64,000 nt of DNA, taken from assembly GCF_000384415.1 (NCBI RefSeq), contig NZ_ARVU01000001.1, positions 1,612,001 through 1,676,000 of the forward strand, read 5' to 3'. The notes below the pieces were generated by a model. It ran no database searches, was not told the DNA's origin, and saw only the letters and a program-made list of their open reading frames with translations. This DNA comes from Cycloclasticus pugetii PS-1 (lineage in GTDB: Bacteria; Pseudomonadota; Gammaproteobacteria; Methylococcales; Cycloclasticaceae). Positions 1 through 64,000 of this stretch are shown here, piece after piece. Position numbers and translations under genes: made by a program. Within the stretch, counting starts at the first letter, position 1. Each line of letters begins with the position of its first letter.

Positions 1-431
1 TTCTGGCTAAAATTGGTACCGTTAATTTATGGAAAATTGCCATTAAACCAGGCAAACCGCTAGTTTTTGGTACTATCGGCGAGGCTGCTTTTTTTGGCTT
101 GCCGGGCAACCCTGTCTCAGTCATGGTGACCTTTCAGCAAATTGTGCTGCCTGCATTACATAAAATCATGGGGCGAGCGCCACAAACAAGTGTTAATTTA
201 CAGGTCAAAACAACTGAAATCATCAAAAAACAGCCTGGGCGTACCGAATTTCAACGTGGGTTTGTTGAAAACAAAGACGGCGAGCTATTGGTTCATTCAA
301 CCGGCGGACAAGGCTCACACATGCTAAGCTCTATGTCTAAAGCTAACTGCTTAATTGTCTTAGAGCAATCAGCTAGCGACATTGAGAAAGGCCAATATGT
401 AACCATTCAATTATTGGAAAACACCCTATGA
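1..431 (+). CDS. moeA: Molybdopterin molybdenumtransferase, C-terminal part
   Basis: The frame is open from the left edge, so the start lies outside the window; about 143 residues are visible. MoeA inserts molybdate into adenylylated molybdopterin in molybdenum cofactor synthesis. The visible part reads KIAIKPGKPLVFG followed by FFGLPGNPVSVMVTF, the conserved end of the MoeA/MogA-like domain (the GLPGNPVS loop). A domain IV barrel of about 70 residues follows and ends in VTIQLLENTL. The stop overlaps the galE start by 4 bp (ATGA), suggesting translational coupling. The family call is firm. MoeA versus a MoeA-like fusion cannot be decided without the N-terminus. Confidence 0.9.
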   Translation, partial: LAKIGTVNLWKIAIKPGKPLVFGTIGEAAFFGLPGNPVSVMVTFQQIVLPALHKIMGRAPQTSVNLQVKTTEIIKKQPGRTEFQRGFVENKDGELLVHSTGGQGSHMLSSMSKANCLIVLEQSASDIEKGQYVTIQLLENTL

Positions 432-1420
432 CAGCAAAATCCATTTTAGTGACCGGCGGCGCAGGCTATATAGGTAGCCATGTTGTTAAGTTGCTTGGCG
501 AACGAGGCGAAAACATCATCATATTAGATGATTTATCAACTGGTTTTGAACACTCAATTTTGTACGGTAAATTCATTCAAGGTAACACCGGCGACAAAAA
601 ACTTGTAGACCGCATCCTACAACAACACAATATTGATTCTGTCCTACATTTTGCAGCTCACACCATCGTCCCTGAGTCTGTTGAAAACCCACTGAAGTAT
701 TATGAAAATAATACCTGTTGCACGCGTAACCTGTTGGAGTGCTGCTCTAAAGCGGGCATAAAAAATATAATCTTCAGCTCTACTGCTGCTGTATACGGCG
801 AACTTGAAACCGGTTTTGCTTCAGAAGAAACCCCTACCGCACCGATTAACCCGTATGGCAGTTCTAAACTGATGAGTGAGCAGATGATTCGCGACTTATC
901 TAAAGCCACAGAACTCAATCACGTTATCTTGCGCTATTTTAACGTTGCCGGTTCGGACCCCGATGGAAAAATTGGTCAATCAACAAAAAATGCGACTTTA
1001 CTCATTAAAGTCGCCGCTGAAGTTGCTGTTGGCAAACGTGAAAAATTATTTGTCTTTGGCACTGATTACCCAACACCCGATGGCACCGGTATTCGTGATT
1101 ACATCCATGTGTCTGACTTAGCTGAAGCACATATTAACGCTCTGGATTATTTAAGAAATAATGGCGAATCAACAACCCTTAATTGTGGTTACGGCCATGG
1201 TTTTAGCGTTAAAGAAGTCATTAACGCTATTAATGAAGAACATGGCGTACCCATCTGTGTCGAAGAAATGCCCCGTCGTGCCGGCGACCCACCAGAACTC
1301 ATCTCTGTGGCTGAAAAAATCCGTCAAACCATTGGTTGGCAACCTCAGTACGATGATTTAAACCTGATCGTTAAAACATCCTTAGCCTGGGAAAAGAAAC
1401 TAATTACACACGGTAGCTAA
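428..1420 (+). CDS. galE: UDP-glucose 4-epimerase
   Basis: 330 residues, close to the usual size of about 338. It interconverts UDP-glucose and UDP-galactose, supplying galactose residues for surface polysaccharides. The NAD-binding Rossmann motif VTGGAGYIGSH is at residues 8-18. The SDR catalytic pair appears as YGSSK near residue 143, preceded by FSSTAAVYG. The substrate region PDGTGIRDYIHVSDLA near 217-232 is typical of GalE. The start overlaps the moeA stop by 4 bp, so the two are probably co-transcribed although functionally unrelated. An epimerase acting on a related UDP-sugar (for example UDP-GlcNAc) cannot be excluded from sequence alone. Confidence 0.9.
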   Translation: MTAKSILVTGGAGYIGSHVVKLLGERGENIIILDDLSTGFEHSILYGKFIQGNTGDKKLVDRILQQHNIDSVLHFAAHTIVPESVENPLKYYENNTCCTRNLLECCSKAGIKNIIFSSTAAVYGELETGFASEETPTAPINPYGSSKLMSEQMIRDLSKATELNHVILRYFNVAGSDPDGKIGQSTKNATLLIKVAAEVAVGKREKLFVFGTDYPTPDGTGIRDYIHVSDLAEAHINALDYLRNNGESTTLNCGYGHGFSVKEVINAINEEHGVPICVEEMPRRAGDPPELISVAEKIRQTIGWQPQYDDLNLIVKTSLAWEKKLITHGS

Positions 1421-1459
1421 TAGGTTCAAGCGAGCCAACCCTGCACTATGCAGTTAATC

Positions 1460-2638
1460 TTAGCTACCACGTTCTGCTAAGAAGGTTTTAATTCGCTTTA
1501 AGCCCTCTTCAATACGTTCAATTGATGTCGTGTATGCAAACCGAAGATACCTCGCAGGTTCGCTAGAACCAAAGTCTTTCCCTGGCGTTGTTGCTACACC
1601 TGCTTTTTCCAATAACTCCAAAGCAAACGCATAACTATCATCCGTAAATAATCGGCAGTCCGCATAAATATAAAACGCACCTTGTGGCTTAGCCATCATT
1701 ACAAACCCCAATGACTCCAAACCCTCGTAAAGCCTATCTCTACGCTGCTCGAACTCATCTCTACGTTGATTCAAAATCACTCGTGTATCCTCATCAAAGG
1801 CAGCTAAAGCGGCATATTGCGAAGGCGTTGGTGCAGAGATATATAAGTTTTGCATAAGCCGATTTGCAGCTGATATAGCGTATTCAGGCACCACCAACCA
1901 ACCCAAGCGCCAGCCTGTCATTCCAAAAAACTTTGAAAAGCTATTTAAAACAAACACATCATCTGATATTTCTAATGCTGAAATGGCTCGTTGCCCATAC
2001 ACAAGCCCATGATATATCTCATCTGAAATTAAAAACCCTTCTCGCTCTCTTATTGTTTGAACAATATTTTGTAACTGATCAAAATTAACCGTTGCTCCAG
2101 TTGGGTTTGAGGGTGAGGCCATCATTACACCACGTGTTGCCTTCGACCATGCTTGTGCAATTAACTGCCCTGTTAGTTGAAAACCATGTTCCTCACCAAC
2201 ATTGATAGAGGTTGGCTGCCCCCCAAATAAAGTAACTATATTATTATTACAGGGATACCCCGGGTCGCAGGTCAGCACCTCATCACCTGCATCTATCAAT
2301 GATGCTAAGGCAACCGTTAAGGCCCCTGATGCACCTGGCGTTATAAAAATACGTTCAGGCGATAGGTCAACGTTATACTCATCACGATAATACCTTGCTA
2401 TTTTTTTTCGTAAGGCAGGTAAGCCTTGCGCTTTAGTATAGTGAACATCTCCTTTTTCCAAAAAACCTTGAGCAGCCTTTAAGATCGGTTCAGGGGTTGG
2501 AAAGTCTGGTTCCCCTACTTCCATATGAACAACATTTTCCCCTTGCTCTTCAAGCGCTTTAGCTTTCTCCATAATATCCATCACATAAAACGGAAAAACC
2601 TGTTCAACGCGCTTAGAAACTTTCCCAACATTCATCAA
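1460..2638 (-). CDS. Class I/II PLP-dependent aminotransferase
   Basis: 392 residues, normal for the aspartate aminotransferase fold-type I family. The PLP lysine lies in SFSKFFGMTGWRLGW near residue 235, and ASPSNPTG near residue 175 is the classic cofactor/substrate motif. The N-terminal HMEVGEPDFPTPEPIL matches the aspartate/alanine-type subgroup. The donor substrate cannot be assigned. It is convergent with galE, with about 40 bp between, and divergent from dksA. A TTG or second ATG start one codon away is possible because the reading begins MMN. Confidence 0.85.
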   Translation of the reverse strand: MMNVGKVSKRVEQVFPFYVMDIMEKAKALEEQGENVVHMEVGEPDFPTPEPILKAAQGFLEKGDVHYTKAQGLPALRKKIARYYRDEYNVDLSPERIFITPGASGALTVALASLIDAGDEVLTCDPGYPCNNNIVTLFGGQPTSINVGEEHGFQLTGQLIAQAWSKATRGVMMASPSNPTGATVNFDQLQNIVQTIREREGFLISDEIYHGLVYGQRAISALEISDDVFVLNSFSKFFGMTGWRLGWLVVPEYAISAANRLMQNLYISAPTPSQYAALAAFDEDTRVILNQRRDEFEQRRDRLYEGLESLGFVMMAKPQGAFYIYADCRLFTDDSYAFALELLEKAGVATTPGKDFGSSEPARYLRFAYTTSIERIEEGLKRIKTFLAERGS

Positions 2639-2722
2639 AAAACCTTTGTAGAAACCTGAAATAAAGTCTATATTTTAGAGCAATACAACTGAACGTACGA
2701 GCATTCAAATCGACGAAAAACA

Positions 2723-2751
2723 TTGCTTATTTCCGCAATATCTGATATTTA
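2723..2751 (+). promoter_or_regulatory. Possible sigma-70 promoter of dksA
   Basis: TTGCTT at 2723-2728, a 17-bp spacer, then TATTTA at 2746-2751, lying 42 bp before the dksA ATG. It is a moderate match in a 150-bp divergent intergenic region that must also serve the aminotransferase on the other strand. Confidence 0.35.
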
Positions 2752-2792
2752 TGCGCGCTTGATTTTTTTAACCATTGGTAACAAATAAAATA

Positions 2793-3233
2793 ATGGCTAC
2801 AAACAAAGATAAAAATTTAGATGCAAGTCACCTAGAGTTTAAACCTTACAAAGCAAAGAAAGGTGAGGAACACATGAGTCCTGCTCAGGTTGAACACTTC
2901 AGATCTATTCTAATGCAGTGGAAAGAAGGCCTAATGGATGATGTGGACCGTACCGTTCATCACATGCAAGATGAAGCTTCAAACTTTCCAGATCCAACAG
3001 ATAGAGCCAGCCAAGAAGCTGACTTTAGCCTTGAGTTAAGAACACGCGATCGTGAACGTAAACTGGTCAAAAAAATTGATGAATCCATTAGCATGTTGAA
3101 CGCTGGTGACTATGGGTTTTGTGAAACATGTGGCATAGAAATCGCTATTAAGCGTTTAGAAGCACGCCCAACTGCCACACAATGTATTGACTGTAAATCT
3201 CTTGATGAGATAAGAGAAAAACAAAAGATTTGA
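2793..3233 (+). CDS. dksA: RNA polymerase-binding transcription factor DksA
   Basis: 146 residues from the ATG at 2793. An in-frame TTG at 2775 would add six residues, but E. coli DksA (151 residues) fits either. DksA enters the RNA polymerase secondary channel and, with ppGpp, retunes rRNA and amino-acid promoters. The coiled-coil tip NFPDPTDRASQE carries the conserved Asp, Asp and Ala. A four-cysteine zinc finger (FCETCG, then QCIDC 17 residues later) is complete, so this is the zinc-containing form. It is followed 23 bp later by gluQ, the same pairing as in E. coli. Confidence 0.95.
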   Translation: MATNKDKNLDASHLEFKPYKAKKGEEHMSPAQVEHFRSILMQWKEGLMDDVDRTVHHMQDEASNFPDPTDRASQEADFSLELRTRDRERKLVKKIDESISMLNAGDYGFCETCGIEIAIKRLEARPTATQCIDCKSLDEIREKQKI

Positions 3234-3256
3234 TGCCTTTGCCTTAAGCCTATCTT

Positions 3257-4159
3257 TTGGTTGCTTTGGACCCAGCTTATAGGGGGCGATTTGCCCCCTC
3301 TCCAACCGGCCCTTTACATTACGGCTCTTTATACACGGCTATTGCTAGCTTTTTACAAGCACGATCTAAAGGCGGCAAATGGCTTGTAAGAATAGATGAC
3401 TTAGACTCCGCTCGCTGTCAGCAACAGTATTCCAGCAAAATACTTAAAACGCTCGAGCAATTCGGCCTTACATGGGATGAGCCTGTTTTCTACCAGCACA
3501 CTCGCCATCATGACTATCAACAGGCGTTAGAACAACTCCTTGAACGTCAATTACTTTATCCCTGTCAATGCTCTCGCAAAGATTTAGCCAACAGAGGACT
3601 TCACGCAGGTCTTTATGACGGCCATTGTCTAAGCCATCCGCTAAAAGCCAATCAACCTTCTGCATTACGTATCCGATTAGCAAATAAAAAAATATCCTTT
3701 ATCGATGCCGTGCAAGGTCCCTCCCACCATAAACTACAAACACAGCATGATGATTTTGTAATGTTTCGTAAAGACCGTGTTTATTCTTATCACCTTGCTG
3801 TTGTTATAGATGATAATACACAAGGCATTACTGAAGTATTACGAGGGCATGACCTTCTAGACAGCACCTACCAACAAATTCATTTACAACAATTATTGAA
3901 CATACAAACACCTCATTATGCCCATATCCCTGTTATTACAGACACTAGCGGCATTAAATTGAGCAAACAAACTTATGCGAGCGACATCTCATTATCACCT
4001 GTTAAACCCACACTTTTAAGAACATTTGTTCATTTAAGCTTAAACCCACCCCAAGAACTGTTAGAATCAAGCACAGCAGACATTCTAAATTGGGGTATTA
4101 AGCATTGGTCACTTAAACAGATTATTGCGCAACAATCACTCCCCTTACAAAGCAACTAA
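3257..4159 (+). CDS. gluQ: Glutamyl-Q tRNA(Asp) synthetase
   Basis: 300 residues. This truncated GluRS paralogue attaches glutamate to the queuosine base in the anticodon of tRNA-Asp. The N-terminal RGRFAPSPTGPLHYGSL is the HIGH-motif region. IKLSKQT near residue 236 stands for KMSKS. A zinc-binding pattern CQCSRK...YDGHC around 103-123 is present. The anticodon-binding domain of true GluRS is missing, as expected. The start is a TTG with no clear Shine-Dalgarno; another TTG three codons on is also possible. It lies downstream of dksA and is probably co-transcribed. queG, which finishes queuosine synthesis, begins at the right end of this window. Confidence 0.92.
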   Translation: MVALDPAYRGRFAPSPTGPLHYGSLYTAIASFLQARSKGGKWLVRIDDLDSARCQQQYSSKILKTLEQFGLTWDEPVFYQHTRHHDYQQALEQLLERQLLYPCQCSRKDLANRGLHAGLYDGHCLSHPLKANQPSALRIRLANKKISFIDAVQGPSHHKLQTQHDDFVMFRKDRVYSYHLAVVIDDNTQGITEVLRGHDLLDSTYQQIHLQQLLNIQTPHYAHIPVITDTSGIKLSKQTYASDISLSPVKPTLLRTFVHLSLNPPQELLESSTADILNWGIKHWSLKQIIAQQSLPLQSN

Positions 4160-4196
4160 ACATCAAAGCCAGCATTACGTTTTAGTTTTATTTCAA

Positions 4197-4202
4197 TATA
4201 AT
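4197..4202 (+). promoter_or_regulatory. Putative -10 box of the phaE promoter
   Basis: A perfect TATAAT lies 29 bp before the phaE ATG. The hexamer 17 bp upstream (ATTACG) is a poor -35. The octamer AGCTAGTT starts 4 bp after this box, around the expected transcription start, and also occurs in the other two pha promoters. Confidence 0.4.
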
Positions 4203-4205
4203 CAT

Positions 4206-4213
4206 AGCTAGTT
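4206..4213 (+). promoter_or_regulatory. Candidate PHA operator, phaE copy
   Basis: AGCTAGTT, the same 8 bases and orientation relative to transcription as in the phasin and phaB promoters. Here it sits just after the -10 box rather than between -35 and -10. No regulator is identified in the window; a PhaR-type repressor is one possibility. Confidence 0.35.
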
Positions 4214-4230
4214 CATTAGAAACAACACAA

Positions 4231-4968
4231 ATGACCACAGATACTAAAAGCCCTTATACTCAGTTTTTTACATTAATGAACAGTAAGCTGCCAGATGAGT
4301 ACAAGGCCGTTTTGCAAAAGTTTCAAGAACATGGCGACTTTTATCAGCAGCTAATTAACAACGTAAATAATAACGAGACTGATTTATCAAAATTTTGGGA
4401 CTTACCCAGCACTCTCGGATTTAACACAGCATCAAACCCACAAACTAAATGGCTCCAAAGCTTTTTTAGCCTCAATAACTTTCAATCAAGCACTGATACC
4501 CAGCTGATACAGCAATTTACCCAAGCAATCTGCGAACTTCCATTACAGGCCCAAGAAAATCTCTCTAGTATTCAAGCAGCGCTGTCTAAATTAAATCAGC
4601 TTTATGCCAAGTTAAGCCAATCAGCAATGAAGCACTTTCAAGCTTTGAAAGATGAGTCTCCAGACGCATCGAATGAACAGCTATGTATTTTTTGGTTAAC
4701 TGCTGGAGAAAAGGCGTTTAGTGAGATCAGTCAAACAGATGACTATATAAATGCGCAAAAAAAATTGTTTGAATCATTAAATAACTTAAAAAATACACAA
4801 CATGCTTTTTCTGAACAAGCAGCTGAGCTATTCGGCCTTCCAACACAACAATCATTAGAAGATTTACAAAATGGCCTGCATAAACTTAGAATGGAGTTTG
4901 CAGAATATAAAGCACAAACCGACGAAGTCATTAACGAACTTAGACAAACCATTTATCAATTAAAATAA
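4231..4968 (+). CDS. phaE: Class III PHA synthase subunit PhaE
   Basis: 245 residues, shorter than the roughly 360 of Allochromatium PhaE. It is the non-catalytic partner of PhaC in class III polyhydroxyalkanoate synthases. The sequence is almost entirely helical and lacks catalytic motifs. A C-terminal coiled-coil stretch (LHKLRMEFAEYKAQTDEVI, then ELRQTIYQLK) resembles the end of PhaE/phasin-like proteins. The assignment rests mainly on its position 19 bp upstream of a PhaC that itself looks class III. A generic phasin-like protein would be the alternative reading. Confidence 0.78.
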   Translation: MTTDTKSPYTQFFTLMNSKLPDEYKAVLQKFQEHGDFYQQLINNVNNNETDLSKFWDLPSTLGFNTASNPQTKWLQSFFSLNNFQSSTDTQLIQQFTQAICELPLQAQENLSSIQAALSKLNQLYAKLSQSAMKHFQALKDESPDASNEQLCIFWLTAGEKAFSEISQTDDYINAQKKLFESLNNLKNTQHAFSEQAAELFGLPTQQSLEDLQNGLHKLRMEFAEYKAQTDEVINELRQTIYQLK

Positions 4969-4987
4969 CGCCTGTTGAGCCGAGCAG

Positions 4988-6034
4988 ATGCCGAATAAAA
5001 CCAAAGATCACGAAAATATCTGGCAAGATGAGTTTGTGCTTCTTATGGAGAAGCTAGCTGACAAGGATAAACAACCCCCACCTGAAGTCGGCAGTAGCCT
5101 CAAAGAACTTATTTATAGTGAAAATAAGCTGCAACTTTTTCACTATAACCCTCTTGATGTTGCGCAGAAAAAACTCCCTATCCTAATAACCTACGCTCTG
5201 GTTAATCGCCCTTATATTATGGATCTTGAGCCTAAAAGATCCCTTATATTACGTTTATTAGAGAAAGGTTACCCGGTTTACCTCATCGACTGGGGATACC
5301 CCGATAGTAGTGATCGTTTTACAGACCTAAATGACTATATTAATGGTTATTTACACCGTTGCGTTCAGCAAGTAAAACACCACTCTAAAGAAGAAAAAAT
5401 AGACCTCTTAGGTGTTTGCCAAGGCGGCGTCTTCTCCTTATGTTATACCGCGCTTCACCCAACTGAAATTCGCAAGCTCGTAACCCTAGTGACGCCCATA
5501 GATTTTCATACTAAAAACAACCCCTTAACAAGTTGGACCAGTCACTTAAATACACAAGCATTAGCATCTCATACAGGCAATGTGCCTGCTGAGCTTATAA
5601 GCCAACTTTTTAAAGCCATAAAACCTTTTCAATTAAACCGAGAAAAGTACCGTCGACTCAAGCATATTATTAACAACGCTGAAAGCTTAAACACGTTCCT
5701 ACGCATGGAAAGGTGGTTACATGACGGACCAGATTTAAACAGAGCGGCTGCCGATGAGTTTTTAATTAATTTTTATCAACAGAACAAATTACATGAAAAC
5801 ACATTAACCATTGCTGGCCATGCTGTTTTACTGAACAAAATCACGTCTCCGGTGCTAAACCTTTACGCAACACAAGATCACCTTGTCCCACCCGAAGCAA
5901 CACGCGCACTAAAGCAACATATAAAGCCGGAGCTTTATCAAGAACAAGCGCTTGTTGGCGGGCACATTGGTGCATTCACTAGCCCAAGAACTCAACAGAC
6001 ACTGATCCAATCACTGGAACAAGGACTAGCTTAG
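4988..6034 (+). CDS. phaC: Class III poly(3-hydroxyalkanoate) synthase subunit PhaC
   Basis: 348 residues, the length of class III PhaC (class I and II enzymes are about 560-600). It polymerises (R)-3-hydroxyacyl-CoA at the granule surface. The modified lipase box GVCQGG puts the nucleophile at Cys144. The rest of the triad is readable as Asp297 in ATQDHLVPP and His326 in VGGHIGAF. LIDWGYPDSSDRFTDLNDY near 99-117 is a PhaC signature. It pairs with phaE upstream and overlaps the convergent DUF6489 gene by 4 bp. Class III enzymes usually make short-chain polymers such as PHB, which fits the nearby phaB. Confidence 0.95.
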   Translation: MPNKTKDHENIWQDEFVLLMEKLADKDKQPPPEVGSSLKELIYSENKLQLFHYNPLDVAQKKLPILITYALVNRPYIMDLEPKRSLILRLLEKGYPVYLIDWGYPDSSDRFTDLNDYINGYLHRCVQQVKHHSKEEKIDLLGVCQGGVFSLCYTALHPTEIRKLVTLVTPIDFHTKNNPLTSWTSHLNTQALASHTGNVPAELISQLFKAIKPFQLNREKYRRLKHIINNAESLNTFLRMERWLHDGPDLNRAAADEFLINFYQQNKLHENTLTIAGHAVLLNKITSPVLNLYATQDHLVPPEATRALKQHIKPELYQEQALVGGHIGAFTSPRTQQTLIQSLEQGLA

Positions 6035-6303
6035 GATTTGCCTTTGTCTGTCGATGTTGATAGCTCAACCGTTTTCATCATCGCATCCCACATGGTCTTT
6101 TGAACACCTTCCATTGCCAACATTTGTTCAGGCATTGGCATATATAGTTTCATGAGTTCAACCATATCACTCGACTCAATACCAACTAGCATTTTATTAC
6201 GAATTTTCTCTATCGCTTCGCGCTGAATAGCTTGAACATCAGGCAGACCCAAGAACTCTCTCATTTCTTGAGGCGTTGCCTCAATTTCAATCGTTGCTTT
6301 CAT
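6031..6303 (-). CDS. DUF6489 family protein in the PHA cluster
   Basis: About 90 residues from the ATG at 6303, which has a GGGGA ribosome site 5 bases upstream; an in-frame GTG at 6315 would add four residues. The opening MKATIEIEATPQEMREFLGLPDVQ matches, from memory, the family DUF6489, whose function is unknown. It is amphipathic and helical, with no signal peptide or membrane segment. It lies downstream of the phasin gene on the same strand and tail-to-tail with phaC. I infer a granule-associated or PHA-related role from context only. Confidence 0.7.
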   Translation of the reverse strand: MKATIEIEATPQEMREFLGLPDVQAIQREAIEKIRNKMLVGIESSDMVELMKLYMPMPEQMLAMEGVQKTMWDAMMKTVELSTSTDKGKS

Positions 6304-6322
6304 ATACTTCCCCACCTCATAC

Positions 6323-6356
6323 CGCTAAGGTCTACCTAACATTGTAGACCTTAGCG
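6323..6356 (-). other. Perfect 13-bp stem-loop between phasin and DUF6489 genes
   Basis: CGCTAAGGTCTAC and its exact reverse complement are separated by 8 bases. It begins 10 bp after the phasin stop codon. No U-run follows on the minus strand, so it is not a textbook intrinsic terminator. It could be a 3' mRNA-stabilising hairpin, a weak terminator or an RNA-processing site that sets phasin above DUF6489 expression. Confidence 0.6.
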
Positions 6357-6366
6357 CGAGACATAA

Positions 6367-7026
6367 TTATTTTTTAGCATCACCTTCTGTTACAGGGCGA
6401 CCTGATGGATTTGGTAGTTGAGTGCTTCTAGCTGTTGCTTTAGGTGCCGTTTGCTTGACAGCGGGTTTTGGTGCGGCTTCCTTAGCTGTAGGCTTCGGTG
6501 CGGCTTTCTTAGCCGCCGGTTTGGGGGGAGTTTTTTTAGCGGCAGGTTTCGGTGCTGTTTTCTTAGCCGCGGGTTTGGGGGGAGCTTTTTTAGCAGCAGG
6601 TTTCGGTGCTGCTTTCTTAGGCGCAGGCTTGGGGGTCGCCTTCCTAGCGGCAGGTTTTGGTGTTGTTTTCTTAGCCGCGGGCGTCATAACCATTGAAGGC
6701 GCCTCTGCTAAGCCTTCTTGGATAAGCTCGCCCATCGCCTTCCTTGTCTCCATTGCAACTTTGACTGACGATTGCGCATTTTTCAATACTTTTTCTGATA
6801 GCTCCTTGTACAAACTAGATTGTAAATTCATCAATTCTGTCATTGACTCAACTTTGTTCACCGAGGTAACTTTTTTTATACTTCCTTCAAGACAACTCGA
6901 CACCAAATCCATTTGTAATTGGGTTAGTTGTTTTACCGATTGGGTATTTAACGTATTAATTTTCTTTAATGATTCATTGGCTTTTTTACTTAATTGAGCC
7001 CACTGTTTGATAAGGTCATTTTGCAT
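6367..7026 (-). CDS. Phasin with histone H1-like repetitive C-terminal tail
   Basis: 219 residues from the ATG at 7026, which has GGGAG 8 bases upstream; an in-frame GTG at 7032 is the alternative. Residues 1-110 are a helical phasin-like domain (QWAQLSKKANESLKKIN and onward) that coats PHA granules. After a short linker come nine tandem 9-residue units of the type AAKKTAPKP, ending in a short acidic tail. Lys/Ala/Pro repeats like this occur in PhaF and AlgP of Pseudomonas, where the tail binds DNA and helps segregate granules. This suggests the same dual role. Its own sigma-70-like promoter lies upstream at 7071-7099. Confidence 0.82.
   Translation of the reverse strand: MQNDLIKQWAQLSKKANESLKKINTLNTQSVKQLTQLQMDLVSSCLEGSIKKVTSVNKVESMTELMNLQSSLYKELSEKVLKNAQSSVKVAMETRKAMGELIQEGLAEAPSMVMTPAAKKTTPKPAARKATPKPAPKKAAPKPAAKKAPPKPAAKKTAPKPAAKKTPPKPAAKKAAPKPTAKEAAPKPAVKQTAPKATARSTQLPNPSGRPVTEGDAKK
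6436..6678 (-). repeat. Nine 27-bp tandem repeats encoding the phasin tail
   Basis: Nine consecutive 27-nt units each encode a variant of A-A-K-K-x-x-P-K-P. The units are diverged at both edges (TAKEAAPKP, AVKQTAPKA) and most alike in the middle, as expected for repeat expansion by slippage. The opposite strand stays open through the repeat and produces a spurious Ala/Gly/Phe-rich ORF. Confidence 0.85.
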
Positions 7027-7070
7027 TTTCACCGCTCCCTGAATTATTTAAAAAATAAAAACCTAGTCCA

Positions 7071-7099
7071 GTAATATCGATTACTTAACTAGCTGTCAA
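7071..7099 (-). promoter_or_regulatory. Sigma-70 promoter of the phasin gene
   Basis: TTGACA (7094-7099), a spacer of exactly 17 bp, then TATTAC (7071-7076) on the minus strand, about 45 bp upstream of the phasin ATG. The spacer contains the octamer AGCTAGTT, overlapping the end of the -35. A terminator for the upstream phaB gene abuts it, so the phasin has its own transcript. Confidence 0.6.
7087..7094 (-). promoter_or_regulatory. Candidate PHA operator, phasin copy
   Basis: AGCTAGTT on the minus strand, placed at the end of the -35 and the start of the spacer, where a bound repressor would block polymerase. The same octamer occurs in the phaB and phaE promoter regions. Confidence 0.4.
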
Positions 7100-7101
7100 T
7101 A

Positions 7102-7130
7102 AAAAAGGCAACCAAATGGTTGCCTTTTTC
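7102..7130 (-). terminator. Rho-independent terminator after phaB
   Basis: AAAAAGGCAACC, a 4-base loop, then GGTTGCCTTTTT: a GC-rich stem with A and T runs on its two sides, 26 bp after the phaB stop. The symmetry would let it work in both directions, but only phaB reads into it from nearby. Confidence 0.85.
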
Positions 7131-7155
7131 TCTCTAAAGAAGTATTTCAGACTCC

Positions 7156-7902
7156 TTAGAAACTAGTAAACAAGCCACCATTAACAGGAATATTTGCCCC
7201 TGTTATATAGCTTGCTTCGCTTGAGGCTAAAAAGTTGACCGCATTGGCAATCTCAACCGGCTCAGCCAAACGTTGCATTGGAATTTGCGAAATTAATTCA
7301 TTACGAATGCCTTCATCAATCGCCATAACCATGCTAGTCGCTACATAACCTGGGCTTACTGAATTAACAGTAATCCCTTTACGAGCTACTTCTTGTGCTA
7401 ACGCCATTGTGAAACCGTGCATGCCGGCTTTTGCCGCAGAGTAGTTAGTTTGACCAAATTGGCCACGTTGGCCATTTACTGAAGAAATATTAATAATCCG
7501 TCCATGTCCTCTTTTCAACATAAAGTCTAGAACATTTTTAGTCATGTTAAACACGCCATCTAAATTAGTAGATAACACAGCATCCCAATTAGACTCATCC
7601 ATGTTTTTCAAAAAGCCATCGCGAGTAATGCCTGCACAGTTAACCAACACTTCAATTGGTCCAACTGTCTCTTCAACGTGTTTAATCATCTCAGCACAAG
7701 CGTCAAAACTTGTAACGTCTGCTTCTTCAACTAAAAAATCAAACCCTTCTTTCTTTTGAGCAGCTACCCATTCGTCTGCTTTTTCAATTTCTTTGTTAAA
7801 CGTTGTTGCAATAACAATATAGCCGTTCTGTGATAACTTTTTAGATATCTCAGACCCAATACCGCCAATACCACCTGTTACTAAGGCTACTGAATTACTC
7901 AT
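7156..7902 (-). CDS. phaB: Acetoacetyl-CoA reductase PhaB
   Basis: 248 residues from the ATG at 7902, chosen because GGAG lies 9 bases upstream; a TTG at 7917 would add five residues. This NADPH-dependent short-chain dehydrogenase makes (R)-3-hydroxybutyryl-CoA, the PHB monomer. The cofactor motif VTGGIGGIGSEI is at the N-terminus. The catalytic Ser, Tyr and Lys appear in NISSVNGQRGQFGQTNYSAAK, and the C-terminus INPVNGG-like end reads GANIPVNGGLF. It completes the PHA module with phaC/phaE and the phasin. No beta-ketothiolase (phaA) is present in the window, so that step must be encoded elsewhere. Confidence 0.92.
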   Translation of the reverse strand: MSNSVALVTGGIGGIGSEISKKLSQNGYIVIATTFNKEIEKADEWVAAQKKEGFDFLVEEADVTSFDACAEMIKHVEETVGPIEVLVNCAGITRDGFLKNMDESNWDAVLSTNLDGVFNMTKNVLDFMLKRGHGRIINISSVNGQRGQFGQTNYSAAKAGMHGFTMALAQEVARKGITVNSVSPGYVATSMVMAIDEGIRNELISQIPMQRLAEPVEIANAVNFLASSEASYITGANIPVNGGLFTSF

Positions 7903-7953
7903 ACTCTGGCACTCCAAATAATTAATTAAGAATAAACTTGTTTATTGCATTGC

Positions 7954-7982
7954 ACTATAGTTAAAGTAACTAGCTAAGTCAA
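7954..7982 (-). promoter_or_regulatory. Sigma-70 promoter of phaB
   Basis: TTGACT (7977-7982), a 17-bp spacer and TATAGT (7954-7959) on the minus strand, 52 bp before the phaB ATG. The spacer holds the octamer AGCTAGTT at 7968-7975. It also holds a perfect inverted repeat TAGTTA-CTT-TAACTA that runs into the -10, a good place for a repressor. Confidence 0.65.
7968..7975 (-). promoter_or_regulatory. Candidate PHA operator, phaB copy
   Basis: AGCTAGTT between the -35 and -10 of the phaB promoter, one of three copies in the pha promoters. Here it overlaps an inverted repeat TAGTTA/TAACTA with a 3-base centre. Confidence 0.4.
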
Positions 7983-8144
7983 TTTTTGGCCCGCCAACAT
8001 ACCCTCGCTGCGTGTTTATTATTATTTTGCTCATCACGTTTTATAATAGAGAGCCCTTATAAATAAAGCTTCTTTTCTCACTTAACTGAACCAGTATATT
8101 TACCGTACAATACGAACACACATCACTTAAAATGAGTTAAGGCT

Positions 8145-8921
8145 ATGTTATTGATTATTTCTCCTGCGAAAACCTTAGATTTCGACACCCCGCCCGCTAC
8201 AACAAGCCATTCACAACCGGCGTTTTTAGATGATTCAGCGGAGTTAATTGATCAACTTAAAACCCTGTCACCATCAGACCTGTCTAGTTTGATGAGTATT
8301 AGTGATAAATTAGGCGTGCTCAATAGCAACCGGTTTATTGAGTGGCAGCGACCTTTCACCGATAAAAATAGCAAACAGGCATTATTATCATTTAAAGGTG
8401 ATGTTTACGAAGGCATGGATACAAGCTCATTTTCAGAGGACGATTTAGAGTGGTCTCATAAGCACCTACGTATTCTTTCTGGTTTGTATGGTTTACTTAA
8501 ACCTTTAGATTTAATCCAGCCCTATCGTTTAGAAATGGGCACAAAATTTAGCAACCAACGAGGTAAAAACCTCTATGAATTTTGGGGTCATAAAATTACC
8601 GACAAACTGAATCAAGAACTTACCGAACAGAAAAGCCCTGTTCTTATTAATCTAGCTTCTAACGAATATTTCAAGGCTGTCAAACCAGCTCAGCTGAATG
8701 CTCAAGTGATCACCCCGGTTTTCAAAGACTGGAAAAATGATAAATATAAAATTATCAGTTTTTATGCTAAAAAAGCGCGCGGTATGATGAGCGCCTACAT
8801 TATTAAAAATAGACTGGAAAGCCCCAGCGATATCAAACAGTTTGACACCGCTGGCTACGCATTCTCAGCAGAACAATCTACAGACAAAGAATGGGTGTTT
8901 TTAAGAAAAGAGGCTGTTTAA
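8145..8921 (+). CDS. yaaA: Peroxide stress protein YaaA
   Basis: 258 residues, the standard length for YaaA (formerly DUF328/UPF0246). The opening [13 protein letters not shown] is the family signature, and [23 protein letters not shown] and [10 protein letters not shown] are also conserved. In E. coli YaaA limits oxidative damage by lowering free iron and belongs to the OxyR regulon. It is divergent from phaB across a 240-bp spacer and convergent with rapA. I saw no convincing OxyR site upstream. Confidence 0.93.
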
Positions 8922-9164
8922 TTTTCTATCGCTTTTGCTACTGTCATGCCAAAATCGGTTATTCAAGCCGCTGTTTTAGTGTCTCTGGTTATCTTTAACT
9001 ATAATCACAAGGCAGCAGACTTGCTCTAAGGTAAAACCCCACTTCGGCTCCAGCTCATTATAGACTGCTCCAAATCAGGCGACTGGTTAACTGGTCAATA
9101 AATTATTAACGCTAAAACCTATTAGAGGGTGCCTTATTAGTACGATACCTTTCGCCCTAGCCAG
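8922..9164. other. Gene-free convergent spacer between yaaA and rapA
   Basis: At 243 bp this is the longest stretch without a gene in the window. I see no ORF with a ribosome site, no RNA gene and no strong terminator hairpin with a T-run. Only a 5-bp inverted repeat (CTAGC/GCTAG) near the rapA stop stands out, and it is too weak to call. Confidence 0.5.
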
Positions 9165-12011
9165 CTAGTCTGTGGTCAAGATAACGCGAATTGCATCTAA
9201 CTTAAATGAGGCTCTTTTAATGTAGCTACCTAAGTCGTTAATATTGGCTTTTAGTTGAGTAATCTCGCTATCGCGAATATTTGGGTTTACCCGCGCCAAT
9301 GCAACAAGCCTTTCTAGATTCAACGATTCTTGTTGTTGCATCTCTTCAACACTTTGTTTTACTAACGCTTCTTGGTGAACAACAACCAGTTTCTCAGCTT
9401 TTTCAATCAGTGTTTTAATCGCCTCTTGACCATGCTCAATAATATTCAGTGCAATTGACTTTTTAACAAACGTCACCCTAGACTCAATATGCTCTGGCTT
9501 TAAAATATCAGTCATATCCAAGCCATTTGAACCGACCACAATTCGCTTTACCGTTTTCGGCAAATAGCGGTGCAATTGTAAGCGTTTAGGTGCGGGACAA
9601 TGCGTTGTAAAAATAGCTTCGAGAATCACCGTTCCAGCAGGAATAGGCGGTAATGCCATGGTACAAAACGTTGAATTACCAAACTCACTATTGATAATTT
9701 GCTCCATCGCGCCGGTCACCATGGGGTGTTCCCAGGTTAAGAATTGAAAATCTTCACGTGACAAGGCAATCTTTCGGTTAAACGTCGCCGTTAAACCGTC
9801 TTCAGGCAAACTAGGGAAAGCATCACTTTGCAAATGACCACTTGGCTTAATAACAATGCTGTCTTCGCTATGGTATTGCTGCTCAACACCAAAACTTTCA
9901 AAGACTTCTTCCATGTAATGAGACAGTTCTAAGTGGCTTGATGACAAACTAATTTCATCAATAATTTCTTGTGCCTGCTCTTTTCTGCAAGAGTTTAATT
10001 CCAACATCAAGTCACGGCCTGCATGCATATCCGCTATGCTCTGTTGCATTAACGTACTGGTTTTTTCAATGATCGCTGCAAATTCATCATCAGACGCATC
10101 ACCCAGCAAGGCTTCTTTTAAATCCGCTTTAACAATCGCATAAACATGGTGCCCTGTTGAGCAGACATGGCTAAAGGCGTTGAGTCCTTTATCATACCAA
10201 TTCATCAATCGATGTTGGCCGGTTCCCTCTATACATGGCACATGAAGGTGCACCGTATCGGTTTGACCAATTCGATCTAGGCGACCTATCCTTTGTTCTA
10301 ACAAGTCTGGATTAAGTGGCAGGTCAAATAATACCAAGTGATGCGTAAACTGAAAATTTCGACCTTCACTTCCAATTTCAGAACAGATAAGAATCTGAGC
10401 TCCTTCCTCTGCATCAGAAAAATACGCCGCAGCCCTATCTCTTTCTATTAAGCTCATACCTTCATGAAAAACGGCAGACGCAAAAATTGTGCGCATTTTT
10501 AAATATTCATGTAACTCCTGCGCCGTTTGTTGCTGCGCGCAAATCAACAATACCTTTTCATTTTTATGCGTATCCAACCATTCCATCAACCAGGTGATAC
10601 GTGGATCTAGCGTCAACCAGTCTTCGCCCAATAACATTTCAGGCAATAGCGTTTTGGCCAATGCAAGATCGGTGTCTAGCTCAAACTCATTTTCTACGCT
10701 AAGCGCAGGTAATTGATACGCGTGTAATTGCCTAGATGAAAATGCATCTATATTTTCTCGCGTGTTCCTAAACAACACGCGGCCAGTACCGTGCCGATCG
10801 AGCAATGCATCAATGAGCGAGTCCACAGATATATCGTCAGATAAAACCGCTTGCTCACCCAGTAGCTGCAACAGCGATTGCTTTAAATTAACATCAGCAA
10901 GTACCCCATCAATGGAGTTTGCCGCCATCAACTGTTTAATAAGCTGATTAATCTCCTGGTAACCGGCTTGTTCTTCACGAAAAGCGGCTAAATCGTAATA
11001 GCGATCGGGGTCTAATAAGCGCAACCTTGCGAAATGGCTCGTGACCCCTAATTGCTCAGGTGTGGCAGTCAATAACAATAAGCCCGGCACATGATTTGCC
11101 AATTCTTCAATACAGCGGTATTCGTTACTAACGTTATTCTCGTTCCAGAATAAATGATGTGCTTCATCAACAATCATCAAGTCCCAATTTGCTGCTACCG
11201 CTGAGGCATGATAATTCGCATTTTCAGATAAAAAAGATAATTGGCAAAGTACTAATTGAGCCGTTTCAAACGGGTTTATGTCACCCTCTTCTCTAATCGC
11301 ATCACAACGTTCACGATCTAGAATTGTAAAAGACAAATTAAAACGACGTAAGAGTTCTACCAACCATTGATGAATAAGTGCATCGGGGACAACAATCAAT
11401 ACTCGCTCAATCGAACCGGTTAATAGTTGCTGATGTAAAATTAAACCCGCTTCAATTGTTTTCCCTAATCCGACCTCGTCGGCCAGTAAAACACGCGCTG
11501 CATTTCGCTCCGTTACTTTACTCGCTATATAAAATTGATGGGGTAGTAACTGAACACGTGGGCCCGATAAACCAAACCCTTTAAACTGATCTAGTTTGCG
11601 TTGAAAGTCTAATGTTTTAAGGCGCAAATCAAACAGCTTGTTTTTATCTAGCTGCCCAGTAAATAAACGACTTTGAGGTTTATTAAACGCCCCGGTACTA
11701 TCCAAATCAATTTCGTGTAGCACCACTTGCTCACCCTGCCCATCAATACACAAATAAATCATGCAATGGTTATGCTCTTGGGTTTGCTCAATAGTTACTT
11801 CTTGACCACCTTGGTGGCTTACTGTGTCACCCACATTGAAAGTCACCCTACTTAGCGGTGCATTATCCAATGCATACACCCGAGGCTCTTCAACAGCTGG
11901 GTAAAACAATGTCACGTGGCGCCCTTCTATGCTCTCAACAACCCCTAGGCCCAATTCAGTTTCAGAATGACTAACCCAACGTTGCCCAGGATAAAAAATA
12001 TGTTGACTCAT
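9165..12011 (-). CDS. rapA: RNA polymerase-associated ATPase RapA (HepA)
   Basis: 948 residues (E. coli RapA has 968). This Swi2/Snf2 ATPase recycles RNA polymerase after termination. Two N-terminal Tudor-like segments (FYPGQRWVSHSETELGLGVV...) are followed by the helicase Walker A region LLADEVGLGKTIEAGLIL near 175-192. Walker B is IVDEAHHLFW near 279. The C-terminal helicase lobe ends in DLPLNPDLLEQRIGRLDRIGQ near 590. All are diagnostic. It stands alone on the minus strand between yaaA and ppsR. Confidence 0.95.
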   Translation of the reverse strand: MSQHIFYPGQRWVSHSETELGLGVVESIEGRHVTLFYPAVEEPRVYALDNAPLSRVTFNVGDTVSHQGGQEVTIEQTQEHNHCMIYLCIDGQGEQVVLHEIDLDSTGAFNKPQSRLFTGQLDKNKLFDLRLKTLDFQRKLDQFKGFGLSGPRVQLLPHQFYIASKVTERNAARVLLADEVGLGKTIEAGLILHQQLLTGSIERVLIVVPDALIHQWLVELLRRFNLSFTILDRERCDAIREEGDINPFETAQLVLCQLSFLSENANYHASAVAANWDLMIVDEAHHLFWNENNVSNEYRCIEELANHVPGLLLLTATPEQLGVTSHFARLRLLDPDRYYDLAAFREEQAGYQEINQLIKQLMAANSIDGVLADVNLKQSLLQLLGEQAVLSDDISVDSLIDALLDRHGTGRVLFRNTRENIDAFSSRQLHAYQLPALSVENEFELDTDLALAKTLLPEMLLGEDWLTLDPRITWLMEWLDTHKNEKVLLICAQQQTAQELHEYLKMRTIFASAVFHEGMSLIERDRAAAYFSDAEEGAQILICSEIGSEGRNFQFTHHLVLFDLPLNPDLLEQRIGRLDRIGQTDTVHLHVPCIEGTGQHRLMNWYDKGLNAFSHVCSTGHHVYAIVKADLKEALLGDASDDEFAAIIEKTSTLMQQSIADMHAGRDLMLELNSCRKEQAQEIIDEISLSSSHLELSHYMEEVFESFGVEQQYHSEDSIVIKPSGHLQSDAFPSLPEDGLTATFNRKIALSREDFQFLTWEHPMVTGAMEQIINSEFGNSTFCTMALPPIPAGTVILEAIFTTHCPAPKRLQLHRYLPKTVKRIVVGSNGLDMTDILKPEHIESRVTFVKKSIALNIIEHGQEAIKTLIEKAEKLVVVHQEALVKQSVEEMQQQESLNLERLVALARVNPNIRDSEITQLKANINDLGSYIKRASFKLDAIRVILTTD

Positions 12012-12138
12012 CGACTGTTGACCTCACCACGGAATATAAAAGGCGTGGATGATAAAAGTAATCCCCCGTACTCGCAACCTAAGTTACACCTAAAATCATA
12101 AGATTACTTAAAGCCAAACAGGATTTCCATACTCGTTG

Positions 12139-12960
12139 TTAAAAATGTTTCACATCCAAATCTTTAGTTAAACGAACCTGCGCCGCAATCTCCTCAATCG
12201 AAATAGAGGTTACATTCAAAAACGGCACATTTTCCATATGCAATAATTCTTCTACTTGTGAAACTTCTCTTTGACAGGTTTTTAATGAAGCATAAGGACT
12301 ACCTGGTCGACGCTCTTCACGAATCCTGCTCAGCTGCTCCGCGCTGATGGTCAAGCCAAATAATTTTTTCTTATACGGTTTTAATGCTCTAGGAAGCTCA
12401 CAGTTATCTAAATCACTGTCTGTAATCGGGAAGTTAGCCGTAAAAATGCCATATTGAAGGGCAAGAAATAAAGACGTTGGTGTTTTCCCCGTTCTTGAAA
12501 CACCAATTAAAATGACATCAGCCTGATCATAACGGTCTAAACGCGCACCATCATCATACTCCAGCGCATAATTAACCGCCCGTATGCGTGATTCGTAAGA
12601 GCTTGTATCACTCAAACCATGACTTTTCCCGACCTCATGAGATGACTCTTGTCGCAAATCATTTTCCATTCTAGTAATATAATCATTAAACAAATCATAG
12701 AAAATACAATTACTTTTAGACACTATCTCACGCAAATCATCATTAGTGAATGTGCTAAAAACAATTGGGCGGCCTTCATTAACCGTATAAGCTGCATTAA
12801 TTTTATTACACACAGTCTGTGCCCTTGATACCGTATCTATAAAGGGAATAACGTGTCGTTCACGCTCAACACCTGTAAATTGTGTCATTAGACTATTACC
12901 CAGTGTTTCTGCTGTAATAGCCGTTCTATCTGATATAAAAAAGATTGTTCTGCTTTTCAT
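12139..12960 (-). CDS. ppsR: PEP synthase regulatory kinase/pyrophosphorylase
   Basis: 273 residues, normal for the DUF299 family. It inactivates PEP synthase by ADP-dependent phosphorylation of an active-site threonine and reverses this with phosphate. The P-loop is [11 protein letters not shown] near residue 153. The N-terminal [19 protein letters not shown] and the [10 protein letters not shown]-like motif ([12 protein letters not shown]) are family hallmarks. It is divergent from ppsA, its target, with the two starts 119 bp apart once the true ppsA start is used. This is the arrangement seen in E. coli and Pseudomonas. Confidence 0.95.
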
Positions 12961-13079
12961 TGAATATAGCGGTGCATTTTTTGTTAAAATATTGGATTAA
13001 TTCGAATTTTAAACCAAAAGGTAGCTTCTCAGCAGATAGATTTGCAGTGTGGAAGGTATCAACATTAGGGGATCAGAAG

Positions 13080-15449
13080 TTGGAAGATTATATTGTTTGG
13101 CTAGACTCAACAGGTATGGACGACGTCGAGCACGTTGGTGGAAAGAATGCATCACTCGGCGAGATGATTAGCAATTTAGCCTCTGTAGGCGTTGATGTAC
13201 CCGGTGGCTTTGCCACAACAGCAACGGCTTTTAGAGACTTTCTTTCGCAAAGTGGTATCGATGATAAAATTCACGAAAAGCTCAGCACATTAAATGTAGA
13301 TGACGTTAATGCCTTGGCCGCAGCCGGCAAAGAAATTCGCCAGTGGATTATTGACACGCCCTTCCAACCAAGCTTAAAAACGGCTATTGAAAAGGCCTAT
13401 GCAAAAATGCAAGCTGATGCAAATAGTGAGTTTTCTGTTGCCGTTCGTTCCTCTGCAACGGCTGAAGATTTACCCGATGCATCATTCGCGGGGCAACAAG
13501 AAACATTCCTAAACGTTGATGGTATTGACAATGTAATGCGTTCAATTAAAGAGGTATTTGCCTCATTATTTAATGATCGAGCCATTTCTTACCGTGTACA
13601 CCAAGGATTTGAACACAGTGGCGTTGCCCTTTCCGCTGGCATTCAACGCATGGTTCGCAGCGACATAAGCGCTTCAGGTGTTATGTTTACACTCGATACC
13701 GAATCAGGCTTTCGTGACGCAGTTTTTATCACCTCAAGCTATGGCTTAGGTGAAATGGTCGTTCAAGGTGCCGTTAACCCAGATGAATTTTATGTTCATA
13801 AGCCAACCTTAGAAGCTGGTCGGCCTGCTGTATTACGCCGCAACTTAGGTAGCAAGTTGATTAAGATGATCTATAACGATGAAGCAGGCGACCCTGTTAA
13901 AATTGTGGATACTGACCCATCAACACGCGGCGTTTATTCCTTGACCGATGCCGAGGTGGAAAAACTTTCCAGCATCGCTATTACTATTGAAAAACACTAC
14001 CAACGGCCTATGGATATCGAATGGGCTAAAGATGGTTTAGACGGTCAGCTGTATATCGTTCAAGCTCGTCCTGAAACGGTTCAAAGCCGCGCCGGTAAAG
14101 AAATTCAACGTTACTCTTTAAACGAAACAGCTAAGGTACTTGTTGAGGGTCGTAGTATTGGCCAAAAAATTGGTTCTGGCCCTGCTCGCGTTATCGATAA
14201 TATTTCTCAAATGGACCAAGTCCAAGAGGGCGACGTATTAGTCACCGACATGACCGACCCAGACTGGGAACCGATTATGAAACGCGCCTCAGCGATTGTA
14301 ACCAACCGTGGTGGCAGAACCTGTCATGCCGCCATTATTGCCCGTGAATTGGGTATTCCTGCTGTGGTTGGCTGTGGTGATGCAACAGACCATATTACCC
14401 AAGACACTGATATTACCGTTTCTTGTGCCGAAGGAGATACTGGCTTTATTTACGAAGGTCTACTGGACTATCAAGTAGACACCGTTAACTTAGACGCCAT
14501 GCCTGACATTCCAGTTAAAGTCATGATGAACGTCGGCAACCCTGATCGAGCCTTTGATTTCGCCTCATTACCCCATGAAGGAGTTGGCCTAGCACGCTTA
14601 GAGTTCATTATTAACCGAATGATTGGTATTCACCCTAAAGCACTCTTAGAGTATGAACAATTACCAAGCGACCTAAAAGAAACCATCAGCAAACGAATTT
14701 CTTGTTATGAAAGCCCTAAAGACTATTACGTTAAACGTTTAGTCGAAGGCATCTCAACCATCGCTGCAGCTTTCTCGCCTAAATCCGTCATTGTTCGCAT
14801 GTCCGATTTCAAATCGAATGAATACGCCAACTTAATTGGCGGCGACCGTTATGAACCGGAAGAAGAAAACCCAATGCTTGGTTTTAGAGGCGCATCACGC
14901 TACATCTCTGACTCATTCCGCGAATGTTTCAATATGGAATGCGAGGCCCTAAAGTTTGTACGCGACCAGATGGGGCTAACAAATGTCTGGGTGATGATCC
15001 CTTTCGTACGTACCCTAGACGAAGCCAAGCAAGTCACCGAGCTACTGAAAGAAAACGGTATTGAAAGCGGTAAAAATGGCCTTAAGCTCATTATGATGTG
15101 CGAATTACCTTCTAACGCTTTAATGGCTGAAGAGTTTTTAGAGTATTTCGATGGTTTCTCAATTGGCTCAAACGATTTAACACAACTAACGCTAGGGCTT
15201 GATCGTGATTCCGGCTTAATCGCTTCTTTATTTGACGAGCGCGACCCGGCCATTAGAAAACTTCTTTCTATGGCTATTCAAGCATGCCGCAAACAAAACA
15301 AATACATTGGTATTTGTGGACAAGGACCATCTGACCATCCTGATCTTGCCAAATGGTTAATGGAACAAGGCATTGAAAGCGTCTCGCTAAACCCAGACAG
15401 CGTTATTGAAACCTGGATGTTTATGGCGGGCCAAAAAATCGAAGGCTAA
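13080..15449 (+). CDS. ppsA: Phosphoenolpyruvate synthase
   Basis: 789 residues from the TTG at 13080, which has AGGGG about 8 bases upstream. The frame is open to 12945, but only from the TTG does the protein match the 792-residue E. coli enzyme, and upstream codons look non-coding. It converts pyruvate, ATP and water to PEP, AMP and phosphate. The N-terminal ATP-grasp part contains [11 protein letters not shown] and [19 protein letters not shown]. The swivelling domain has [19 protein letters not shown] with the phospho-carrier His416. The C-terminal barrel ends in [11 protein letters not shown], with the catalytic Cys. An aminotransferase gene starts 8 bp after the stop. Post-translational control by PpsR is expected. 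Confidence 0.94.
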
Positions 15450-15457
15450 AAAAAACC

Positions 15458-16639
15458 ATGACGATCACAACGTTTAACCCACCCGTTCGCACCTTGATGG
15501 GCCCCGGCCCATCTGATGTTCACCCACGTGTCCTATCGGCGCTTGCACGCCCAACGATTGGCCACTTGGACCCGAGCTTCAGCACCATGATGGATGAGGT
15601 TAAAACCTTGCTTCAATATGCATTCCAAACAGACAACCAATTAACTTTCCCGGTATCTGCGCCCGGCTCTGCTGGTATGGAAACTTGTTTTGCAAACTTA
15701 TTAGAAGCAGGTGACAGCGTTATTGTTTGCCAAAATGGTGTTTTCGGCGGACGGATGAAAGAAAACGTTGAACGTTGTGGTGCTATTGCCATCATGGTTG
15801 AAGATGAATGGGGAAAAGCGGTTGACCCGCAAAAAGTTGAAGATGCTCTTAAAGCCCATCCTGAAGCTAGCGTGCTGGCTTTTGTTCACGCAGAAACTTC
15901 TACGGGCGCTTTATCGGACGCCAAAACTTTATGTGCATTAGCGCACCAATACAATTGCCTCACTATTGTAGATGCCGTCACTTCTGTGGGCGGTTCAGAA
16001 TTACGGGTGGACGATTGGGGTATTGATGCCATTTACTCTGGCACACAAAAATGTCTTTCCTGCGTGCCTGGCTTATCCCCTGTTAGCTTTAGTGAACGCG
16101 CACAAGAGCGTATCAAACAACGTAAGGAGCGAGTACAAAGTTGGTTCTTAGATTTAAGCCTTGTTATGGGCTACTGGGGTAATGACGGCGGACGCTCATA
16201 CCATCACACCGCCCCAGTTAACAGCCTATATGCCTTACATGAATCACTATTAATGCTAAAAGAAGAAGGCTTGGAAAATGCATGGGCTCGGCATTCAATG
16301 CTGCACCAGGCCTTAAAAGCCGGTCTAGAAGCAATGGGGCTTAGCTTTATCGTTCCCGAAGGCTCTCGGCTCGCCCAACTCAATGCTGTCACTATTCCTA
16401 GCAATGTTGATGATGCTGTCGTTAGAAAACGCTTGCTACACGAATATGACCTAGAAATTGGCGCAGGGCTTGGTTCCTTAGCCGGTAAAGTATGGCGTAT
16501 TGGCTTAATGGGCCAATCTGCTAGCGCTAGTAATGTGATGTTCTGCCTTGCCTCGCTGGAGTCCGTCTTGAATGACATGGGGGCAACTATCAACACTGGT
16601 GTTGCACTACCTGCAGCACAAAAAGCAACTTTCGGATAA
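15458..16639 (+). CDS. Class V glyoxylate aminotransferase (serine-/alanine-glyoxylate type)
   Basis: 393 residues. It belongs to the class V family that transfers an amino group from serine or alanine to glyoxylate. The N-terminal TLMGPGPSDVHPRVLSAL, the GSAGMETCFANLLEAGDSV region and the PLP lysine in YSGTQKCLSCVPGLSP near residue 196 support the subgroup. VDAVTSVGGSELRVDDW carries the cofactor-binding Asp. The donor (serine or alanine) cannot be read from sequence. It follows ppsA by 8 bp and precedes psd by 11 bp. Pairing with PEP synthase suggests channelling of C2/C3 units into gluconeogenesis. Confidence 0.82.
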   Translation: MTITTFNPPVRTLMGPGPSDVHPRVLSALARPTIGHLDPSFSTMMDEVKTLLQYAFQTDNQLTFPVSAPGSAGMETCFANLLEAGDSVIVCQNGVFGGRMKENVERCGAIAIMVEDEWGKAVDPQKVEDALKAHPEASVLAFVHAETSTGALSDAKTLCALAHQYNCLTIVDAVTSVGGSELRVDDWGIDAIYSGTQKCLSCVPGLSPVSFSERAQERIKQRKERVQSWFLDLSLVMGYWGNDGGRSYHHTAPVNSLYALHESLLMLKEEGLENAWARHSMLHQALKAGLEAMGLSFIVPEGSRLAQLNAVTIPSNVDDAVVRKRLLHEYDLEIGAGLGSLAGKVWRIGLMGQSASASNVMFCLASLESVLNDMGATINTGVALPAAQKATFG

Positions 16640-16650
16640 CGGTATTTAAA

Positions 16651-17499
16651 ATGGATAAACTCTTTATACTCCTTCAGCACATTTTGCCAAAGCATAGTTT
16701 ATCGGCCTTAATGCATAAACTCGCCCGTTGTAAAACGCCTTGGGTAAAGCAATTTATCATCAATACTGTTATTAAACAGTTTGGCGTCAACATGTCTGAG
16801 GCAGCACAGCCAGATCCAGAAGCCTACGAAAGTTTTAATGCCTTTTTTACCCGTCAATTACGTGAAGATGCTCGTCCCCTAGAGCACGACGATACAACGA
16901 TTGCCAGCCCTGTCGACGGCACCATCAGCCAAATGGGCAGCATTGAAAACGGCGAATTATTTCAAGCAAAAGGCAAATCATTTAACCTGTCTGCTTTGTT
17001 GGGCAATGACAGCCTAAGTAGCGAATTTGAAGACGGCCAATTCACCACGGTTTATTTATCCCCCAAAGATTATCACCGCATCCACTTCCCTGTCGATGGA
17101 ACACTCAAAAAAATGGTACACGTACCCGGTGAACTGTTCAGCGTTAACCAAACCACTGTTGAAGCAATAGATGAATTATTTGCCCGTAACGAACGGGTTA
17201 TTGCTTTTTTTGATACCCCTGCTGGCCCTATGGCGATGGTCATGGTTGGTGCTATTTTTGTGTCGAGTATTGAAACCGTTTGGTATGGAGAGGTTACCCC
17301 GCCTCGCCACAATCAAATTCGTCAATGGCAATATAGCGATAACAAGCAACAATATAAAAAGAATGATGAAATGGCTCGTTTTAATATGGGCTCAACCATC
17401 GTTATGTTATATGGAAAAGACAAGGTCACATGGGCTGAAAATTTAGCAGCAGGGGACGCCGTTCAATACGGGCAAGTGATCGCTAAAATTAATAAGTAA
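16651..17499 (+). CDS. psd: Phosphatidylserine decarboxylase proenzyme
   Basis: 282 residues. It makes phosphatidylethanolamine at the inner membrane. The self-cleavage site is Gly247-Ser248-Thr249 in FNMGSTIVM (LGST in E. coli); the serine becomes the pyruvoyl group of the alpha chain. The autoprocessing partners are visible as Asp89 in ASPVDGT and His145 in KDYHRIHFPVDG. It lies in a run with ppsA and the aminotransferase, and the next gene starts 9 bp downstream. Confidence 0.95.
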   Translation: MDKLFILLQHILPKHSLSALMHKLARCKTPWVKQFIINTVIKQFGVNMSEAAQPDPEAYESFNAFFTRQLREDARPLEHDDTTIASPVDGTISQMGSIENGELFQAKGKSFNLSALLGNDSLSSEFEDGQFTTVYLSPKDYHRIHFPVDGTLKKMVHVPGELFSVNQTTVEAIDELFARNERVIAFFDTPAGPMAMVMVGAIFVSSIETVWYGEVTPPRHNQIRQWQYSDNKQQYKKNDEMARFNMGSTIVMLYGKDKVTWAENLAAGDAVQYGQVIAKINK

Positions 17500-17508
17500 A
17501 CAAGCAAA

Positions 17509-18129
17509 TTGAAAACCAACACGGTTTACACATCGGCTTGGCTTTTTATTTTTTTCAGCACATTACTATGGTCTGCCATAGCACCCAATGATGCCCTAAC
17601 ATGGTTACTTGAGGCCCTTCCGGCAATTATTGCGTTAATAATTTTAACCTTTACCCGCAAGACCTTCCCACTCACCACGCTGGCCTACCTATTAATCTTA
17701 ATACACGCTGTCATTTTGATGGTTGGTGCTCATTATACTTATGCTGAAGTCCCTCTTTTTGATGCCTTGGCTGAGCTAATGGGCTCAGAAAGAAACAATT
17801 ACGATAAACTTGGGCACTTTGTTCAAGGCATCACCCCAGCGATTATTACTCGGGAAATTGTCATACGACAAGATGTTATAACGTCATCACGCTGGATGAA
17901 TTTTTTTGTCATCTGCGTGTGCTTAGCCGTGAGTGCATTTTATGAGTTAATTGAGTGGTGGATTGCATTAGCGTCAGGGAAAAGCGCAGACGCTTTCTTA
18001 GGCACGCAAGGCTACATTTGGGATACACAGTCAGACATGATGTTTGCACTAATTGGCGCCATCACTGCCCTGCTCACCTTATCTTATTTACACGATAGAC
18101 AATTAAGCTCGATCAATCGGAAACGTTAA
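17509..18129 (+). CDS. YjdF/DUF2238 family inner-membrane protein
   Basis: 206 residues with a TTG start. About five or six hydrophobic membrane segments are evident. The middle section NNYDKLGHFVQGITPAIITRE and the following FYELIEWWIALASG and GYIWDTQSDMMFALIGA match the DUF2238 (YjdF) family as I remember it. The function is unknown. The conserved Asp/His/Glu residues within the membrane suggest a metal or substrate site. It follows psd closely and overlaps the 3' end of the convergent epmA by 27 bp. Confidence 0.75.
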   Translation: MKTNTVYTSAWLFIFFSTLLWSAIAPNDALTWLLEALPAIIALIILTFTRKTFPLTTLAYLLILIHAVILMVGAHYTYAEVPLFDALAELMGSERNNYDKLGHFVQGITPAIITREIVIRQDVITSSRWMNFFVICVCLAVSAFYELIEWWIALASGKSADAFLGTQGYIWDTQSDMMFALIGAITALLTLSYLHDRQLSSINRKR

Positions 18130-19077
18130 AACATCATCAATGGCGTTCGCGCCTGTCATTAACATCAACAGCCTATCTAAGCCCAAGGCAACGCCTGAAC
18201 ATTCGGGCATTCCATGTGCAAGCGCGGCTAATAAATTTTTGTCCATCGGCAAACCATCTAAGCCACCTTGCTCTCTTTGTGTTAACTCATCTCGAAAGCG
18301 CCTAGCTTGTTCAGCAGCATCGGTTAGCTCCTCATAACCATTCGCTAACTCCACATTATTAAAGTACACCTCAAAACGCTTAGCGGTCACGGGCGGGCCT
18401 TCATCTAATTGGGCTAACATCGCCATGCATTCAGGGTAATTGGTTACAAAATAAACAAGGTCTTTTTTAAGCTTCGGCTGAACATATTGACTGAATACGT
18501 AATCTAGGCCGTTGGATAACTTCCCGCCACAAATATCACTCGCCTCTGGGTTGCCTTGCGTAGTCGCATAGGCCATTAAATCACTGTAGGTAAGCTGATG
18601 AGGGTTTAACCCGGTTAATTGCTGAAATAGTTGTTGGTACGTGACCGTTCTATACGCCAAATTTTGCCCGAAACAGAGCATCAACAACTCAACCATTTCA
18701 TTGATTAAATCAGCCAGCTTAAAACCCACTCGATACCATTCTAGTAACGTAAACTCAGGGTTATGAAAACGCCCCCGTTCAGACTGTCTAAATGATTTTG
18801 CTATTTGATAAATAGAACCCGAGCCCGCAGCCAGCAAACGCTTCATGGCAAATTCAGGTGACGTTTGCAAGTACAGTTTTTGAGACGCCGACAGGGCCGT
18901 ACAAAAACTATCTAAATTAATATCACAACTTGCTGCTGCTGAAAGCACCGGCGTTTCGACTTCCAGAACAGCTTTTTCTATAAAGAAAGCCCTGATCGTT
19001 CGATAAAGCTCGGCACGCTGATGCAATAAAGCCGCTGAACAAGTCGGCGGCCATTGCTTATTGTTAAGGTCAGTCAA
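18103..19077 (-). CDS. epmA: EF-P (R)-beta-lysine ligase EpmA (PoxA/GenX)
   Basis: 324 residues (E. coli EpmA 325). This class II lysyl-tRNA synthetase paralogue has no anticodon-binding domain and attaches (R)-beta-lysine to EF-P. Class II motif 2 appears as FRQSERGRFHNPEFTLLEWYRV near 93-114. Motif 3 appears as GVALGLDRLLMLMTGA near 296-311, and FEVYFNNVELANGYEELTD is the active-site strand. It lies 7 bp downstream of efp, so the enzyme and its target are co-expressed, and epmB is divergent next door. Confidence 0.95.
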   Translation of the reverse strand: MTDLNNKQWPPTCSAALLHQRAELYRTIRAFFIEKAVLEVETPVLSAAASCDINLDSFCTALSASQKLYLQTSPEFAMKRLLAAGSGSIYQIAKSFRQSERGRFHNPEFTLLEWYRVGFKLADLINEMVELLMLCFGQNLAYRTVTYQQLFQQLTGLNPHQLTYSDLMAYATTQGNPEASDICGGKLSNGLDYVFSQYVQPKLKKDLVYFVTNYPECMAMLAQLDEGPPVTAKRFEVYFNNVELANGYEELTDAAEQARRFRDELTQREQGGLDGLPMDKNLLAALAHGMPECSGVALGLDRLLMLMTGANAIDDVLTFPIDRA

Positions 19078-19084
19078 TTAAAAA

Positions 19085-19654
19085 CTAGTTTTTCACACGT
19101 GAAGTGTATTCGCCTGTGCGAGTATCAACCTTAATCACTTCGCCAATTTGCACAAATAAAGGAATTCGAACAACTGCACCTGTTTCTAATGTTGCGGGCT
19201 TACCACCACCGCCAGAAGTATCGCCTTTTAAGCCAGGGTCGGTGTCGGTCACTTCAAGCTCTACAAAATTTGGTGCCGATACCAATAAAGGCGCCCCATT
19301 CCATAAAGTCACAATACATTTATCTTGTTCTTTTATCCACTTTGCAGCATCGCCAACTGCGGTTGCATCACCGGATACTTGTTCGAACGTTTCATCATCC
19401 ATGAAGTACCAAAAATCCCCATCGTTATATAAATAAGACATTTCAGTTTCCATTACGTCAGCCGCTTCAACGGTTTCGCCCGACTTAAACGTGCGGTCAA
19501 TGACCCTACCTGTTTTTAAGTTACGAATCTTTACTCGACTAAACGCAGGCCCCTTACCGGGTCTCACGAATTCATTTTCAACAATCGTGCATGGCGAATT
19601 ATCCAACATAATTTTTAATCCGCCTTTAAATTCATTTGTACTGTAAGTGGCCAT
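19085..19654 (-). CDS. efp: Translation elongation factor P
   Basis: 189 residues, one longer than E. coli EF-P. EF-P rescues ribosomes stalled at consecutive prolines. The three-domain KOW/OB/OB fold is complete. The modification loop reads VRPGKGPAF, placing the acceptor at Lys34 exactly as in the beta-lysylated E. coli protein. The C-terminal [19 protein letters not shown] is typical. It shares a 48-bp divergent spacer with epmB and leads into epmA. Confidence 0.97.
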
Positions 19655-19702
19655 GTAAATTCTCGTTAATTAATATAGTTAAATTATAAAGTTCTTCAAT
19701 TA

Positions 19703-20746
19703 ATGGTCATTATAATGGCTAATATGATGAACACAGAAAAAACTTCTTTAATTCCGAGCTGGCAGCAAGAACTCCAATCGGCCTTTACAAACATCAATGA
19801 CTTATTGTGTTTTTTAAACCTTAATATTGACGACCTTAGCCTTCATACTGAAGCAGCTAAAGATTTTCCACTTCTGGTCACAAAAAGTTACGCACAGCGC
19901 ATTAAAAAGTCTGATTGGGGTGATCCGCTGCTTCGGCAAGTTCTCCCCGACCCTAGTGAGCTTTTAACAAACCCAGATTATTTAAATGACCCAGTTGGTG
20001 ACAGCCAAGCCAGTGTCTTGCCCGGCTTGTTACATAAATATTATGGTCGTATTTTACTGGTTAGCACGGGGGCCTGCGCAATACATTGTCGTTACTGTTT
20101 TCGTCGTGAGTTTCCATATACTGACAATAGTGCAAACCGCTCACAGCTTGACTCTATTAAACAGTACCTCATTGAACACCCAGAGGTAACCGAGGTCATT
20201 CTCAGTGGTGGCGACCCGTTAACACTAAGTGATACCAGACTTGAGCACTTATTTGACTTGTTCGAACAGCTGCCACAAATTGAGCGTATTCGTATTCATT
20301 CAAGAATACCCATTGTGTTGCCTAGCCGGATAAGCAAAAAATTATTGGAAATACTTTCCTCAACAAATAAAAAAGTCATTATGGTTATTCACGCCAACCA
20401 CCCAAACGAGTTAGATGATAGTGTTTCTAACACTTTGTTTGCTATAAAAAAAGCGGGGCTTACTTTACTCAATCAAACGGTATTATTACGGGGCATAAAT
20501 GATAATGCAAAAACCTTAACTAAGTTAAGCCACCGTCTATTCCATTGCGACACCCTCCCCTATTACTTACACGTTCTTGACAAGGTAAACGGTGCTATGC
20601 ATTTCGATACAGAGATGGAGCATGTGTTTGATGTATACCAACACCTTCAAAAAAAACTCCCAGGTTATTTAGTACCTAAGCTGGTACGCGAAGAAGCCGG
20701 CAAGCCTTATAAAACATTATTATCTACAAATATTAACTTTCCTTAA
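19703..20746 (+). CDS. epmB: L-lysine 2,3-aminomutase EpmB
   Basis: 347 residues. This radical-SAM, PLP-dependent enzyme turns (S)-alpha-lysine into (R)-beta-lysine for EF-P modification. The cluster-binding motif is CAIHCRYC, with Cys125, Cys129 and Cys132. VILSGGDPLTLSD follows, and the PLP lysine is probably in VREEAGKPYKTLL near the end. The exact start is uncertain because ATGs occur at 19703, 19715, 19724 and 19727. It is divergent from efp. The hydroxylase gene epmC is not in the window. Confidence 0.93.
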   Translation: MVIIMANMMNTEKTSLIPSWQQELQSAFTNINDLLCFLNLNIDDLSLHTEAAKDFPLLVTKSYAQRIKKSDWGDPLLRQVLPDPSELLTNPDYLNDPVGDSQASVLPGLLHKYYGRILLVSTGACAIHCRYCFRREFPYTDNSANRSQLDSIKQYLIEHPEVTEVILSGGDPLTLSDTRLEHLFDLFEQLPQIERIRIHSRIPIVLPSRISKKLLEILSSTNKKVIMVIHANHPNELDDSVSNTLFAIKKAGLTLLNQTVLLRGINDNAKTLTKLSHRLFHCDTLPYYLHVLDKVNGAMHFDTEMEHVFDVYQHLQKKLPGYLVPKLVREEAGKPYKTLLSTNINFP

Positions 20747-20827
20747 AATAAGGCGCATAATCAAACCTAACTTATAAAAAATAATTTAAAACACACCTTA
20801 AATAAATACTGACTTAAGAAACACCAC

Positions 20828-22588
20828 ATGGATATGCACAAAAAATTCACGGATAGAATTGGGCCTGTCGCAACTAAATCTCACGTAGATTTGCCTTTTG
20901 AGCCTAATACAAGATCCTGCCAAGAGTGGGTAGACGACTTGCCGATCTTAGACGCCGCATCGACAGCAGGAATGATGTTGACAGCAACGCAAGGGCTATT
21001 ATCAACGACCGTTGCCCCCTACACTGAATTTAAAATTTCTGAGGTAGTTAGCCCTTATGTTATAAAACTAACAACTCTCTACCTTAAAGCAACAGAGGGA
21101 ACCAAGTTACCGTTAAGCCAAAAGCAGGCTGAGCTTTCAACACAAACATTAAAGGTTTTAACAAACGCCCAAGCTGTTTACCAAAATATTATATGCTCCG
21201 CATACTTTGCTAAAAACAGCGCTGATGAGAGCGGTGACGATACTCCTATTTTTTCTAAACACCAAAAGGGCCTTATTATCCATAGGGCCGTAGAGCTACT
21301 GGGTATTATTCAGTTTTTTGAGTCCCTAGTTTACAAACCCACTGACGCTGGCTTTTGGAATGCGCTCAACGCTTTATTTACTCTCGCTGAAGACTTGCAA
21401 GTACATCAACTTGATTGCCTTAAAGTAAACGGTAACAGCCACACTACGATAGAAAATGAATTCAAGAAAATTCATTTTTTTAATTTAGCTCGCCCTAACC
21501 GGTTTAGACAAGGTGATATCAAAACGATCCAACGTATTTTATCCTTGCAAGCTAATAATATAACAATGTCCTCAAACCAAGAGGTATCAACAAGCTTTTA
21601 TATTGACCTTTCATCATCTAAACCGATTTCCCATGTGGCGACTTTAAAAGCGCATGATCAATGCCGTTTTATAGACAATAAGCTTCTTGTTCAATTCATA
21701 CAAAGTGATCAACTTGTCGCCCCAGAAAGACAGGTCACTATTTCAATGACTCCTGAGAAACCTATTTTGTCAAAAAAAGTAATCCAGCAACTATTACCTA
21801 GCTGGAGCACTCAACAAAGCCGACAATCACCGAGGTATGAACAAACTGAGGAGTTAACCGTTTACCCTGGTTTCGACAGTGTTATTAGGGCGTTGGTTCT
21901 TAAACAAAACCCCGATTACTTTGGCAAAAAACCCGCTCAAACAACAAAACCTCGTCACGACTTCGGTATAGATAACCTACACTTAATACCAATAGAGGAA
22001 CGCTACAAAAGCCAACATACAATAAATGATACCGACGTAAACAAAGCGCTTAAAGCTTCCGCCGAAAACTCACTGTCTGCAAACAGCATTTGGACTAAAA
22101 ACCTTATAAAGCCAGGTGAAAAAGGTCACTCAATGGAAGCAACAATGAACGATATCAGCTTACAAGGGCTAAGGTTTCAAATTGCTGCTAATAACCAAGC
22201 CCTTTTAAATGCAAATGACCTTATTGGCATCCAAACAAAAACTGGCCCCCTTCAACTCGCCATCATTAGGCGCATCAATAAACTTGAGGACGGCGATATT
22301 TCTGTTGGTGTAGAAATGATGTCGCCTAATCTTAAAATTGCCAATATCAAGTTCCATAATAAGGAGCTCCCCCCTAAACCGGCTATTTTCCTCCAAGGCA
22401 TTCCTAGTATTCATCAACCAGACTCAATTATCACCCCTCTACTACTAAACAATACAGCTAAAAGCATCATCTTAAAAACAAAGGACACCCTTAACACTTA
22501 CCGCCTTGATAAAATAATAGAAACAAATCAAGTTTTTAACCATTACACAGTGTTAAAAGAATCAGATCTAGATTATGGTAAACAGTAA
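20828..22588 (+). CDS. Unrecognised protein with a C-terminal PilZ-like segment
   Basis: 586 residues with no signal peptide and no membrane segment. Residues about 20-240 are mostly helical (AASTAGMMLTATQGLL...). Residues about 430-510 read TMNDISLQGLRF...DLIGIQTKTG...INKLEDGDISVGVEMMSP, resembling the D/N-x-S-x-x-G core and beta strands of PilZ c-di-GMP receptor domains. The RxxxR arginine motif is not evident, so binding is uncertain. A FimX-like gene starts 20 bp downstream, almost certainly in the same transcript. I infer a partner in c-di-GMP or pilus control. The N-terminal two thirds match nothing I know. Confidence 0.6.
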   Translation: MDMHKKFTDRIGPVATKSHVDLPFEPNTRSCQEWVDDLPILDAASTAGMMLTATQGLLSTTVAPYTEFKISEVVSPYVIKLTTLYLKATEGTKLPLSQKQAELSTQTLKVLTNAQAVYQNIICSAYFAKNSADESGDDTPIFSKHQKGLIIHRAVELLGIIQFFESLVYKPTDAGFWNALNALFTLAEDLQVHQLDCLKVNGNSHTTIENEFKKIHFFNLARPNRFRQGDIKTIQRILSLQANNITMSSNQEVSTSFYIDLSSSKPISHVATLKAHDQCRFIDNKLLVQFIQSDQLVAPERQVTISMTPEKPILSKKVIQQLLPSWSTQQSRQSPRYEQTEELTVYPGFDSVIRALVLKQNPDYFGKKPAQTTKPRHDFGIDNLHLIPIEERYKSQHTINDTDVNKALKASAENSLSANSIWTKNLIKPGEKGHSMEATMNDISLQGLRFQIAANNQALLNANDLIGIQTKTGPLQLAIIRRINKLEDGDISVGVEMMSPNLKIANIKFHNKELPPKPAIFLQGIPSIHQPDSIITPLLLNNTAKSIILKTKDTLNTYRLDKIIETNQVFNHYTVLKESDLDYGKQ

Positions 22589-22607
22589 TTTAATAATTGG
22601 CTGAAAG

Positions 22608-24683
22608 ATGACTAAGCGGACTGTATTAACTGTTGGTTTTTCAACAAAAGAAAGTAAGGCTTTAGAGCTTGCATTGAACACAACTAAAACCGATGTTGTT
22701 TTAACGCCAACAACTGCTAGCCGCCTAAAATCTGAGTCATACGCTGATGCGAACTTAGTTGTTGTAAAACTAAACGACGATGACTCAAAAAACGAAGATT
22801 TAATACGAAAAGTAAAACAATACTTTCTTCACTTCCCCGTTATTTTATTGACAGAAAAACACTTAAGCAGTGATGAAGTCAAGCGTTACGATGCTAACAA
22901 CATTATCGATATTCGCAGCTTTAACCCTGTTCTTTTGGTCGCTAAATCTATCGCCCGTGAAGTAACCCTACAACATAATAAATATTTATTACACCAGGTT
23001 AATTCACAGTTTAAAAATGAATCTTACCGATTCGAGTCTTTTCTAAAACATACCGAAGACGGTGTCGCGCTTATCTACGATGGGCAATATTGGGCGACCA
23101 ACTCAGCCTATAAACGTATTTTTAACATCCCTGATGATGAGAACATTATTTGCACACCCGTCATGGAGTTCAGTAGCCCAACATCATGCGCTGTGCGTGG
23201 CAACCTGCCTAAAAGAAACTTCAATACGTCGCTAGAATCGTTACCCGATGAAACCGTCTTATCGGTTCTTATACAAACTCGAGATGGCGACTCATTTGTC
23301 ACCACTCTCTATAAGACGCATTGCTTTGTTAAAGAGCAGCTTTGCACACAAATCCTGATTCATAACCCAGATGCATGGAGTAGCGTAGAAAAAGGCTTCA
23401 CCGACCTACGAACCTTTGACCATGAAACTGGCTTGTACAACAAAAGATTTGTGACTGAATATATTGATAAAGAGATAGCCAGTGAAGAAGCACGTGGCTC
23501 GCTGGCCATTATTCTGATTGATGACTTCCGTACTATTCGAGAACAGCATGGTATTAATTATACCGACGACGTTATTCGCTCCCTAAGCCGCACGATTAAC
23601 GAAACCTGCTCGCAAAATGATATTCTTGCGCGCTATGGTGATGCTGTTTTCACCTTGTTTTCAGATGAGCTTGGGCGCTCTGAGTTTTTGTTAAGCTGTC
23701 AAAAAATACTAACCCAAGTTAACAACACCCTCTTTGGCGATGATAGCCAATACATTAAATTAACCTTAAGTATTGGTGTTAGTTTTATTGACCCGCGAGT
23801 CACCACCTCTAAACAACTCACCTCACAGGCTGATAAAGCCTGTGACAAAGCCAGTTCTCATGGTGGCAACCAAATTCATGTCTTTGATTCTGTCACGACA
23901 CCCTTAACCGTTATCATCGATGAGGCAAAAAACACGCATTTGATACAATCTGCTTTAGAACAAGACAGACTTCACCCGTTATACCAACCCATTGTGGAAC
24001 TATCCCAGAAAAAAACTGAAAATTATGCGGTGCTACTTAGGATTCTTGATAGCAAGAATGCACATATCCCACCTGATCATTTTATTTTAACAGCCGAAAA
24101 AACCGGCTTAATCAGCCAGCTTGATGAGTGGGTATTGAAAAGCACCCTAGAACAAATCAAAGAAGCCTCTCGCCAAGGCATTAAAAGAAAATTCTTTATT
24201 TCTATCTCTAATATTACCTACCGAAATACACCGTTCATAGAAACGCTTGTGAGTGAATTAAAGTTCTATAATATAGATGCCAGTTTATTGGTTTTCCAAA
24301 TCAGCTTTTCCGATGTAAAAATTGAACCCACTGTTTTAAAGAATTTCATCTCCGTCATTAAAAAAGAGTGTGGTTGTCAAATCGCTTTTGACCAGATTGG
24401 TTTTAGTCAAATCACTGACAGCATATTAAAAGAGTACCATGTTGATTACTTAAAAATAGACGGTACGTTTAGTCAAAACTTACTTAACAATGAAGAGTCA
24501 CAACAAACCATTAAAGACCTTATTCAAGTCACTCGCAGAAATAACGTAAAAACAATTGCAAAGTCGGTTGAGAATGCAAATACACTCGCGCTGCTTTGGA
24601 ACCTTGGTATTGACGCAGTACAGGGCTATTTCTTACAAGAACCCTCCGACATCATGCGTTTTGACTTTGACCTTAACAACTAA
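22608..24683 (+). CDS. FimX-like c-di-GMP receptor with degenerate GGDEF and EAL domains
   Basis: 691 residues, the same length I recall for Pseudomonas FimX, which governs type IV pilus assembly. Order: a receiver-like N-terminus without the usual phospho-acceptor pattern (1-120), a PAS-like segment (about 140-250), GGDEF (about 270-420) and EAL (about 440-685). The GGDEF signature is replaced by GDAVF at 344-348. EAL is replaced by AVL at 474-476 within YAVLLRILD, and the metal-site DDFG by DQIG near 594. Neither cyclase nor phosphodiesterase activity is expected; c-di-GMP binding by the EAL fold is plausible. It is coupled to the unknown PilZ-like gene upstream. No pil genes are in the window. 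Confidence 0.8.
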   Translation: MTKRTVLTVGFSTKESKALELALNTTKTDVVLTPTTASRLKSESYADANLVVVKLNDDDSKNEDLIRKVKQYFLHFPVILLTEKHLSSDEVKRYDANNIIDIRSFNPVLLVAKSIAREVTLQHNKYLLHQVNSQFKNESYRFESFLKHTEDGVALIYDGQYWATNSAYKRIFNIPDDENIICTPVMEFSSPTSCAVRGNLPKRNFNTSLESLPDETVLSVLIQTRDGDSFVTTLYKTHCFVKEQLCTQILIHNPDAWSSVEKGFTDLRTFDHETGLYNKRFVTEYIDKEIASEEARGSLAIILIDDFRTIREQHGINYTDDVIRSLSRTINETCSQNDILARYGDAVFTLFSDELGRSEFLLSCQKILTQVNNTLFGDDSQYIKLTLSIGVSFIDPRVTTSKQLTSQADKACDKASSHGGNQIHVFDSVTTPLTVIIDEAKNTHLIQSALEQDRLHPLYQPIVELSQKKTENYAVLLRILDSKNAHIPPDHFILTAEKTGLISQLDEWVLKSTLEQIKEASRQGIKRKFFISISNITYRNTPFIETLVSELKFYNIDASLLVFQISFSDVKIEPTVLKNFISVIKKECGCQIAFDQIGFSQITDSILKEYHVDYLKIDGTFSQNLLNNEESQQTIKDLIQVTRRNNVKTIAKSVENANTLALLWNLGIDAVQGYFLQEPSDIMRFDFDLNN

Positions 24684-25579
24684 TCTTCATTTGCCACGCC
24701 ATGAGGTACATGTCCAGTAGCGACGTGTAGTTGAGCAGACTCGCAGTGCGCTGCTTGATCATCAAAGAAAATATCAGCACCAAATGATTTTAAAAACTCA
24801 CCTTTTGCTAGCCCACCTAAAAAAAGCGCCTCATCAATTCTAATATCCCAAGAACGAAGCGTTCGAACAACACGCTCGTGGGCTGGCGCTGAACGAGCCG
24901 TTACCAACGCTGTTCGAACAGGGGATATTTCTTCAGCAAACTGACTTTGTAAATTATGTAAGGCAGATAAAAAGGATTTAAAGGGACCGCCAGACATCGG
25001 TTCTTTAGCTGATACCTGCTCATTTTCAGTAAACGCATCCAGCCCTTTTTCCTTATATATTCTCTCCGATTCATCAGAAAAAATAACCGCATCACCATCA
25101 AAGGCTATCCGTAACTGATCATTAGCAGCATCCGTGCCTTTACCAGACAAAATAGTCGCTGCAGCATGCCCTACCTCCAACGCCTTACGTACATCTTCTG
25201 GAGAGGTTGAGAGAAACAAGTCCACTTCAAAGGCTGAGATATAACCAAACGGGCTATTACCACTGGTAAAAGCAGCACGCTTTATATCTAAATCATGTTC
25301 GCGTATTGAGTTAAATACCCTAAGTCCAGTATCGGCGCTATTTCTTGATAATAAAATCACCTCAACTGATGCCTCAGGTAATCGTTTGTTCAAGCCCAAA
25401 AGCTTTTTCACCAAAGGGTAAGCCACCCCGGGGTTTAAACTCTCATCCTCCCTAGCAATTTGATAAGCGCAGTACGCTGCTTTGCCTTCTGTTTCAAACA
25501 CTTTATTCGATTCGACTAAATCAAATAATGCCATTGAAGAGATCCCAATCGTTAATTTTTTAGAACCTGATGATTGCAT
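24680..25579 (-). CDS. Cytosolic 5'-nucleotidase (NT5C1-like family)
   Basis: About 299 residues from the ATG at 25579 (MQSSGSKKLTIGISS). The frame extends 26 codons further but that part looks non-coding. The family is the 5'-nucleotidase Pfam group related to animal cytosolic 5'-nucleotidase 1A, which dephosphorylates nucleoside monophosphates. Supporting stretches are GISSMALFDLVESNKVFE, VILLSRNSADTGLRVFNSI, IAFDGDAVIFSDESERIY and FLGGLAKGEFLKSFGADIFF. Its 3' end overlaps the convergent FimX-like gene by 4 bp. Substrate preference is unknown. Confidence 0.8.
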   Translation of the reverse strand: MQSSGSKKLTIGISSMALFDLVESNKVFETEGKAAYCAYQIAREDESLNPGVAYPLVKKLLGLNKRLPEASVEVILLSRNSADTGLRVFNSIREHDLDIKRAAFTSGNSPFGYISAFEVDLFLSTSPEDVRKALEVGHAAATILSGKGTDAANDQLRIAFDGDAVIFSDESERIYKEKGLDAFTENEQVSAKEPMSGGPFKSFLSALHNLQSQFAEEISPVRTALVTARSAPAHERVVRTLRSWDIRIDEALFLGGLAKGEFLKSFGADIFFDDQAAHCESAQLHVATGHVPHGVANED

Positions 25580-25782
25580 GATGAATACCCCTATTTCGCT
25601 CGTCCATATTAAATCATGTAGATAAGCCCCATAAAAGAAGCCCTTTGCCATGTACAACTAGTTGAAGATTCAAGCAGTACTGACGATATTAGTTGTTTAT
25701 AAAGCCTCTATCAATAACTCATATAAGCATAAACTAACTGCTAGTTTATTTGTTCATCTGTTGAAATCAGATCAGCGCTTAA

Positions 25783-26973
25783 TTAGACAGAACTAATGCC
25801 TTCGCCTGTGGCTGCTAAGTCCTCAGAATTACCTCGTTCCACCCAGTTCCATGCAACAAAAAATGCTATTGCACTCAAGAAAGAGGCCATAGTAAATACC
25901 CATTGCGAACCAAACGCATCCCAAAGAAAGCCCGCTAGCAGCCCACCAAACATGCCACCTGCCCCATAACCAATACTCGTATATAAAGCCTGGCCTTTAT
26001 CTTGCGCCGCACCTTTAAAGTAGTGATGTGTTAACTGTATGCAAACAACATGAAATGAGCCAAAAGATGCGGCATGTAATAGTTGCGCCACTAACAGCGC
26101 GACCAAACTTTCTGCTAGCCAAGCAATAATTAACCATCTAATAATGGTTAAAAATATACTTAACAATAAAACAAACCGTAATTGAAGATGATGAAAAAGC
26201 TTCTGAATTATGATAAATATCGCAATTTCAGCAAAGACGCCTAACGACCATAACAGGCCTATTTCAGTTTCGTTGTAATCTAGCTTATCGAGTAATATCG
26301 AAAAAAATGCGTAATAGGCTCCATGTGAGGCTTGCATTAAAAAAACCACCATAAAAAATGCGACTATTGCCTTTTTGCTCAAAATGGAATAAATCGTAGG
26401 TCCCTTTGTTGGATGTTTTTTTCGCCCTTTTTCACTCAGCAGCAAGCTAGATAAAAAAATCATCACCAAGCACAGACTGACCAAGAGCGGCCATTCATCT
26501 AAACCGATGACTGTCAGCACATAGCCAACACCCAACACCGTCACAACAAACCCCACCGAGCCCCATAACCTTATTCCGCTATATAGGTTTGTTCGCTGCG
26601 CCAATTTAGTTAATGTCACTGCCTCAAACTGCGGCAACATGGCATTCCAAAAAAAACTAAAAACAAAAAATATCAACAAGATAGCAACAAATTCTTGCTC
26701 AAATAGCACACAGGTATAAGCCGCCGCGGATACAAAAGAGGCCAACTGGATCAGTCTCATTCGGTCATTAAACCCTGAAGATATCCAAGCTAAAATACTC
26801 GGCGAAACCAGCTTAGTTCCTTGCATCACAGCAAAAACCAAACCTACTTGCACAGCCATATAGCCAATAGAATTTAAATACAGGCCTAAATACGGCGTCA
26901 GCGCACCTAAGGATGCAAAATAAAAAAAATAGAACCCAGATAACCGCCAATAAGGCAATTTTTGATTAGCCAA
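25783..26973 (-). CDS. MFS transporter of the LacY/HcaT-like group
   Basis: 396 residues with a TTG start and about 12 hydrophobic segments. The N-terminal RLSGFYFFYFASLGALTPYLGLYLNSIGY resembles the MFS_1-like subfamily that includes 3-phenylpropionate (HcaT) and nucleoside/sugar proton symporters. GLWSLGVFAEIAIFIII and the YTSIGYGAGGMFGGLLAGFLWD loop occur in the second half. The substrate is unknown. It lies 34 bp downstream of aroC and may be read through from it. Confidence 0.75.
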   Translation of the reverse strand: MANQKLPYWRLSGFYFFYFASLGALTPYLGLYLNSIGYMAVQVGLVFAVMQGTKLVSPSILAWISSGFNDRMRLIQLASFVSAAAYTCVLFEQEFVAILLIFFVFSFFWNAMLPQFEAVTLTKLAQRTNLYSGIRLWGSVGFVVTVLGVGYVLTVIGLDEWPLLVSLCLVMIFLSSLLLSEKGRKKHPTKGPTIYSILSKKAIVAFFMVVFLMQASHGAYYAFFSILLDKLDYNETEIGLLWSLGVFAEIAIFIIIQKLFHHLQLRFVLLLSIFLTIIRWLIIAWLAESLVALLVAQLLHAASFGSFHVVCIQLTHHYFKGAAQDKGQALYTSIGYGAGGMFGGLLAGFLWDAFGSQWVFTMASFLSAIAFFVAWNWVERGNSEDLAATGEGISSV

Positions 26974-27007
26974 CGAAATAAACCTTATGCCAGACTATTA
27001 GTGAACA

Positions 27008-28114
27008 CTATAACGAGCTGTCTCCCGCTGGAATAATAGGTGCCGCTGATTTCACATCACTGTTTTGTCCTGTGTGTCTTAGCATATGATCCATTAACGT
27101 AATGGCCATCATCGCTTCTGCAATGGGGGTTGCTCTAATGCCTACACAAGGATCATGTCGTCCTTTAGTAACAACCTCTATGGGCTGCCCATGTATATCG
27201 ACAGACTGACCAGGAATTCGTAAACTGGATGTGGGTTTCAAGGCGATACTGGCCGAAATCGCCTGACCAGTAGAAATACCTCCTAAAATACCGCCGGCAT
27301 GATTACTGAGGAATCCTTCTGGCGTTATTTCATCTCGAAACGCCGTACCTAGCGCCTCCACACAGCCAAAGCCCCCTCCAATTTCAACGCCTTTGACGGC
27401 ATTAATACTCATTAAAGCATGCGCCAGTTCGGCATCAAGGCGATCAAAAATCGGCTCACCCAACCCTACAGGGACACCTGTTGCACTAACATTGACCCGT
27501 GCACCAACAGAATCGCCTGATTTTCTCAATGCATCCATATAGTTTTCTAATTCACCTACTTTACTGGGATCTGGAGAAAAAAATGGATTTTCATGGACAT
27601 AGGCCATATCAACCACATCAATTTTAATTGGTCCTAATTGAGCCAAATACCCTTTAATTTCAACACCAAATTTCTCTCGCAAATATTTTTTTGCAATACC
27701 GCCAGCGGCTACCCTCATTGCCGTTTCACGGGCAGAAGAACGCCCACCACCACGATAGTCACGAAAACCATACTTATGCTGGTAGCTATAATCTGCATGC
27801 CCAGGTCTAAAGGTTTCTTTGATATTCGAATAGTCCTTAGAACGCTGGTCTGTATTTTGTATCAACAGCCCAATAGAGGTCCCTGTTGTTTTCCCTTCGA
27901 ACACTCCCGATAAAATTTTTACTTCATCAGCTTCACGTCGTTGTGTTGTGTGTCTTGATGTACCAGGTTTCCTTAAATCAAGATCTCCTTGTAAGTCTGC
28001 CTCGCATAGCTCTAAGCCCGGAGGACAGCCATCTACAATACAGCCAATAGCCGGACCATGACTTTCTCCAAAACTAGTCACCGTAAAAATTTTTCCTATT
28101 GAATTTCCTGACAT
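27008..28114 (-). CDS. aroC: Chorismate synthase
   Basis: 368 residues. It is the final shikimate-pathway enzyme and uses reduced FMN to convert EPSP to chorismate. Signatures visible are [19 protein letters not shown] near 14-32, the [15 protein letters not shown] motif near 128-142 and [17 protein letters not shown] near 315. It follows prmB on the same strand by 24 bp; prmB-aroC adjacency also occurs in E. coli. Confidence 0.97.
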
Positions 28115-28138
28115 ATTCGTATTATTACTGTTAATTAA

Positions 28139-29059
28139 TTACGCTAGTTTAGCTTGAAATAGCGTGTGATATTTTAATAATTGTTCTTTCGTTAACATGA
28201 AAACACCATGTCCACCATACTCAAACTCTTGCCATAGAAAGGGGACTACTGGGTAACATTGTTGCAAAGCCTCATCTGTGTTTCCAACTTCAACATAAAG
28301 CACCCCACCTTCTTTTAAATATTCTGGAGCCTTCACAAGAATGTTATGCACCAATTCTAAACCCGATACTCCACCATCCAAACCAAGTTGAGGTTCTTTA
28401 TAAAACTCGTCAGGTAAATTAGAAAGCTCCTCATGCCCAACATATGGCGGGTTACTAATAATCAGATCATATTGCCGATTCGCCAAGCCTTCAAATAAAT
28501 CTGACTCCATAGCCTCTACCCTGTCTGCAAGCTTATGCCGCTGTATATTTTTATTAGCAACATTTAACGCCAACGCTGAAATATCTGCCAAATCAACCTT
28601 TGCCTCAGGAAAGCTAAACGCACTAGCAATCCCTATGCAACCGCTGCCGGTACATAAATCTAGAATACTATTTATTTTTGAGCTATCCACCCAAGGAGCA
28701 AACCGGTCTTCAATAAGTTCTGCGAATGGCGAACGAGGGACAAGAACATTATTATCAACAAAAAAAGGTAGGCCAGCAAACCACGCTTCACCCACTAAAT
28801 AGGCAGCAGGAATTCTTTCTACTATTCTACGCTCAAAAGCATCTAAAACTTTTTGCTGTTCATCAACACTCACCTCTGACGATAATATCTGCTCATTATC
28901 TAACGGTAAATTCTTTGTGATGCCCAGCACAATATAACTGGCTTCATCTAGTGTATTATCTGTCCCATGGCCAAAATAAAGCCCTGCATCAGCAAATAAA
29001 TTAGCGCCCTCAGTAATGAGTTCATTAATTGTCTTTATTTTTTGTATTTTAATTGTCAT
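28139..29059 (-). CDS. prmB: Ribosomal protein uL3 N5-glutamine methyltransferase
   Basis: 306 residues (E. coli PrmB 310). It methylates a glutamine of ribosomal protein L3. The SAM-binding core ILDLCTGSGCIGIASA is near 127-142. The glutamine-amide recognition motif is LIISNPPYV near 200. The N-terminal VPRSPFAELIEDRFAPW separates PrmB from the release-factor methylase PrmC. The close link to aroC supports the choice. Confidence 0.93.
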   Translation of the reverse strand: MTIKIQKIKTINELITEGANLFADAGLYFGHGTDNTLDEASYIVLGITKNLPLDNEQILSSEVSVDEQQKVLDAFERRIVERIPAAYLVGEAWFAGLPFFVDNNVLVPRSPFAELIEDRFAPWVDSSKINSILDLCTGSGCIGIASAFSFPEAKVDLADISALALNVANKNIQRHKLADRVEAMESDLFEGLANRQYDLIISNPPYVGHEELSNLPDEFYKEPQLGLDGGVSGLELVHNILVKAPEYLKEGGVLYVEVGNTDEALQQCYPVVPFLWQEFEYGGHGVFMLTKEQLLKYHTLFQAKLA

Positions 29060-29169
29060 AGGGGCATAGAAAGGGCTATATTTAACTGAATAATAGGGTG
29101 ATTGGTGATTAATGATAATTTTAACTCAAATCATAACTTACAAAGCAGTTTAAAAAAGCAGTATAAAAA

Positions 29170-30408
29170 ATGTCCATTAGAAGCCTAACAAACGAAGAAG
29201 TTAACACCTTATTTCCTATCAGAAACTTCTCTGATAATAGCAAGCAGCAACTTAAAGAAATGGTGAAAACGGAACAATATGATTCCAATAGCATATTGTT
29301 TTCTGAGGGTAGTAGTGATGACAAACAAACTTACTTATTAGAAGGTAAAATACAGCTAACGTTTAGTAACAAAAAAGAAAGAATTATAGAAGGTGGTCAA
29401 ATGGAAGCCCGCTTTCCCATTGATAATACATCTCCTCACCAAGCCACAGCCGTTGCACTTGGAGACGTCACCGTTTTATCTGTTAAGCGCAGCACATTAG
29501 ATGATTTATTAAACGAGGTCCTGCCCAATAACAACGTTGAGATTCTTGATAATAGTCAGGACTCCTTACTGTATAACCAACTTTACTTTGAAGTTACCCA
29601 AGAAATGCAAGCGGGTAAACTAATATTGCCATCTATTCCAGAAACGGCGGTAAAAGTTCGCGCTGCTATCACAGACCCTCATGCAACGTCAGACACGATT
29701 GCAAAAATCACCCAACAAGACCCCGCTATTACCGCTCAGCTAATCAAAGTTGCAAATAGTCCCTTATTTAGGGGACGAGAAAAAATCGAAGCCCTCCCGC
29801 TTGCGATCACTCGATTAGGAATAAAAGCCATCAGCAACCTCATTACCACTTTTACCATGAGGATGGTTTTCACAGCTAAAACAAAAGACGTAAAGGATTT
29901 GATCTCAGCGTTATGGTTACATAGCCGAGATGTCTCAGGAATTTGCGCTGTCATGGCAAAAAAGCTTAAGGGCTTTGATACTGACAAGGCCATGTTAGCC
30001 GGCTTGATACACGATATCGGATCCATACCTATTTTAACTCATGCAGACAAACACCCAAATTTAATACATAACAAAACCGAAGTACAACAGACGCTTGAAA
30101 AGCTCTCACCTGTTATCGGCAAGATGGTATTAGAAAAGTGGAATTTCACTGAGGACTTCGTTGAGTTAGCCGTTAATGCTGAAAACTGGGAGCGCAAAAA
30201 TGATCAACCCGCTAACTATACGGACTTAGTCATTGTTGCCCAATTACTCAGTTTTAAAAACACCCCTCACAAAAGTCACTACCCAGAAGCATCTTCTGTA
30301 CCTGCTTATAATCGGCTGACCAAGTTGCTCCGAGACCCTAATGATTCGCTTGATGTGTTGGAAAATGCACAAGAAGAACTGACTATCGTCAAACAACTTT
30401 TCAATTAA
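29170..30408 (+). CDS. cNMP-binding-like / HDOD two-domain regulator
   Basis: 412 residues. Residues 1-125 resemble a cyclic nucleotide-binding fold (LLEGKIQL..., then ARFPIDNTSPHQATAVALGD), but the canonical RxSA phosphate cassette is not intact. Residues about 150-350 form an HDOD domain: ILPSIPETAVKVRAAITDP, ITQQDPAITAQLIKVANSP, LITTFTMRMVF and AGLIHDIGSI. HDOD proteins serve as signalling scaffolds in motility and c-di-GMP pathways. The next gene starts 17 bp downstream and is FliK-like, so a flagellar or motility role is likely. The precise role is unknown. Confidence 0.78.
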   Translation: MSIRSLTNEEVNTLFPIRNFSDNSKQQLKEMVKTEQYDSNSILFSEGSSDDKQTYLLEGKIQLTFSNKKERIIEGGQMEARFPIDNTSPHQATAVALGDVTVLSVKRSTLDDLLNEVLPNNNVEILDNSQDSLLYNQLYFEVTQEMQAGKLILPSIPETAVKVRAAITDPHATSDTIAKITQQDPAITAQLIKVANSPLFRGREKIEALPLAITRLGIKAISNLITTFTMRMVFTAKTKDVKDLISALWLHSRDVSGICAVMAKKLKGFDTDKAMLAGLIHDIGSIPILTHADKHPNLIHNKTEVQQTLEKLSPVIGKMVLEKWNFTEDFVELAVNAENWERKNDQPANYTDLVIVAQLLSFKNTPHKSHYPEASSVPAYNRLTKLLRDPNDSLDVLENAQEELTIVKQLFN

Positions 30409-30425
30409 ATAGCCACCTAGCTTCA

Positions 30426-31742
30426 TTGGAAATACCTAGCCTCCCAACCCACGTAACAACAGCAACTAGGGAGACAGCTTTAATTATAGACAAGCTCCAA
30501 ACCGGTCAACCCTTACAAGTAAAAATAGTCGATCAATTAGCCAATAAGCATGACGTTATTATCCATTTGGGTAATCAACTGATAGCGGTAAAAACAAATA
30601 TTCCCGTCACTGTTGGTCAAACGATTAACGTGATAGTCGACAGAACGCCTACTGAACTGATCCTAAACGTTAAACAGCCACCACAAGCCAATCAACAAAT
30701 ACCGTTAAGCTTACGACACTTACTTCCAAAACAAACTCCCGTCAGTGATTTCCATCAGCCACTCGGCGAAGTGCTTGCTGGGATTAATAAGCAAACAGTT
30801 CAATCAGCGCTGACTCAGTCAAAAGAACTGGCGCTGCAATTACTTCAGCTTCGGCGTTTAGCCAATAATATTATTCACACCTTGCCCAAGCAAAAAAATA
30901 TAACAACAGCTGCGGGACTAAAAGACGCAGTCCAGCACTCAGGTGTGTTTTTAGAACCAACCTTACAAAAAATGCTGTTGGACAATAAAGCCGCTTTAAA
31001 AAACCATTCTGATAACGCAACAACCAGACATCAGCTTCCACTCGAACATTTAGCCACTAAAGCATTAAACCAACAATCTACTGAGCTCTCTCGCGTTGAT
31101 ATAAAGGCAAACCTTATTAAACTCATACAATTATTGAATGCCTGGCCAAACTCCACAGCAAGCCAACAAAAAGCGCAGCCACAAAGACTAACGCAAGAAG
31201 CGGCACCATCGTCCTCAGTAAAACCTACCGTTATGACACAACAGGCAAGCGCAGCGCAATTATTCGACCAACAAATAAAGGCCTTACTCAATAAAACAGA
31301 AGGTGCGCTTTCTAAAATAACGCTAAACCAACTGGCAAGCAGCAATATCGATAACAGTACCGGTCGCCAAACATGGCAAATTGAAATTCCGTTTCTAAAC
31401 CAACAAGCTACGGAGTCTGTTTTTCTAAAAATTGAACAAGAAGACCCCTCTCGTAAAAAAACGAATGAGACGAACCCTCAATGGGTCGTTTCGCTTGAAA
31501 TGAACCCTCCAAAATTAGGCCTCATTAAAAACAAACTCACACTTCAAAACCATCAAATCAGCAGTCATTTTTGGGCAGAACAACTCGAAACACGGCAGCT
31601 AATTGATCGTCACTTAAATACCTTCAAAGAACAACTTAACCGCGCCAACTTAAAGACCGATAGTATTCAGTTACAAGAAGGGCCAGGCCCGATAATGCAA
31701 AACAACAAACCTAGCGAATCTATTTTAAGTGAGAAGGCCTAA
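30426..31742 (+). CDS. Second FliK-like (flagellar hook-length control C-domain) protein
   Basis: 438 residues from a TTG start. The first 330 residues are Gln/Ala/Thr-rich and low in conserved structure. The C-terminal 110 residues (GRQTWQIEIPFLNQQ..., LGLIKNKLTLQNHQISSHFWA, then LIDRHLNTFKEQLNRANLKT) follow the pattern of the FliK C-terminal domain. That domain binds FlhB to switch export specificity. The canonical fliK is at 45083-46345, so this is a paralogue. Its stop codon overlaps the start of the FlhB-tail gene, suggesting the two proteins work together. Confidence 0.68.
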   Translation: MEIPSLPTHVTTATRETALIIDKLQTGQPLQVKIVDQLANKHDVIIHLGNQLIAVKTNIPVTVGQTINVIVDRTPTELILNVKQPPQANQQIPLSLRHLLPKQTPVSDFHQPLGEVLAGINKQTVQSALTQSKELALQLLQLRRLANNIIHTLPKQKNITTAAGLKDAVQHSGVFLEPTLQKMLLDNKAALKNHSDNATTRHQLPLEHLATKALNQQSTELSRVDIKANLIKLIQLLNAWPNSTASQQKAQPQRLTQEAAPSSSVKPTVMTQQASAAQLFDQQIKALLNKTEGALSKITLNQLASSNIDNSTGRQTWQIEIPFLNQQATESVFLKIEQEDPSRKKTNETNPQWVVSLEMNPPKLGLIKNKLTLQNHQISSHFWAEQLETRQLIDRHLNTFKEQLNRANLKTDSIQLQEGPGPIMQNNKPSESILSEKA

Positions 31743-32035
31743 TGACTGACATAGTAAACCCTGCTGATATTGCCATTGCTTTAAAATACGACGGCCAACA
31801 TGCACCTACTATAACCGCAAAAGGTAGGGGTGATCTTGCACAGGACATTATTGACCTTGCTATTGCTAATGACATCCCCTTTGATCACAACCCAGAATTA
31901 GTCAAAATACTCAGTAGTATTCCTCTCGGAGATGAAATTCCCGAAGCACTTTATATAGCCGTTGCAGAAGTCATTGCCTTTGCTTATTTACTATCCGGTA
32001 AAGTACCAGACAACTATACAGAGCAACCAGACTAA
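31742..32035 (+). CDS. Free-standing FlhB C-terminal-domain protein (FlhX-like)
   Basis: 97 residues. It begins MTDIVNPADIAIALKYDG and matches the part of FlhB that starts at the autocleavage site. Full-length FlhB in this window reads NPTHFAVALKYEEGG there. The later stretch IPEALYIAVAEVIAFAYLL parallels VPKGLYLAVAQVLAYVYQL. The NPTH motif is NPAD here, so no self-cleavage is needed or expected. It has no membrane segments. Small FlhB-CTD proteins such as FlhX of Helicobacter can support export. It is translationally coupled to the FliK-like gene and overlaps the convergent DUF2802 gene by 4 bp. Confidence 0.85.
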   Translation: MTDIVNPADIAIALKYDGQHAPTITAKGRGDLAQDIIDLAIANDIPFDHNPELVKILSSIPLGDEIPEALYIAVAEVIAFAYLLSGKVPDNYTEQPD

Positions 32036-32424
32036 GCCTTATGTAAGCGAATCAGTAAACTGGCTTCATCAACTGTTAGGTGGCACTTTTCAACAATTTC
32101 ATCAGCGCTAGCCCCTTTTTGCGCCAACTCTATCGCACCTTGGAACTCTTGTAAGTGCTCAAACGTATCGCTTTCTTCTAATTCTTCTATACGGCCCATT
32201 AAACTACGAACACGCCGCTCTGCCCCACCCACGCGCTCATCAACACCTAAACCACTCGCACAAAGGGCTGAAATATCATGTTGAACCGTGTTAAGTTTCT
32301 TACCAAGGTGGCTAACTGTAGACTCTAGTGCTTTAGTTCTACACCATTGTTTATAGGTTAGAAAAAACAGCATCACCACCGCCAACAGCAGCGCGGTAAC
32401 AACTATAGGTATATAAAATTCCAT
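32032..32424 (-). CDS. DUF2802 membrane-anchored protein of the flagellar operon
   Basis: 130 residues from the ATG at 32424, which overlaps the stop of the small upstream ORF as TGATG. A single N-terminal membrane helix (YIPIVVTALLLAVVMLFFLTY) precedes a coiled coil and a C-terminal helix-turn-helix-like end (GASADEIVEKCHLTVDEASLLIRLHK). DUF2802 proteins close the flagellar/chemotaxis operon in Pseudomonas and relatives. Function unknown. Confidence 0.75.
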   Translation of the reverse strand: MEFYIPIVVTALLLAVVMLFFLTYKQWCRTKALESTVSHLGKKLNTVQHDISALCASGLGVDERVGGAERRVRSLMGRIEELEESDTFEHLQEFQGAIELAQKGASADEIVEKCHLTVDEASLLIRLHKA

Positions 32425-32585
32425 CAAACCCTTTCGTCTATATGTTTAGGCACTGAGTCATCCTCAGTATCTTTTGGTCGTTGCTTTTCAATTTTTTTAT
32501 TTGTTTGAGCGTCTGGTTTATTTTTATTGTTCGGCTTAACAGGACGAACAGCTCTACTTGGTGTTATTTTATTTATACTGGCCAT
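32424..32585 (-). CDS. Small 53-residue basic protein in the flagellar operon
   Basis: ATG at 32585 and TGA at 32424-32426, the latter fused with the DUF2802 start (TGATG). It begins MASINKITPSRAVRPVKP and ends VPKHIDERV. It is Lys/Pro/Asn-rich, probably disordered, with no membrane segment. The gene exactly fills the gap between motD (17 bp away) and DUF2802 and has the same strand and coupling. I recall short proteins ending in HIDEYA/V at this position in other gammaproteobacterial flagellar operons, which supports it as real. Function unknown. Confidence 0.65.
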   Translation of the reverse strand: MASINKITPSRAVRPVKPNNKNKPDAQTNKKIEKQRPKDTEDDSVPKHIDERV

Positions 32586-32602
32586 CTTTACTAACCCATA
32601 TA

Positions 32603-33616
32603 TTAATTCAAAAATTTATTAAACCGACTATTTTTGGCTTTCTCAAGCTTCTCTATTTTTTCAGCTGTCGATTCATTTGATTCACTCACATTACCCATTG
32701 GCAACTCAATCGCTTCTTGCAATTCGACCGCTTTCTTTTCAACAACCATAGGCTCTTCTATAACCGCCTGCGCTGATTTTCTTTTTTCTGCAAAACGTGA
32801 AATAGCATTCGATTGAACCACAATAACCACTCGTCTATTCCTTTCACGCCCTTCTGGGGTTCGGTTATCCTCAACTGGGTGGTGTTCGCCATAACCAACC
32901 GCCGCCAAACGTTGCGGATCGATCCCATATTTAGTCAATAAATGAACAACACTGGCTGAGCGTGCGGCAGATAATTCCCAATTAGAAGGGTATTCAAATG
33001 AATTTATCGGAATATTATCCGTGTATCCTTCTACTTGCACCGTATTATTTAATTTTCTAATTGGCTTGGCGACTTGCCATAAGACTCTTAACGCTTCATC
33101 AGACAAGCTCGCATTACCACTTCCAAATAACATTTTGCTGTTCAATTCAATTTCGACCCAAAGGTCATTTTTTTTAACCGACACAAGGTCACTATCTATT
33201 AGTGGGGACAAACCAGACTCCAAATTGTCGGCTAACTGGCCTAAGACTTTCGCTTCACTTATTGTTTGATCACTGTCAATGTCACTATCAACAATTTTAG
33301 CTGTTTGTTGTGGTTTGGCCTCAGAAAATAGCTCAGGAATCATTTTATCGCCCCCTCCTTCCAGCTCCATCAGCCTTTCAATCAGCGCTTTATTTTGCAG
33401 AACATCGCCAATTTCTATTGGATTCATGGTTCTAGGCTGACCTTTAAAAGCGCCATCTAAAGTGCTTGATAACACTCTATATTTCCCTTCATTCACCGAC
33501 GAGACCGAATACATCACCACAAAAAAGGCAAATAAAAGGGTAATGAAGTCCGCATAAGAAACCATCCATCTCTCATGGTTTTCAACCTCTTCAAGCTTTT
33601 TTTTGCGTCTTGCCAT
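32603..33616 (-). CDS. motD: Flagellar stator protein MotD (MotB family)
   Basis: 337 residues. The plug/membrane region WMVSYADFITLLFAFFVVMYS holds the proton-conducting Asp23. The C-terminal OmpA-like peptidoglycan-binding domain (VEGYTDNIPINSFEYPSNWEL, then RLAAVGYGEHHPV, then GRERNRRVVI) spans about 190-275. A Glu/Lys-rich tail of about 60 residues follows. Its position behind motC in the fliA operon identifies it as the Pseudomonas-type MotD rather than MotB. The stator couples ion flow to flagellar rotation. Confidence 0.9.
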   Translation of the reverse strand: MARRKKKLEEVENHERWMVSYADFITLLFAFFVVMYSVSSVNEGKYRVLSSTLDGAFKGQPRTMNPIEIGDVLQNKALIERLMELEGGGDKMIPELFSEAKPQQTAKIVDSDIDSDQTISEAKVLGQLADNLESGLSPLIDSDLVSVKKNDLWVEIELNSKMLFGSGNASLSDEALRVLWQVAKPIRKLNNTVQVEGYTDNIPINSFEYPSNWELSAARSASVVHLLTKYGIDPQRLAAVGYGEHHPVEDNRTPEGRERNRRVVIVVQSNAISRFAEKRKSAQAVIEEPMVVEKKAVELQEAIELPMGNVSESNESTAEKIEKLEKAKNSRFNKFLN

Positions 33617-33619
33617 TGA

Positions 33620-34357
33620 CTATAAATACCCTTGAAGCTTTATCTCAACATTCCGTGGATTTTCACCTTCGGCTATCGCCGCAATCCCCTCTATCATCAT
33701 TTCTCGAGATTGCGAGTATGCTTGAATTTGAACTTTTAATTTGGAGGCCATAGGAATAAATAATAAGTTAGCTAAGCCTACACCATAGATGGTTGCAACA
33801 AATGCGGTTGCAATACCAGCTCCTAATTTACTTGGGTCGGACAAGTTTTGCATAACATGAATAAGACCCATAACAGCACCAATAATGCCGATTGTTGGTG
33901 CATAACTACCCATCGACTCAAACACTTTTGCACTCAGCAACTGCCTTTCTTCTAGCGCTTCTAATTCAAGCATTAATATATCGCGTATTACTTCTGGTTC
34001 AGCTCCATCAACCAATAATTGCATTCCTTTTTTAGCGAACTCATCTTCTTCATCATCAACAACCGCTTCTAGACCGAGTAACCCTTCGCGTCTAGCAATT
34101 TCGCTCCATTCAATAATTTTAGTGATTGACTGTTTTAGCTTAAGCTTAGGAGGAAAGAGCACCCAGCTTAATAACTTAAGTGAACCAAAAAATATTTTTG
34201 CGGGTGATTGCAGCAAAACTGCGCCAATGGTTCCACCCAGCACAATCAAGGCTGCCGGGCCATTAATCAACGCAGACAGGTGGCCACCATCCATAAAATT
34301 GCCACCTAAAATAGCACCAAAGCCAATAATTACGCCCAAAATGGTCAAAATATCCAA
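33620..34357 (-). CDS. motC: Flagellar stator protein MotC (MotA family)
   Basis: 245 residues with four membrane segments. FGAILGGNFMDGGHLSALING and VLGGTIGAVLLQSP are at the N-terminus. The conserved SYAPTIGIIGAVMGLIHVMQNL and GVGLANLLFIPMASKLK carry the transmembrane helix 3-4 prolines. It lies 3 bp before motD. In Pseudomonas the che genes separate fliA from motC; here only 92 bp does. Confidence 0.9.
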   Translation of the reverse strand: MDILTILGVIIGFGAILGGNFMDGGHLSALINGPAALIVLGGTIGAVLLQSPAKIFFGSLKLLSWVLFPPKLKLKQSITKIIEWSEIARREGLLGLEAVVDDEEDEFAKKGMQLLVDGAEPEVIRDILMLELEALEERQLLSAKVFESMGSYAPTIGIIGAVMGLIHVMQNLSDPSKLGAGIATAFVATIYGVGLANLLFIPMASKLKVQIQAYSQSREMMIEGIAAIAEGENPRNVEIKLQGYL

Positions 34358-34449
34358 ATTACACTCTCCTGGTTTAGGGCGAATAACATCGAATGAAAAA
34401 TCATCAATACAGCTCCATTGTCTTAATTATTAGGCTTAATACCTGATGC

Positions 34450-35145
34450 TTATGAGGGCGCATAATTTACCAAACGTGATTTCAAGCGAAGCATTGCTTG
34501 ATTATTAATTTGACACGCTCGTGATTCACTTACCCCTAATACACTGCCTATTTCTTTTAAATTTAGTTCATTATCATAATACAATGATACGACCATTTGC
34601 TCTCTTTCCGGCAAGCTAGAAATGGCCCCTGCTAGTGCCACTCTAAAGTCTTCTTCATTGATGTTTTCTAAAATATTTTCTGTAGAGACTTGGTCGCTTT
34701 CTCCCTCCATCTCATCGGTACTGAATAACCGACAACATGTACTATCTTGCAATATTTTATGGTATTCCTCTATTGTGATATCTAGCAGCGCGGCTATTTC
34801 TGTGTCACGCGCATCTCGCCCAGTTTGCTGTTCAATACGTCGCATCGCTTCAGTAATTTGACGCGCTTTTCTATGCACCGACCTAGGCGTCCAATCGGTG
34901 CGCCTAACATCATCCAACATGGCGCCTCGTATGCGAATTCCAGCATACGTTGCAAAACTAGCCCCATAGTTATCTTTATAGTTATTAGAGGCTTCTAATA
35001 AACCTATCATACCTGCTTGAATAAGGTCTTCTACTAAAACAGTATCCGGTAGTTTCGCTAATAAGTGATAAGCAATGCGTTTAACTAAAGGCGCATGTGT
35101 AGCAACCAGTTCCCCAGCAGTTTTTGCTTGAAGGTTGGTATACAT
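34450..35145 (-). CDS. fliA: Flagellar sigma factor sigma-28 (FliA)
   Basis: 231 residues from the ATG at 35145 (MYTNLQAKTAGELVATHAPL). The frame is open 34 codons further, but that part overlaps flhG and looks non-coding. It directs RNA polymerase to late flagellar promoters. Region 2 (LVKRIAYHLLAKLPDTVLVEDL, then AGMIGLLEA), region 3 (RGAMLDDVRRTDWTPRSVHRK) and region 4 (LPEREQMVVSLYYDNELNLKEIG, then SESRACQINNQA) are all present. No anti-sigma gene flgM is in the window. Confidence 0.95.
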   Translation of the reverse strand: MYTNLQAKTAGELVATHAPLVKRIAYHLLAKLPDTVLVEDLIQAGMIGLLEASNNYKDNYGASFATYAGIRIRGAMLDDVRRTDWTPRSVHRKARQITEAMRRIEQQTGRDARDTEIAALLDITIEEYHKILQDSTCCRLFSTDEMEGESDQVSTENILENINEEDFRVALAGAISSLPEREQMVVSLYYDNELNLKEIGSVLGVSESRACQINNQAMLRLKSRLVNYAPS

Positions 35146-35177
35146 CGCAATGCCGTTCACTCCGTCAACTCTCCTAT

Positions 35178-36056
35178 TTAACTCGCCTGAATAAGCCGTT
35201 CTACAAAAAACTCTAAATAACCTGCCGCACCCCGTTGCACAGGCCATCGATCAATTTTATTTGCTAGGTTTTTAATCGCCACGGCGGCGTGACTATTTGG
35301 CGCAGACTCAAGCACTGCTTGTTGTTTTTGAACTGACTTACGGAGACTTGGATCAAATGGAACAGCACCTGTAAAATACAGCGCTACATCAAGATATTGA
35401 TCCGTGACTTTACAGAGCTTTTGGTACAGCATTTTCCCATGTTGAAGCGACTCCACCATATTGGTAATAATATGGAAGCGAGACAGGCCATGATCACGGT
35501 TTAACAACTTAATCAACGCATACGCATCGGTTAATGACGTTGGTTCATCACAAACAACAATCAACACCTCTTGACAAGCCCTTGCAAAATTAATCACACC
35601 GCCATGAATGCCCGCTGCGGTATCAACCAATAATAAATCAATTTCTTCTTGAAATTCGCTGAACGCATTAATAATCCCAGCTTGTTCCAGCGTGCCCATT
35701 TCTGCCATATGCTGAACACCTGATGAGGCTGGAATGACTTTTAAGCCCTGAGGGCCTTCAACAACAATTTCGTCTAACGTTTTTTCCCCACTTAACACAT
35801 GGGTTAAATTAAATTCCGGGTGCAGCCCCAGCAAAATATCAACATTGGCTAACCCCATATCTGCATCAAGCAGCGCAACTTTTCGGCCTAATTTACAAAA
35901 AGCGATTCCCAGGTTTACAGATAAATTTGTTTTACCCACCCCACCTTTACCACTGGCTACTGCAATCACTCTCACAGGTTTTTTATTTGTCATCTGTTTC
36001 ATTCCTGATGCTTGATTCAAGCCTTCTTTAAACATTCGCATGTCGCGAAGACCCAT
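35178..36056 (-). CDS. flhG: Flagellar number regulator FlhG (FleN, MinD-like ATPase)
   Basis: 292 residues if started at 36056; ATGs at 36041 and 36035 are equally good. The deviant Walker A motif IAVASGKGGVGKTNLSVNLG and the following LLDADMGLANVDILLG identify the MinD/ParA family. LNQASGMKQM before it resembles the DQAxxLR activator motif by which FlhG stimulates the FlhF GTPase, so the start must lie upstream of it. It restricts flagellar number. It overlaps the end of flhF and precedes fliA. Confidence 0.93.
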   Translation of the reverse strand: MGLRDMRMFKEGLNQASGMKQMTNKKPVRVIAVASGKGGVGKTNLSVNLGIAFCKLGRKVALLDADMGLANVDILLGLHPEFNLTHVLSGEKTLDEIVVEGPQGLKVIPASSGVQHMAEMGTLEQAGIINAFSEFQEEIDLLLVDTAAGIHGGVINFARACQEVLIVVCDEPTSLTDAYALIKLLNRDHGLSRFHIITNMVESLQHGKMLYQKLCKVTDQYLDVALYFTGAVPFDPSLRKSVQKQQAVLESAPNSHAAVAIKNLANKIDRWPVQRGAAGYLEFFVERLIQAS

Positions 36057-37332
36057 CTAATAACACAGATAAACCAATATCTTCTTCATCTGCTAATAAT
36101 TCACTGGGTTCAATAAACGTTGCCATAAGCTCGCTGGCAGATGGGTAATGGAGATCTTCAGGTACTCGTTGCCCATCTGTTACAAAACCCAAGGGTATTT
36201 GTTGTTCAATAATGGCAGATAGTGCACTGCCAGGGCAATCTGTTTCATCCAATTTACTAAGAATGCAGCCTTTTGGCTCTGCATCTGCAAACGTTTTAAT
36301 CACTTCGCGCATAGCCCTAGATTCGGTAGTCGCCGAAATGACCAAATAATTATCTATCTCAAACTTATCGTCTTGCAATAATTTGAACTGTTCTGTCATC
36401 CGAATATCTCGTTGACTCATCCCAGCTGTATCGATCAATACCAACCGTTTATCGACGAAATCCGTTAATGCATCTTGGAAATCCTCTTCGGTAGAAGCAA
36501 CACGCATAGGCACACCTAAAATTCTAGCAAAATTACTCAATTGCTCATGAGCCCCAATACGGAAATTATCTGTTGTGATTAATGCTAATGAATCAGGCCC
36601 ATGACGCATTCTAAAACGTGCAGCAATTTTTGCGATAGTGGTGGTTTTACCCACACCTGTAGGGCCCACTAAAGCGACCAAACCACCGTCATCAAGTATT
36701 TTGTTCTCCATAATAGGTAGTGAATCGGCGGCTAGTGTTAAGCAATTAAGCCACGCCTCTTCAAGCTCTGTTTCTGTAACAACCGTTTCGGCCAACTTAA
36801 CACTTAGTTTTTTTGAAAACCCGGTATCCAACAATCGTCTAATAACATCAATTCGTACTGGGTTTTGTTGCGTCCGGTCTGACCAAGACAATTCGTTTAA
36901 TACGGTTCTAAACTCATGCCGCATCATGTCTAATTCATGTTTAACTGCCTTAATAGCTGGGTCTTCAACCCATGTTGGCTCGACCCCTGCCGGTTTGTTT
37001 TTTGCTGGTTTTGGTTTAGCTAACCGTTGTTTCAGCGCCGGTTTTTTGTGGCCCGGCGTATAGTCCTCTCTAAACGCCTGCTTAGGCGGCTCATTCCAGT
37101 CTATTGACACCCTGTCATCTTGTAGCTCCTCATCCAACCTAGCATCTAGCAACGTTTCTTTCTTATCGGCCGCTGCTTGAATGGCTTGCTCATCATAATC
37201 CTTAGCCGCCACAATTTCGACGCCACCGTCTACTCTATTATTTGATAGGATAACCGCATCCGCACCCAGCTGCTCTTTGACCAGCTTAAGTGCTTCACGC
37301 ATATCGGGAGCAAAAAAACGTTTAATTTTCAT
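36028..37332 (-). CDS. flhF: Flagellar placement GTPase FlhF
   Basis: 434 residues. The N-terminal B domain (MKIKRFFAPDMREALKLVKE) is followed by a Lys/Pro-rich linker (about 80-120), the N domain and the SRP-type G domain. The P-loop is GPTGVGKTTT at 223-232, and TTDNFRIGAHEQL and LIDTAGMSQRD follow. FlhF recruits the first flagellar parts to the cell pole. The FlhF/FlhG pair indicates polar flagellation. It lies 23 bp from flhA. Confidence 0.95.
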   Translation of the reverse strand: MKIKRFFAPDMREALKLVKEQLGADAVILSNNRVDGGVEIVAAKDYDEQAIQAAADKKETLLDARLDEELQDDRVSIDWNEPPKQAFREDYTPGHKKPALKQRLAKPKPAKNKPAGVEPTWVEDPAIKAVKHELDMMRHEFRTVLNELSWSDRTQQNPVRIDVIRRLLDTGFSKKLSVKLAETVVTETELEEAWLNCLTLAADSLPIMENKILDDGGLVALVGPTGVGKTTTIAKIAARFRMRHGPDSLALITTDNFRIGAHEQLSNFARILGVPMRVASTEEDFQDALTDFVDKRLVLIDTAGMSQRDIRMTEQFKLLQDDKFEIDNYLVISATTESRAMREVIKTFADAEPKGCILSKLDETDCPGSALSAIIEQQIPLGFVTDGQRVPEDLHYPSASELMATFIEPSELLADEEDIGLSVLLDGSSRHANV

Positions 37333-37355
37333 CGAATATAACCTCGTTAAGTCTA

Positions 37356-39446
37356 TTATCCATTTTGCCCAACACTCCCAACAACACGAACTTGTCTATC
37401 CTCAGGGATTTCGTTATACGACAAAACATTTAATGTTGATATTGAGTGGCGAACAAAATGAGCTAACCAAGGGCGCAAAAAGCCAGAGACTAGAAGAACG
37501 GCACTTTTCCCTTCCATTTCTAGTTTTTGAGTACTTTCTTGCAATGCATTTATCATTCTTTCTGCTAACCCTGGTTCCAATCCTGCGCTACCATCTTCTG
37601 ACGCTTGTAAGCTTTGTTGCAATAAGCGTTCCAAATCTGGATCTAAAGTAATCACTGACAGTTCACTGTCTAAGCCACTGATTTTCTGGACTATTGAGCG
37701 GCCAAGGGCAATTCTAACGGCCGCTGTTAATGCGCCAGCATCTTGACTGCTACGCCCATGTTCAATCAGTGTCTCGGCAATTGTTCGCATATCTCGAACC
37801 GGAATATTTTCCTGTAATAAATTTTGCAGCACTTTAACAACTGTACCTAATGAAATGGTTTCTGGTACTAAGTCTTCAACCAGTTTTGGCGCTGACTTTT
37901 TCAGCGTATCGAGCATTTGCTGAACTTCCTCATGGCCTAATAACTCATGCGCATGTGTTTGAATAATCTGACTTAAATGTGTTGCCACAACAGTCCCAGG
38001 GTCAACAACGGTATAGCCCATTGTTTGTGCTTGGTCCTTTTGCGATGAGTCAACCCAAACCGCGTCTAGACCAAACGCGGGGTCTTTTGTAGCAATGCCT
38101 TGAATATCACCAAATACTTGGCCTGGATTAATCGCCAATTCCCTATCAGGGTGAATTTCAACCTCGCCAATATTAACGCCCATCAATGTTAGGCGATACA
38201 CATTCGGTGCCAAGTCTAGGTTGTCACGAATATGCACAGATGGAATTAAAAAGCCTAATTCTTGCGAGAGCTTTTTCCGTACCCCTTTAATTCTTGACAT
38301 CAGCTCACCACCTTGCGTTTTGTCAACTAAGGGAATCAACCGATAGCCCACCTCTAGGCCAATCATATCGACTGGGGCCACATCATCCCAAGACAGTTCT
38401 TTTGGTTCATCTGGCAATGCTTGTACAGGCGAATCAAGCTCAACAGGTGTTAATTCTGCCTGTTGCTGTTTTTTATGCATTAAATAAGCAACATAACCTA
38501 AGGCACCGGCCAATGACATAAACACTAAGTTGGGCATTCCTGGAATCAACCCTAATACGCCAATAATCGCACCAGCAATAGCCAATGCTTTCGGGTTACT
38601 AAGTACTTGCAGTGACACCTGCTCACCCATATCTTGATTACTATTCACTCGCGTCACGATAATGGCTGTTGCGGTAGAGAGTAATAAGCCGGGGATCTGC
38701 GCCACAAGACCATCACCAATTGTTAGCAATGTGTAATATTCCATTGCTTGAGAAAAAGCCAAGTCGTGTTGCAACACACCCACACCAAGGCCGCCAACAA
38801 TATTAATTAGTAGAATCAAAATGCCTGCAATAGCATCACCACGAACAAATTTACTAGCCCCGTCCATCGAACCATAAAAATCAGCTTCCTGACTAATCTC
38901 TGCTCGTCTGTCACGTGCTTCATCTTGGGTTAACAGCCCCGCATTTAAGTCTGCATCAATAGCCATTTGTTTACCCGGCATTGCATCCAAAGTAAACCGA
39001 GCGCTCACTTCTGAGACACGGCCTGCACCCTTTGTAACTACCACAAAATTAATGATAATCAAGATGCTAAAAACTACTAAACCAACCGCGTAGTTACCAC
39101 CAATAACAAACGCACCAAATGCTTCGATCACTTTACCGGCAGCATCACCACCATTATGCCCCTCAAGTAAAACCACCCGCGTTGATGCAACATTTAAACT
39201 AAGCCGTAATAGCGTAGCTACCAATAAGAAGCTTGGAAAAACAGCAAAATCCAGTGGCCGTAATGCATAAACCACTACCAATAAAACAATCAACGACAAC
39301 GCAATATTAAAGGTAAATAACATATCCAGCAAAAAGGGTGGCAATGGCAGCACCAACATCGCCAAGATGACCATAATCAAAATGGGTGCACCTAAACCAT
39401 TTCGCGCGAAATCTAATAAAATTTTTGAAATGTCGTTAAAATTCAT
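37356..39446 (-). CDS. flhA: Flagellar export gate protein FlhA
   Basis: 696 residues (E. coli 692). Eight membrane segments fill the first 330 residues. The FHIPEP-type signature is visible as VYALRPLDFAVFPSFLLVATLLRLSLNVASTR (about 60-91). The cytoplasmic half, which docks chaperone-substrate complexes, starts near 350. It forms the nonameric ring of the flagellar type III export gate. It lies 24 bp after flhB. Confidence 0.97.
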   Translation of the reverse strand: MNFNDISKILLDFARNGLGAPILIMVILAMLVLPLPPFLLDMLFTFNIALSLIVLLVVVYALRPLDFAVFPSFLLVATLLRLSLNVASTRVVLLEGHNGGDAAGKVIEAFGAFVIGGNYAVGLVVFSILIIINFVVVTKGAGRVSEVSARFTLDAMPGKQMAIDADLNAGLLTQDEARDRRAEISQEADFYGSMDGASKFVRGDAIAGILILLINIVGGLGVGVLQHDLAFSQAMEYYTLLTIGDGLVAQIPGLLLSTATAIIVTRVNSNQDMGEQVSLQVLSNPKALAIAGAIIGVLGLIPGMPNLVFMSLAGALGYVAYLMHKKQQQAELTPVELDSPVQALPDEPKELSWDDVAPVDMIGLEVGYRLIPLVDKTQGGELMSRIKGVRKKLSQELGFLIPSVHIRDNLDLAPNVYRLTLMGVNIGEVEIHPDRELAINPGQVFGDIQGIATKDPAFGLDAVWVDSSQKDQAQTMGYTVVDPGTVVATHLSQIIQTHAHELLGHEEVQQMLDTLKKSAPKLVEDLVPETISLGTVVKVLQNLLQENIPVRDMRTIAETLIEHGRSSQDAGALTAAVRIALGRSIVQKISGLDSELSVITLDPDLERLLQQSLQASEDGSAGLEPGLAERMINALQESTQKLEMEGKSAVLLVSGFLRPWLAHFVRHSISTLNVLSYNEIPEDRQVRVVGSVGQNG

Positions 39447-39470
39447 CGTCTATTGCTACCTTGTTAAACG

Positions 39471-40616
39471 CTAATCGGTGTTGTTTGTATATTTTTTGTA
39501 TTCATCTGGAATAGAAATATCACTTGGCGCGACTGGTTTCTTCCAGCGCTTTTGTGTTGCAATTCGTAATTGATAAACATATGCCAAGACTTGAGCTACC
39601 GCTAGGTAAAGCCCTTTAGGGACTTCTTGATCAATTTCCGTCGTAAAGAATAAGGCCCTAGCTAAAGGTGGTGCTGAAACCAGCGTAACCCCATTACCAA
39701 CCGCAATATTCCTTATTTTCGCGGCTATTAAATCCGCACCTTTAGCAACAACGATGGGGGCATCGCTTCCACCTTCCTCGTATTTAAGTGCTACTGCAAA
39801 ATGCGTGGGGTTGGTCACAATAACATCAGCCTGTGGTACCGCTTCTAGCATTCTTCCTTGTGACATTTCTTGTTGCAATTGACGTATTTTACCTTTTACT
39901 TCGGGCCGCCCTTCGGTCTGCTTCATTTCATCTTTCACTTCTTGAAGCGTCATTTTTAGCTTTTTCTTGTATTCCCATAAACTAAACGGCACATCAATCG
40001 CCACGACCAATAATAAAGACGAGCATAAAATGACAAAAGATAAGGTCATCACATCGCTGGCTCGAAGCAAGGCATTTTCTAACGGTAATTGACTAAGATA
40101 GATAAACTCGCGCAAATAGATATCCACTAACAAAGCCATAATGCCTAATATTAAGCCAAACTTAAGTAAAGATTTAACCAGCTCTATTAGACTGCGCATC
40201 GCGAACATTCGCTTAAAGCCTTCAAGCGGATTCATTTTGCTTGCCTTAGGAGCAAAGGCTTCAGCACTAAATGACCAGCCCCCCATCGCAATAGGAGCCG
40301 CTAACGCAGCAACCACCATCGCCGCTAAAAAAGGGGCCACGAACATTAGTGCCTCCTGCATAGCGAACTGAAGGCTGTTAATTGATGCTAAAGGGTCAAA
40401 CAAAGTGCTTCTTTCTATCGTAAAAGCCTCTTCCATCACGCGCCACATGCCTTTCATGATGCGCTCACCGGTCATCCAAATCATCACCGAGCCCACCATT
40501 AAAACAACGACCGTATTCAGTTCTTTAGAGCGTGCAATATCACCCTTTTTTCGGGCGTCTTCCTCACGTTTGGCGGTGGGTTCTTCGGTTTTTTCTTGGT
40601 CGTTATCAGTCGCCAT
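39471..40616 (-). CDS. flhB: Flagellar export switch protein FlhB
   Basis: 381 residues. The N-terminal DQEKTEEPTAKREEDARKKG is the family signature, with four membrane helices between about 30 and 210. The autocleavage site is Asn269-Pro270 in VTNPTHFAVALKY. After cleavage the C-terminal part responds to FliK by switching export from hook to filament proteins. A free-standing relative of this C-terminal part is encoded at 31742-32035. The gene abuts fliR. Confidence 0.97.
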   Translation of the reverse strand: MATDNDQEKTEEPTAKREEDARKKGDIARSKELNTVVVLMVGSVMIWMTGERIMKGMWRVMEEAFTIERSTLFDPLASINSLQFAMQEALMFVAPFLAAMVVAALAAPIAMGGWSFSAEAFAPKASKMNPLEGFKRMFAMRSLIELVKSLLKFGLILGIMALLVDIYLREFIYLSQLPLENALLRASDVMTLSFVILCSSLLLVVAIDVPFSLWEYKKKLKMTLQEVKDEMKQTEGRPEVKGKIRQLQQEMSQGRMLEAVPQADVIVTNPTHFAVALKYEEGGSDAPIVVAKGADLIAAKIRNIAVGNGVTLVSAPPLARALFFTTEIDQEVPKGLYLAVAQVLAYVYQLRIATQKRWKKPVAPSDISIPDEYKKYTNNTD

Positions 40617-40617
40617 A

Positions 40618-41397
40618 TCAACGCCTTATCCGTAAAAAGTCGCCAATCACACCATAACTTTCTGCCAGCAAATTAGTAAAATTTCCAAGTACTGACGGAA
40701 GGGTAACCCACATTAATAATGTTCCTAAAATGAGTGTAATGGGAAAACCAACCGCAAAAATATTAAGTTGTGGCGCTGCTCTTGTAACAACACCGAAGGC
40801 AATATTGACCATTAATAACGACACAATGGCTGGTAATGCCATTAATAGCCCAGCTGAAAAAATTCTGCTTGACCAGGCAATAATGGACCAAATGTCCGAA
40901 CGCTCCATGCCGATAGCACCAATCGGTAGGGTATTAAAACTATCGATCAACATTTCAATTAACACCAAGTGCCCCCCAAGTGTTAAAAACAAAAGAGTAG
41001 CCAGTACCAAATAAAATTGACTAACCACCGGTACGCTGACGCCGGTAGTTGGGTCCATCATCGAGGCAAAACCTAGGCCCATACTGTAAGCAATTCCCTG
41101 TCCTGCAAAAATAATAGCACTGAATACCAACTGCAAAACAAACCCCATTGACAGGCCAATCAATAATTGTTGCAACCCCGTCATAATGCCTTCATGACTC
41201 AACACATCAATCGCTCGGTGTTCAGGTAAAAGAGGAAGCGTAAAAAATGTCACCATCAATGCTGCGCCAACAAGAATTTTGTTATCAACAAAACGCCCAC
41301 TAAACACAGGGATTGCAATAAACATGGCACTTATGCGAAGCAAGGGCCAAAAAAAACTCGATGCCCAAGCCATGATTTGTTGTTCACTATAGACCAC
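40618..41397 (-). CDS. fliR: Flagellar export gate protein FliR
   Basis: 259 residues with about six hydrophobic segments. MFIAIPVFSGRFVDNKILVGAALM, then GFVLQLVFSAIIFAGQGIAYSMGLGFASMMDPTTG (about 80-114) are conserved in FliR. Together with FliP and FliQ it forms the helical export gate core. It lies 15 bp downstream of fliQ and 1 bp before flhB. Confidence 0.96.
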   Translation of the reverse strand: MVYSEQQIMAWASSFFWPLLRISAMFIAIPVFSGRFVDNKILVGAALMVTFFTLPLLPEHRAIDVLSHEGIMTGLQQLLIGLSMGFVLQLVFSAIIFAGQGIAYSMGLGFASMMDPTTGVSVPVVSQFYLVLATLLFLTLGGHLVLIEMLIDSFNTLPIGAIGMERSDIWSIIAWSSRIFSAGLLMALPAIVSLLMVNIAFGVVTRAAPQLNIFAVGFPITLILGTLLMWVTLPSVLGNFTNLLAESYGVIGDFLRIRR

Positions 41398-41412
41398 GCT
41401 TAGAGTATCCGC

Positions 41413-41682
41413 TTAACCGATTAAATCAGGAATACTTAGATATGTTTGGCGCGTAAAATTAATAATTAAGCGCAACATCCATGGCCCGGCAATAGATAAA
41501 ACAACAACGGTGATCAATAACTTAGGAACAAAACTTAATGTCTGCTCATTAATTTGAGTTGCAGCCTGAAACATCGCAACAATAAAACCAATGGCTAACG
41601 CTGATAATAAAATAGGTGCCGATAAAAGGACCGTTACTTGCAAGGCTTGCTCGCCTAAATTCATGACGCTATCAGGTGTCAT
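41413..41682 (-). CDS. fliQ: Flagellar export gate protein FliQ
   Basis: 89 residues, the standard length. Two membrane hairpin helices are readable, with LLSAPILLSALAIGFIVAMFQAATQINEQTLSF as the characteristic stretch. It lies between fliP and fliR in the canonical order. Confidence 0.96.
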   Translation of the reverse strand: MTPDSVMNLGEQALQVTVLLSAPILLSALAIGFIVAMFQAATQINEQTLSFVPKLLITVVVLSIAGPWMLRLIINFTRQTYLSIPDLIG

Positions 41683-41694
41683 TAGTTCTACCTC

Positions 41695-42426
41695 CTAAGT
41701 AAAGAAGCTCGCGGCTAAAGTCTCCATAATCAGCGACCAGCCATCTACTAAAACAAATAACATCAGCTTAAATGGCAAGGAAATAATCAATGGAGATAAC
41801 ATCATCATACCCATCGACATCAAGACACTGGCCACGACCATATCGATGATAAGAAAAGGAACAAAGATCATAAACCCAATTTGAAACGCTGTTTTCAGCT
41901 CACTGGTCACAAACGCCGGTAATAACAGCGATAACGGCACATCTGACTCATCTGTGATAGGCTCCGCTCCAGAAATTCTGGCAAACATTTCCAAATCATC
42001 ACTTCTGGTCTGGCGCAACATAAAGCCACGAAACGGCTCTATTGCTTTTGTAATAGCTATATCTGCCGCTATCTGATCGTTTAAATAAGGTTGCAGAGCC
42101 TCTTCATTCGCCTTTTCTAACACTGGCGACATAATGAAAAAAGTTAAAAATAAAGCCAGCCCCAACAAAATTTGATTGCTAGGTGTTTGTGGTGTGCCCA
42201 TCGCTTGGCGAAGAATGGAAAAAACAATAATGATTCGTGTAAACGAGGTCATCATTACTAACAAGCTTGGTAAAACTGTCAGCAATGTCATAACTGCTAA
42301 TATTTGCAGAGTGACCGAATAACTTTTACCGTCTCCAGCGATAGTAATGGCCTCAATGCCATTCGCCGCAAAACTAGTCATGGGAACAAGAGAGAAAAAA
42401 ATAATAAACAATAGTCGCCTTTTCAT
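41695..42426 (-). CDS. fliP: Flagellar export gate protein FliP
   Basis: 243 residues with a cleavable-type signal sequence ([18 protein letters not shown]). Family signatures are [40 protein letters not shown] and [23 protein letters not shown], here split by position at about 45-85 and 185-207. It nucleates gate assembly. The start overlaps fliO by 4 bp. Confidence 0.97.
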
Positions 42427-42857
42427 TCTGCGCCCTTTTTATTCATTACTTTTTTTAAACTGTCTTGAAAAGCTGTCGGTACTGCTTCTTCCTGACTAAG
42501 GCTTTGAGATATTTCACCGGCCTCAAAGGTATGCAAGGTCACCACCCTACCCGGTGCAACACCAAGTAGCAGGTGTTGATTACCCGCCTGTATCAAGACT
42601 GCTTTTTCTCGATGCCCCAACGACACTCCAGACAGTACTTTCAAATGACCTTTATGACTAGAGGCTAGCCCTGTAAAACGCTTTGCCGCCCAAGCAACGA
42701 TAAGAATCAGCAATAAAACAAAGAACAAACCTATCGTCCACTGCGTTAGATTCGCTGTAGAGAACGGATCTACGCTATTCGAACCAATAGCAGTTGGCAC
42801 CGATGAGAAGGCAGCTGTTGAAGTGAACATCAATGATAAAGCCCGTAAGTAGTTCAT
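42423..42857 (-). CDS. fliO: Flagellar assembly protein FliO
   Basis: 144 residues. One membrane helix ([27 protein letters not shown], about 38-64) follows a short N-terminal segment that may be a signal peptide. The cytoplasmic part contains [22 protein letters not shown], the FliO signature. It assists FliP assembly. Its start overlaps the fliN stop by 1 bp. Confidence 0.92.
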
Positions 42858-43288
42858 TACTTCAGCTTCTTTACTCGCTCGGCGGGGCTGATAATATCCG
42901 TTAAACGCAGGCCAAACTTATCATTCACAACCACTACCTCACCACGCGCGATAAGCGTTTTATTCACCAGCACATCCATCGGTTCACCAGCTAGGCGGTC
43001 TAACTCAATCACCGAGCCTTGGTTTAGCTGAAGTAAGTTACGAATACTGATCTTTGTATTACCCACTTCCATTGAAACAGTCACTGGCACATCTAAAATA
43101 ACATCCAGATTTATTTCGCTGTCCATGCTGCTAGGCGCGCTGGTATCAGAGACAGGTGCGAACGCTGCTGCTTGTGCATCATCATGTTCATTAGTACTCT
43201 CATCGCCCCAATCAGCATTGTTATCTGATGGCTCATTTGCTGTCCCACCTAGGTCAGAAGTGTCATTAGTATTATCGTCATCACTCAT
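42857..43288 (-). CDS. fliN: Flagellar motor switch protein FliN
   Basis: 143 residues. About 60 acidic, probably disordered residues precede the SpoA/CheC-like domain: ILDVPVTVSMEVGNTKISIRNLL, LNQGSVIELDRLAGEPMDVLVN, ARGEVVVVNDKFGLRLTDI. It forms the lower C-ring and the docking site for the export ATPase complex. It follows fliM by 5 bp. Confidence 0.96.
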   Translation of the reverse strand: MSDDDNTNDTSDLGGTANEPSDNNADWGDESTNEHDDAQAAAFAPVSDTSAPSSMDSEINLDVILDVPVTVSMEVGNTKISIRNLLQLNQGSVIELDRLAGEPMDVLVNKTLIARGEVVVVNDKFGLRLTDIISPAERVKKLK

Positions 43289-43293
43289 TTTCT

Positions 43294-44301
43294 TTATTCC
43301 TCATCATTGACCAAAATCTTCACTTCTTCACGTTCCATCTTCTCTTGAAGTTTCACCGCAAAGTGTCCATTACTTTCACCAAGCTTGCCTCTAAACAATG
43401 GCATTTCTCCAGACTCAACAATGACCTGCTCTGGTAAGGTAATCGGTAAAATATCGCCTTCCTTAAAGGATAAAACCTCTTTAAGTGAAACTTCTTTCTT
43501 TAGTAATACACAGTTAATATCCACATCTGCTGTTTTAATGTCGTTCCTTAATGCAGACTTCCAACGGACATCAATATCACCACGGTCACTTTGAATACCG
43601 GCATCTAACAGTTCACGAATCGGTTCTAACATGCTGTATGGCAAACTAAATTGAATATCTCCGCCACCCCCTTCAAGCTCAAGATGAATAGTCGATACCA
43701 CCATCACCTCTGTCGGGCTAACGATATTGGCAAATTGGGGGTTTACCTCAGAATTAACATACTCAAACTCAAGTTTTAAAACCGGCTCCCATGCTTTCAT
43801 CAAGTCTTCAAAAACAATGTCCAAAACAATTCGAACTACACGTATTTCTGTTGCTGTAAATTCGCGTGCTTCGCTCGTATTATGAAATTTTCCAGAACCG
43901 CCAAAATAACTATCCACAATCATAAAGACCAAGCTTGGGTCAAAAACAAACAAGGCTGACCCACGTAAGGCCTTTATTTTTATAATATTTAAGTTAGTTG
44001 GTACAAACAGGCTTTGGACGTATTCTGAAAACTTCAACATTTGAATGCCTGATACAGACACCTCTGTTGAGCGCCTTAAGAAGTTAAACAGGCTAATGCG
44101 GAAATAACGTGCAAAGCGCTCATTAACCATTTCAAGTGTTGGCATTCGCCCACGCACGATTCTATCTTGGCTATTAAAGTCATAATTGCTCGCCTCACCG
44201 TTTGGCGCATCAACGCCTGTTTCTGTTTCAACATCGCCACCATCGACACCTTGCAATAAGGCATCAATTTCATCTTGCGATAATAAATCCGAATCAGACA
44301 T
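43294..44301 (-). CDS. fliM: Flagellar motor switch protein FliM
   Basis: 335 residues. The N-terminal LLSQDEIDALLQGV is the CheY-P binding segment and is intact. The CheC-like middle and the FliN-like C-terminal domain (PITLPEQVIVESGEMPLFRGKLGESNGHFAV) follow. Retention of the CheY-binding peptide implies that a CheY exists elsewhere in the genome, although no che gene is in this window. Confidence 0.97.
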   Translation of the reverse strand: MSDSDLLSQDEIDALLQGVDGGDVETETGVDAPNGEASNYDFNSQDRIVRGRMPTLEMVNERFARYFRISLFNFLRRSTEVSVSGIQMLKFSEYVQSLFVPTNLNIIKIKALRGSALFVFDPSLVFMIVDSYFGGSGKFHNTSEAREFTATEIRVVRIVLDIVFEDLMKAWEPVLKLEFEYVNSEVNPQFANIVSPTEVMVVSTIHLELEGGGGDIQFSLPYSMLEPIRELLDAGIQSDRGDIDVRWKSALRNDIKTADVDINCVLLKKEVSLKEVLSFKEGDILPITLPEQVIVESGEMPLFRGKLGESNGHFAVKLQEKMEREEVKILVNDEE

Positions 44302-44841
44302 TTACTGCATGACCAAGTCTGTAAAAAAGACTTCTTTTACGTTAGAAGAGACGCTTCTCTTAACTAAAATTTTATTAATTTCTTCTTTAACATCTGATTG
44401 CAGCTGTTCTTTTCCTTTTGATGTTTTGAGTACTTCAGGATCTTGAGCAGACAGCATCATTAGAATATTGTTTCGAATCACAGGGTCATGTTTTTTTACC
44501 GCATCAATAACGCCTTCATCATCGACCATAATACTGATAGCCAGTTTTAAGACCTTTATATTGCCGTCTGAAAAATTAACCATAAACGGCGGCGTCAATG
44601 CTTGATAAACGGCTACCGCTTCAGCCTCATCAGCATTCTGTTCATCTGCTTTTTCTTCAATAGCTTCTGTTGACTCACCCACAACCGGATCTTTTTCTGC
44701 TTCAAAAAAACCTGTGAAATACAAGCCAGCGCCTAGCAGTATAATGGCCAACACAACACCGCCCGCGATCATGATTAACTTCTTTTTAGAACCCACCGCA
44801 TTTTCAACTGCTGTTTCTTGCTCTTGCTCTTCGTCTGCCAT
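44302..44841 (-). CDS. fliL: Flagellar basal body-associated protein FliL
   Basis: 179 residues from the ATG at 44841; a TTG five codons upstream is the alternative. A single membrane helix (KLIMIAGGVVLAIILLGAGLYF) is followed by an acidic linker and the periplasmic stomatin-like FliL domain ending VKEVFFTDLVMQ. It supports stators under load. It is the first gene of the operon that runs through to DUF2802. A sigma-54-type promoter lies about 40 bp upstream. Confidence 0.93.
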   Translation of the reverse strand: MADEEQEQETAVENAVGSKKKLIMIAGGVVLAIILLGAGLYFTGFFEAEKDPVVGESTEAIEEKADEQNADEAEAVAVYQALTPPFMVNFSDGNIKVLKLAISIMVDDEGVIDAVKKHDPVIRNNILMMLSAQDPEVLKTSKGKEQLQSDVKEEINKILVKRSVSSNVKEVFFTDLVMQ

Positions 44842-44880
44842 AATATTTACGTCCAAAAGTTATTACATAAAAACAGTAAT

Positions 44881-44896
44881 AGCAATTGCTGTGCCA
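44881..44896 (-). promoter_or_regulatory. Sigma-54 (RpoN) promoter of the fliL operon
   Basis: Minus-strand TGGCAC, five bases, then TTGCT: a perfect match to the -24/-12 consensus. It places transcription start about 30 bp before the fliL ATG. In Pseudomonas and Vibrio the fliL operon is RpoN-dependent and activated by FleQ/FlrA-type proteins, so this fits known biology. Confidence 0.8.
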
Positions 44897-44922
44897 TATA
44901 TTAAATCGATATTTTTCAATGA

Positions 44923-44951
44923 CTTATAATAAATTAATACTCAGACGTCAA
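44923..44951 (-). promoter_or_regulatory. Possible sigma-70 promoter upstream of fliL
   Basis: TTGACG (44946-44951), 17 bp, TATAAG (44923-44928) on the minus strand. It lies just upstream of the sigma-54 promoter and could provide basal expression. Confidence 0.4.
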
Positions 44952-45012
44952 AATCAAGTCATTAAGCAACGTAGTATTTTTGGTGTTTGTCAAAATTTAA
45001 CCACCCTAAACG

Positions 45013-45053
45013 TAAAAAAGCCTAAGTGTTCTTAGAACAACTTAGGCTTTTAA
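45013..45053 (-). terminator. Rho-independent terminator after fliK
   Basis: AAAAGCCTAAGTGTTC, a short loop, then GAACAACTTAGGCTTTT, with one bulged base and a T-run on the minus strand (CTTTTTTACG). It lies about 30 bp after the fliK stop and separates fliK from the fliL operon. Confidence 0.85.
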
Positions 45054-45082
45054 AACATCCTACCTAACTGTCTATTTAAACG

Positions 45083-46345
45083 TCAGGCAAAGTCACTAAA
45101 TAAACCAGTGTATCGTCGTACTTGTTCAGCATCTTGTGAATCAAACATTGATTCACCGGTGTCCCGATTAAACTCATCTGATTGAGCCATTCCACCTTCT
45201 TGGCTCTTGGATGCTTGTTCACGTTGATCACTAAATGAATGTTGCGATACATCAATATCCACCACGTTGACGTTTTGCTCATTCAACATATCGCGTAAGC
45301 GGGGAAGAGCCGCCTCAATGGCTTCTCTTGTTGCACCATGTTGTGCAGTAAATGACACCATTGCTTGATCATTTTGCATTTGGACTCTGACCTCAATAGG
45401 CCCCATATGCTGAGGGTTCAACCTAATCTGTGCGCCAGACATGGATTGGCCCACTACCCACTGTACTCGCTGGGTGAAGTGCTCCCCCCACTTCTGACTG
45501 TTCATTGGTGTATCAAGCTGCAAATTTGCCTTATCAATTACGGCATGTTGTGTTTGCCCAGCAACCGGTGCCCCTACATTTAATAACAAGCCTTCTGTTG
45601 CTGGTAAAGCTTTACTGCCTGCCGTTTGCTGAGTAAACATGGAGTTTACCGTATCAGACACTGTGTTTTTTAAATCACCTACAAGTGCATCAGGCAGACT
45701 TGTAGATTGAGGCTTATTTAAGGATGGCAGCGTAGCCGACGAATTCAAAAAATTCACTTCGCCACCTTTCCCATTCAATCTACCCCTCTGGTCCGGCAAC
45801 CGTCCGGCCGTTAGTGGGTCAAACACTATATCTTTGTCGCGCACATTAACATTAGCCAATATATCGCTGTTTAATGGGCCGCCCAAAGCTGCCGCTGGTG
45901 GCAATTCATTGCCGCTAATCGCAGCCATAGCTTCCCCTGCTTCAAGCTTAGGTTCAACTAATATTACGCCTGCCTCTGTGGGTATCTCAGCTGTATTTTC
46001 TACGATAATGACTTCTTCATGCAGTTGCCCTGAAGCGTTAGATAGCACCTCGGTAACCGTTGCCGTTTGTTCTGATTGAGTTTCATCAGCCGTTACAATC
46101 TTGGATGATGAAGCAGCTTCCGGCGCATTAGTCTTATTAACAACAGCCGCCGTGTTACCAGTGTTTTCAGCATGTTTATCCGATGATGCTGGTTCATGAC
46201 TCTGCCTATTAAGACGGTCTATATTTTTTTCAAAATGTTTTGAAAACCCGTCATCGTTTGAGCGACTGGAATCACTTATAACCGAATCAGCAGCACCCTT
46301 CGAGGCGCTACCCATCTGTGGACTTAATATAGCTGGTACGTCCAT
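45083..46345 (-). CDS. fliK: Flagellar hook-length control protein FliK
   Basis: About 420 residues. I prefer the ATG at 46345 (GGAG 7-8 bases upstream); ATGs at 46351 and 46357 are alternatives. The first 300 residues are low-complexity, the secreted ruler. The C-terminal switch domain (WGEHFTQRVQWVVGQSMSGA, RLNPQHMGPIEVRVQMQNDQ, ALPRLRDMLNEQNVNVVDIDV) is canonical. It has its own sigma-54-type promoter and terminator, so it is a single-gene unit. A FliK-like paralogue is at 30426. Confidence 0.93.
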   Translation of the reverse strand: MDVPAILSPQMGSASKGAADSVISDSSRSNDDGFSKHFEKNIDRLNRQSHEPASSDKHAENTGNTAAVVNKTNAPEAASSSKIVTADETQSEQTATVTEVLSNASGQLHEEVIIVENTAEIPTEAGVILVEPKLEAGEAMAAISGNELPPAAALGGPLNSDILANVNVRDKDIVFDPLTAGRLPDQRGRLNGKGGEVNFLNSSATLPSLNKPQSTSLPDALVGDLKNTVSDTVNSMFTQQTAGSKALPATEGLLLNVGAPVAGQTQHAVIDKANLQLDTPMNSQKWGEHFTQRVQWVVGQSMSGAQIRLNPQHMGPIEVRVQMQNDQAMVSFTAQHGATREAIEAALPRLRDMLNEQNVNVVDIDVSQHSFSDQREQASKSQEGGMAQSDEFNRDTGESMFDSQDAEQVRRYTGLFSDFA

Positions 46346-46382
46346 TGCCATCTCCATATTGCTTTAAATGTGTTTACAACAG

Positions 46383-46398
46383 AGCAATTGGCATGCCA
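46383..46398 (-). promoter_or_regulatory. Sigma-54 (RpoN) promoter of fliK
   Basis: Minus-strand TGGCAT, five bases, TTGCT, one base off the -24/-12 consensus, about 40 bp before the fliK start. It resembles the fliL promoter, so both units should answer to the same activator. Confidence 0.72.
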
Positions 46399-46468
46399 GA
46401 TCAATAAAAGCCTTAATAACCAGGTCTTAGCTTTAGTTTTATCAAGCTTATTTTTAGATTACTACTGC

Positions 46469-49400
46469 CTACATATTCCGGCGGTACTGTCCGCCGACCT
46501 CAAAAAACGCCTCTGTAATTTGGCCCAATGAGCAATAGCGACCTGCCTCCATTAACACCTCAAAAACGTTCTCATTATTTTGCACCGCCTGTTGTAAATC
46601 ATGCAGTGCTTCTACGGCCTTATCTTCGTTTGCTTCGTGGGTAGCCTTTAATCGATGCAATTGACTTTGTTTTTCTTCTTCCGTGGAGCGCGCCAATTCG
46701 ATAGACGTTACGGACTCATCAGCCGTTGGATTTTTAAACGTGTTTACCCCAATAATTGGCAGCTCACCTGTATGTTTCAACATTTCATAATTCATTGATT
46801 CATCTTGAATTTTCCCACGTTGATACCCCGTCTCCATTGCACCGAGCACGCCACCACGTTCAGAAATGCGTTCAAATTCGCGTAGCACTGCTTCTTCGAC
46901 TAAATCAGTCAGCTCTTCGATAATATAAGCCCCCTGCAAGGCATTTTCATTTTTTGCAAGGCCGTACTCTTTATTGATAATAAGTTGAATTGCCATCGCA
47001 CGACGGACAGACTCTTCGGTTGGTGTTGTCACCGCTTCATCATATGCGTTGGTATGAAGGCTATTGCAGTTGTCATTAATGGCAATCAATGCCTGCAAGG
47101 TAGTCCGAATATCATTAAAATCCATCTCTTGAGCATGTAATGAACGGCCCGATGTTTGGATATGGTATTTTAATTTTTGTGAGCGATCATTTGCCCCGTA
47201 TTTAAAACGCATTGCAACGGCCCAAATTCGCCGCGCTACTCGGCCCATAACGGTATATTCCGGGTCCATACCATTAGAAAAAAAGAATGACAAATTAGCG
47301 GCAAAATCATCAATATGCATACCTCGTGACAAATAGGTTTCTACATAAGTAAAGCCATTTGACAAGGTAAAGGCCAACTGGGAAATAGGGTTCGCGCCCG
47401 CTTCAGCGATGTGGTAACCCGAGATCGAGACTGAGTAGAAATTACGGACTTGTTTATCGATAAAATATTGTTGGATGTCACCCATCATTTTCAGGCTAAA
47501 TTCTGTCGAAAAAATACACGTGTTTTGACCTTGATCCTCTTTAAGAATATCTGCTTGAACGGTACCTCGTACATTCGATAAAGCCCAATCTTTAATCTCA
47601 TTGCGTTCGTCCTCTGACGGGCAGCGTCCTTTTTCCTCTTCAAATTTATCGCACTGTTGATCAATAGCGGTATTTAAAAAGAACGACAATAAGGTTGGCG
47701 CTGGGCCGTTAATCGTTAGCGAAACGGATGTTGTTGGTGCGCATAAGTCAAAACCATCAAACAAAACTTTCATATCGTCTAGAGTAGCAATAGAAACGCC
47801 TGAATTGCCAACTTTCCCATATATATCGGGCCTCACACCTGGGTCATTGCCATACAGTGTTACCGAATCAAAGGCTGTTGATAGCCGTGTTGCCTCTGAA
47901 CTTTCAGACAATAATTTAAAACGTCGATTGGTTCTGAAGGGGTCGCCCTCACCCGCAAACATACGGGCTGGGTCTTCACCTTCGCGCTTAAAACTAAACA
48001 CACCGGCGGTATACGGAAAGCTTCCCGGTAAATTTTCTTTTAATAAAAAGCGTAATCGTTCGCCATCGTCTTCATAAGCGGGTATTGAGACTTTTGGAAT
48101 ACGGGTGCCTGACAAAGAGTATGTTGCTATATTCGTTGTCACTTTTTTATCCCGAATAGTGTTCACATAGGTGTCTTCTTTATAGGCTTTTTTTGTATCT
48201 TCCCAAACATCAAGCAATCTTTTACAGCGTGGATCGAGCGCATTTTCACGCTTCAAAATTTGTCTATTGAAGGCTTCGTCGCTTGCAGGCTCACCCAACA
48301 TACGTTGCACTTGTTTCAATTGCTGACGTTCTCGTGCAACGATGACTTGCTGTTCGATTTTTTTATGGTAATCACGCACTGTTTCGGCAATTTCAGCTAA
48401 ATAACGTTGCCGTTCAACAGCAATAATCGCGCTACTTGTTGTTGAGCGTTTGATGGCTACTTGAGCAAAAAAGTCACCTTCCCAGCTGTTAAGCTCTTTG
48501 CTCTCGAAGATTTTTAATAAGCCCTGATACAACGCCGTCACCCCATCATCATTAAATTTTGACGCGATGGTGCCATAAATTGGCAGTTCTTCGATCGGGG
48601 TTGTAAAGAGTTCGTAATTACGTTGATACTGCTTTCTAACATCGCGAAAAGCATCGTCACTGCCTTTACGATCAAATTTATTAATTACCACCACATCAGC
48701 AAAATCCAACATATCAATTTTTTCTAACTGACTGGCTGCCCCAAACTCAGGCGTCATCACATACATCGATACATTAACAAACGGAACAATACCCGCATCA
48801 CCCTGCCCAATGCCTGGGGTTTCTACAATAATTAAATCAAAATTTGCAACTTTGCAGGCATCTATAATGTTTGGTAATGCTTCAGGAACTTCGCCTTTCG
48901 TGTTGCGCGTTGCGATCGATCGAAAATAAATATTCGGGTGATTAATCGCATTCATACGAATACGGTCGCCTAATAGGGCACCACCCGTTTTACGTTTGGT
49001 AGGGTCAATGGCAATAACCGCAATTTTTAAATGCTCAAGCTCAATATTAAAACGTCTAATAAGCTCATCTGTTAAGGACGACTTACCAGCACCACCGGTT
49101 CCCGTAATACCCAACACAGGGGTTTTTGAAAACGCCTTAGCACGCACATTGATTGCATCAGTAGATTGTTTTGAAACCGTATTTTCATCGAAGCCTGTAA
49201 TAAGACGTGATAATTTTCGATACCCGTGTTCATTCAAATCATCAAAATCATCAGGTATACCCACCTGTGCAAGGTCATAGTCCGATGTTTCGATCATCTC
49301 ATTGATAATCCCTTGTAGCTGTAATGATTGCCCATCGGCTGGACTAAATATATGAGACACACCATAGGCATGCAACTGTTCAATTTCTTCTGGCACGATA

Positions 49401-49741
49401 ACCCCACCGCCGCCTCCAAAGACCTTGATATGCGATGCTCCCTTTTCTTTTAACAGGTCAATCATGTATTTGAAATATTCAACATGTCCGCCTTGATAAG
49501 AGCTTATTGCAATACCATGCACATCCTCCTGAATAGCTGCATTAACCACTTCTTGTACCGAACGATTATGCCCTAAGTGAATAACTTCAGCCCCCGTTGA
49601 TTGAAGAATACGGCGCATAATATTAATCGCCGCATCATGACCGTCAAACAAACTGGCTGCGGTAATAAAACGCACGTGGTTATTAGCTTTATATTTTACA
49701 AGTTTACTGGGGTCAACGACCGTCTCTTGTGCTACTGACAT
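46469..49741 (-). CDS. icmF: Fused isobutyryl-CoA mutase IcmF
   Basis: 1090 residues, the length of the IcmF fusion. Order: B12-binding domain with FDGHDAAI (His35, the lower cobalt ligand) at 1-150; a MeaI-type G-protein chaperone with P-loop [12 protein letters not shown] at 211-222 and [13 protein letters not shown]; then the mutase barrel. [16 protein letters not shown] and [13 protein letters not shown] distinguish it from methylmalonyl-CoA mutase. It interconverts isobutyryl- and butyryl-CoA, and in some homologues isovaleryl- and pivalyl-CoA. An acyl-CoA synthetase lies 10 bp upstream in the same operon and may make its substrate. No cobalamin riboswitch was evident. Confidence 0.93.
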
Positions 49742-49751
49742 GCTATAACTC

Positions 49752-51371
49752 CTAACTGTTTTGCCTTAGTTCAATACGCCTTATTTTTCCTGAAATTGTT
49801 TTTGGTAATGACTCAACAAATTCAATTTCTCGTGGGTATTTATAAGGTGCTGTCTGTTTTTTCATGAAAGCTTGAATGTCTCGTCTCAGCTCATCACTAG
49901 GTTGATAGTTACTGGCTAAAATAATAAACGCTTTAACTACTTCGCCACGTGCTTCATCTAGCTTTCCAATGACCGCTGACTCAAGAACGGCAGGGTGTTC
50001 TAATAAAGAACTTTCTACTTCAAATGGGCTAATTCTGTATCCCGATGAATTAATCATGTCATCTGAGCGCCCAACAAACCAAAAATACCCGTCTTTATCG
50101 ACGCTACCATTATCTCCCGTATAGTACCAACCGTTTTTGAAACACATTGCCGTTGCTTCATCATCTTGCCAATAGCCCTCAAACATACCCGGCTGAAGCG
50201 GCTCTGTTAGTTCAATGGCTATACTGCCAATGCAATCTACCGCACAAATATCACCTTTTTCATCAACAACTTGCACATTAACACCCGGTACCGGCTTACC
50301 CATAGAGCCTGGTTTAACAGGCATGCATGGGTAGTTGGCAACAATATTAATGGTTTCGGTTTGACCATAGCCATCGTAAATTTTTCCACCCGTGGCGTTA
50401 TACCAAACTTTAATCACTTCCGGGTTTAACGGCTCACCTGCTCCTAACGCATGACGAACTGAACTTAAGTTATAGCTTGATAAGTCCATTTGAGCAAATA
50501 CTCGGTAAACGGTTGGCGGCGCGCAGAATGTTGTTACTCCTAACTTTTCAATTAATTTCAAGTGTAATTCGGCATCAAAACCCACACCATCAAACAACAC
50601 CATTGCAGACCCCATTTGCCATGGTGAATACAACATTCCCCAGGCTGCTTTAGCCCAACCCGTGTCAGACAACGTCCAATGGATATCATTTTCTTGCTGA
50701 TCCATCCAATATTTACCCGTAATCGTATGGGCGTGTGCATAGGCGTTATCTCGTGGCACCATTTTTGGCATTCCTGTCGTACCAGAGGTAAAGTAAATCA
50801 TCATTAAATCTGATGCTTTGCTCGGTGCTAATTGTGACCTATCTAAATGAGTGCTTGCAGGTTGAGTAAGTGATTCAAATGTACACCAACCTTCTTTTGG
50901 TTCTCCAATAACAATCAGCGTCTTAAGACTAGGGCAGTTCTTTTTAATCGCCTCAACCTTATCTGCGTTACTGGCACTCACAATTGCCATACTGGCCTTT
51001 GAGCGATTGATACGATATTCAATATCTTGTGAGGTTAACAAATTAGTACCTGGCATCGTTACCACACCTAATTTGCAACAGCCCAGCATTACTGAGTACC
51101 ATTCACCAACTCGGGGAATCATAACAAAAGCCAAGTCGCCTTTTTTAGCGCCTAAGCTTAGCAAGCCATTTGCAAATTGATTAGATCGTTTAGAAAGATC
51201 GCTAAATTGATAATATCGAATATTCTCGCCCGTACTATCGACTTCGATATACGCCAATTTATCGGCTTCTTGCGCTCTTTTATCAATGACATCAAAAGCA
51301 AAGTTATAAAGTGCCGGCGTTTCTAATGTGAATGATGCTTTAACATCATCATAATTTGTCATATTAAACAT
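49752..51371 (-). CDS. Acyl-CoA synthetase (medium-chain/ACSM-like AMP ligase)
   Basis: 539 residues. It is an adenylate-forming enzyme that activates a carboxylate to its CoA thioester. Motifs: [15 protein letters not shown] (phosphate-binding, about 192-206), DGYGQTE (about 338), [27 protein letters not shown] (about 416-442) and the catalytic lysine in [14 protein letters not shown] at the end. [21 protein letters not shown] is typical of ACSM and benzoate-type ligases. The neighbouring icmF suggests a short branched acid, for example isobutyrate, isovalerate or pivalate. The true substrate cannot be read from the sequence. Confidence 0.85.
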
Positions 51372-51496
51372 ACGCTTCCCCTATTTTTATTATTATTCTT
51401 TTAATCAGTTTAACACTGACCAATTATGAGTCAAAAATAGTAAAACTAATGCTTGGGCTATGTATATAGTCCATAGATCACTAATTTCGTGCAAAA

Positions 51497-51531
51497 AAAA
51501 GCCCTTATAAATATACTTTATAAGGGCTTTA
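51497..51531 (-). terminator. Rho-independent terminator after purA
   Basis: A perfect 14-bp stem (AAAGCCCTTATAAA and complement) with a 5-base loop, followed on the minus strand by an eight-T run. It lies about 28 bp after the purA stop and ends the long nnrD-to-purA series. Confidence 0.92.
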
Positions 51532-51557
51532 TGTATTAAGGCATCAATTGTTTAGCA

Positions 51558-52859
<1,302 letters not shown>

Positions 52860-52895
52860 CTATCTAAACTATGATTATGAATTGATACAAGTGCG

Positions 52896-54068
52896 TTATT
52901 CACTCACTTGCCATTGACCGTTTATCTGTTTGATGGTCAACGTATGGTCGGGTTGTTGCGTATCACCGGGTAGCGCTTGTATAACAATTCGGCCCGATGC
53001 TCGCAATTGACGAATAACATCATGCAAATCAGCATCCATTACATCGGGCGCTAAAATAACATTGTCAGTTTGTTCTTCGCTTAACTGACTTAAGCGTGAT
53101 AACACTTTGACATCCGCACTAAACCCAGTGGCTGGTAGCAAATCGTCCATTTGTTCTGTTAAGTTATCGTATCGGCCACCACGCGCCACTTCTGAGCCAA
53201 AGCCCGGCACAAACGCAGCAAACACAATACCTGTTTGGTATTGATAACAACGCAGCTCACCTAAATCAAAGTATAAAGGTAACGCGGGGTAAATATTCTG
53301 CAGTAATTCAGCGGTCCGTTGAAGCTCGTCTATCGCTTGTAAAACATCAGCGCCGCCAATTGCTAAATTAGTTTTTGCATCATTAAGAACAGATATATCG
53401 CCATTTAGGTTTAACAACTGATAAAAAGCATCATACCAAGCTTTATCTAACTGGAAAGTTGTTAGCAACTCTTCTAGCTCTTCCGTCGCTTTTCGTTGCA
53501 ATACTTCAAATAACTCAGCTTCTTGCTCAACCGTTAAGCCGGCGTTTTTGGCAAGCTCTCTAAAAATGGCCACGTGGCCTAAATCTAAGTGTACTTCTTG
53601 TAAGCCAGCTATTGCTAAGGTTTCGAGCATCAACCGTATAATTTCCACATCACTTTCAATGTGCTGGCTGCCGTAAAGTTCTACCCCTACTTGAATTGGG
53701 CTACGTGATTTTTCAATCTTAGCACCTCGCGCCTGTAGTATTGAGCCGAGGTAACAAAGCCTAGTAGGCGCCTCTTTATAAAGGTGATGTGAGGCCATAC
53801 GAGCCACTTGCGGCGTCATATCGGCTCTAACCCCTAAGGCTTTACCACTGATCTGGTCAGTTAAATTAAACGTCTGAAGCGCTAATTCACTGCCCGTTCC
53901 TGTTAGCAAGGTATCGCGAAATTCAACCATCGGTGGAATAACATACTGATACCCCCAAGATCGAAACAAATCTAACAATTTGCGCCGCATGGTTTCCAAA
54001 CGAGCTGCCTCATTCGGGAGTAAGGCATCAATACCTTCTGGTAACATCCAATTATTTTTCTTAGCCAT
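52896..54068 (-). CDS. hisZ: ATP phosphoribosyltransferase regulatory subunit HisZ
   Basis: 390 residues. This histidyl-tRNA synthetase paralogue lacks aminoacylation and binds short-form HisG as the histidine-sensing subunit. Class II motifs are degenerate: GYQYVIPPMVEFRDTLLTGTG, FNLTDQISGKALGVRADMTPQVAR and FVPGFGSEVARGGRYDNL. The length, the weak C-terminus and the position between yjeT and purA separate it from true HisRS. Its presence predicts a short HisG elsewhere. Confidence 0.93.
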   Translation of the reverse strand: MAKKNNWMLPEGIDALLPNEAARLETMRRKLLDLFRSWGYQYVIPPMVEFRDTLLTGTGSELALQTFNLTDQISGKALGVRADMTPQVARMASHHLYKEAPTRLCYLGSILQARGAKIEKSRSPIQVGVELYGSQHIESDVEIIRLMLETLAIAGLQEVHLDLGHVAIFRELAKNAGLTVEQEAELFEVLQRKATEELEELLTTFQLDKAWYDAFYQLLNLNGDISVLNDAKTNLAIGGADVLQAIDELQRTAELLQNIYPALPLYFDLGELRCYQYQTGIVFAAFVPGFGSEVARGGRYDNLTEQMDDLLPATGFSADVKVLSRLSQLSEEQTDNVILAPDVMDADLHDVIRQLRASGRIVIQALPGDTQQPDHTLTIKQINGQWQVSE

Positions 54069-54081
54069 TAACTTGTTAACC

Positions 54082-54270
54082 TTATCGCACCAGCGTTAAT
54101 AAAATAACACCCGCAATCATGCTTAAAAGCCCTGACATGCGAATCGTTTTATCATCCATTTCTATTAACCGCTGATAGGTTTTGCGTAGTGCATCGGGGC
54201 TTATAAATGGAACAACCCCTTCTAAAACCAACACCAATGCCATTGCCGCAAATAGTTCTTGCCACGCCAT
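54082..54270 (-). CDS. DUF2065 (YjeT-like) small membrane protein
   Basis: 62 residues. Two hydrophobic segments (LFAAMALVLVLEGVVPFI and LLSMIAGVILLTLVR) flank a short polar stretch with ALRKTYQRL. The family lies just downstream of hflC in many gammaproteobacteria, as here (36 bp). Function unknown. Confidence 0.88.
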   Translation of the reverse strand: MAWQELFAAMALVLVLEGVVPFISPDALRKTYQRLIEMDDKTIRMSGLLSMIAGVILLTLVR

Positions 54271-54306
54271 TACAAAACCCCATTAGCAATTACTGCTTAT
54301 ATAAAC

Positions 54307-55164
54307 TTACTGTTTCTTAAAATATTTAAAGAAATCAGATGTCGGTTCAAGCACAATAAGGTCATCTCCTGCCCCCATACTTTTACGATAGGCATCTAAA
54401 CTACGGTAAAAAGCGAAGAACTCTTTGTTCTTATTATATGCACCGGCATAAGTTTCAGCCGCTTCGGCATCACCCCTACCACGTAATTCTTGCGACTCCC
54501 TATAGGCTGTCGCTAAGATAATTTCACCTTGTTTATCAGCATCCGCTTTAATTCTCTCAGCTGCCTCTTTACCTCTTGATCTAAAGTCACGTGCCACACG
54601 CTCACGCTCTGACTCCATTCTTTTGTATACAGACGCGCTAACTTCCTCTGGCAAATCAATTCGTTTAATTTGAACATCAATAATATCGATGCCTAGACCA
54701 TTTGCTAACTCATTAATTTCTTTAACAAGCCCTAAACGGATTGTATCTCTACCTACCGAAATTAACTCTTTAATTGTTTGCTTACTAAACGCTGCTCGCA
54801 TGCCTTCTTTTACAAATTGATTTAATCGTGTATCAACTTGCCTAGGGTCGCCACCAACAGCTCGATAGAAATTATCCACATTGGCGATTCTCCATTTCAC
54901 GAAAGTATCAACAATCACATTTTTCTTTTCAGAGGTTAAAAAACGCTCTGCCTTAGAATCAAGCGTTTGAAGACGACCATCATATTTTCGAACGTTATTA
55001 ATAAACGGAAATTTGAAGTGTAACCCTGGCTCTAGGTCTGTTCGAACAATTTCACCCAAGCGAAAAACGATTACCCGCTCTCGTTGATCGACCGTAAAAA
55101 TACTTCCAGAGCCAATAAAAAGAACCGCTGCTAAAACAACCAACATCATTGGATTCATTTTCAT
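54307..55164 (-). CDS. hflC: HflC, modulator of FtsH protease
   Basis: 285 residues. One N-terminal membrane anchor (MMLVVLAAVLFIGSGSIF) precedes the SPFH/prohibitin domain (VDQRERVIVFRLGEIVRTDLEPGLHFKFPF) and a coiled-coil region. With HflK it forms the periplasmic cage around FtsH. It shares a one-base stop/start overlap with hflK. Confidence 0.96.
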   Translation of the reverse strand: MKMNPMMLVVLAAVLFIGSGSIFTVDQRERVIVFRLGEIVRTDLEPGLHFKFPFINNVRKYDGRLQTLDSKAERFLTSEKKNVIVDTFVKWRIANVDNFYRAVGGDPRQVDTRLNQFVKEGMRAAFSKQTIKELISVGRDTIRLGLVKEINELANGLGIDIIDVQIKRIDLPEEVSASVYKRMESERERVARDFRSRGKEAAERIKADADKQGEIILATAYRESQELRGRGDAEAAETYAGAYNKNKEFFAFYRSLDAYRKSMGAGDDLIVLEPTSDFFKYFKKQ

Positions 55165-56369
55165 TATCTTCCCCTCCCTCTATCTCTGTAACTTGTATCT
55201 CGCCCTGTGTTATCAGGCGTGGTTTTTTCTGGCGGTGTAATAAAGCGATTCGGGGCAGCCGATGCTTTAGCAGCGGTTGATTCCATCAATTTATCAATAG
55301 GCAAATACATTAAGTTATTGCCACCTTTAACATCCATGATGACTTTTTTAGAATTACCCAACACATCTTCCATTGTTTCTAAATAAAGTCGTTTACGAGT
55401 CACTTCTGGAGCTGCTTCGTACTGAACAAGCAGTTGATCAAAACGTGAAGCATCACCTTTCGCCTCTGATTTTACACGTTGTTCATAGGCTTGTGCTTCT
55501 TGCACAATTCTTGATGCCGCACCACGTGCTTTAGGTATGACTTCATTAGAGTAGGCTTGCGCTTCGTTGATAAACCGCTGCTCATCTTCTCGAGCCCGAA
55601 TAGCATCGGAAAACGCACCTTGGACTTCTTCAGGGGGTTGTGCTTCGACAAGGTTCACAGACAAAATGATCAGACCGGTTTCATATTCATCCAGCATGGT
55701 TTGCAGCTTTGTCTCAACTTTTGCGACAACCTCACTTCTACCTTCAGTTAAAACAAAGTCCATTTTATTTTTGCCGATAACAGATCGTAAGGCACTTTCA
55801 GCAGACTGTTTTAGCGTAACCTCAGGCGCTCTAACGTTAAAAATATAATCTTGTGGATTTTTAACTCTATATTGCACTGCTAAGCGAACATCAATGATAT
55901 TTTCATCTTCTGTCAGCATTAATGCTTCTTTTCGGACACCGCTGGCTGCTTGCTGGTTAGCACCAGAACGGTAACCAATTTCAATAAATCTTTGCTGATC
56001 GACATTAACAATAATCGCGCTATCGACTGGGCGAGGGAAACGCCAGTGGGGCCCGGGTAATGTTGTTTCATGATATTTACCGAAACGTAATATAACGCCT
56101 CTGTTACCTTCATCAACGATATATATCCCTGTGGCGAGCCAAATTAAAGCGGCAATTCCAACCAACACACCAAGGTTAGCGCCTGATGGGCCATTTGAAG
56201 GTTTCTTATTAGACGTTCCTTTTGAACCGCCCCCACCAAACAAGCCACCAAATTTTTCTTGTAAGGAGCGTACTAACTCGTCTAGATCTGGAGGAGTTTG
56301 TTGTTCTTTTTTACGCCCACTCCATGGGTCTTCCTTCTTTTTATCGTTACCTGAGTCATCCCAAGACAT
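55164..56369 (-). CDS. hflK: HflK, modulator of FtsH protease
   Basis: 401 residues. A Gly/Pro-rich N-terminus (GLFGGGGSKGTSNKK) precedes one membrane helix (LGVLVGIAALIWLATGIYI, about 70-88) and the SPFH domain (GVILRFGKYHETTLPGPHWRFP). A low-complexity tail ends in GRDTSYRDRGRGR. It partners HflC. Confidence 0.96.
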   Translation of the reverse strand: MSWDDSGNDKKKEDPWSGRKKEQQTPPDLDELVRSLQEKFGGLFGGGGSKGTSNKKPSNGPSGANLGVLVGIAALIWLATGIYIVDEGNRGVILRFGKYHETTLPGPHWRFPRPVDSAIIVNVDQQRFIEIGYRSGANQQAASGVRKEALMLTEDENIIDVRLAVQYRVKNPQDYIFNVRAPEVTLKQSAESALRSVIGKNKMDFVLTEGRSEVVAKVETKLQTMLDEYETGLIILSVNLVEAQPPEEVQGAFSDAIRAREDEQRFINEAQAYSNEVIPKARGAASRIVQEAQAYEQRVKSEAKGDASRFDQLLVQYEAAPEVTRKRLYLETMEDVLGNSKKVIMDVKGGNNLMYLPIDKLMESTAAKASAAPNRFITPPEKTTPDNTGRDTSYRDRGRGR

Positions 56370-56472
56370 AGTTAAAACCTCAACTTTAAAAATTTATTTA
56401 TTTCAGCACACAATTTTAGGGTGCTACGCCATGCTAAGCAAGAATTTAAACCACTAATTCAATGATGCCCTG

Positions 56473-57732
56473 CTAGATGGTCGTCAGCAAATGTTTATAT
56501 TTATTGGATATATTGAGCTCTATAACCCAGCAACCATCATCCCGGTTTTCTTCTTTAAGAATTTGTGCAACTTGGAATAACTTCGCTCGTAGTTTAGCCT
56601 GCTCGGGCTTTAAAACGACACTCATTCGTGTGTTTTCATCATGACAAAGCGTCGATAGTGTCTCTAACAATAGGTTTATTCCATCACCGTCCATTGCTGA
56701 TAACCAGACCGCGTTGACACTGTCTGTTTCGTCTTTATCTACATGCGCATCGACGGCTGGTAAGCAATCAATTTTATTGTAAACCATCACCTGTGGGATG
56801 TTGTCTGCTCCAATTTCTTTCAGGACAGAATTTACTTCGTGGATTTGTTCTTGCCTATTAGGACTACTTGCATCAACTACATGTAATAGCAGGTCAGCCT
56901 CAATCGTTTCTTGCAGGGTAGAACGAAAAGCTGCGACTAATTCATGCGGTAAGTTTTGAATAAAACCAACTGTATCAGCCAATACAAGCTCACCGTAATC
57001 AGGCAATTTCACTTGACGTAATGTTGGATCTAATGTGGCGAAAAGCTGATCCGCTGCATAAATAGCAGAGTTTGTCAGTACATTAAAAAGCGTTGATTTT
57101 CCGGCATTTGTATACCCCACTAAAGACACCGTGGGCACATCAGCGCGTTGCCGACTTCGCCGCCCTTGATCGCGCTGCTTATTAACTTTTGTTAACCGTG
57201 TTTTAATTTGACGGATACGTTGGCCTATTAGTCGGCGGTCTGTTTCTAACTGTGTTTCGCCCGGCCCACGCAAGCCTATCCCACCCTTTTGTCTTTCTAG
57301 GTGAGTCCAGCCTCTAATTAAACGCGTCGATAAGTGCTGTAATTGCGCCAGCTCGACTTGCAGCTTACCTTCAAAAGATTGTGCTCGTTGGGCAAAAATA
57401 TCTAGAATTAAGTTCGTCCGATCTAATACCCGAACTTCTAATTCTTTTTCTAAATTGCGTTGCTGACTTGGACTTAGGGTATGGTTAAACAACACAATAT
57501 CAGCGCAAGTTTCATGCAACTGATGCTTCACCTCGTCTAACTTACCCTTCCCCACAAAAAATCTAGCGTCTGGCGAACGTCGTGAGCCAGTCACCGTTGC
57601 CAGCGGCTCAACATTGGCCGATATAACCAATTGCTCAAACTCGCTTAGATCATCTTCTGAAAAACTTTCATTAATCGATAAATGAACAATAAGCGCCCTT
57701 TCACCCGTACCGGGGCGATCAAACAACTCCAT
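56473..57732 (-). CDS. hflX: Ribosome-associated GTPase HflX
   Basis: 419 residues. The N-terminal HflX domain (ARFFVGKGKLDEVK, FNHTLSPSQQRNLEKEL, VLDRTNLILDIFAQRA) and GGIGLRGPGETQLETDRR precede the G domain: VSLVGYTNAGKSTLFN, DPTLRQ and ADTVGFI, then VYNKID. It splits stalled or hibernating ribosomes. It lies 44 bp after hfq. Confidence 0.96.
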   Translation of the reverse strand: MELFDRPGTGERALIVHLSINESFSEDDLSEFEQLVISANVEPLATVTGSRRSPDARFFVGKGKLDEVKHQLHETCADIVLFNHTLSPSQQRNLEKELEVRVLDRTNLILDIFAQRAQSFEGKLQVELAQLQHLSTRLIRGWTHLERQKGGIGLRGPGETQLETDRRLIGQRIRQIKTRLTKVNKQRDQGRRSRQRADVPTVSLVGYTNAGKSTLFNVLTNSAIYAADQLFATLDPTLRQVKLPDYGELVLADTVGFIQNLPHELVAAFRSTLQETIEADLLLHVVDASSPNRQEQIHEVNSVLKEIGADNIPQVMVYNKIDCLPAVDAHVDKDETDSVNAVWLSAMDGDGINLLLETLSTLCHDENTRMSVVLKPEQAKLRAKLFQVAQILKEENRDDGCWVIELNISNKYKHLLTTI

Positions 57733-57776
57733 TAATTAGGCCCAGCGCTAATCATTAAATCAACCGAATAAATAAA

Positions 57777-58010
57777 CTAAGCCTCCTCACCAGCACGAGG
57801 CATCGTAACCGCTCTAGCAGGCACAACCGTGGAAATAGCATGCTTATAAACCATTTGATTAATCGCATTTTTTAAAATGACGACGTATTGATCAAATGAC
57901 TCAATTTGCCCTTGCAATTTAATCCCATTAACTAAAAAAATCGCCACAGGAATATGTTCCTTTCTTAATGTATTTAGAAAAGTATCCTGTAAGTTATGCC
58001 CCTTAGACAT
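57777..58010 (-). CDS. hfq: RNA chaperone Hfq
   Basis: 77 residues, lacking the long C-terminal tail of E. coli Hfq (102). The Sm1 region ([20 protein letters not shown]) and Sm2 motif [12 protein letters not shown] are complete, so the RNA-binding hexamer should form. FDQYVVIL replaces the usual FDQFVVLL. The 160-bp spacer after miaA, with repeat elements, probably holds its own promoter. Ribosome site AAGGAG lies 8 bases before the ATG. Confidence 0.97.
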
Positions 58011-58080
58011 CTTGTTTCTCCTTATTATTTTGAATATTAACTTAGTGACTCCAAAACGATCGAATCCATTCTATTTTGCA

Positions 58081-58112
58081 GTGCAACAAATTGTACCTCA
58101 AAACACCTCAAA
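58081..58112 (-). promoter_or_regulatory. Repeat cluster upstream of hfq
   Basis: Two direct repeats ACCTCAAA (58095-58102 and 58105-58112, plus-strand reading) are spaced exactly 10 bp apart, one helical turn. An imperfect inverted repeat GTGCAA-4-TTGTAC (58081-58096) overlaps the first. On the minus strand the same bases give TACAAT, which could be a -10 box. The layout resembles an operator/promoter, but no regulator is known. Confidence 0.3.
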
Positions 58113-58171
58113 TTTGTTTATTAATATTGTCTATTGCTTATAGATGATGACGTCATCACAATATTTCAAGC

Positions 58172-59110
58172 CTACCGCATTGTTTTTTTGTTAACCTCGC
58201 TCAACACCTGCTCTAACACCCTTGGAGCGGCTATGTCCAAAAGGGTTGTTTTAGTCTGTTGTCGCAACCAGGTAAACTGCCTTTTTGCCAATTGTCGTGT
58301 GGCTATAATCGCTTTTTCACGAAAAGTCACTTCGTCATATTCGCCCAATAAGTGTGACCATGCCTGTCGATACCCAACTGCTCTAATAGCCGGCAATAAT
58401 GCCGTTAAATCACCTCGTTCAAACAAGCAACGAACCTCATCAAGAAACCCGTTTTCAATCATCTTATCCATTCTTAAGGCGATCTTGTCATGTAGCTCTA
58501 TACGATTGCTTGGCATGATAGCAAATTTAAATACTTCAAACGGTAGCGGTTGTTTTGCCTGTTCTAACAACCAATCGCTTTGACTTTTACCCGACACCAA
58601 AAACACTTCAAGCGCACGTTGTATTCTTTGCGTGTCATTCGGGTGAATTCGCTTAGCCGCCTCCGGGTCAACTTTTTTTAAATGATCATGAACCGCCTCC
58701 CAACCTTCACTCGCTGCTTGCTGATCAATCTCTTGACGAATCGCTGCATTAGCATCGGGCAATTTAGCCATACCATTTAATAAAACATGAAAGTACAGCA
58801 TCGTACCACCAACTAAAATCGGCATTTTCCCTCTACTCGCTACCTCATTAATCAGCCCGAGTGCCTGCTCTCGAAATTGCCCTGCCGAAAAACTTTCAGA
58901 AGGGTCTAAAATATCAATTAAATGATGCTTAACACCTTGCCTTTCAGTTAAATCTGGCTTTGCTGTGCCAATATCCATCCCTCGGTAAACTAACGCCGAA
59001 TCAACACTGATCACTTCACCATCTAAGGCCTTTGCTATTTCAACCCCCAAGGCTGTTTTACCAGAGGCAGTTGGCCCCATCAACATGACCACACGAGGTA
59101 AAATTGACAT
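58172..59110 (-). CDS. miaA: tRNA dimethylallyltransferase
   Basis: 312 residues (E. coli 316). It prenylates A37 of tRNAs that read UNN codons. P-loop LMGPTASGKTALGVEIA, then SVDSALVYRGMDIGTAKP, HHLIDILDPSESFSAGQF and VGGTMLYFHVLLNG are all conserved. It lies 4 bp after mutL. Confidence 0.97.
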   Translation of the reverse strand: MSILPRVVMLMGPTASGKTALGVEIAKALDGEVISVDSALVYRGMDIGTAKPDLTERQGVKHHLIDILDPSESFSAGQFREQALGLINEVASRGKMPILVGGTMLYFHVLLNGMAKLPDANAAIRQEIDQQAASEGWEAVHDHLKKVDPEAAKRIHPNDTQRIQRALEVFLVSGKSQSDWLLEQAKQPLPFEVFKFAIMPSNRIELHDKIALRMDKMIENGFLDEVRCLFERGDLTALLPAIRAVGYRQAWSHLLGEYDEVTFREKAIIATRQLAKRQFTWLRQQTKTTLLDIAAPRVLEQVLSEVNKKTMR

Positions 59111-59114
59111 ACGT

Positions 59115-60899
59115 TTATTGACCTCTTAAAAACAATGAGTCTAATTGTTGAACATTAAGTAGCACCCATGTTGGTCGCCCATGATTGCATTGACCGCTAT
59201 TCTCGGTCTGCTCAATGTCTCTCAACAAGGCATTCATTTCCATTTCTGTTAGGCGTCGATTGGCTCTAATGGAACCATGGCAGGCCATATTACCCAAAAC
59301 GGTATAACACGCCTCTTGAATACTTTTTGTTTCCCCTGTTTGTGCCAAATCTTGAATTAGTTTCCTAACCAACACCTCAGCATCATCTTGTGCCAGCAAA
59401 ACAGGTATAGCTCGAACCAAAAGCGTATTTGGGCCTGACAAACTTAAGTCTAACGCTAAGCCTTCAAGCATGTCTTGGTATTGCTCAAAAGCCACCACCT
59501 CTTCATCCGATAAATGTATCTTCTGTGGAATCAACAACGGTTGCGATGGTATCTCACCCGCGTCATATTGTTTTTTCATCTTTTCGTACACAATCCGCTC
59601 ATGGGCCGCATGCGTATCTACCAATACCAAGCCTTGTTCCGACTCTGCAAGAATATAAGTATTGTGCAAGTGTGCAATGGCATACCCTAGCGGAGGCGCA
59701 CCCTCTGCTTGCTGAACACGATTATCAACTGCTGGAGCCGCCATTGACATTTTTGGAGCGGTGTATGATGTTCCTTTAGCGTAATGAACAGGCGATTCAG
59801 AAACTGACATTGGCATTTGACGCTGCTGCATATCGCTGTAACTGGGCACAGTATTTGGCGTAGTCGGCGTTAGTGTTTTAACCGAATGATGGTCTGAGGG
59901 CCGAACATCCGTCAATAATTGTTTTATTCGCCGATAAACAAAGTCATGAACCGCTTTACTTTCGCGAAAACGCACTTCTAATTTAGCTGGGTGCGCATTG
60001 ACATCAACTAACCTAGGATCAATACTCAAATACAAGACATAAACCGGGTGACGCCCATGAAATAAAACATCCTGATAGGCTAAGCGAACCGCGTGATTAA
60101 TCAATTTGTCTCTGATCAAACGGCCATTGACATAAAAAAACTGCATATCTGCCTGCGACCTTGAATAAGTTGGTAAACCAACCCAACCTTGCAGACCTAA
60201 GTCTCCATTGACGACATCCACTTCTAGCGATTCATGGACAAAACCATCACCACATAATAAGCCCACTCGTTCGCTCTTTTCAGCATTAGATAAGGCCGGT
60301 TTTAAATCCATAATTTGACGCTGATTATGCCTAAGGTTAAACCCTGTATCAAAGCGACTTAACGCCATCCGCTTAAGCACTGTTTCAATATGGCCAAATT
60401 CTGTCTTTTCTGTTTTAAGGAATTTTCGGCGTGCAGGCGTATTGTAAAAAAGATCACGCAGTTCTACGCATGTGCCAAAAGGGTGTGCGGTGGGCACAGG
60501 GTCTAGTTCTTTTTCTGTACCGTCTGCCTTAACAGACCAGCCTGCATTATCACTTTCTTGTCGTGAGGTTAACGTTAATCGTGACACCGAACTCATACTC
60601 GGTAAGGCTTCGCCGCGAAAACCAAAGCTAAGCACTGACTCTAAATCATGCAAGGAACCAATTTTACTGGTTGCATGACGCGATAAAGCGAGCTCTAGAT
60701 CCACTTTAGCAATACCTAAGCCATTATCGGTAACACGTATTAACCGCGACCCACCTTCTTCAATTTCTATCAAGATTTGAGTAGCACCGGCATCCAGTGA
60801 GTTTTCTACTAATTCTTTCACTGCAGAGGCGGGGCGCTCGATAACCTCACCTGCCGCAATTTGGTTAATCAGCTGTGGAGGTAGTTGCTTAATGAGCAT
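59115..60899 (-). CDS. mutL: DNA mismatch repair protein MutL
   Basis: 594 residues. The GHKL ATPase motifs are intact: IAAGEVIERPASAVKELVEN, TDNGLGI and SFGFRGEALPS. The C-terminal domain carries DTHAAHERIVYE, which fits the endonuclease motif DQHA(X)2E(X)4E except for Gln to Thr. The companion motifs ACHGSIRAN and CNHGRPT are also present. E. coli MutL lacks this site and relies on MutH. Nicking activity is therefore plausible but uncertain. Confidence 0.96.
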   Translation of the reverse strand: MLIKQLPPQLINQIAAGEVIERPASAVKELVENSLDAGATQILIEIEEGGSRLIRVTDNGLGIAKVDLELALSRHATSKIGSLHDLESVLSFGFRGEALPSMSSVSRLTLTSRQESDNAGWSVKADGTEKELDPVPTAHPFGTCVELRDLFYNTPARRKFLKTEKTEFGHIETVLKRMALSRFDTGFNLRHNQRQIMDLKPALSNAEKSERVGLLCGDGFVHESLEVDVVNGDLGLQGWVGLPTYSRSQADMQFFYVNGRLIRDKLINHAVRLAYQDVLFHGRHPVYVLYLSIDPRLVDVNAHPAKLEVRFRESKAVHDFVYRRIKQLLTDVRPSDHHSVKTLTPTTPNTVPSYSDMQQRQMPMSVSESPVHYAKGTSYTAPKMSMAAPAVDNRVQQAEGAPPLGYAIAHLHNTYILAESEQGLVLVDTHAAHERIVYEKMKKQYDAGEIPSQPLLIPQKIHLSDEEVVAFEQYQDMLEGLALDLSLSGPNTLLVRAIPVLLAQDDAEVLVRKLIQDLAQTGETKSIQEACYTVLGNMACHGSIRANRRLTEMEMNALLRDIEQTENSGQCNHGRPTWVLLNVQQLDSLFLRGQ

Positions 60900-60964
60900 A
60901 AGGCATTCGATACGTTTGTTGTTTTGCGTCTATATGAAGGTAGACACATTGTATCGAAAAAAAA

Positions 60965-62314
60965 CTAACTGGGTATTTGAATAACTTGACCAACTTTAAT
61001 TTTACTGCTGCGCATGTCATTGGCTTTTTTCAAGGAACTAAGAGAAACCCGATGGCGTTGCGCAATGCCCGACAAAGTATCACCTCTTTGAATTTTATAA
61101 GTTGCCGCAGCCATACGAATCGTTGGTTCTGACGGTAAGCGTTGATGAGCAAAATATGTCTTAACGCCTTTCATAATGGCATTCGCCATTTTCATTTGAT
61201 GCCTTGGGCTTCGTAGCTTAGCTTCTTCATCTTTATTTGAGATGAAGGCCGTTTCAACTAAAATCGACGGTATATCTGGCGACTTCAATACCATAAAGCC
61301 CGCTCGCTGGACTTGTTTTTTATGTACATGGCCAACGCCTTTTAAGTTTTTCAGCACCTCACTTGCCACTTTTGCACTGGCATCTTCAGTATGGTTTTGC
61401 GATAAATCCAGCAGTACAGAGGCCAACATGCCGTCTTTATCATCCAAGCTAACACCACCCACTAAATCGGCTGCGTTTTCACTTTTAGCTAACCACCTCG
61501 CCGCTTCACTACTAGCACCTCGGGTAGACAACACATACACGGACGAACCTCTCGCACGTTGGTCTTTAAACGCATCGGCATGAATAGATACAAACAAATC
61601 AGCTTTAGCCTTACGAGCCTTTTCCATTCGCTCACGCAAACCGATGTAATAATCCCCTGAACGAACTAAATAAGCTTGCATATTGGGCTGTTGGTTCACC
61701 AGCGTCGCTAATTTTTTAGCAATCGCTAACACCACTTCTTTTTCACGCGTCCCTCTATGACCTTGTGCGCCCGGATCTTCTCCACCATGACCCGCGTCAA
61801 TAGCAACAACCCACTTGTTATGCTGAGCAGAACTCACTGACTTTTTAACGACTGCCGGCTGCTTAGCCACTGCATTTTGTTTAGGGTATAAATCAACCAC
61901 TAAACGATGTCCATAATTATCATTTGGTTTTAAAACAAAACTTTTTGCCTTAACCGCTGTTTTCAAATCAATGACAACACGCAAATCATTTTTATTACGA
62001 GACGCTTGGCGTATTTGGTTTACGACTTTGTGATTGGTCGTAAATGCTGGCACTACCGCGTCAAACTTTGCGTTATTTAAATCAACCACCAACCGAGAGG
62101 GGTTATCGAGTGAAAACACTTTATGCACAACCGGTGACGACAAACCAAACACTAAACGCGTATGATCCGGTGCAGTCCAATAACGCAGTGAGTCCACTTT
62201 TTTACTTGCAGCGGCGATTGCCGTAGTACTTATTGATAAGGCAAAGACAACCAACATCAGCATTGACACATGCTCTATCAGTTTAAAATTATTCGAGAAT
62301 AGTTTCATAACCAA
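60965..62314 (-). CDS. amiB: N-acetylmuramoyl-L-alanine amidase (AmiB/AmiC type) with LysM
   Basis: 449 residues. An N-terminal hydrophobic signal (HVSMLMLVVFALSISTTAIA) precedes an AMIN domain (about 40-145). The zinc-dependent Amidase_3 domain follows (VAIDAGHGGEDPGAQGHRG, then LFVSIHADAF, and the catalytic Glu in ILVETAFISN). The C-terminus is a LysM domain (YKIQRGDTLSGIAQRHRVSL). It splits septal peptidoglycan during division. Adjacency to tsaE and mutL matches E. coli amiB. Confidence 0.93.
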   Translation of the reverse strand: MVMKLFSNNFKLIEHVSMLMLVVFALSISTTAIAAASKKVDSLRYWTAPDHTRLVFGLSSPVVHKVFSLDNPSRLVVDLNNAKFDAVVPAFTTNHKVVNQIRQASRNKNDLRVVIDLKTAVKAKSFVLKPNDNYGHRLVVDLYPKQNAVAKQPAVVKKSVSSAQHNKWVVAIDAGHGGEDPGAQGHRGTREKEVVLAIAKKLATLVNQQPNMQAYLVRSGDYYIGLRERMEKARKAKADLFVSIHADAFKDQRARGSSVYVLSTRGASSEAARWLAKSENAADLVGGVSLDDKDGMLASVLLDLSQNHTEDASAKVASEVLKNLKGVGHVHKKQVQRAGFMVLKSPDIPSILVETAFISNKDEEAKLRSPRHQMKMANAIMKGVKTYFAHQRLPSEPTIRMAAATYKIQRGDTLSGIAQRHRVSLSSLKKANDMRSSKIKVGQVIQIPS

Positions 62315-62320
62315 CTGTTT

Positions 62321-62737
62321 TTATGAGTCTTTATAGTTAGATATTAACAGTTCTCTCTCCGTTCCGTAAATATTTATTTTAATCAGTAAATCTGGTTCTG
62401 TTAATAAGTCTCCGCCATTAACTGGCCATTCAACAAAACAAATTGATTCGTTATTAAAATAATCACGTATCCCCATGTACTCGAGCTCTTCAGCATCCTT
62501 TACTCGATACAAATCAAAATGAAAGACTGGTTGATCGTTGATGATGTAGGGTTCAACTAAATTATACGTCGGGCTTTTAACGGCTCCTTGGTGCCCCAGG
62601 CCTTGTAAAACACCTCGAACTAAGGTTGTTTTTCCTGCACCTAAATCACCCTCTAAAAAAACAATCATTCCCGCTTTCAACTTCAATGCCAGCTGCTTTC
62701 CCGCTGCTAACATGCCCTGCTCATCTTTAATAATCAT
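62321..62737 (-). CDS. tsaE: tRNA threonylcarbamoyladenosine synthesis ATPase TsaE
   Basis: 138 residues. The P-loop is FLEGDLGAGKTTLVRGVLQG near 29-48. VFHFDLYRVKDAEELEYMGIRDYF near 85-108 is the family signature. It drives ATP-dependent turnover of the TsaB/TsaD complex in t6A synthesis. It overlaps nnrD by 11 bp. Confidence 0.96.
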   Translation of the reverse strand: MIIKDEQGMLAAGKQLALKLKAGMIVFLEGDLGAGKTTLVRGVLQGLGHQGAVKSPTYNLVEPYIINDQPVFHFDLYRVKDAEELEYMGIRDYFNNESICFVEWPVNGGDLLTEPDLLIKINIYGTERELLISNYKDS

Positions 62738-63602
62738 TCACTAACTCACGAATTGGTTGCATCAAATCACTTGCCAACAGGCCTCTTTGACCCTTCTGAG
62801 CCGCACAATCGGCTGCCATCGCATGAACCATTACAGCCATTTTTGCGGCGTCTAAAATCGTTAAGCCTTGAGCCATTAAACCTGAAATAACCCCTGTTAA
62901 GACATCACCCATACCGCCTGACGCCATGCCTGGGTTACCGGCTTTACACATGTAAATATCATCACCGCCGCCATAAACTAAACTACCAGAACCTTTTAAA
63001 ACAACCACCCCTCCATATTCATTCTGGAGCTCTTTAACAGCTGCTTGCCGATCTAGTTGAATATCCGCAGCTGAACAGCGCAGTAGGCGCGCAGCCTCAC
63101 CGACATGAGGCGTTAATACCCAATTTTTATTTTTCCGAGGTGACCTAGACAATAAATTCAGCCCATCCGCATCAACCACTGCTGCTAGCCCCGTTTCTAA
63201 GGCCGCTTCATAGAGACTGCTTGACCACCGTGTTTGACCAAGCCCTGGACCGATACCAATAACATCACAGGCCGTCGCTATTCGCCTTAATTCTCTTTGA
63301 TCAGCGACCCCATGGCACATTAATTCAGGTCGTGACAAAGTAAGGCTTGCCGCATGTTCTTTTTTTGTCGCAATACTAACTAAACCACTGCCAACTCTTA
63401 GCGCTGCTTCTCCAGCCAACCGTATCGCACCACAAAACCCACGATGACCACCCACTAGCAAAACATGGCCAAAATCACCTTTATGTGATTCCTGTTCACG
63501 AGGCGGCAATAAGGTCATCAGCTCAGCATGTGCCAATACCGATATTTTATTTTGTATTTTTTCGGGCATATGAGGACATTCGAAATTGAGATATAAATTC
63601 AC
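62727..63602 (-). CDS. nnrD: ADP/ATP-dependent NAD(P)H-hydrate dehydratase (stand-alone NnrD)
   Basis: 291 residues; an ATG at 63569 (MPEKIQNK) is a plausible alternative start. It repairs hydrated NAD(P)H with ATP or ADP. KGDFGHVLLVGGHRGFCGAIRLAGEAALRVG starts the ribokinase-like fold (about 42-72). VVLKGSGSLVYGGG and NPGMASGGMGDVLTGVISGLM hold the nucleotide-binding and catalytic Asp. In E. coli the epimerase domain (NnrE/YjeF-N) is fused in front; here it is missing and must be separate. Confidence 0.9.
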   Translation of the reverse strand: MNLYLNFECPHMPEKIQNKISVLAHAELMTLLPPREQESHKGDFGHVLLVGGHRGFCGAIRLAGEAALRVGSGLVSIATKKEHAASLTLSRPELMCHGVADQRELRRIATACDVIGIGPGLGQTRWSSSLYEAALETGLAAVVDADGLNLLSRSPRKNKNWVLTPHVGEAARLLRCSAADIQLDRQAAVKELQNEYGGVVVLKGSGSLVYGGGDDIYMCKAGNPGMASGGMGDVLTGVISGLMAQGLTILDAAKMAVMVHAMAADCAAQKGQRGLLASDLMQPIRELVNDY

Positions 63603-63629
63603 TGATCATTTTAAGGTATCCTACCGCAG

Positions 63630-64000
63630 ATGAACGAAAACAACATCGACTTACAACAATTAGCCAAGGAAATAAAATCACTTGGCCAGTCCCTTGGCTT
63701 TCAACAGGTCGGCATTACTGACACCGAATTATCTAACGCTGAAAAACAGCTAAATCATTGGCTTGAGGCGGGCTTCCATGGCGACATGGATTATATGCAC
63801 AAACACGGTACAAAACGTACACGTCCCAGTGAGTTACATGAAGGCACGATACGTGTTATTTCATGCCGCATGGATTATTTACCAGAGCACATGGAGCGCA
63901 CTAAAGACTTAATGAAAGACCCCGTTCGCGCCTATATTTCACGTTATTCGTTAGGACGAGACTATCACAAACTCATCAGAAAAAGGCTTCAAAAACTGGC
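63630..64000 (+). CDS. queG: Epoxyqueuosine reductase QueG, N-terminal part
   Basis: The ORF starts with ATG at 63630 and runs off the right edge; about 123 residues are visible. QueG reduces epoxyqueuosine to queuosine in tRNA with cobalamin and iron-sulfur clusters. The visible LGFQQVGITDTELSNAEKQL, FHGDMDYMHKHGTKRTRPSEL and ISRYSLGRDYHKLIRKRL match the family N-terminus. The iron-sulfur cysteines lie beyond the window. It is divergent from nnrD, as in E. coli. Confidence 0.92.
   Translation, partial: MNENNIDLQQLAKEIKSLGQSLGFQQVGITDTELSNAEKQLNHWLEAGFHGDMDYMHKHGTKRTRPSELHEGTIRVISCRMDYLPEHMERTKDLMKDPVRAYISRYSLGRDYHKLIRKRLQKL

What the first reader, a model, noticed from the sequence alone, without database searches (positions are those of the whole stretch)
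30426..32035. A FliK-like protein coupled to a free FlhB C-terminal domain
The two genes overlap by one base. One ends in a FliK-type switch domain; the other is the FlhB cytoplasmic tail beginning exactly at the cleavage site, with NPTH changed to NPAD. FliK acts on the FlhB tail, so these look like a duplicated ruler/switch pair. It could compete with or tune the canonical pair encoded 8-15 kb away, or serve another export event. A preceding HDOD regulator may belong to the same unit.
Basis: partly seen in the sequence, partly recalled or inferred. Interest (0 to 1): 0.6.

Follow-up and report, generated by a model that had tools for sequence, protein, structure and literature searches.

The report
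Flagellar FliK-like gene paired with FlhX
Next to its flagellar genes this marine bacterium carries a tightly coupled gene pair, a folded relative of the flagellar "switch" protein FliK and a free-standing copy of the FlhB tail on which FliK acts; the pair is real, very common in flagellated bacteria, already present in annotations, and almost unstudied.

Summary
30426-31742 encodes a FliK switch-domain protein and 31742-32035, overlapping by one base, a 97-aa free FlhB C-terminal domain; the genome also has one canonical flhB and one canonical fliK. It is not a local oddity: in 274 gammaproteobacterial genomes about 100 of 146 flagellated ones carry this free FlhB tail (FlhX type), 111 of 114 loci read have a FliK-domain gene directly upstream, and a second FliK occurs in 97/101 genomes with FlhX against 0/45 without. 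FlhX is an ancient clade under strong purifying selection; it lost the NPTH cleavage site but kept the pocket where early export substrates dock. The FliK partner does not look like a ruler: it is predicted folded (S1/OB-like barrel, helical domain, switch domain) with a basic N-half, and keeps a FliK-like C-terminal tail in which the canonical aromatic residue never occurs. The HDOD gene is not a regular part. Known kin: Helicobacter HP1575/FlhX, called a 'spare part' for FlhB, and Pseudomonas putida PP4328-PP4329, a FleQ-regulated pair. Most likely an accessory module acting on the flagellar export switch; the exact step is inferred. New member of a known, poorly understood kind.

The parts
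30426..31742 (+). FliK-like gene ('FliK2' here), 438 aa, TTG start: predicted S1/OB-like barrel (about 29-82), helical domain (88-248), Pro-rich linker, long helix (276-306), FliK/PscP-type switch domain (316-418), C-terminal tail ESILSEKA
   Evidence: PF02120 58.7 bits; AlphaFold2 mean pLDDT 84.5, pTM 0.78; Foldseek and VIA matches to PscP SS domain, FliK C-domain and S1/OB folds; tail motif
31742..32035 (+). Stand-alone FlhB C-terminal domain (FlhX type), 97 aa, no membrane part, no NPTH cleavage site
   Evidence: PF01312 model 255-334, 71.5 bits; clade separate from FlhB, 100/100; dN/dS 0.034-0.049 among Cycloclasticus relatives where it could be computed
31740..31744 (+). TAATG stop/start overlap that couples the two genes
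   Evidence: sequence; 79 of 109 related pairs overlap by 4 or 1 nt, 87 of 109 have no gap
39471..40616 (-). Canonical flhB with NPTH (context, not part of the pair)
   Evidence: only full-length PF01312 in the genome
45083..46357 (-). Canonical fliK, the probable ruler (context, not part of the pair); acidic N-half, tail GLFSDFA
   Evidence: other PF02120 place in the genome, 85.9 bits; composition and tail

Best explanation
The two genes are one flagellum-linked accessory module of the flagellar type III export gate. FlhX is a soluble, permanently untethered version of the FlhB tail (FlhB_CC): same fold core and same early-substrate pocket, but no membrane part and no cleavage site. FliK2 is a folded, probably cytoplasmic relative of FliK that keeps the switch domain and a modified C-terminal tail but no ruler. 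Shown here: identity, pairing, co-occurrence, dependence on a flagellum, ancient origin, retained pocket, altered tail, predicted folded architecture. Inferred: that FliK2 handles FlhX (binds or delivers it) and that FlhX can stand in for FlhB_CC at the gate, supporting or restoring export of early (rod/hook) substrates, so that the pair tunes the early-to-late switch that canonical FliK triggers.
For: Co-occurrence: second FliK-domain protein in 97 of 101 FlhX-bearing and 0 of 45 FlhX-less flagellated genomes, Fisher p 2e-33, not corrected for kinship. Adjacency 111/114, and outside Gammaproteobacteria in 29 of 40 loci, some weak. Conserved stop/start overlap. FlhX is one clade under strong purifying selection. 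Pocket residues named for Salmonella FlhB_CC (A286, P287, A341, L344; PMC13344023) are kept in FlhX at 91, 100, 100 and 99% (I or L) while NPTH is absent. FliK2 tail L-hydrophobic-D-x-x-A resembles canonical hydrophobic-D-x-[YF]-A, and the last residues of FliK are proposed to act on FlhB_CC. Literature: HP1575 'acts as a spare part' when FlhB_CC is deleted (title cited in PMC3040844); [quoted passage not shown] putida (PMC5026340).
Against: No direct evidence of binding: with FlhX and FliK2 in one chain the FliK2 tail stayed disordered (pLDDT about 40), though that run had mostly unpaired rows and gave no interface score. FlhX lost R302 and the PPLARAL(Y) motif that all or nearly all FlhB keep, and its 281-285 loop is two residues shorter; deleting that whole loop in Salmonella FlhB abolishes secretion (PMC3640470), so FlhX may not work as a replacement. 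About a third of flagellated gammas do without the pair.
Confidence: 0.5

Rival explanations
1. Antagonist or buffer: the pair does not stand in for FlhB_CC. FliK2, with its non-aromatic tail, occupies FlhB_CC without ejecting it, and/or FlhX soaks up FliK or early substrates, delaying the switch until enough hook is built.
For: Residue -2 of the tail is aromatic in 41/41 canonical FliK and in 0/112 FliK2; FlhX keeps the docking pocket but lost R302, PPLAR and part of the 281-285 loop, as expected of a binder that cannot drive export.
Against: HP1575 was reported to permit export rather than block it (title only). No binding evidence here.
Confidence: 0.25
2. FliK2 is a second ruler that sets an alternative hook length, with FlhX as its dedicated target.
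For: It has a bona fide FliK switch domain and a pairing partner.
Against: Predicted folded through most of its length, pTM 0.78; basic N-half against mean net charge about -14 in canonical N-halves; nearly all FlhX genomes carry another FliK-domain protein besides.
Confidence: 0.06
3. The pair serves a non-flagellar export event or an injectisome.
For: The switch domain also resembles the injectisome PscP SS domain, and annotation calls FlhX an 'EscU/YscU/HrcU family' protein.
Against: Confined to genomes with full-length FlhB apart from an 81%-complete draft; broken in two frames in a complete genome without full FlhB; convergent with che/mot/DUF2802 genes; FleQ-regulated in P. putida.
Confidence: 0.05
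4. A recent duplication or decaying relic of the local flhB and fliK.
For: None beyond the homology itself.
Against: FlhX and FlhB are two clades at 100/100; FlhX dN/dS about 0.04; FliK2 has a conserved N-terminal architecture unlike that of canonical FliK.
Confidence: 0.01

Closest known systems
Pseudomonas putida PP4328-PP4329 and the P. aeruginosa pair next to ccmA
   Same: Same order, same domains, stop/start overlap; the P. aeruginosa FliK-like protein matches the FliK2 profile at 233 bits; P. putida pair reported as a FleQ-activated operon and as overlapping by four bases
   Different: Here an HDOD gene precedes it instead of the ccm genes; the FliK2 sequence is only about 15-28% identical to non-Cycloclasticus members
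Helicobacter pylori FlhX / HP1575
   Same: Stand-alone FlhB C-terminal homologue beside a full FlhB; reported as a 'spare part' for FlhB_CC (title)
   Different: Sequence not compared here; coupling to a FliK-like gene in H. pylori not checked. 'flhX-fliK' as a locus is mentioned for Nitratiruptor
Bacillus FlhB-like protein (YlqH position, between rnhB and sucC)
   Same: Stand-alone PF01312 C-part, 71.9 bits, overlapping the upstream gene by four bases
   Different: Upstream 567-aa protein shows no significant FliK match, so pairing with a FliK relative is unproven there
Canonical FliK and FlhB
   Same: Switch domain (PF02120) and FlhB_CC fold core with early-substrate pocket
   Different: No ruler-like N-half and non-aromatic tail position -2 in FliK2; no membrane domain, no NPTH, no R302/PPLAR motif in FlhX

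Membership tests
Stand-alone FlhB C-terminal (FlhX-type) proteins | Only the C-terminal part of PF01312, no membrane domain | tested here: met
   97 aa, model 255-334
Stand-alone FlhB C-terminal (FlhX-type) proteins | Separate full-length FlhB in the same genome | tested here: met
   39471-40616, 420 bits
Stand-alone FlhB C-terminal (FlhX-type) proteins | Groups apart from FlhB in a tree | tested here: met
   one clade with 112 others, 100/100
NCBIfam TIGR00789 flhB_rel | Curated score cut-off | tested here: not met
   73.4 bits against 117.35, although it is the best NCBIfam match
FlhB (full-length export gate protein) | N-terminal membrane domain | tested here: not met
   protein is 97 aa
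FlhB (full-length export gate protein) | NPTH autocleavage site | tested here: not met
   NPAD here; no NPxH in any of 113 FlhX
FliK switch-domain (PF02120) proteins | Domain score over the curated cut-off | tested here: met
   58.7 against 29.8 bits; all 77 aligned members match PF02120 at E 0.1 or better
Canonical FliK (secreted ruler) | Long unfolded, acidic N-terminal half | tested here: not met
   predicted folded; net charge positive in the N-half. No fold of canonical FliK was run as a control
Canonical FliK (secreted ruler) | C-terminal tail with aromatic residue at position -2 | tested here: not met
   0/112 FliK2 against 41/41 canonical
Canonical FliK (secreted ruler) | Export through the flagellum | not testable with these tools
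   needs a secretion assay
Pseudomonas PP4328-PP4329 type pair | Adjacent co-directional FliK-domain gene and FlhX with stop/start overlap | tested here: met
   window order and TAATG; P. aeruginosa record has the same order and an overlap

The most novel reading that the evidence does not exclude
FlhX re-arms the export gate: after canonical FliK ejects FlhB_CC, FlhX, held and delivered by FliK2 whose altered tail binds without ejecting, takes the vacant place and restores early-substrate export, so that a switch thought irreversible is reversible in most flagellated Gammaproteobacteria.
Probability: 0.12. Interest if true: 0.8.

Novelty: new member of a known kind. Interest (0 to 1): 0.42.

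Why it matters
How FliK flips FlhB is a long-standing question, and a 2026 paper proposes that FliK ejects the cleaved FlhB tail (PMC13344023). A widespread natural pair made of a free FlhB tail and a ruler-less FliK is a ready-made test of that idea: if the free tail can replace the ejected one, the switch may not be irreversible. It also means that roughly two thirds of the flagellated Gammaproteobacteria sampled carry an extra candidate switch component that has hardly been studied.

Tried and rejected
Recent local duplication: rejected by the tree and dN/dS. HDOD as part of the unit: upstream in only 6 loci. Conserved altered cleavage site: rejected, N-P is present near the start in 9 of 113 only. 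Natural FliK-FlhX gene fusion: none among the loci read. Complex: folding a read-through chain of the pair from L098 (stop read as a residue) left the FliK2 tail disordered and gave no interface score; inconclusive. FlhF (polar flagella) as the reason for presence or absence: FlhF matches occur both with and without the pair, read by eye, not tabulated. Pairing in Bacillus with a FliK relative: no significant match, inconclusive. RNA binding by the OB-like barrel: only a fold resemblance (Z up to 7.8, within the range that unrelated models reach), not claimed. Genome counts were transcribed by hand from the tables. E. coli and Salmonella were not searched specifically for FlhX.

Full report
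What is there. The window lies in a 2.38-Mb single-contig genome whose nearest named relatives are Cycloclasticus. At 30426-31742 a TTG-started ORF encodes 438 aa; at 31742-32035 an ATG-started ORF encodes 97 aa; stop and start overlap as TAATG. The first matches PF02120 Flg_hook at residues 343-422 (58.7 bits, cut-off 29.8), the second only the end of PF01312 (model 255-334 of 335, 71.5 bits, cut-off 24.4). The own genome holds exactly two places for each family: this pair, canonical flhB at 39471-40616 and canonical fliK at 45083-46357.

How common it is. Of 274 gammaproteobacterial genomes, 150 hold a PF01312 match. A profile of the free FlhB tail (alignment A1) picks out stand-alone copies in short open frames, which mostly score well above full FlhB, and about 100 genomes have one. 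I read 115 loci; one is a truncated full FlhB. In 111 of the remaining 114 a FliK-domain gene lies directly upstream on the same strand (exceptions L064, L065, L126). In 79 of 109 pairs the genes overlap by 4 or 1 nt and 87 have no gap. Among 146 genomes with full FlhB, 97 of 101 FlhX-bearing ones have at least two FliK-domain proteins and 0 of 45 FlhX-less ones do (Fisher p 2e-33, kinship not corrected; counts transcribed from earlier tables). Of the four exceptions, three (G098, G099, G178) have the FliK partner next to FlhX in the locus read (L137, L092, L109). The stand-alone tail is also frequent elsewhere in the phylum, with a FliK-domain gene upstream in 29 of 40 loci, some of these matches weak. 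One complete genome without full-length FlhB has FlhX broken into two pieces next to a FliK partner, and two further genomes hold only fragments.

Surroundings. Downstream and convergent lies the end of the flagellar/chemotaxis cluster: CheW/CheV-like genes in 41 loci and DUF2802 in 29, as here (DUF2802 at 32032-32427, Mot genes beyond). The HDOD gene upstream was found in only 6 loci and is not a regular part. In Pseudomonas aeruginosa the pair sits beside ccmA and is annotated 'flagellar hook-length control protein FliK' and 'EscU/YscU/HrcU family'.

FlhX. 113 FlhX and 30 FlhB tails fall into two groups at 100/100 support, so the split is old. Among Cycloclasticus relatives dN/dS is 0.034-0.049 where it can be computed. 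Position by position (113 FlhX against 17 FlhB), NPTH is gone; the residues listed for the Salmonella early-substrate pocket, A286, P287, A341 and L344 (PMC13344023), are kept (91%, 100%, 100%, and I or L in 99%). R302 (100% in FlhB) and the PPLARAL(Y) stretch are lost, with one residue deleted there. The loop between Y279 and P287 is five residues in 105 of 113 FlhX and seven in 29 of 30 FlhB. Deletion of residues 281-285 of this loop abolishes secretion in Salmonella (PMC3640470). FlhX therefore looks like a binder that keeps the dock but is not a plain copy.

FliK2. AlphaFold2 on 77 aligned members gives mean pLDDT 84.5 and pTM 0.78: barrel 29-82, helical domain 88-248, helix 276-306, switch domain 316-418; residues 1-17 are low. 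The switch domain matches the PscP SS domain (Foldseek probability 1.00, E 4e-3) and the FliK C-domain (sequence match to 2rrl E 1.5e-7). The barrel resembles S1/OB folds (Tex Z 7.8 over 73 residues, 2.7 A), a level that unrelated models can also reach, so only the fold type is suggested. Mean net charge is +2.5 in the barrel and +4.3 in the helical part against about -14 in canonical N-halves. This does not look like a ruler; a fold of canonical FliK as control was not run. The C-terminal tail is conserved as L-hydrophobic-D-x-x-A; canonical FliK has hydrophobic-D-x-[YF]-A. Position -2 is aromatic in 41 of 41 canonical and 0 of 112 FliK2 tails.

How it may work. A 2026 study proposes that FliK, through its last five residues, ejects the cleaved FlhB tail from the gate, that loss of this tail ends early secretion, and that the tail is released inside the cell and degraded (PMC13344023). 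Helicobacter pylori HP1575 is reported, by its title, to act as a 'spare part' when that tail is deleted (cited in PMC3040844; the paper itself was not available). In P. putida the PP4328-PP4329 promoter is activated by FleQ (PMC5026340). From this I infer that FlhX can act at the gate in place of, or in competition with, FlhB_CC, and that FliK2 is its dedicated handler. Replacement and antagonism cannot be told apart here. The one test of a complex open to me, a read-through chain of both proteins from L098, left the tail disordered (pLDDT about 40) and gave no interface score; it neither supports nor excludes binding.

What is known and what is new. Stand-alone FlhB tails (FlhX, YlqH, TIGR00789-like) and their neighbourhood to a FliK gene are on record, so this is a new member of a known kind; it falls below the TIGR00789 cut-off (73.4 against 117). 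I found no paper that studies the pair's function, within a library that lacks most subscription journals.

Noticed in passing
29170-30408: HDOD protein with an N-terminal cyclic-nucleotide-binding-like domain (PF08668 139.7 bits, PF00027 35.5 bits), ending 17 nt before the FliK-like start; the same neighbour was found in 6 of the loci read only.
   Followed up: partly
32032-32427: DUF2802 gene runs tail-to-tail into flhX with a 4-nt overlap of the two 3' ends; DUF2802 is a frequent convergent neighbour of the pair (29 loci).
   Followed up: partly
30426: The FliK-like gene starts with TTG without an obvious ribosome-binding site; the true start may differ.
   Followed up: no
32603-35247: The Mot-like pair lies directly after fliA with no chemotaxis genes between, whereas in many relatives CheW-like and ParA-like genes lie between mot and the FlhX pair.
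   Followed up: no
L159 (G034): A complete gammaproteobacterial genome without full-length FlhB keeps a FliK-like gene with an intact tail next to an FlhX broken in two frames.
   Followed up: partly
L280:2286-3989: Bacillus velezensis protein upstream of the FlhB-like gene is annotated 'glycosyl transferase' but has no significant Pfam match of that kind and occupies the YlqG position; the annotation looks wrong.
   Followed up: partly
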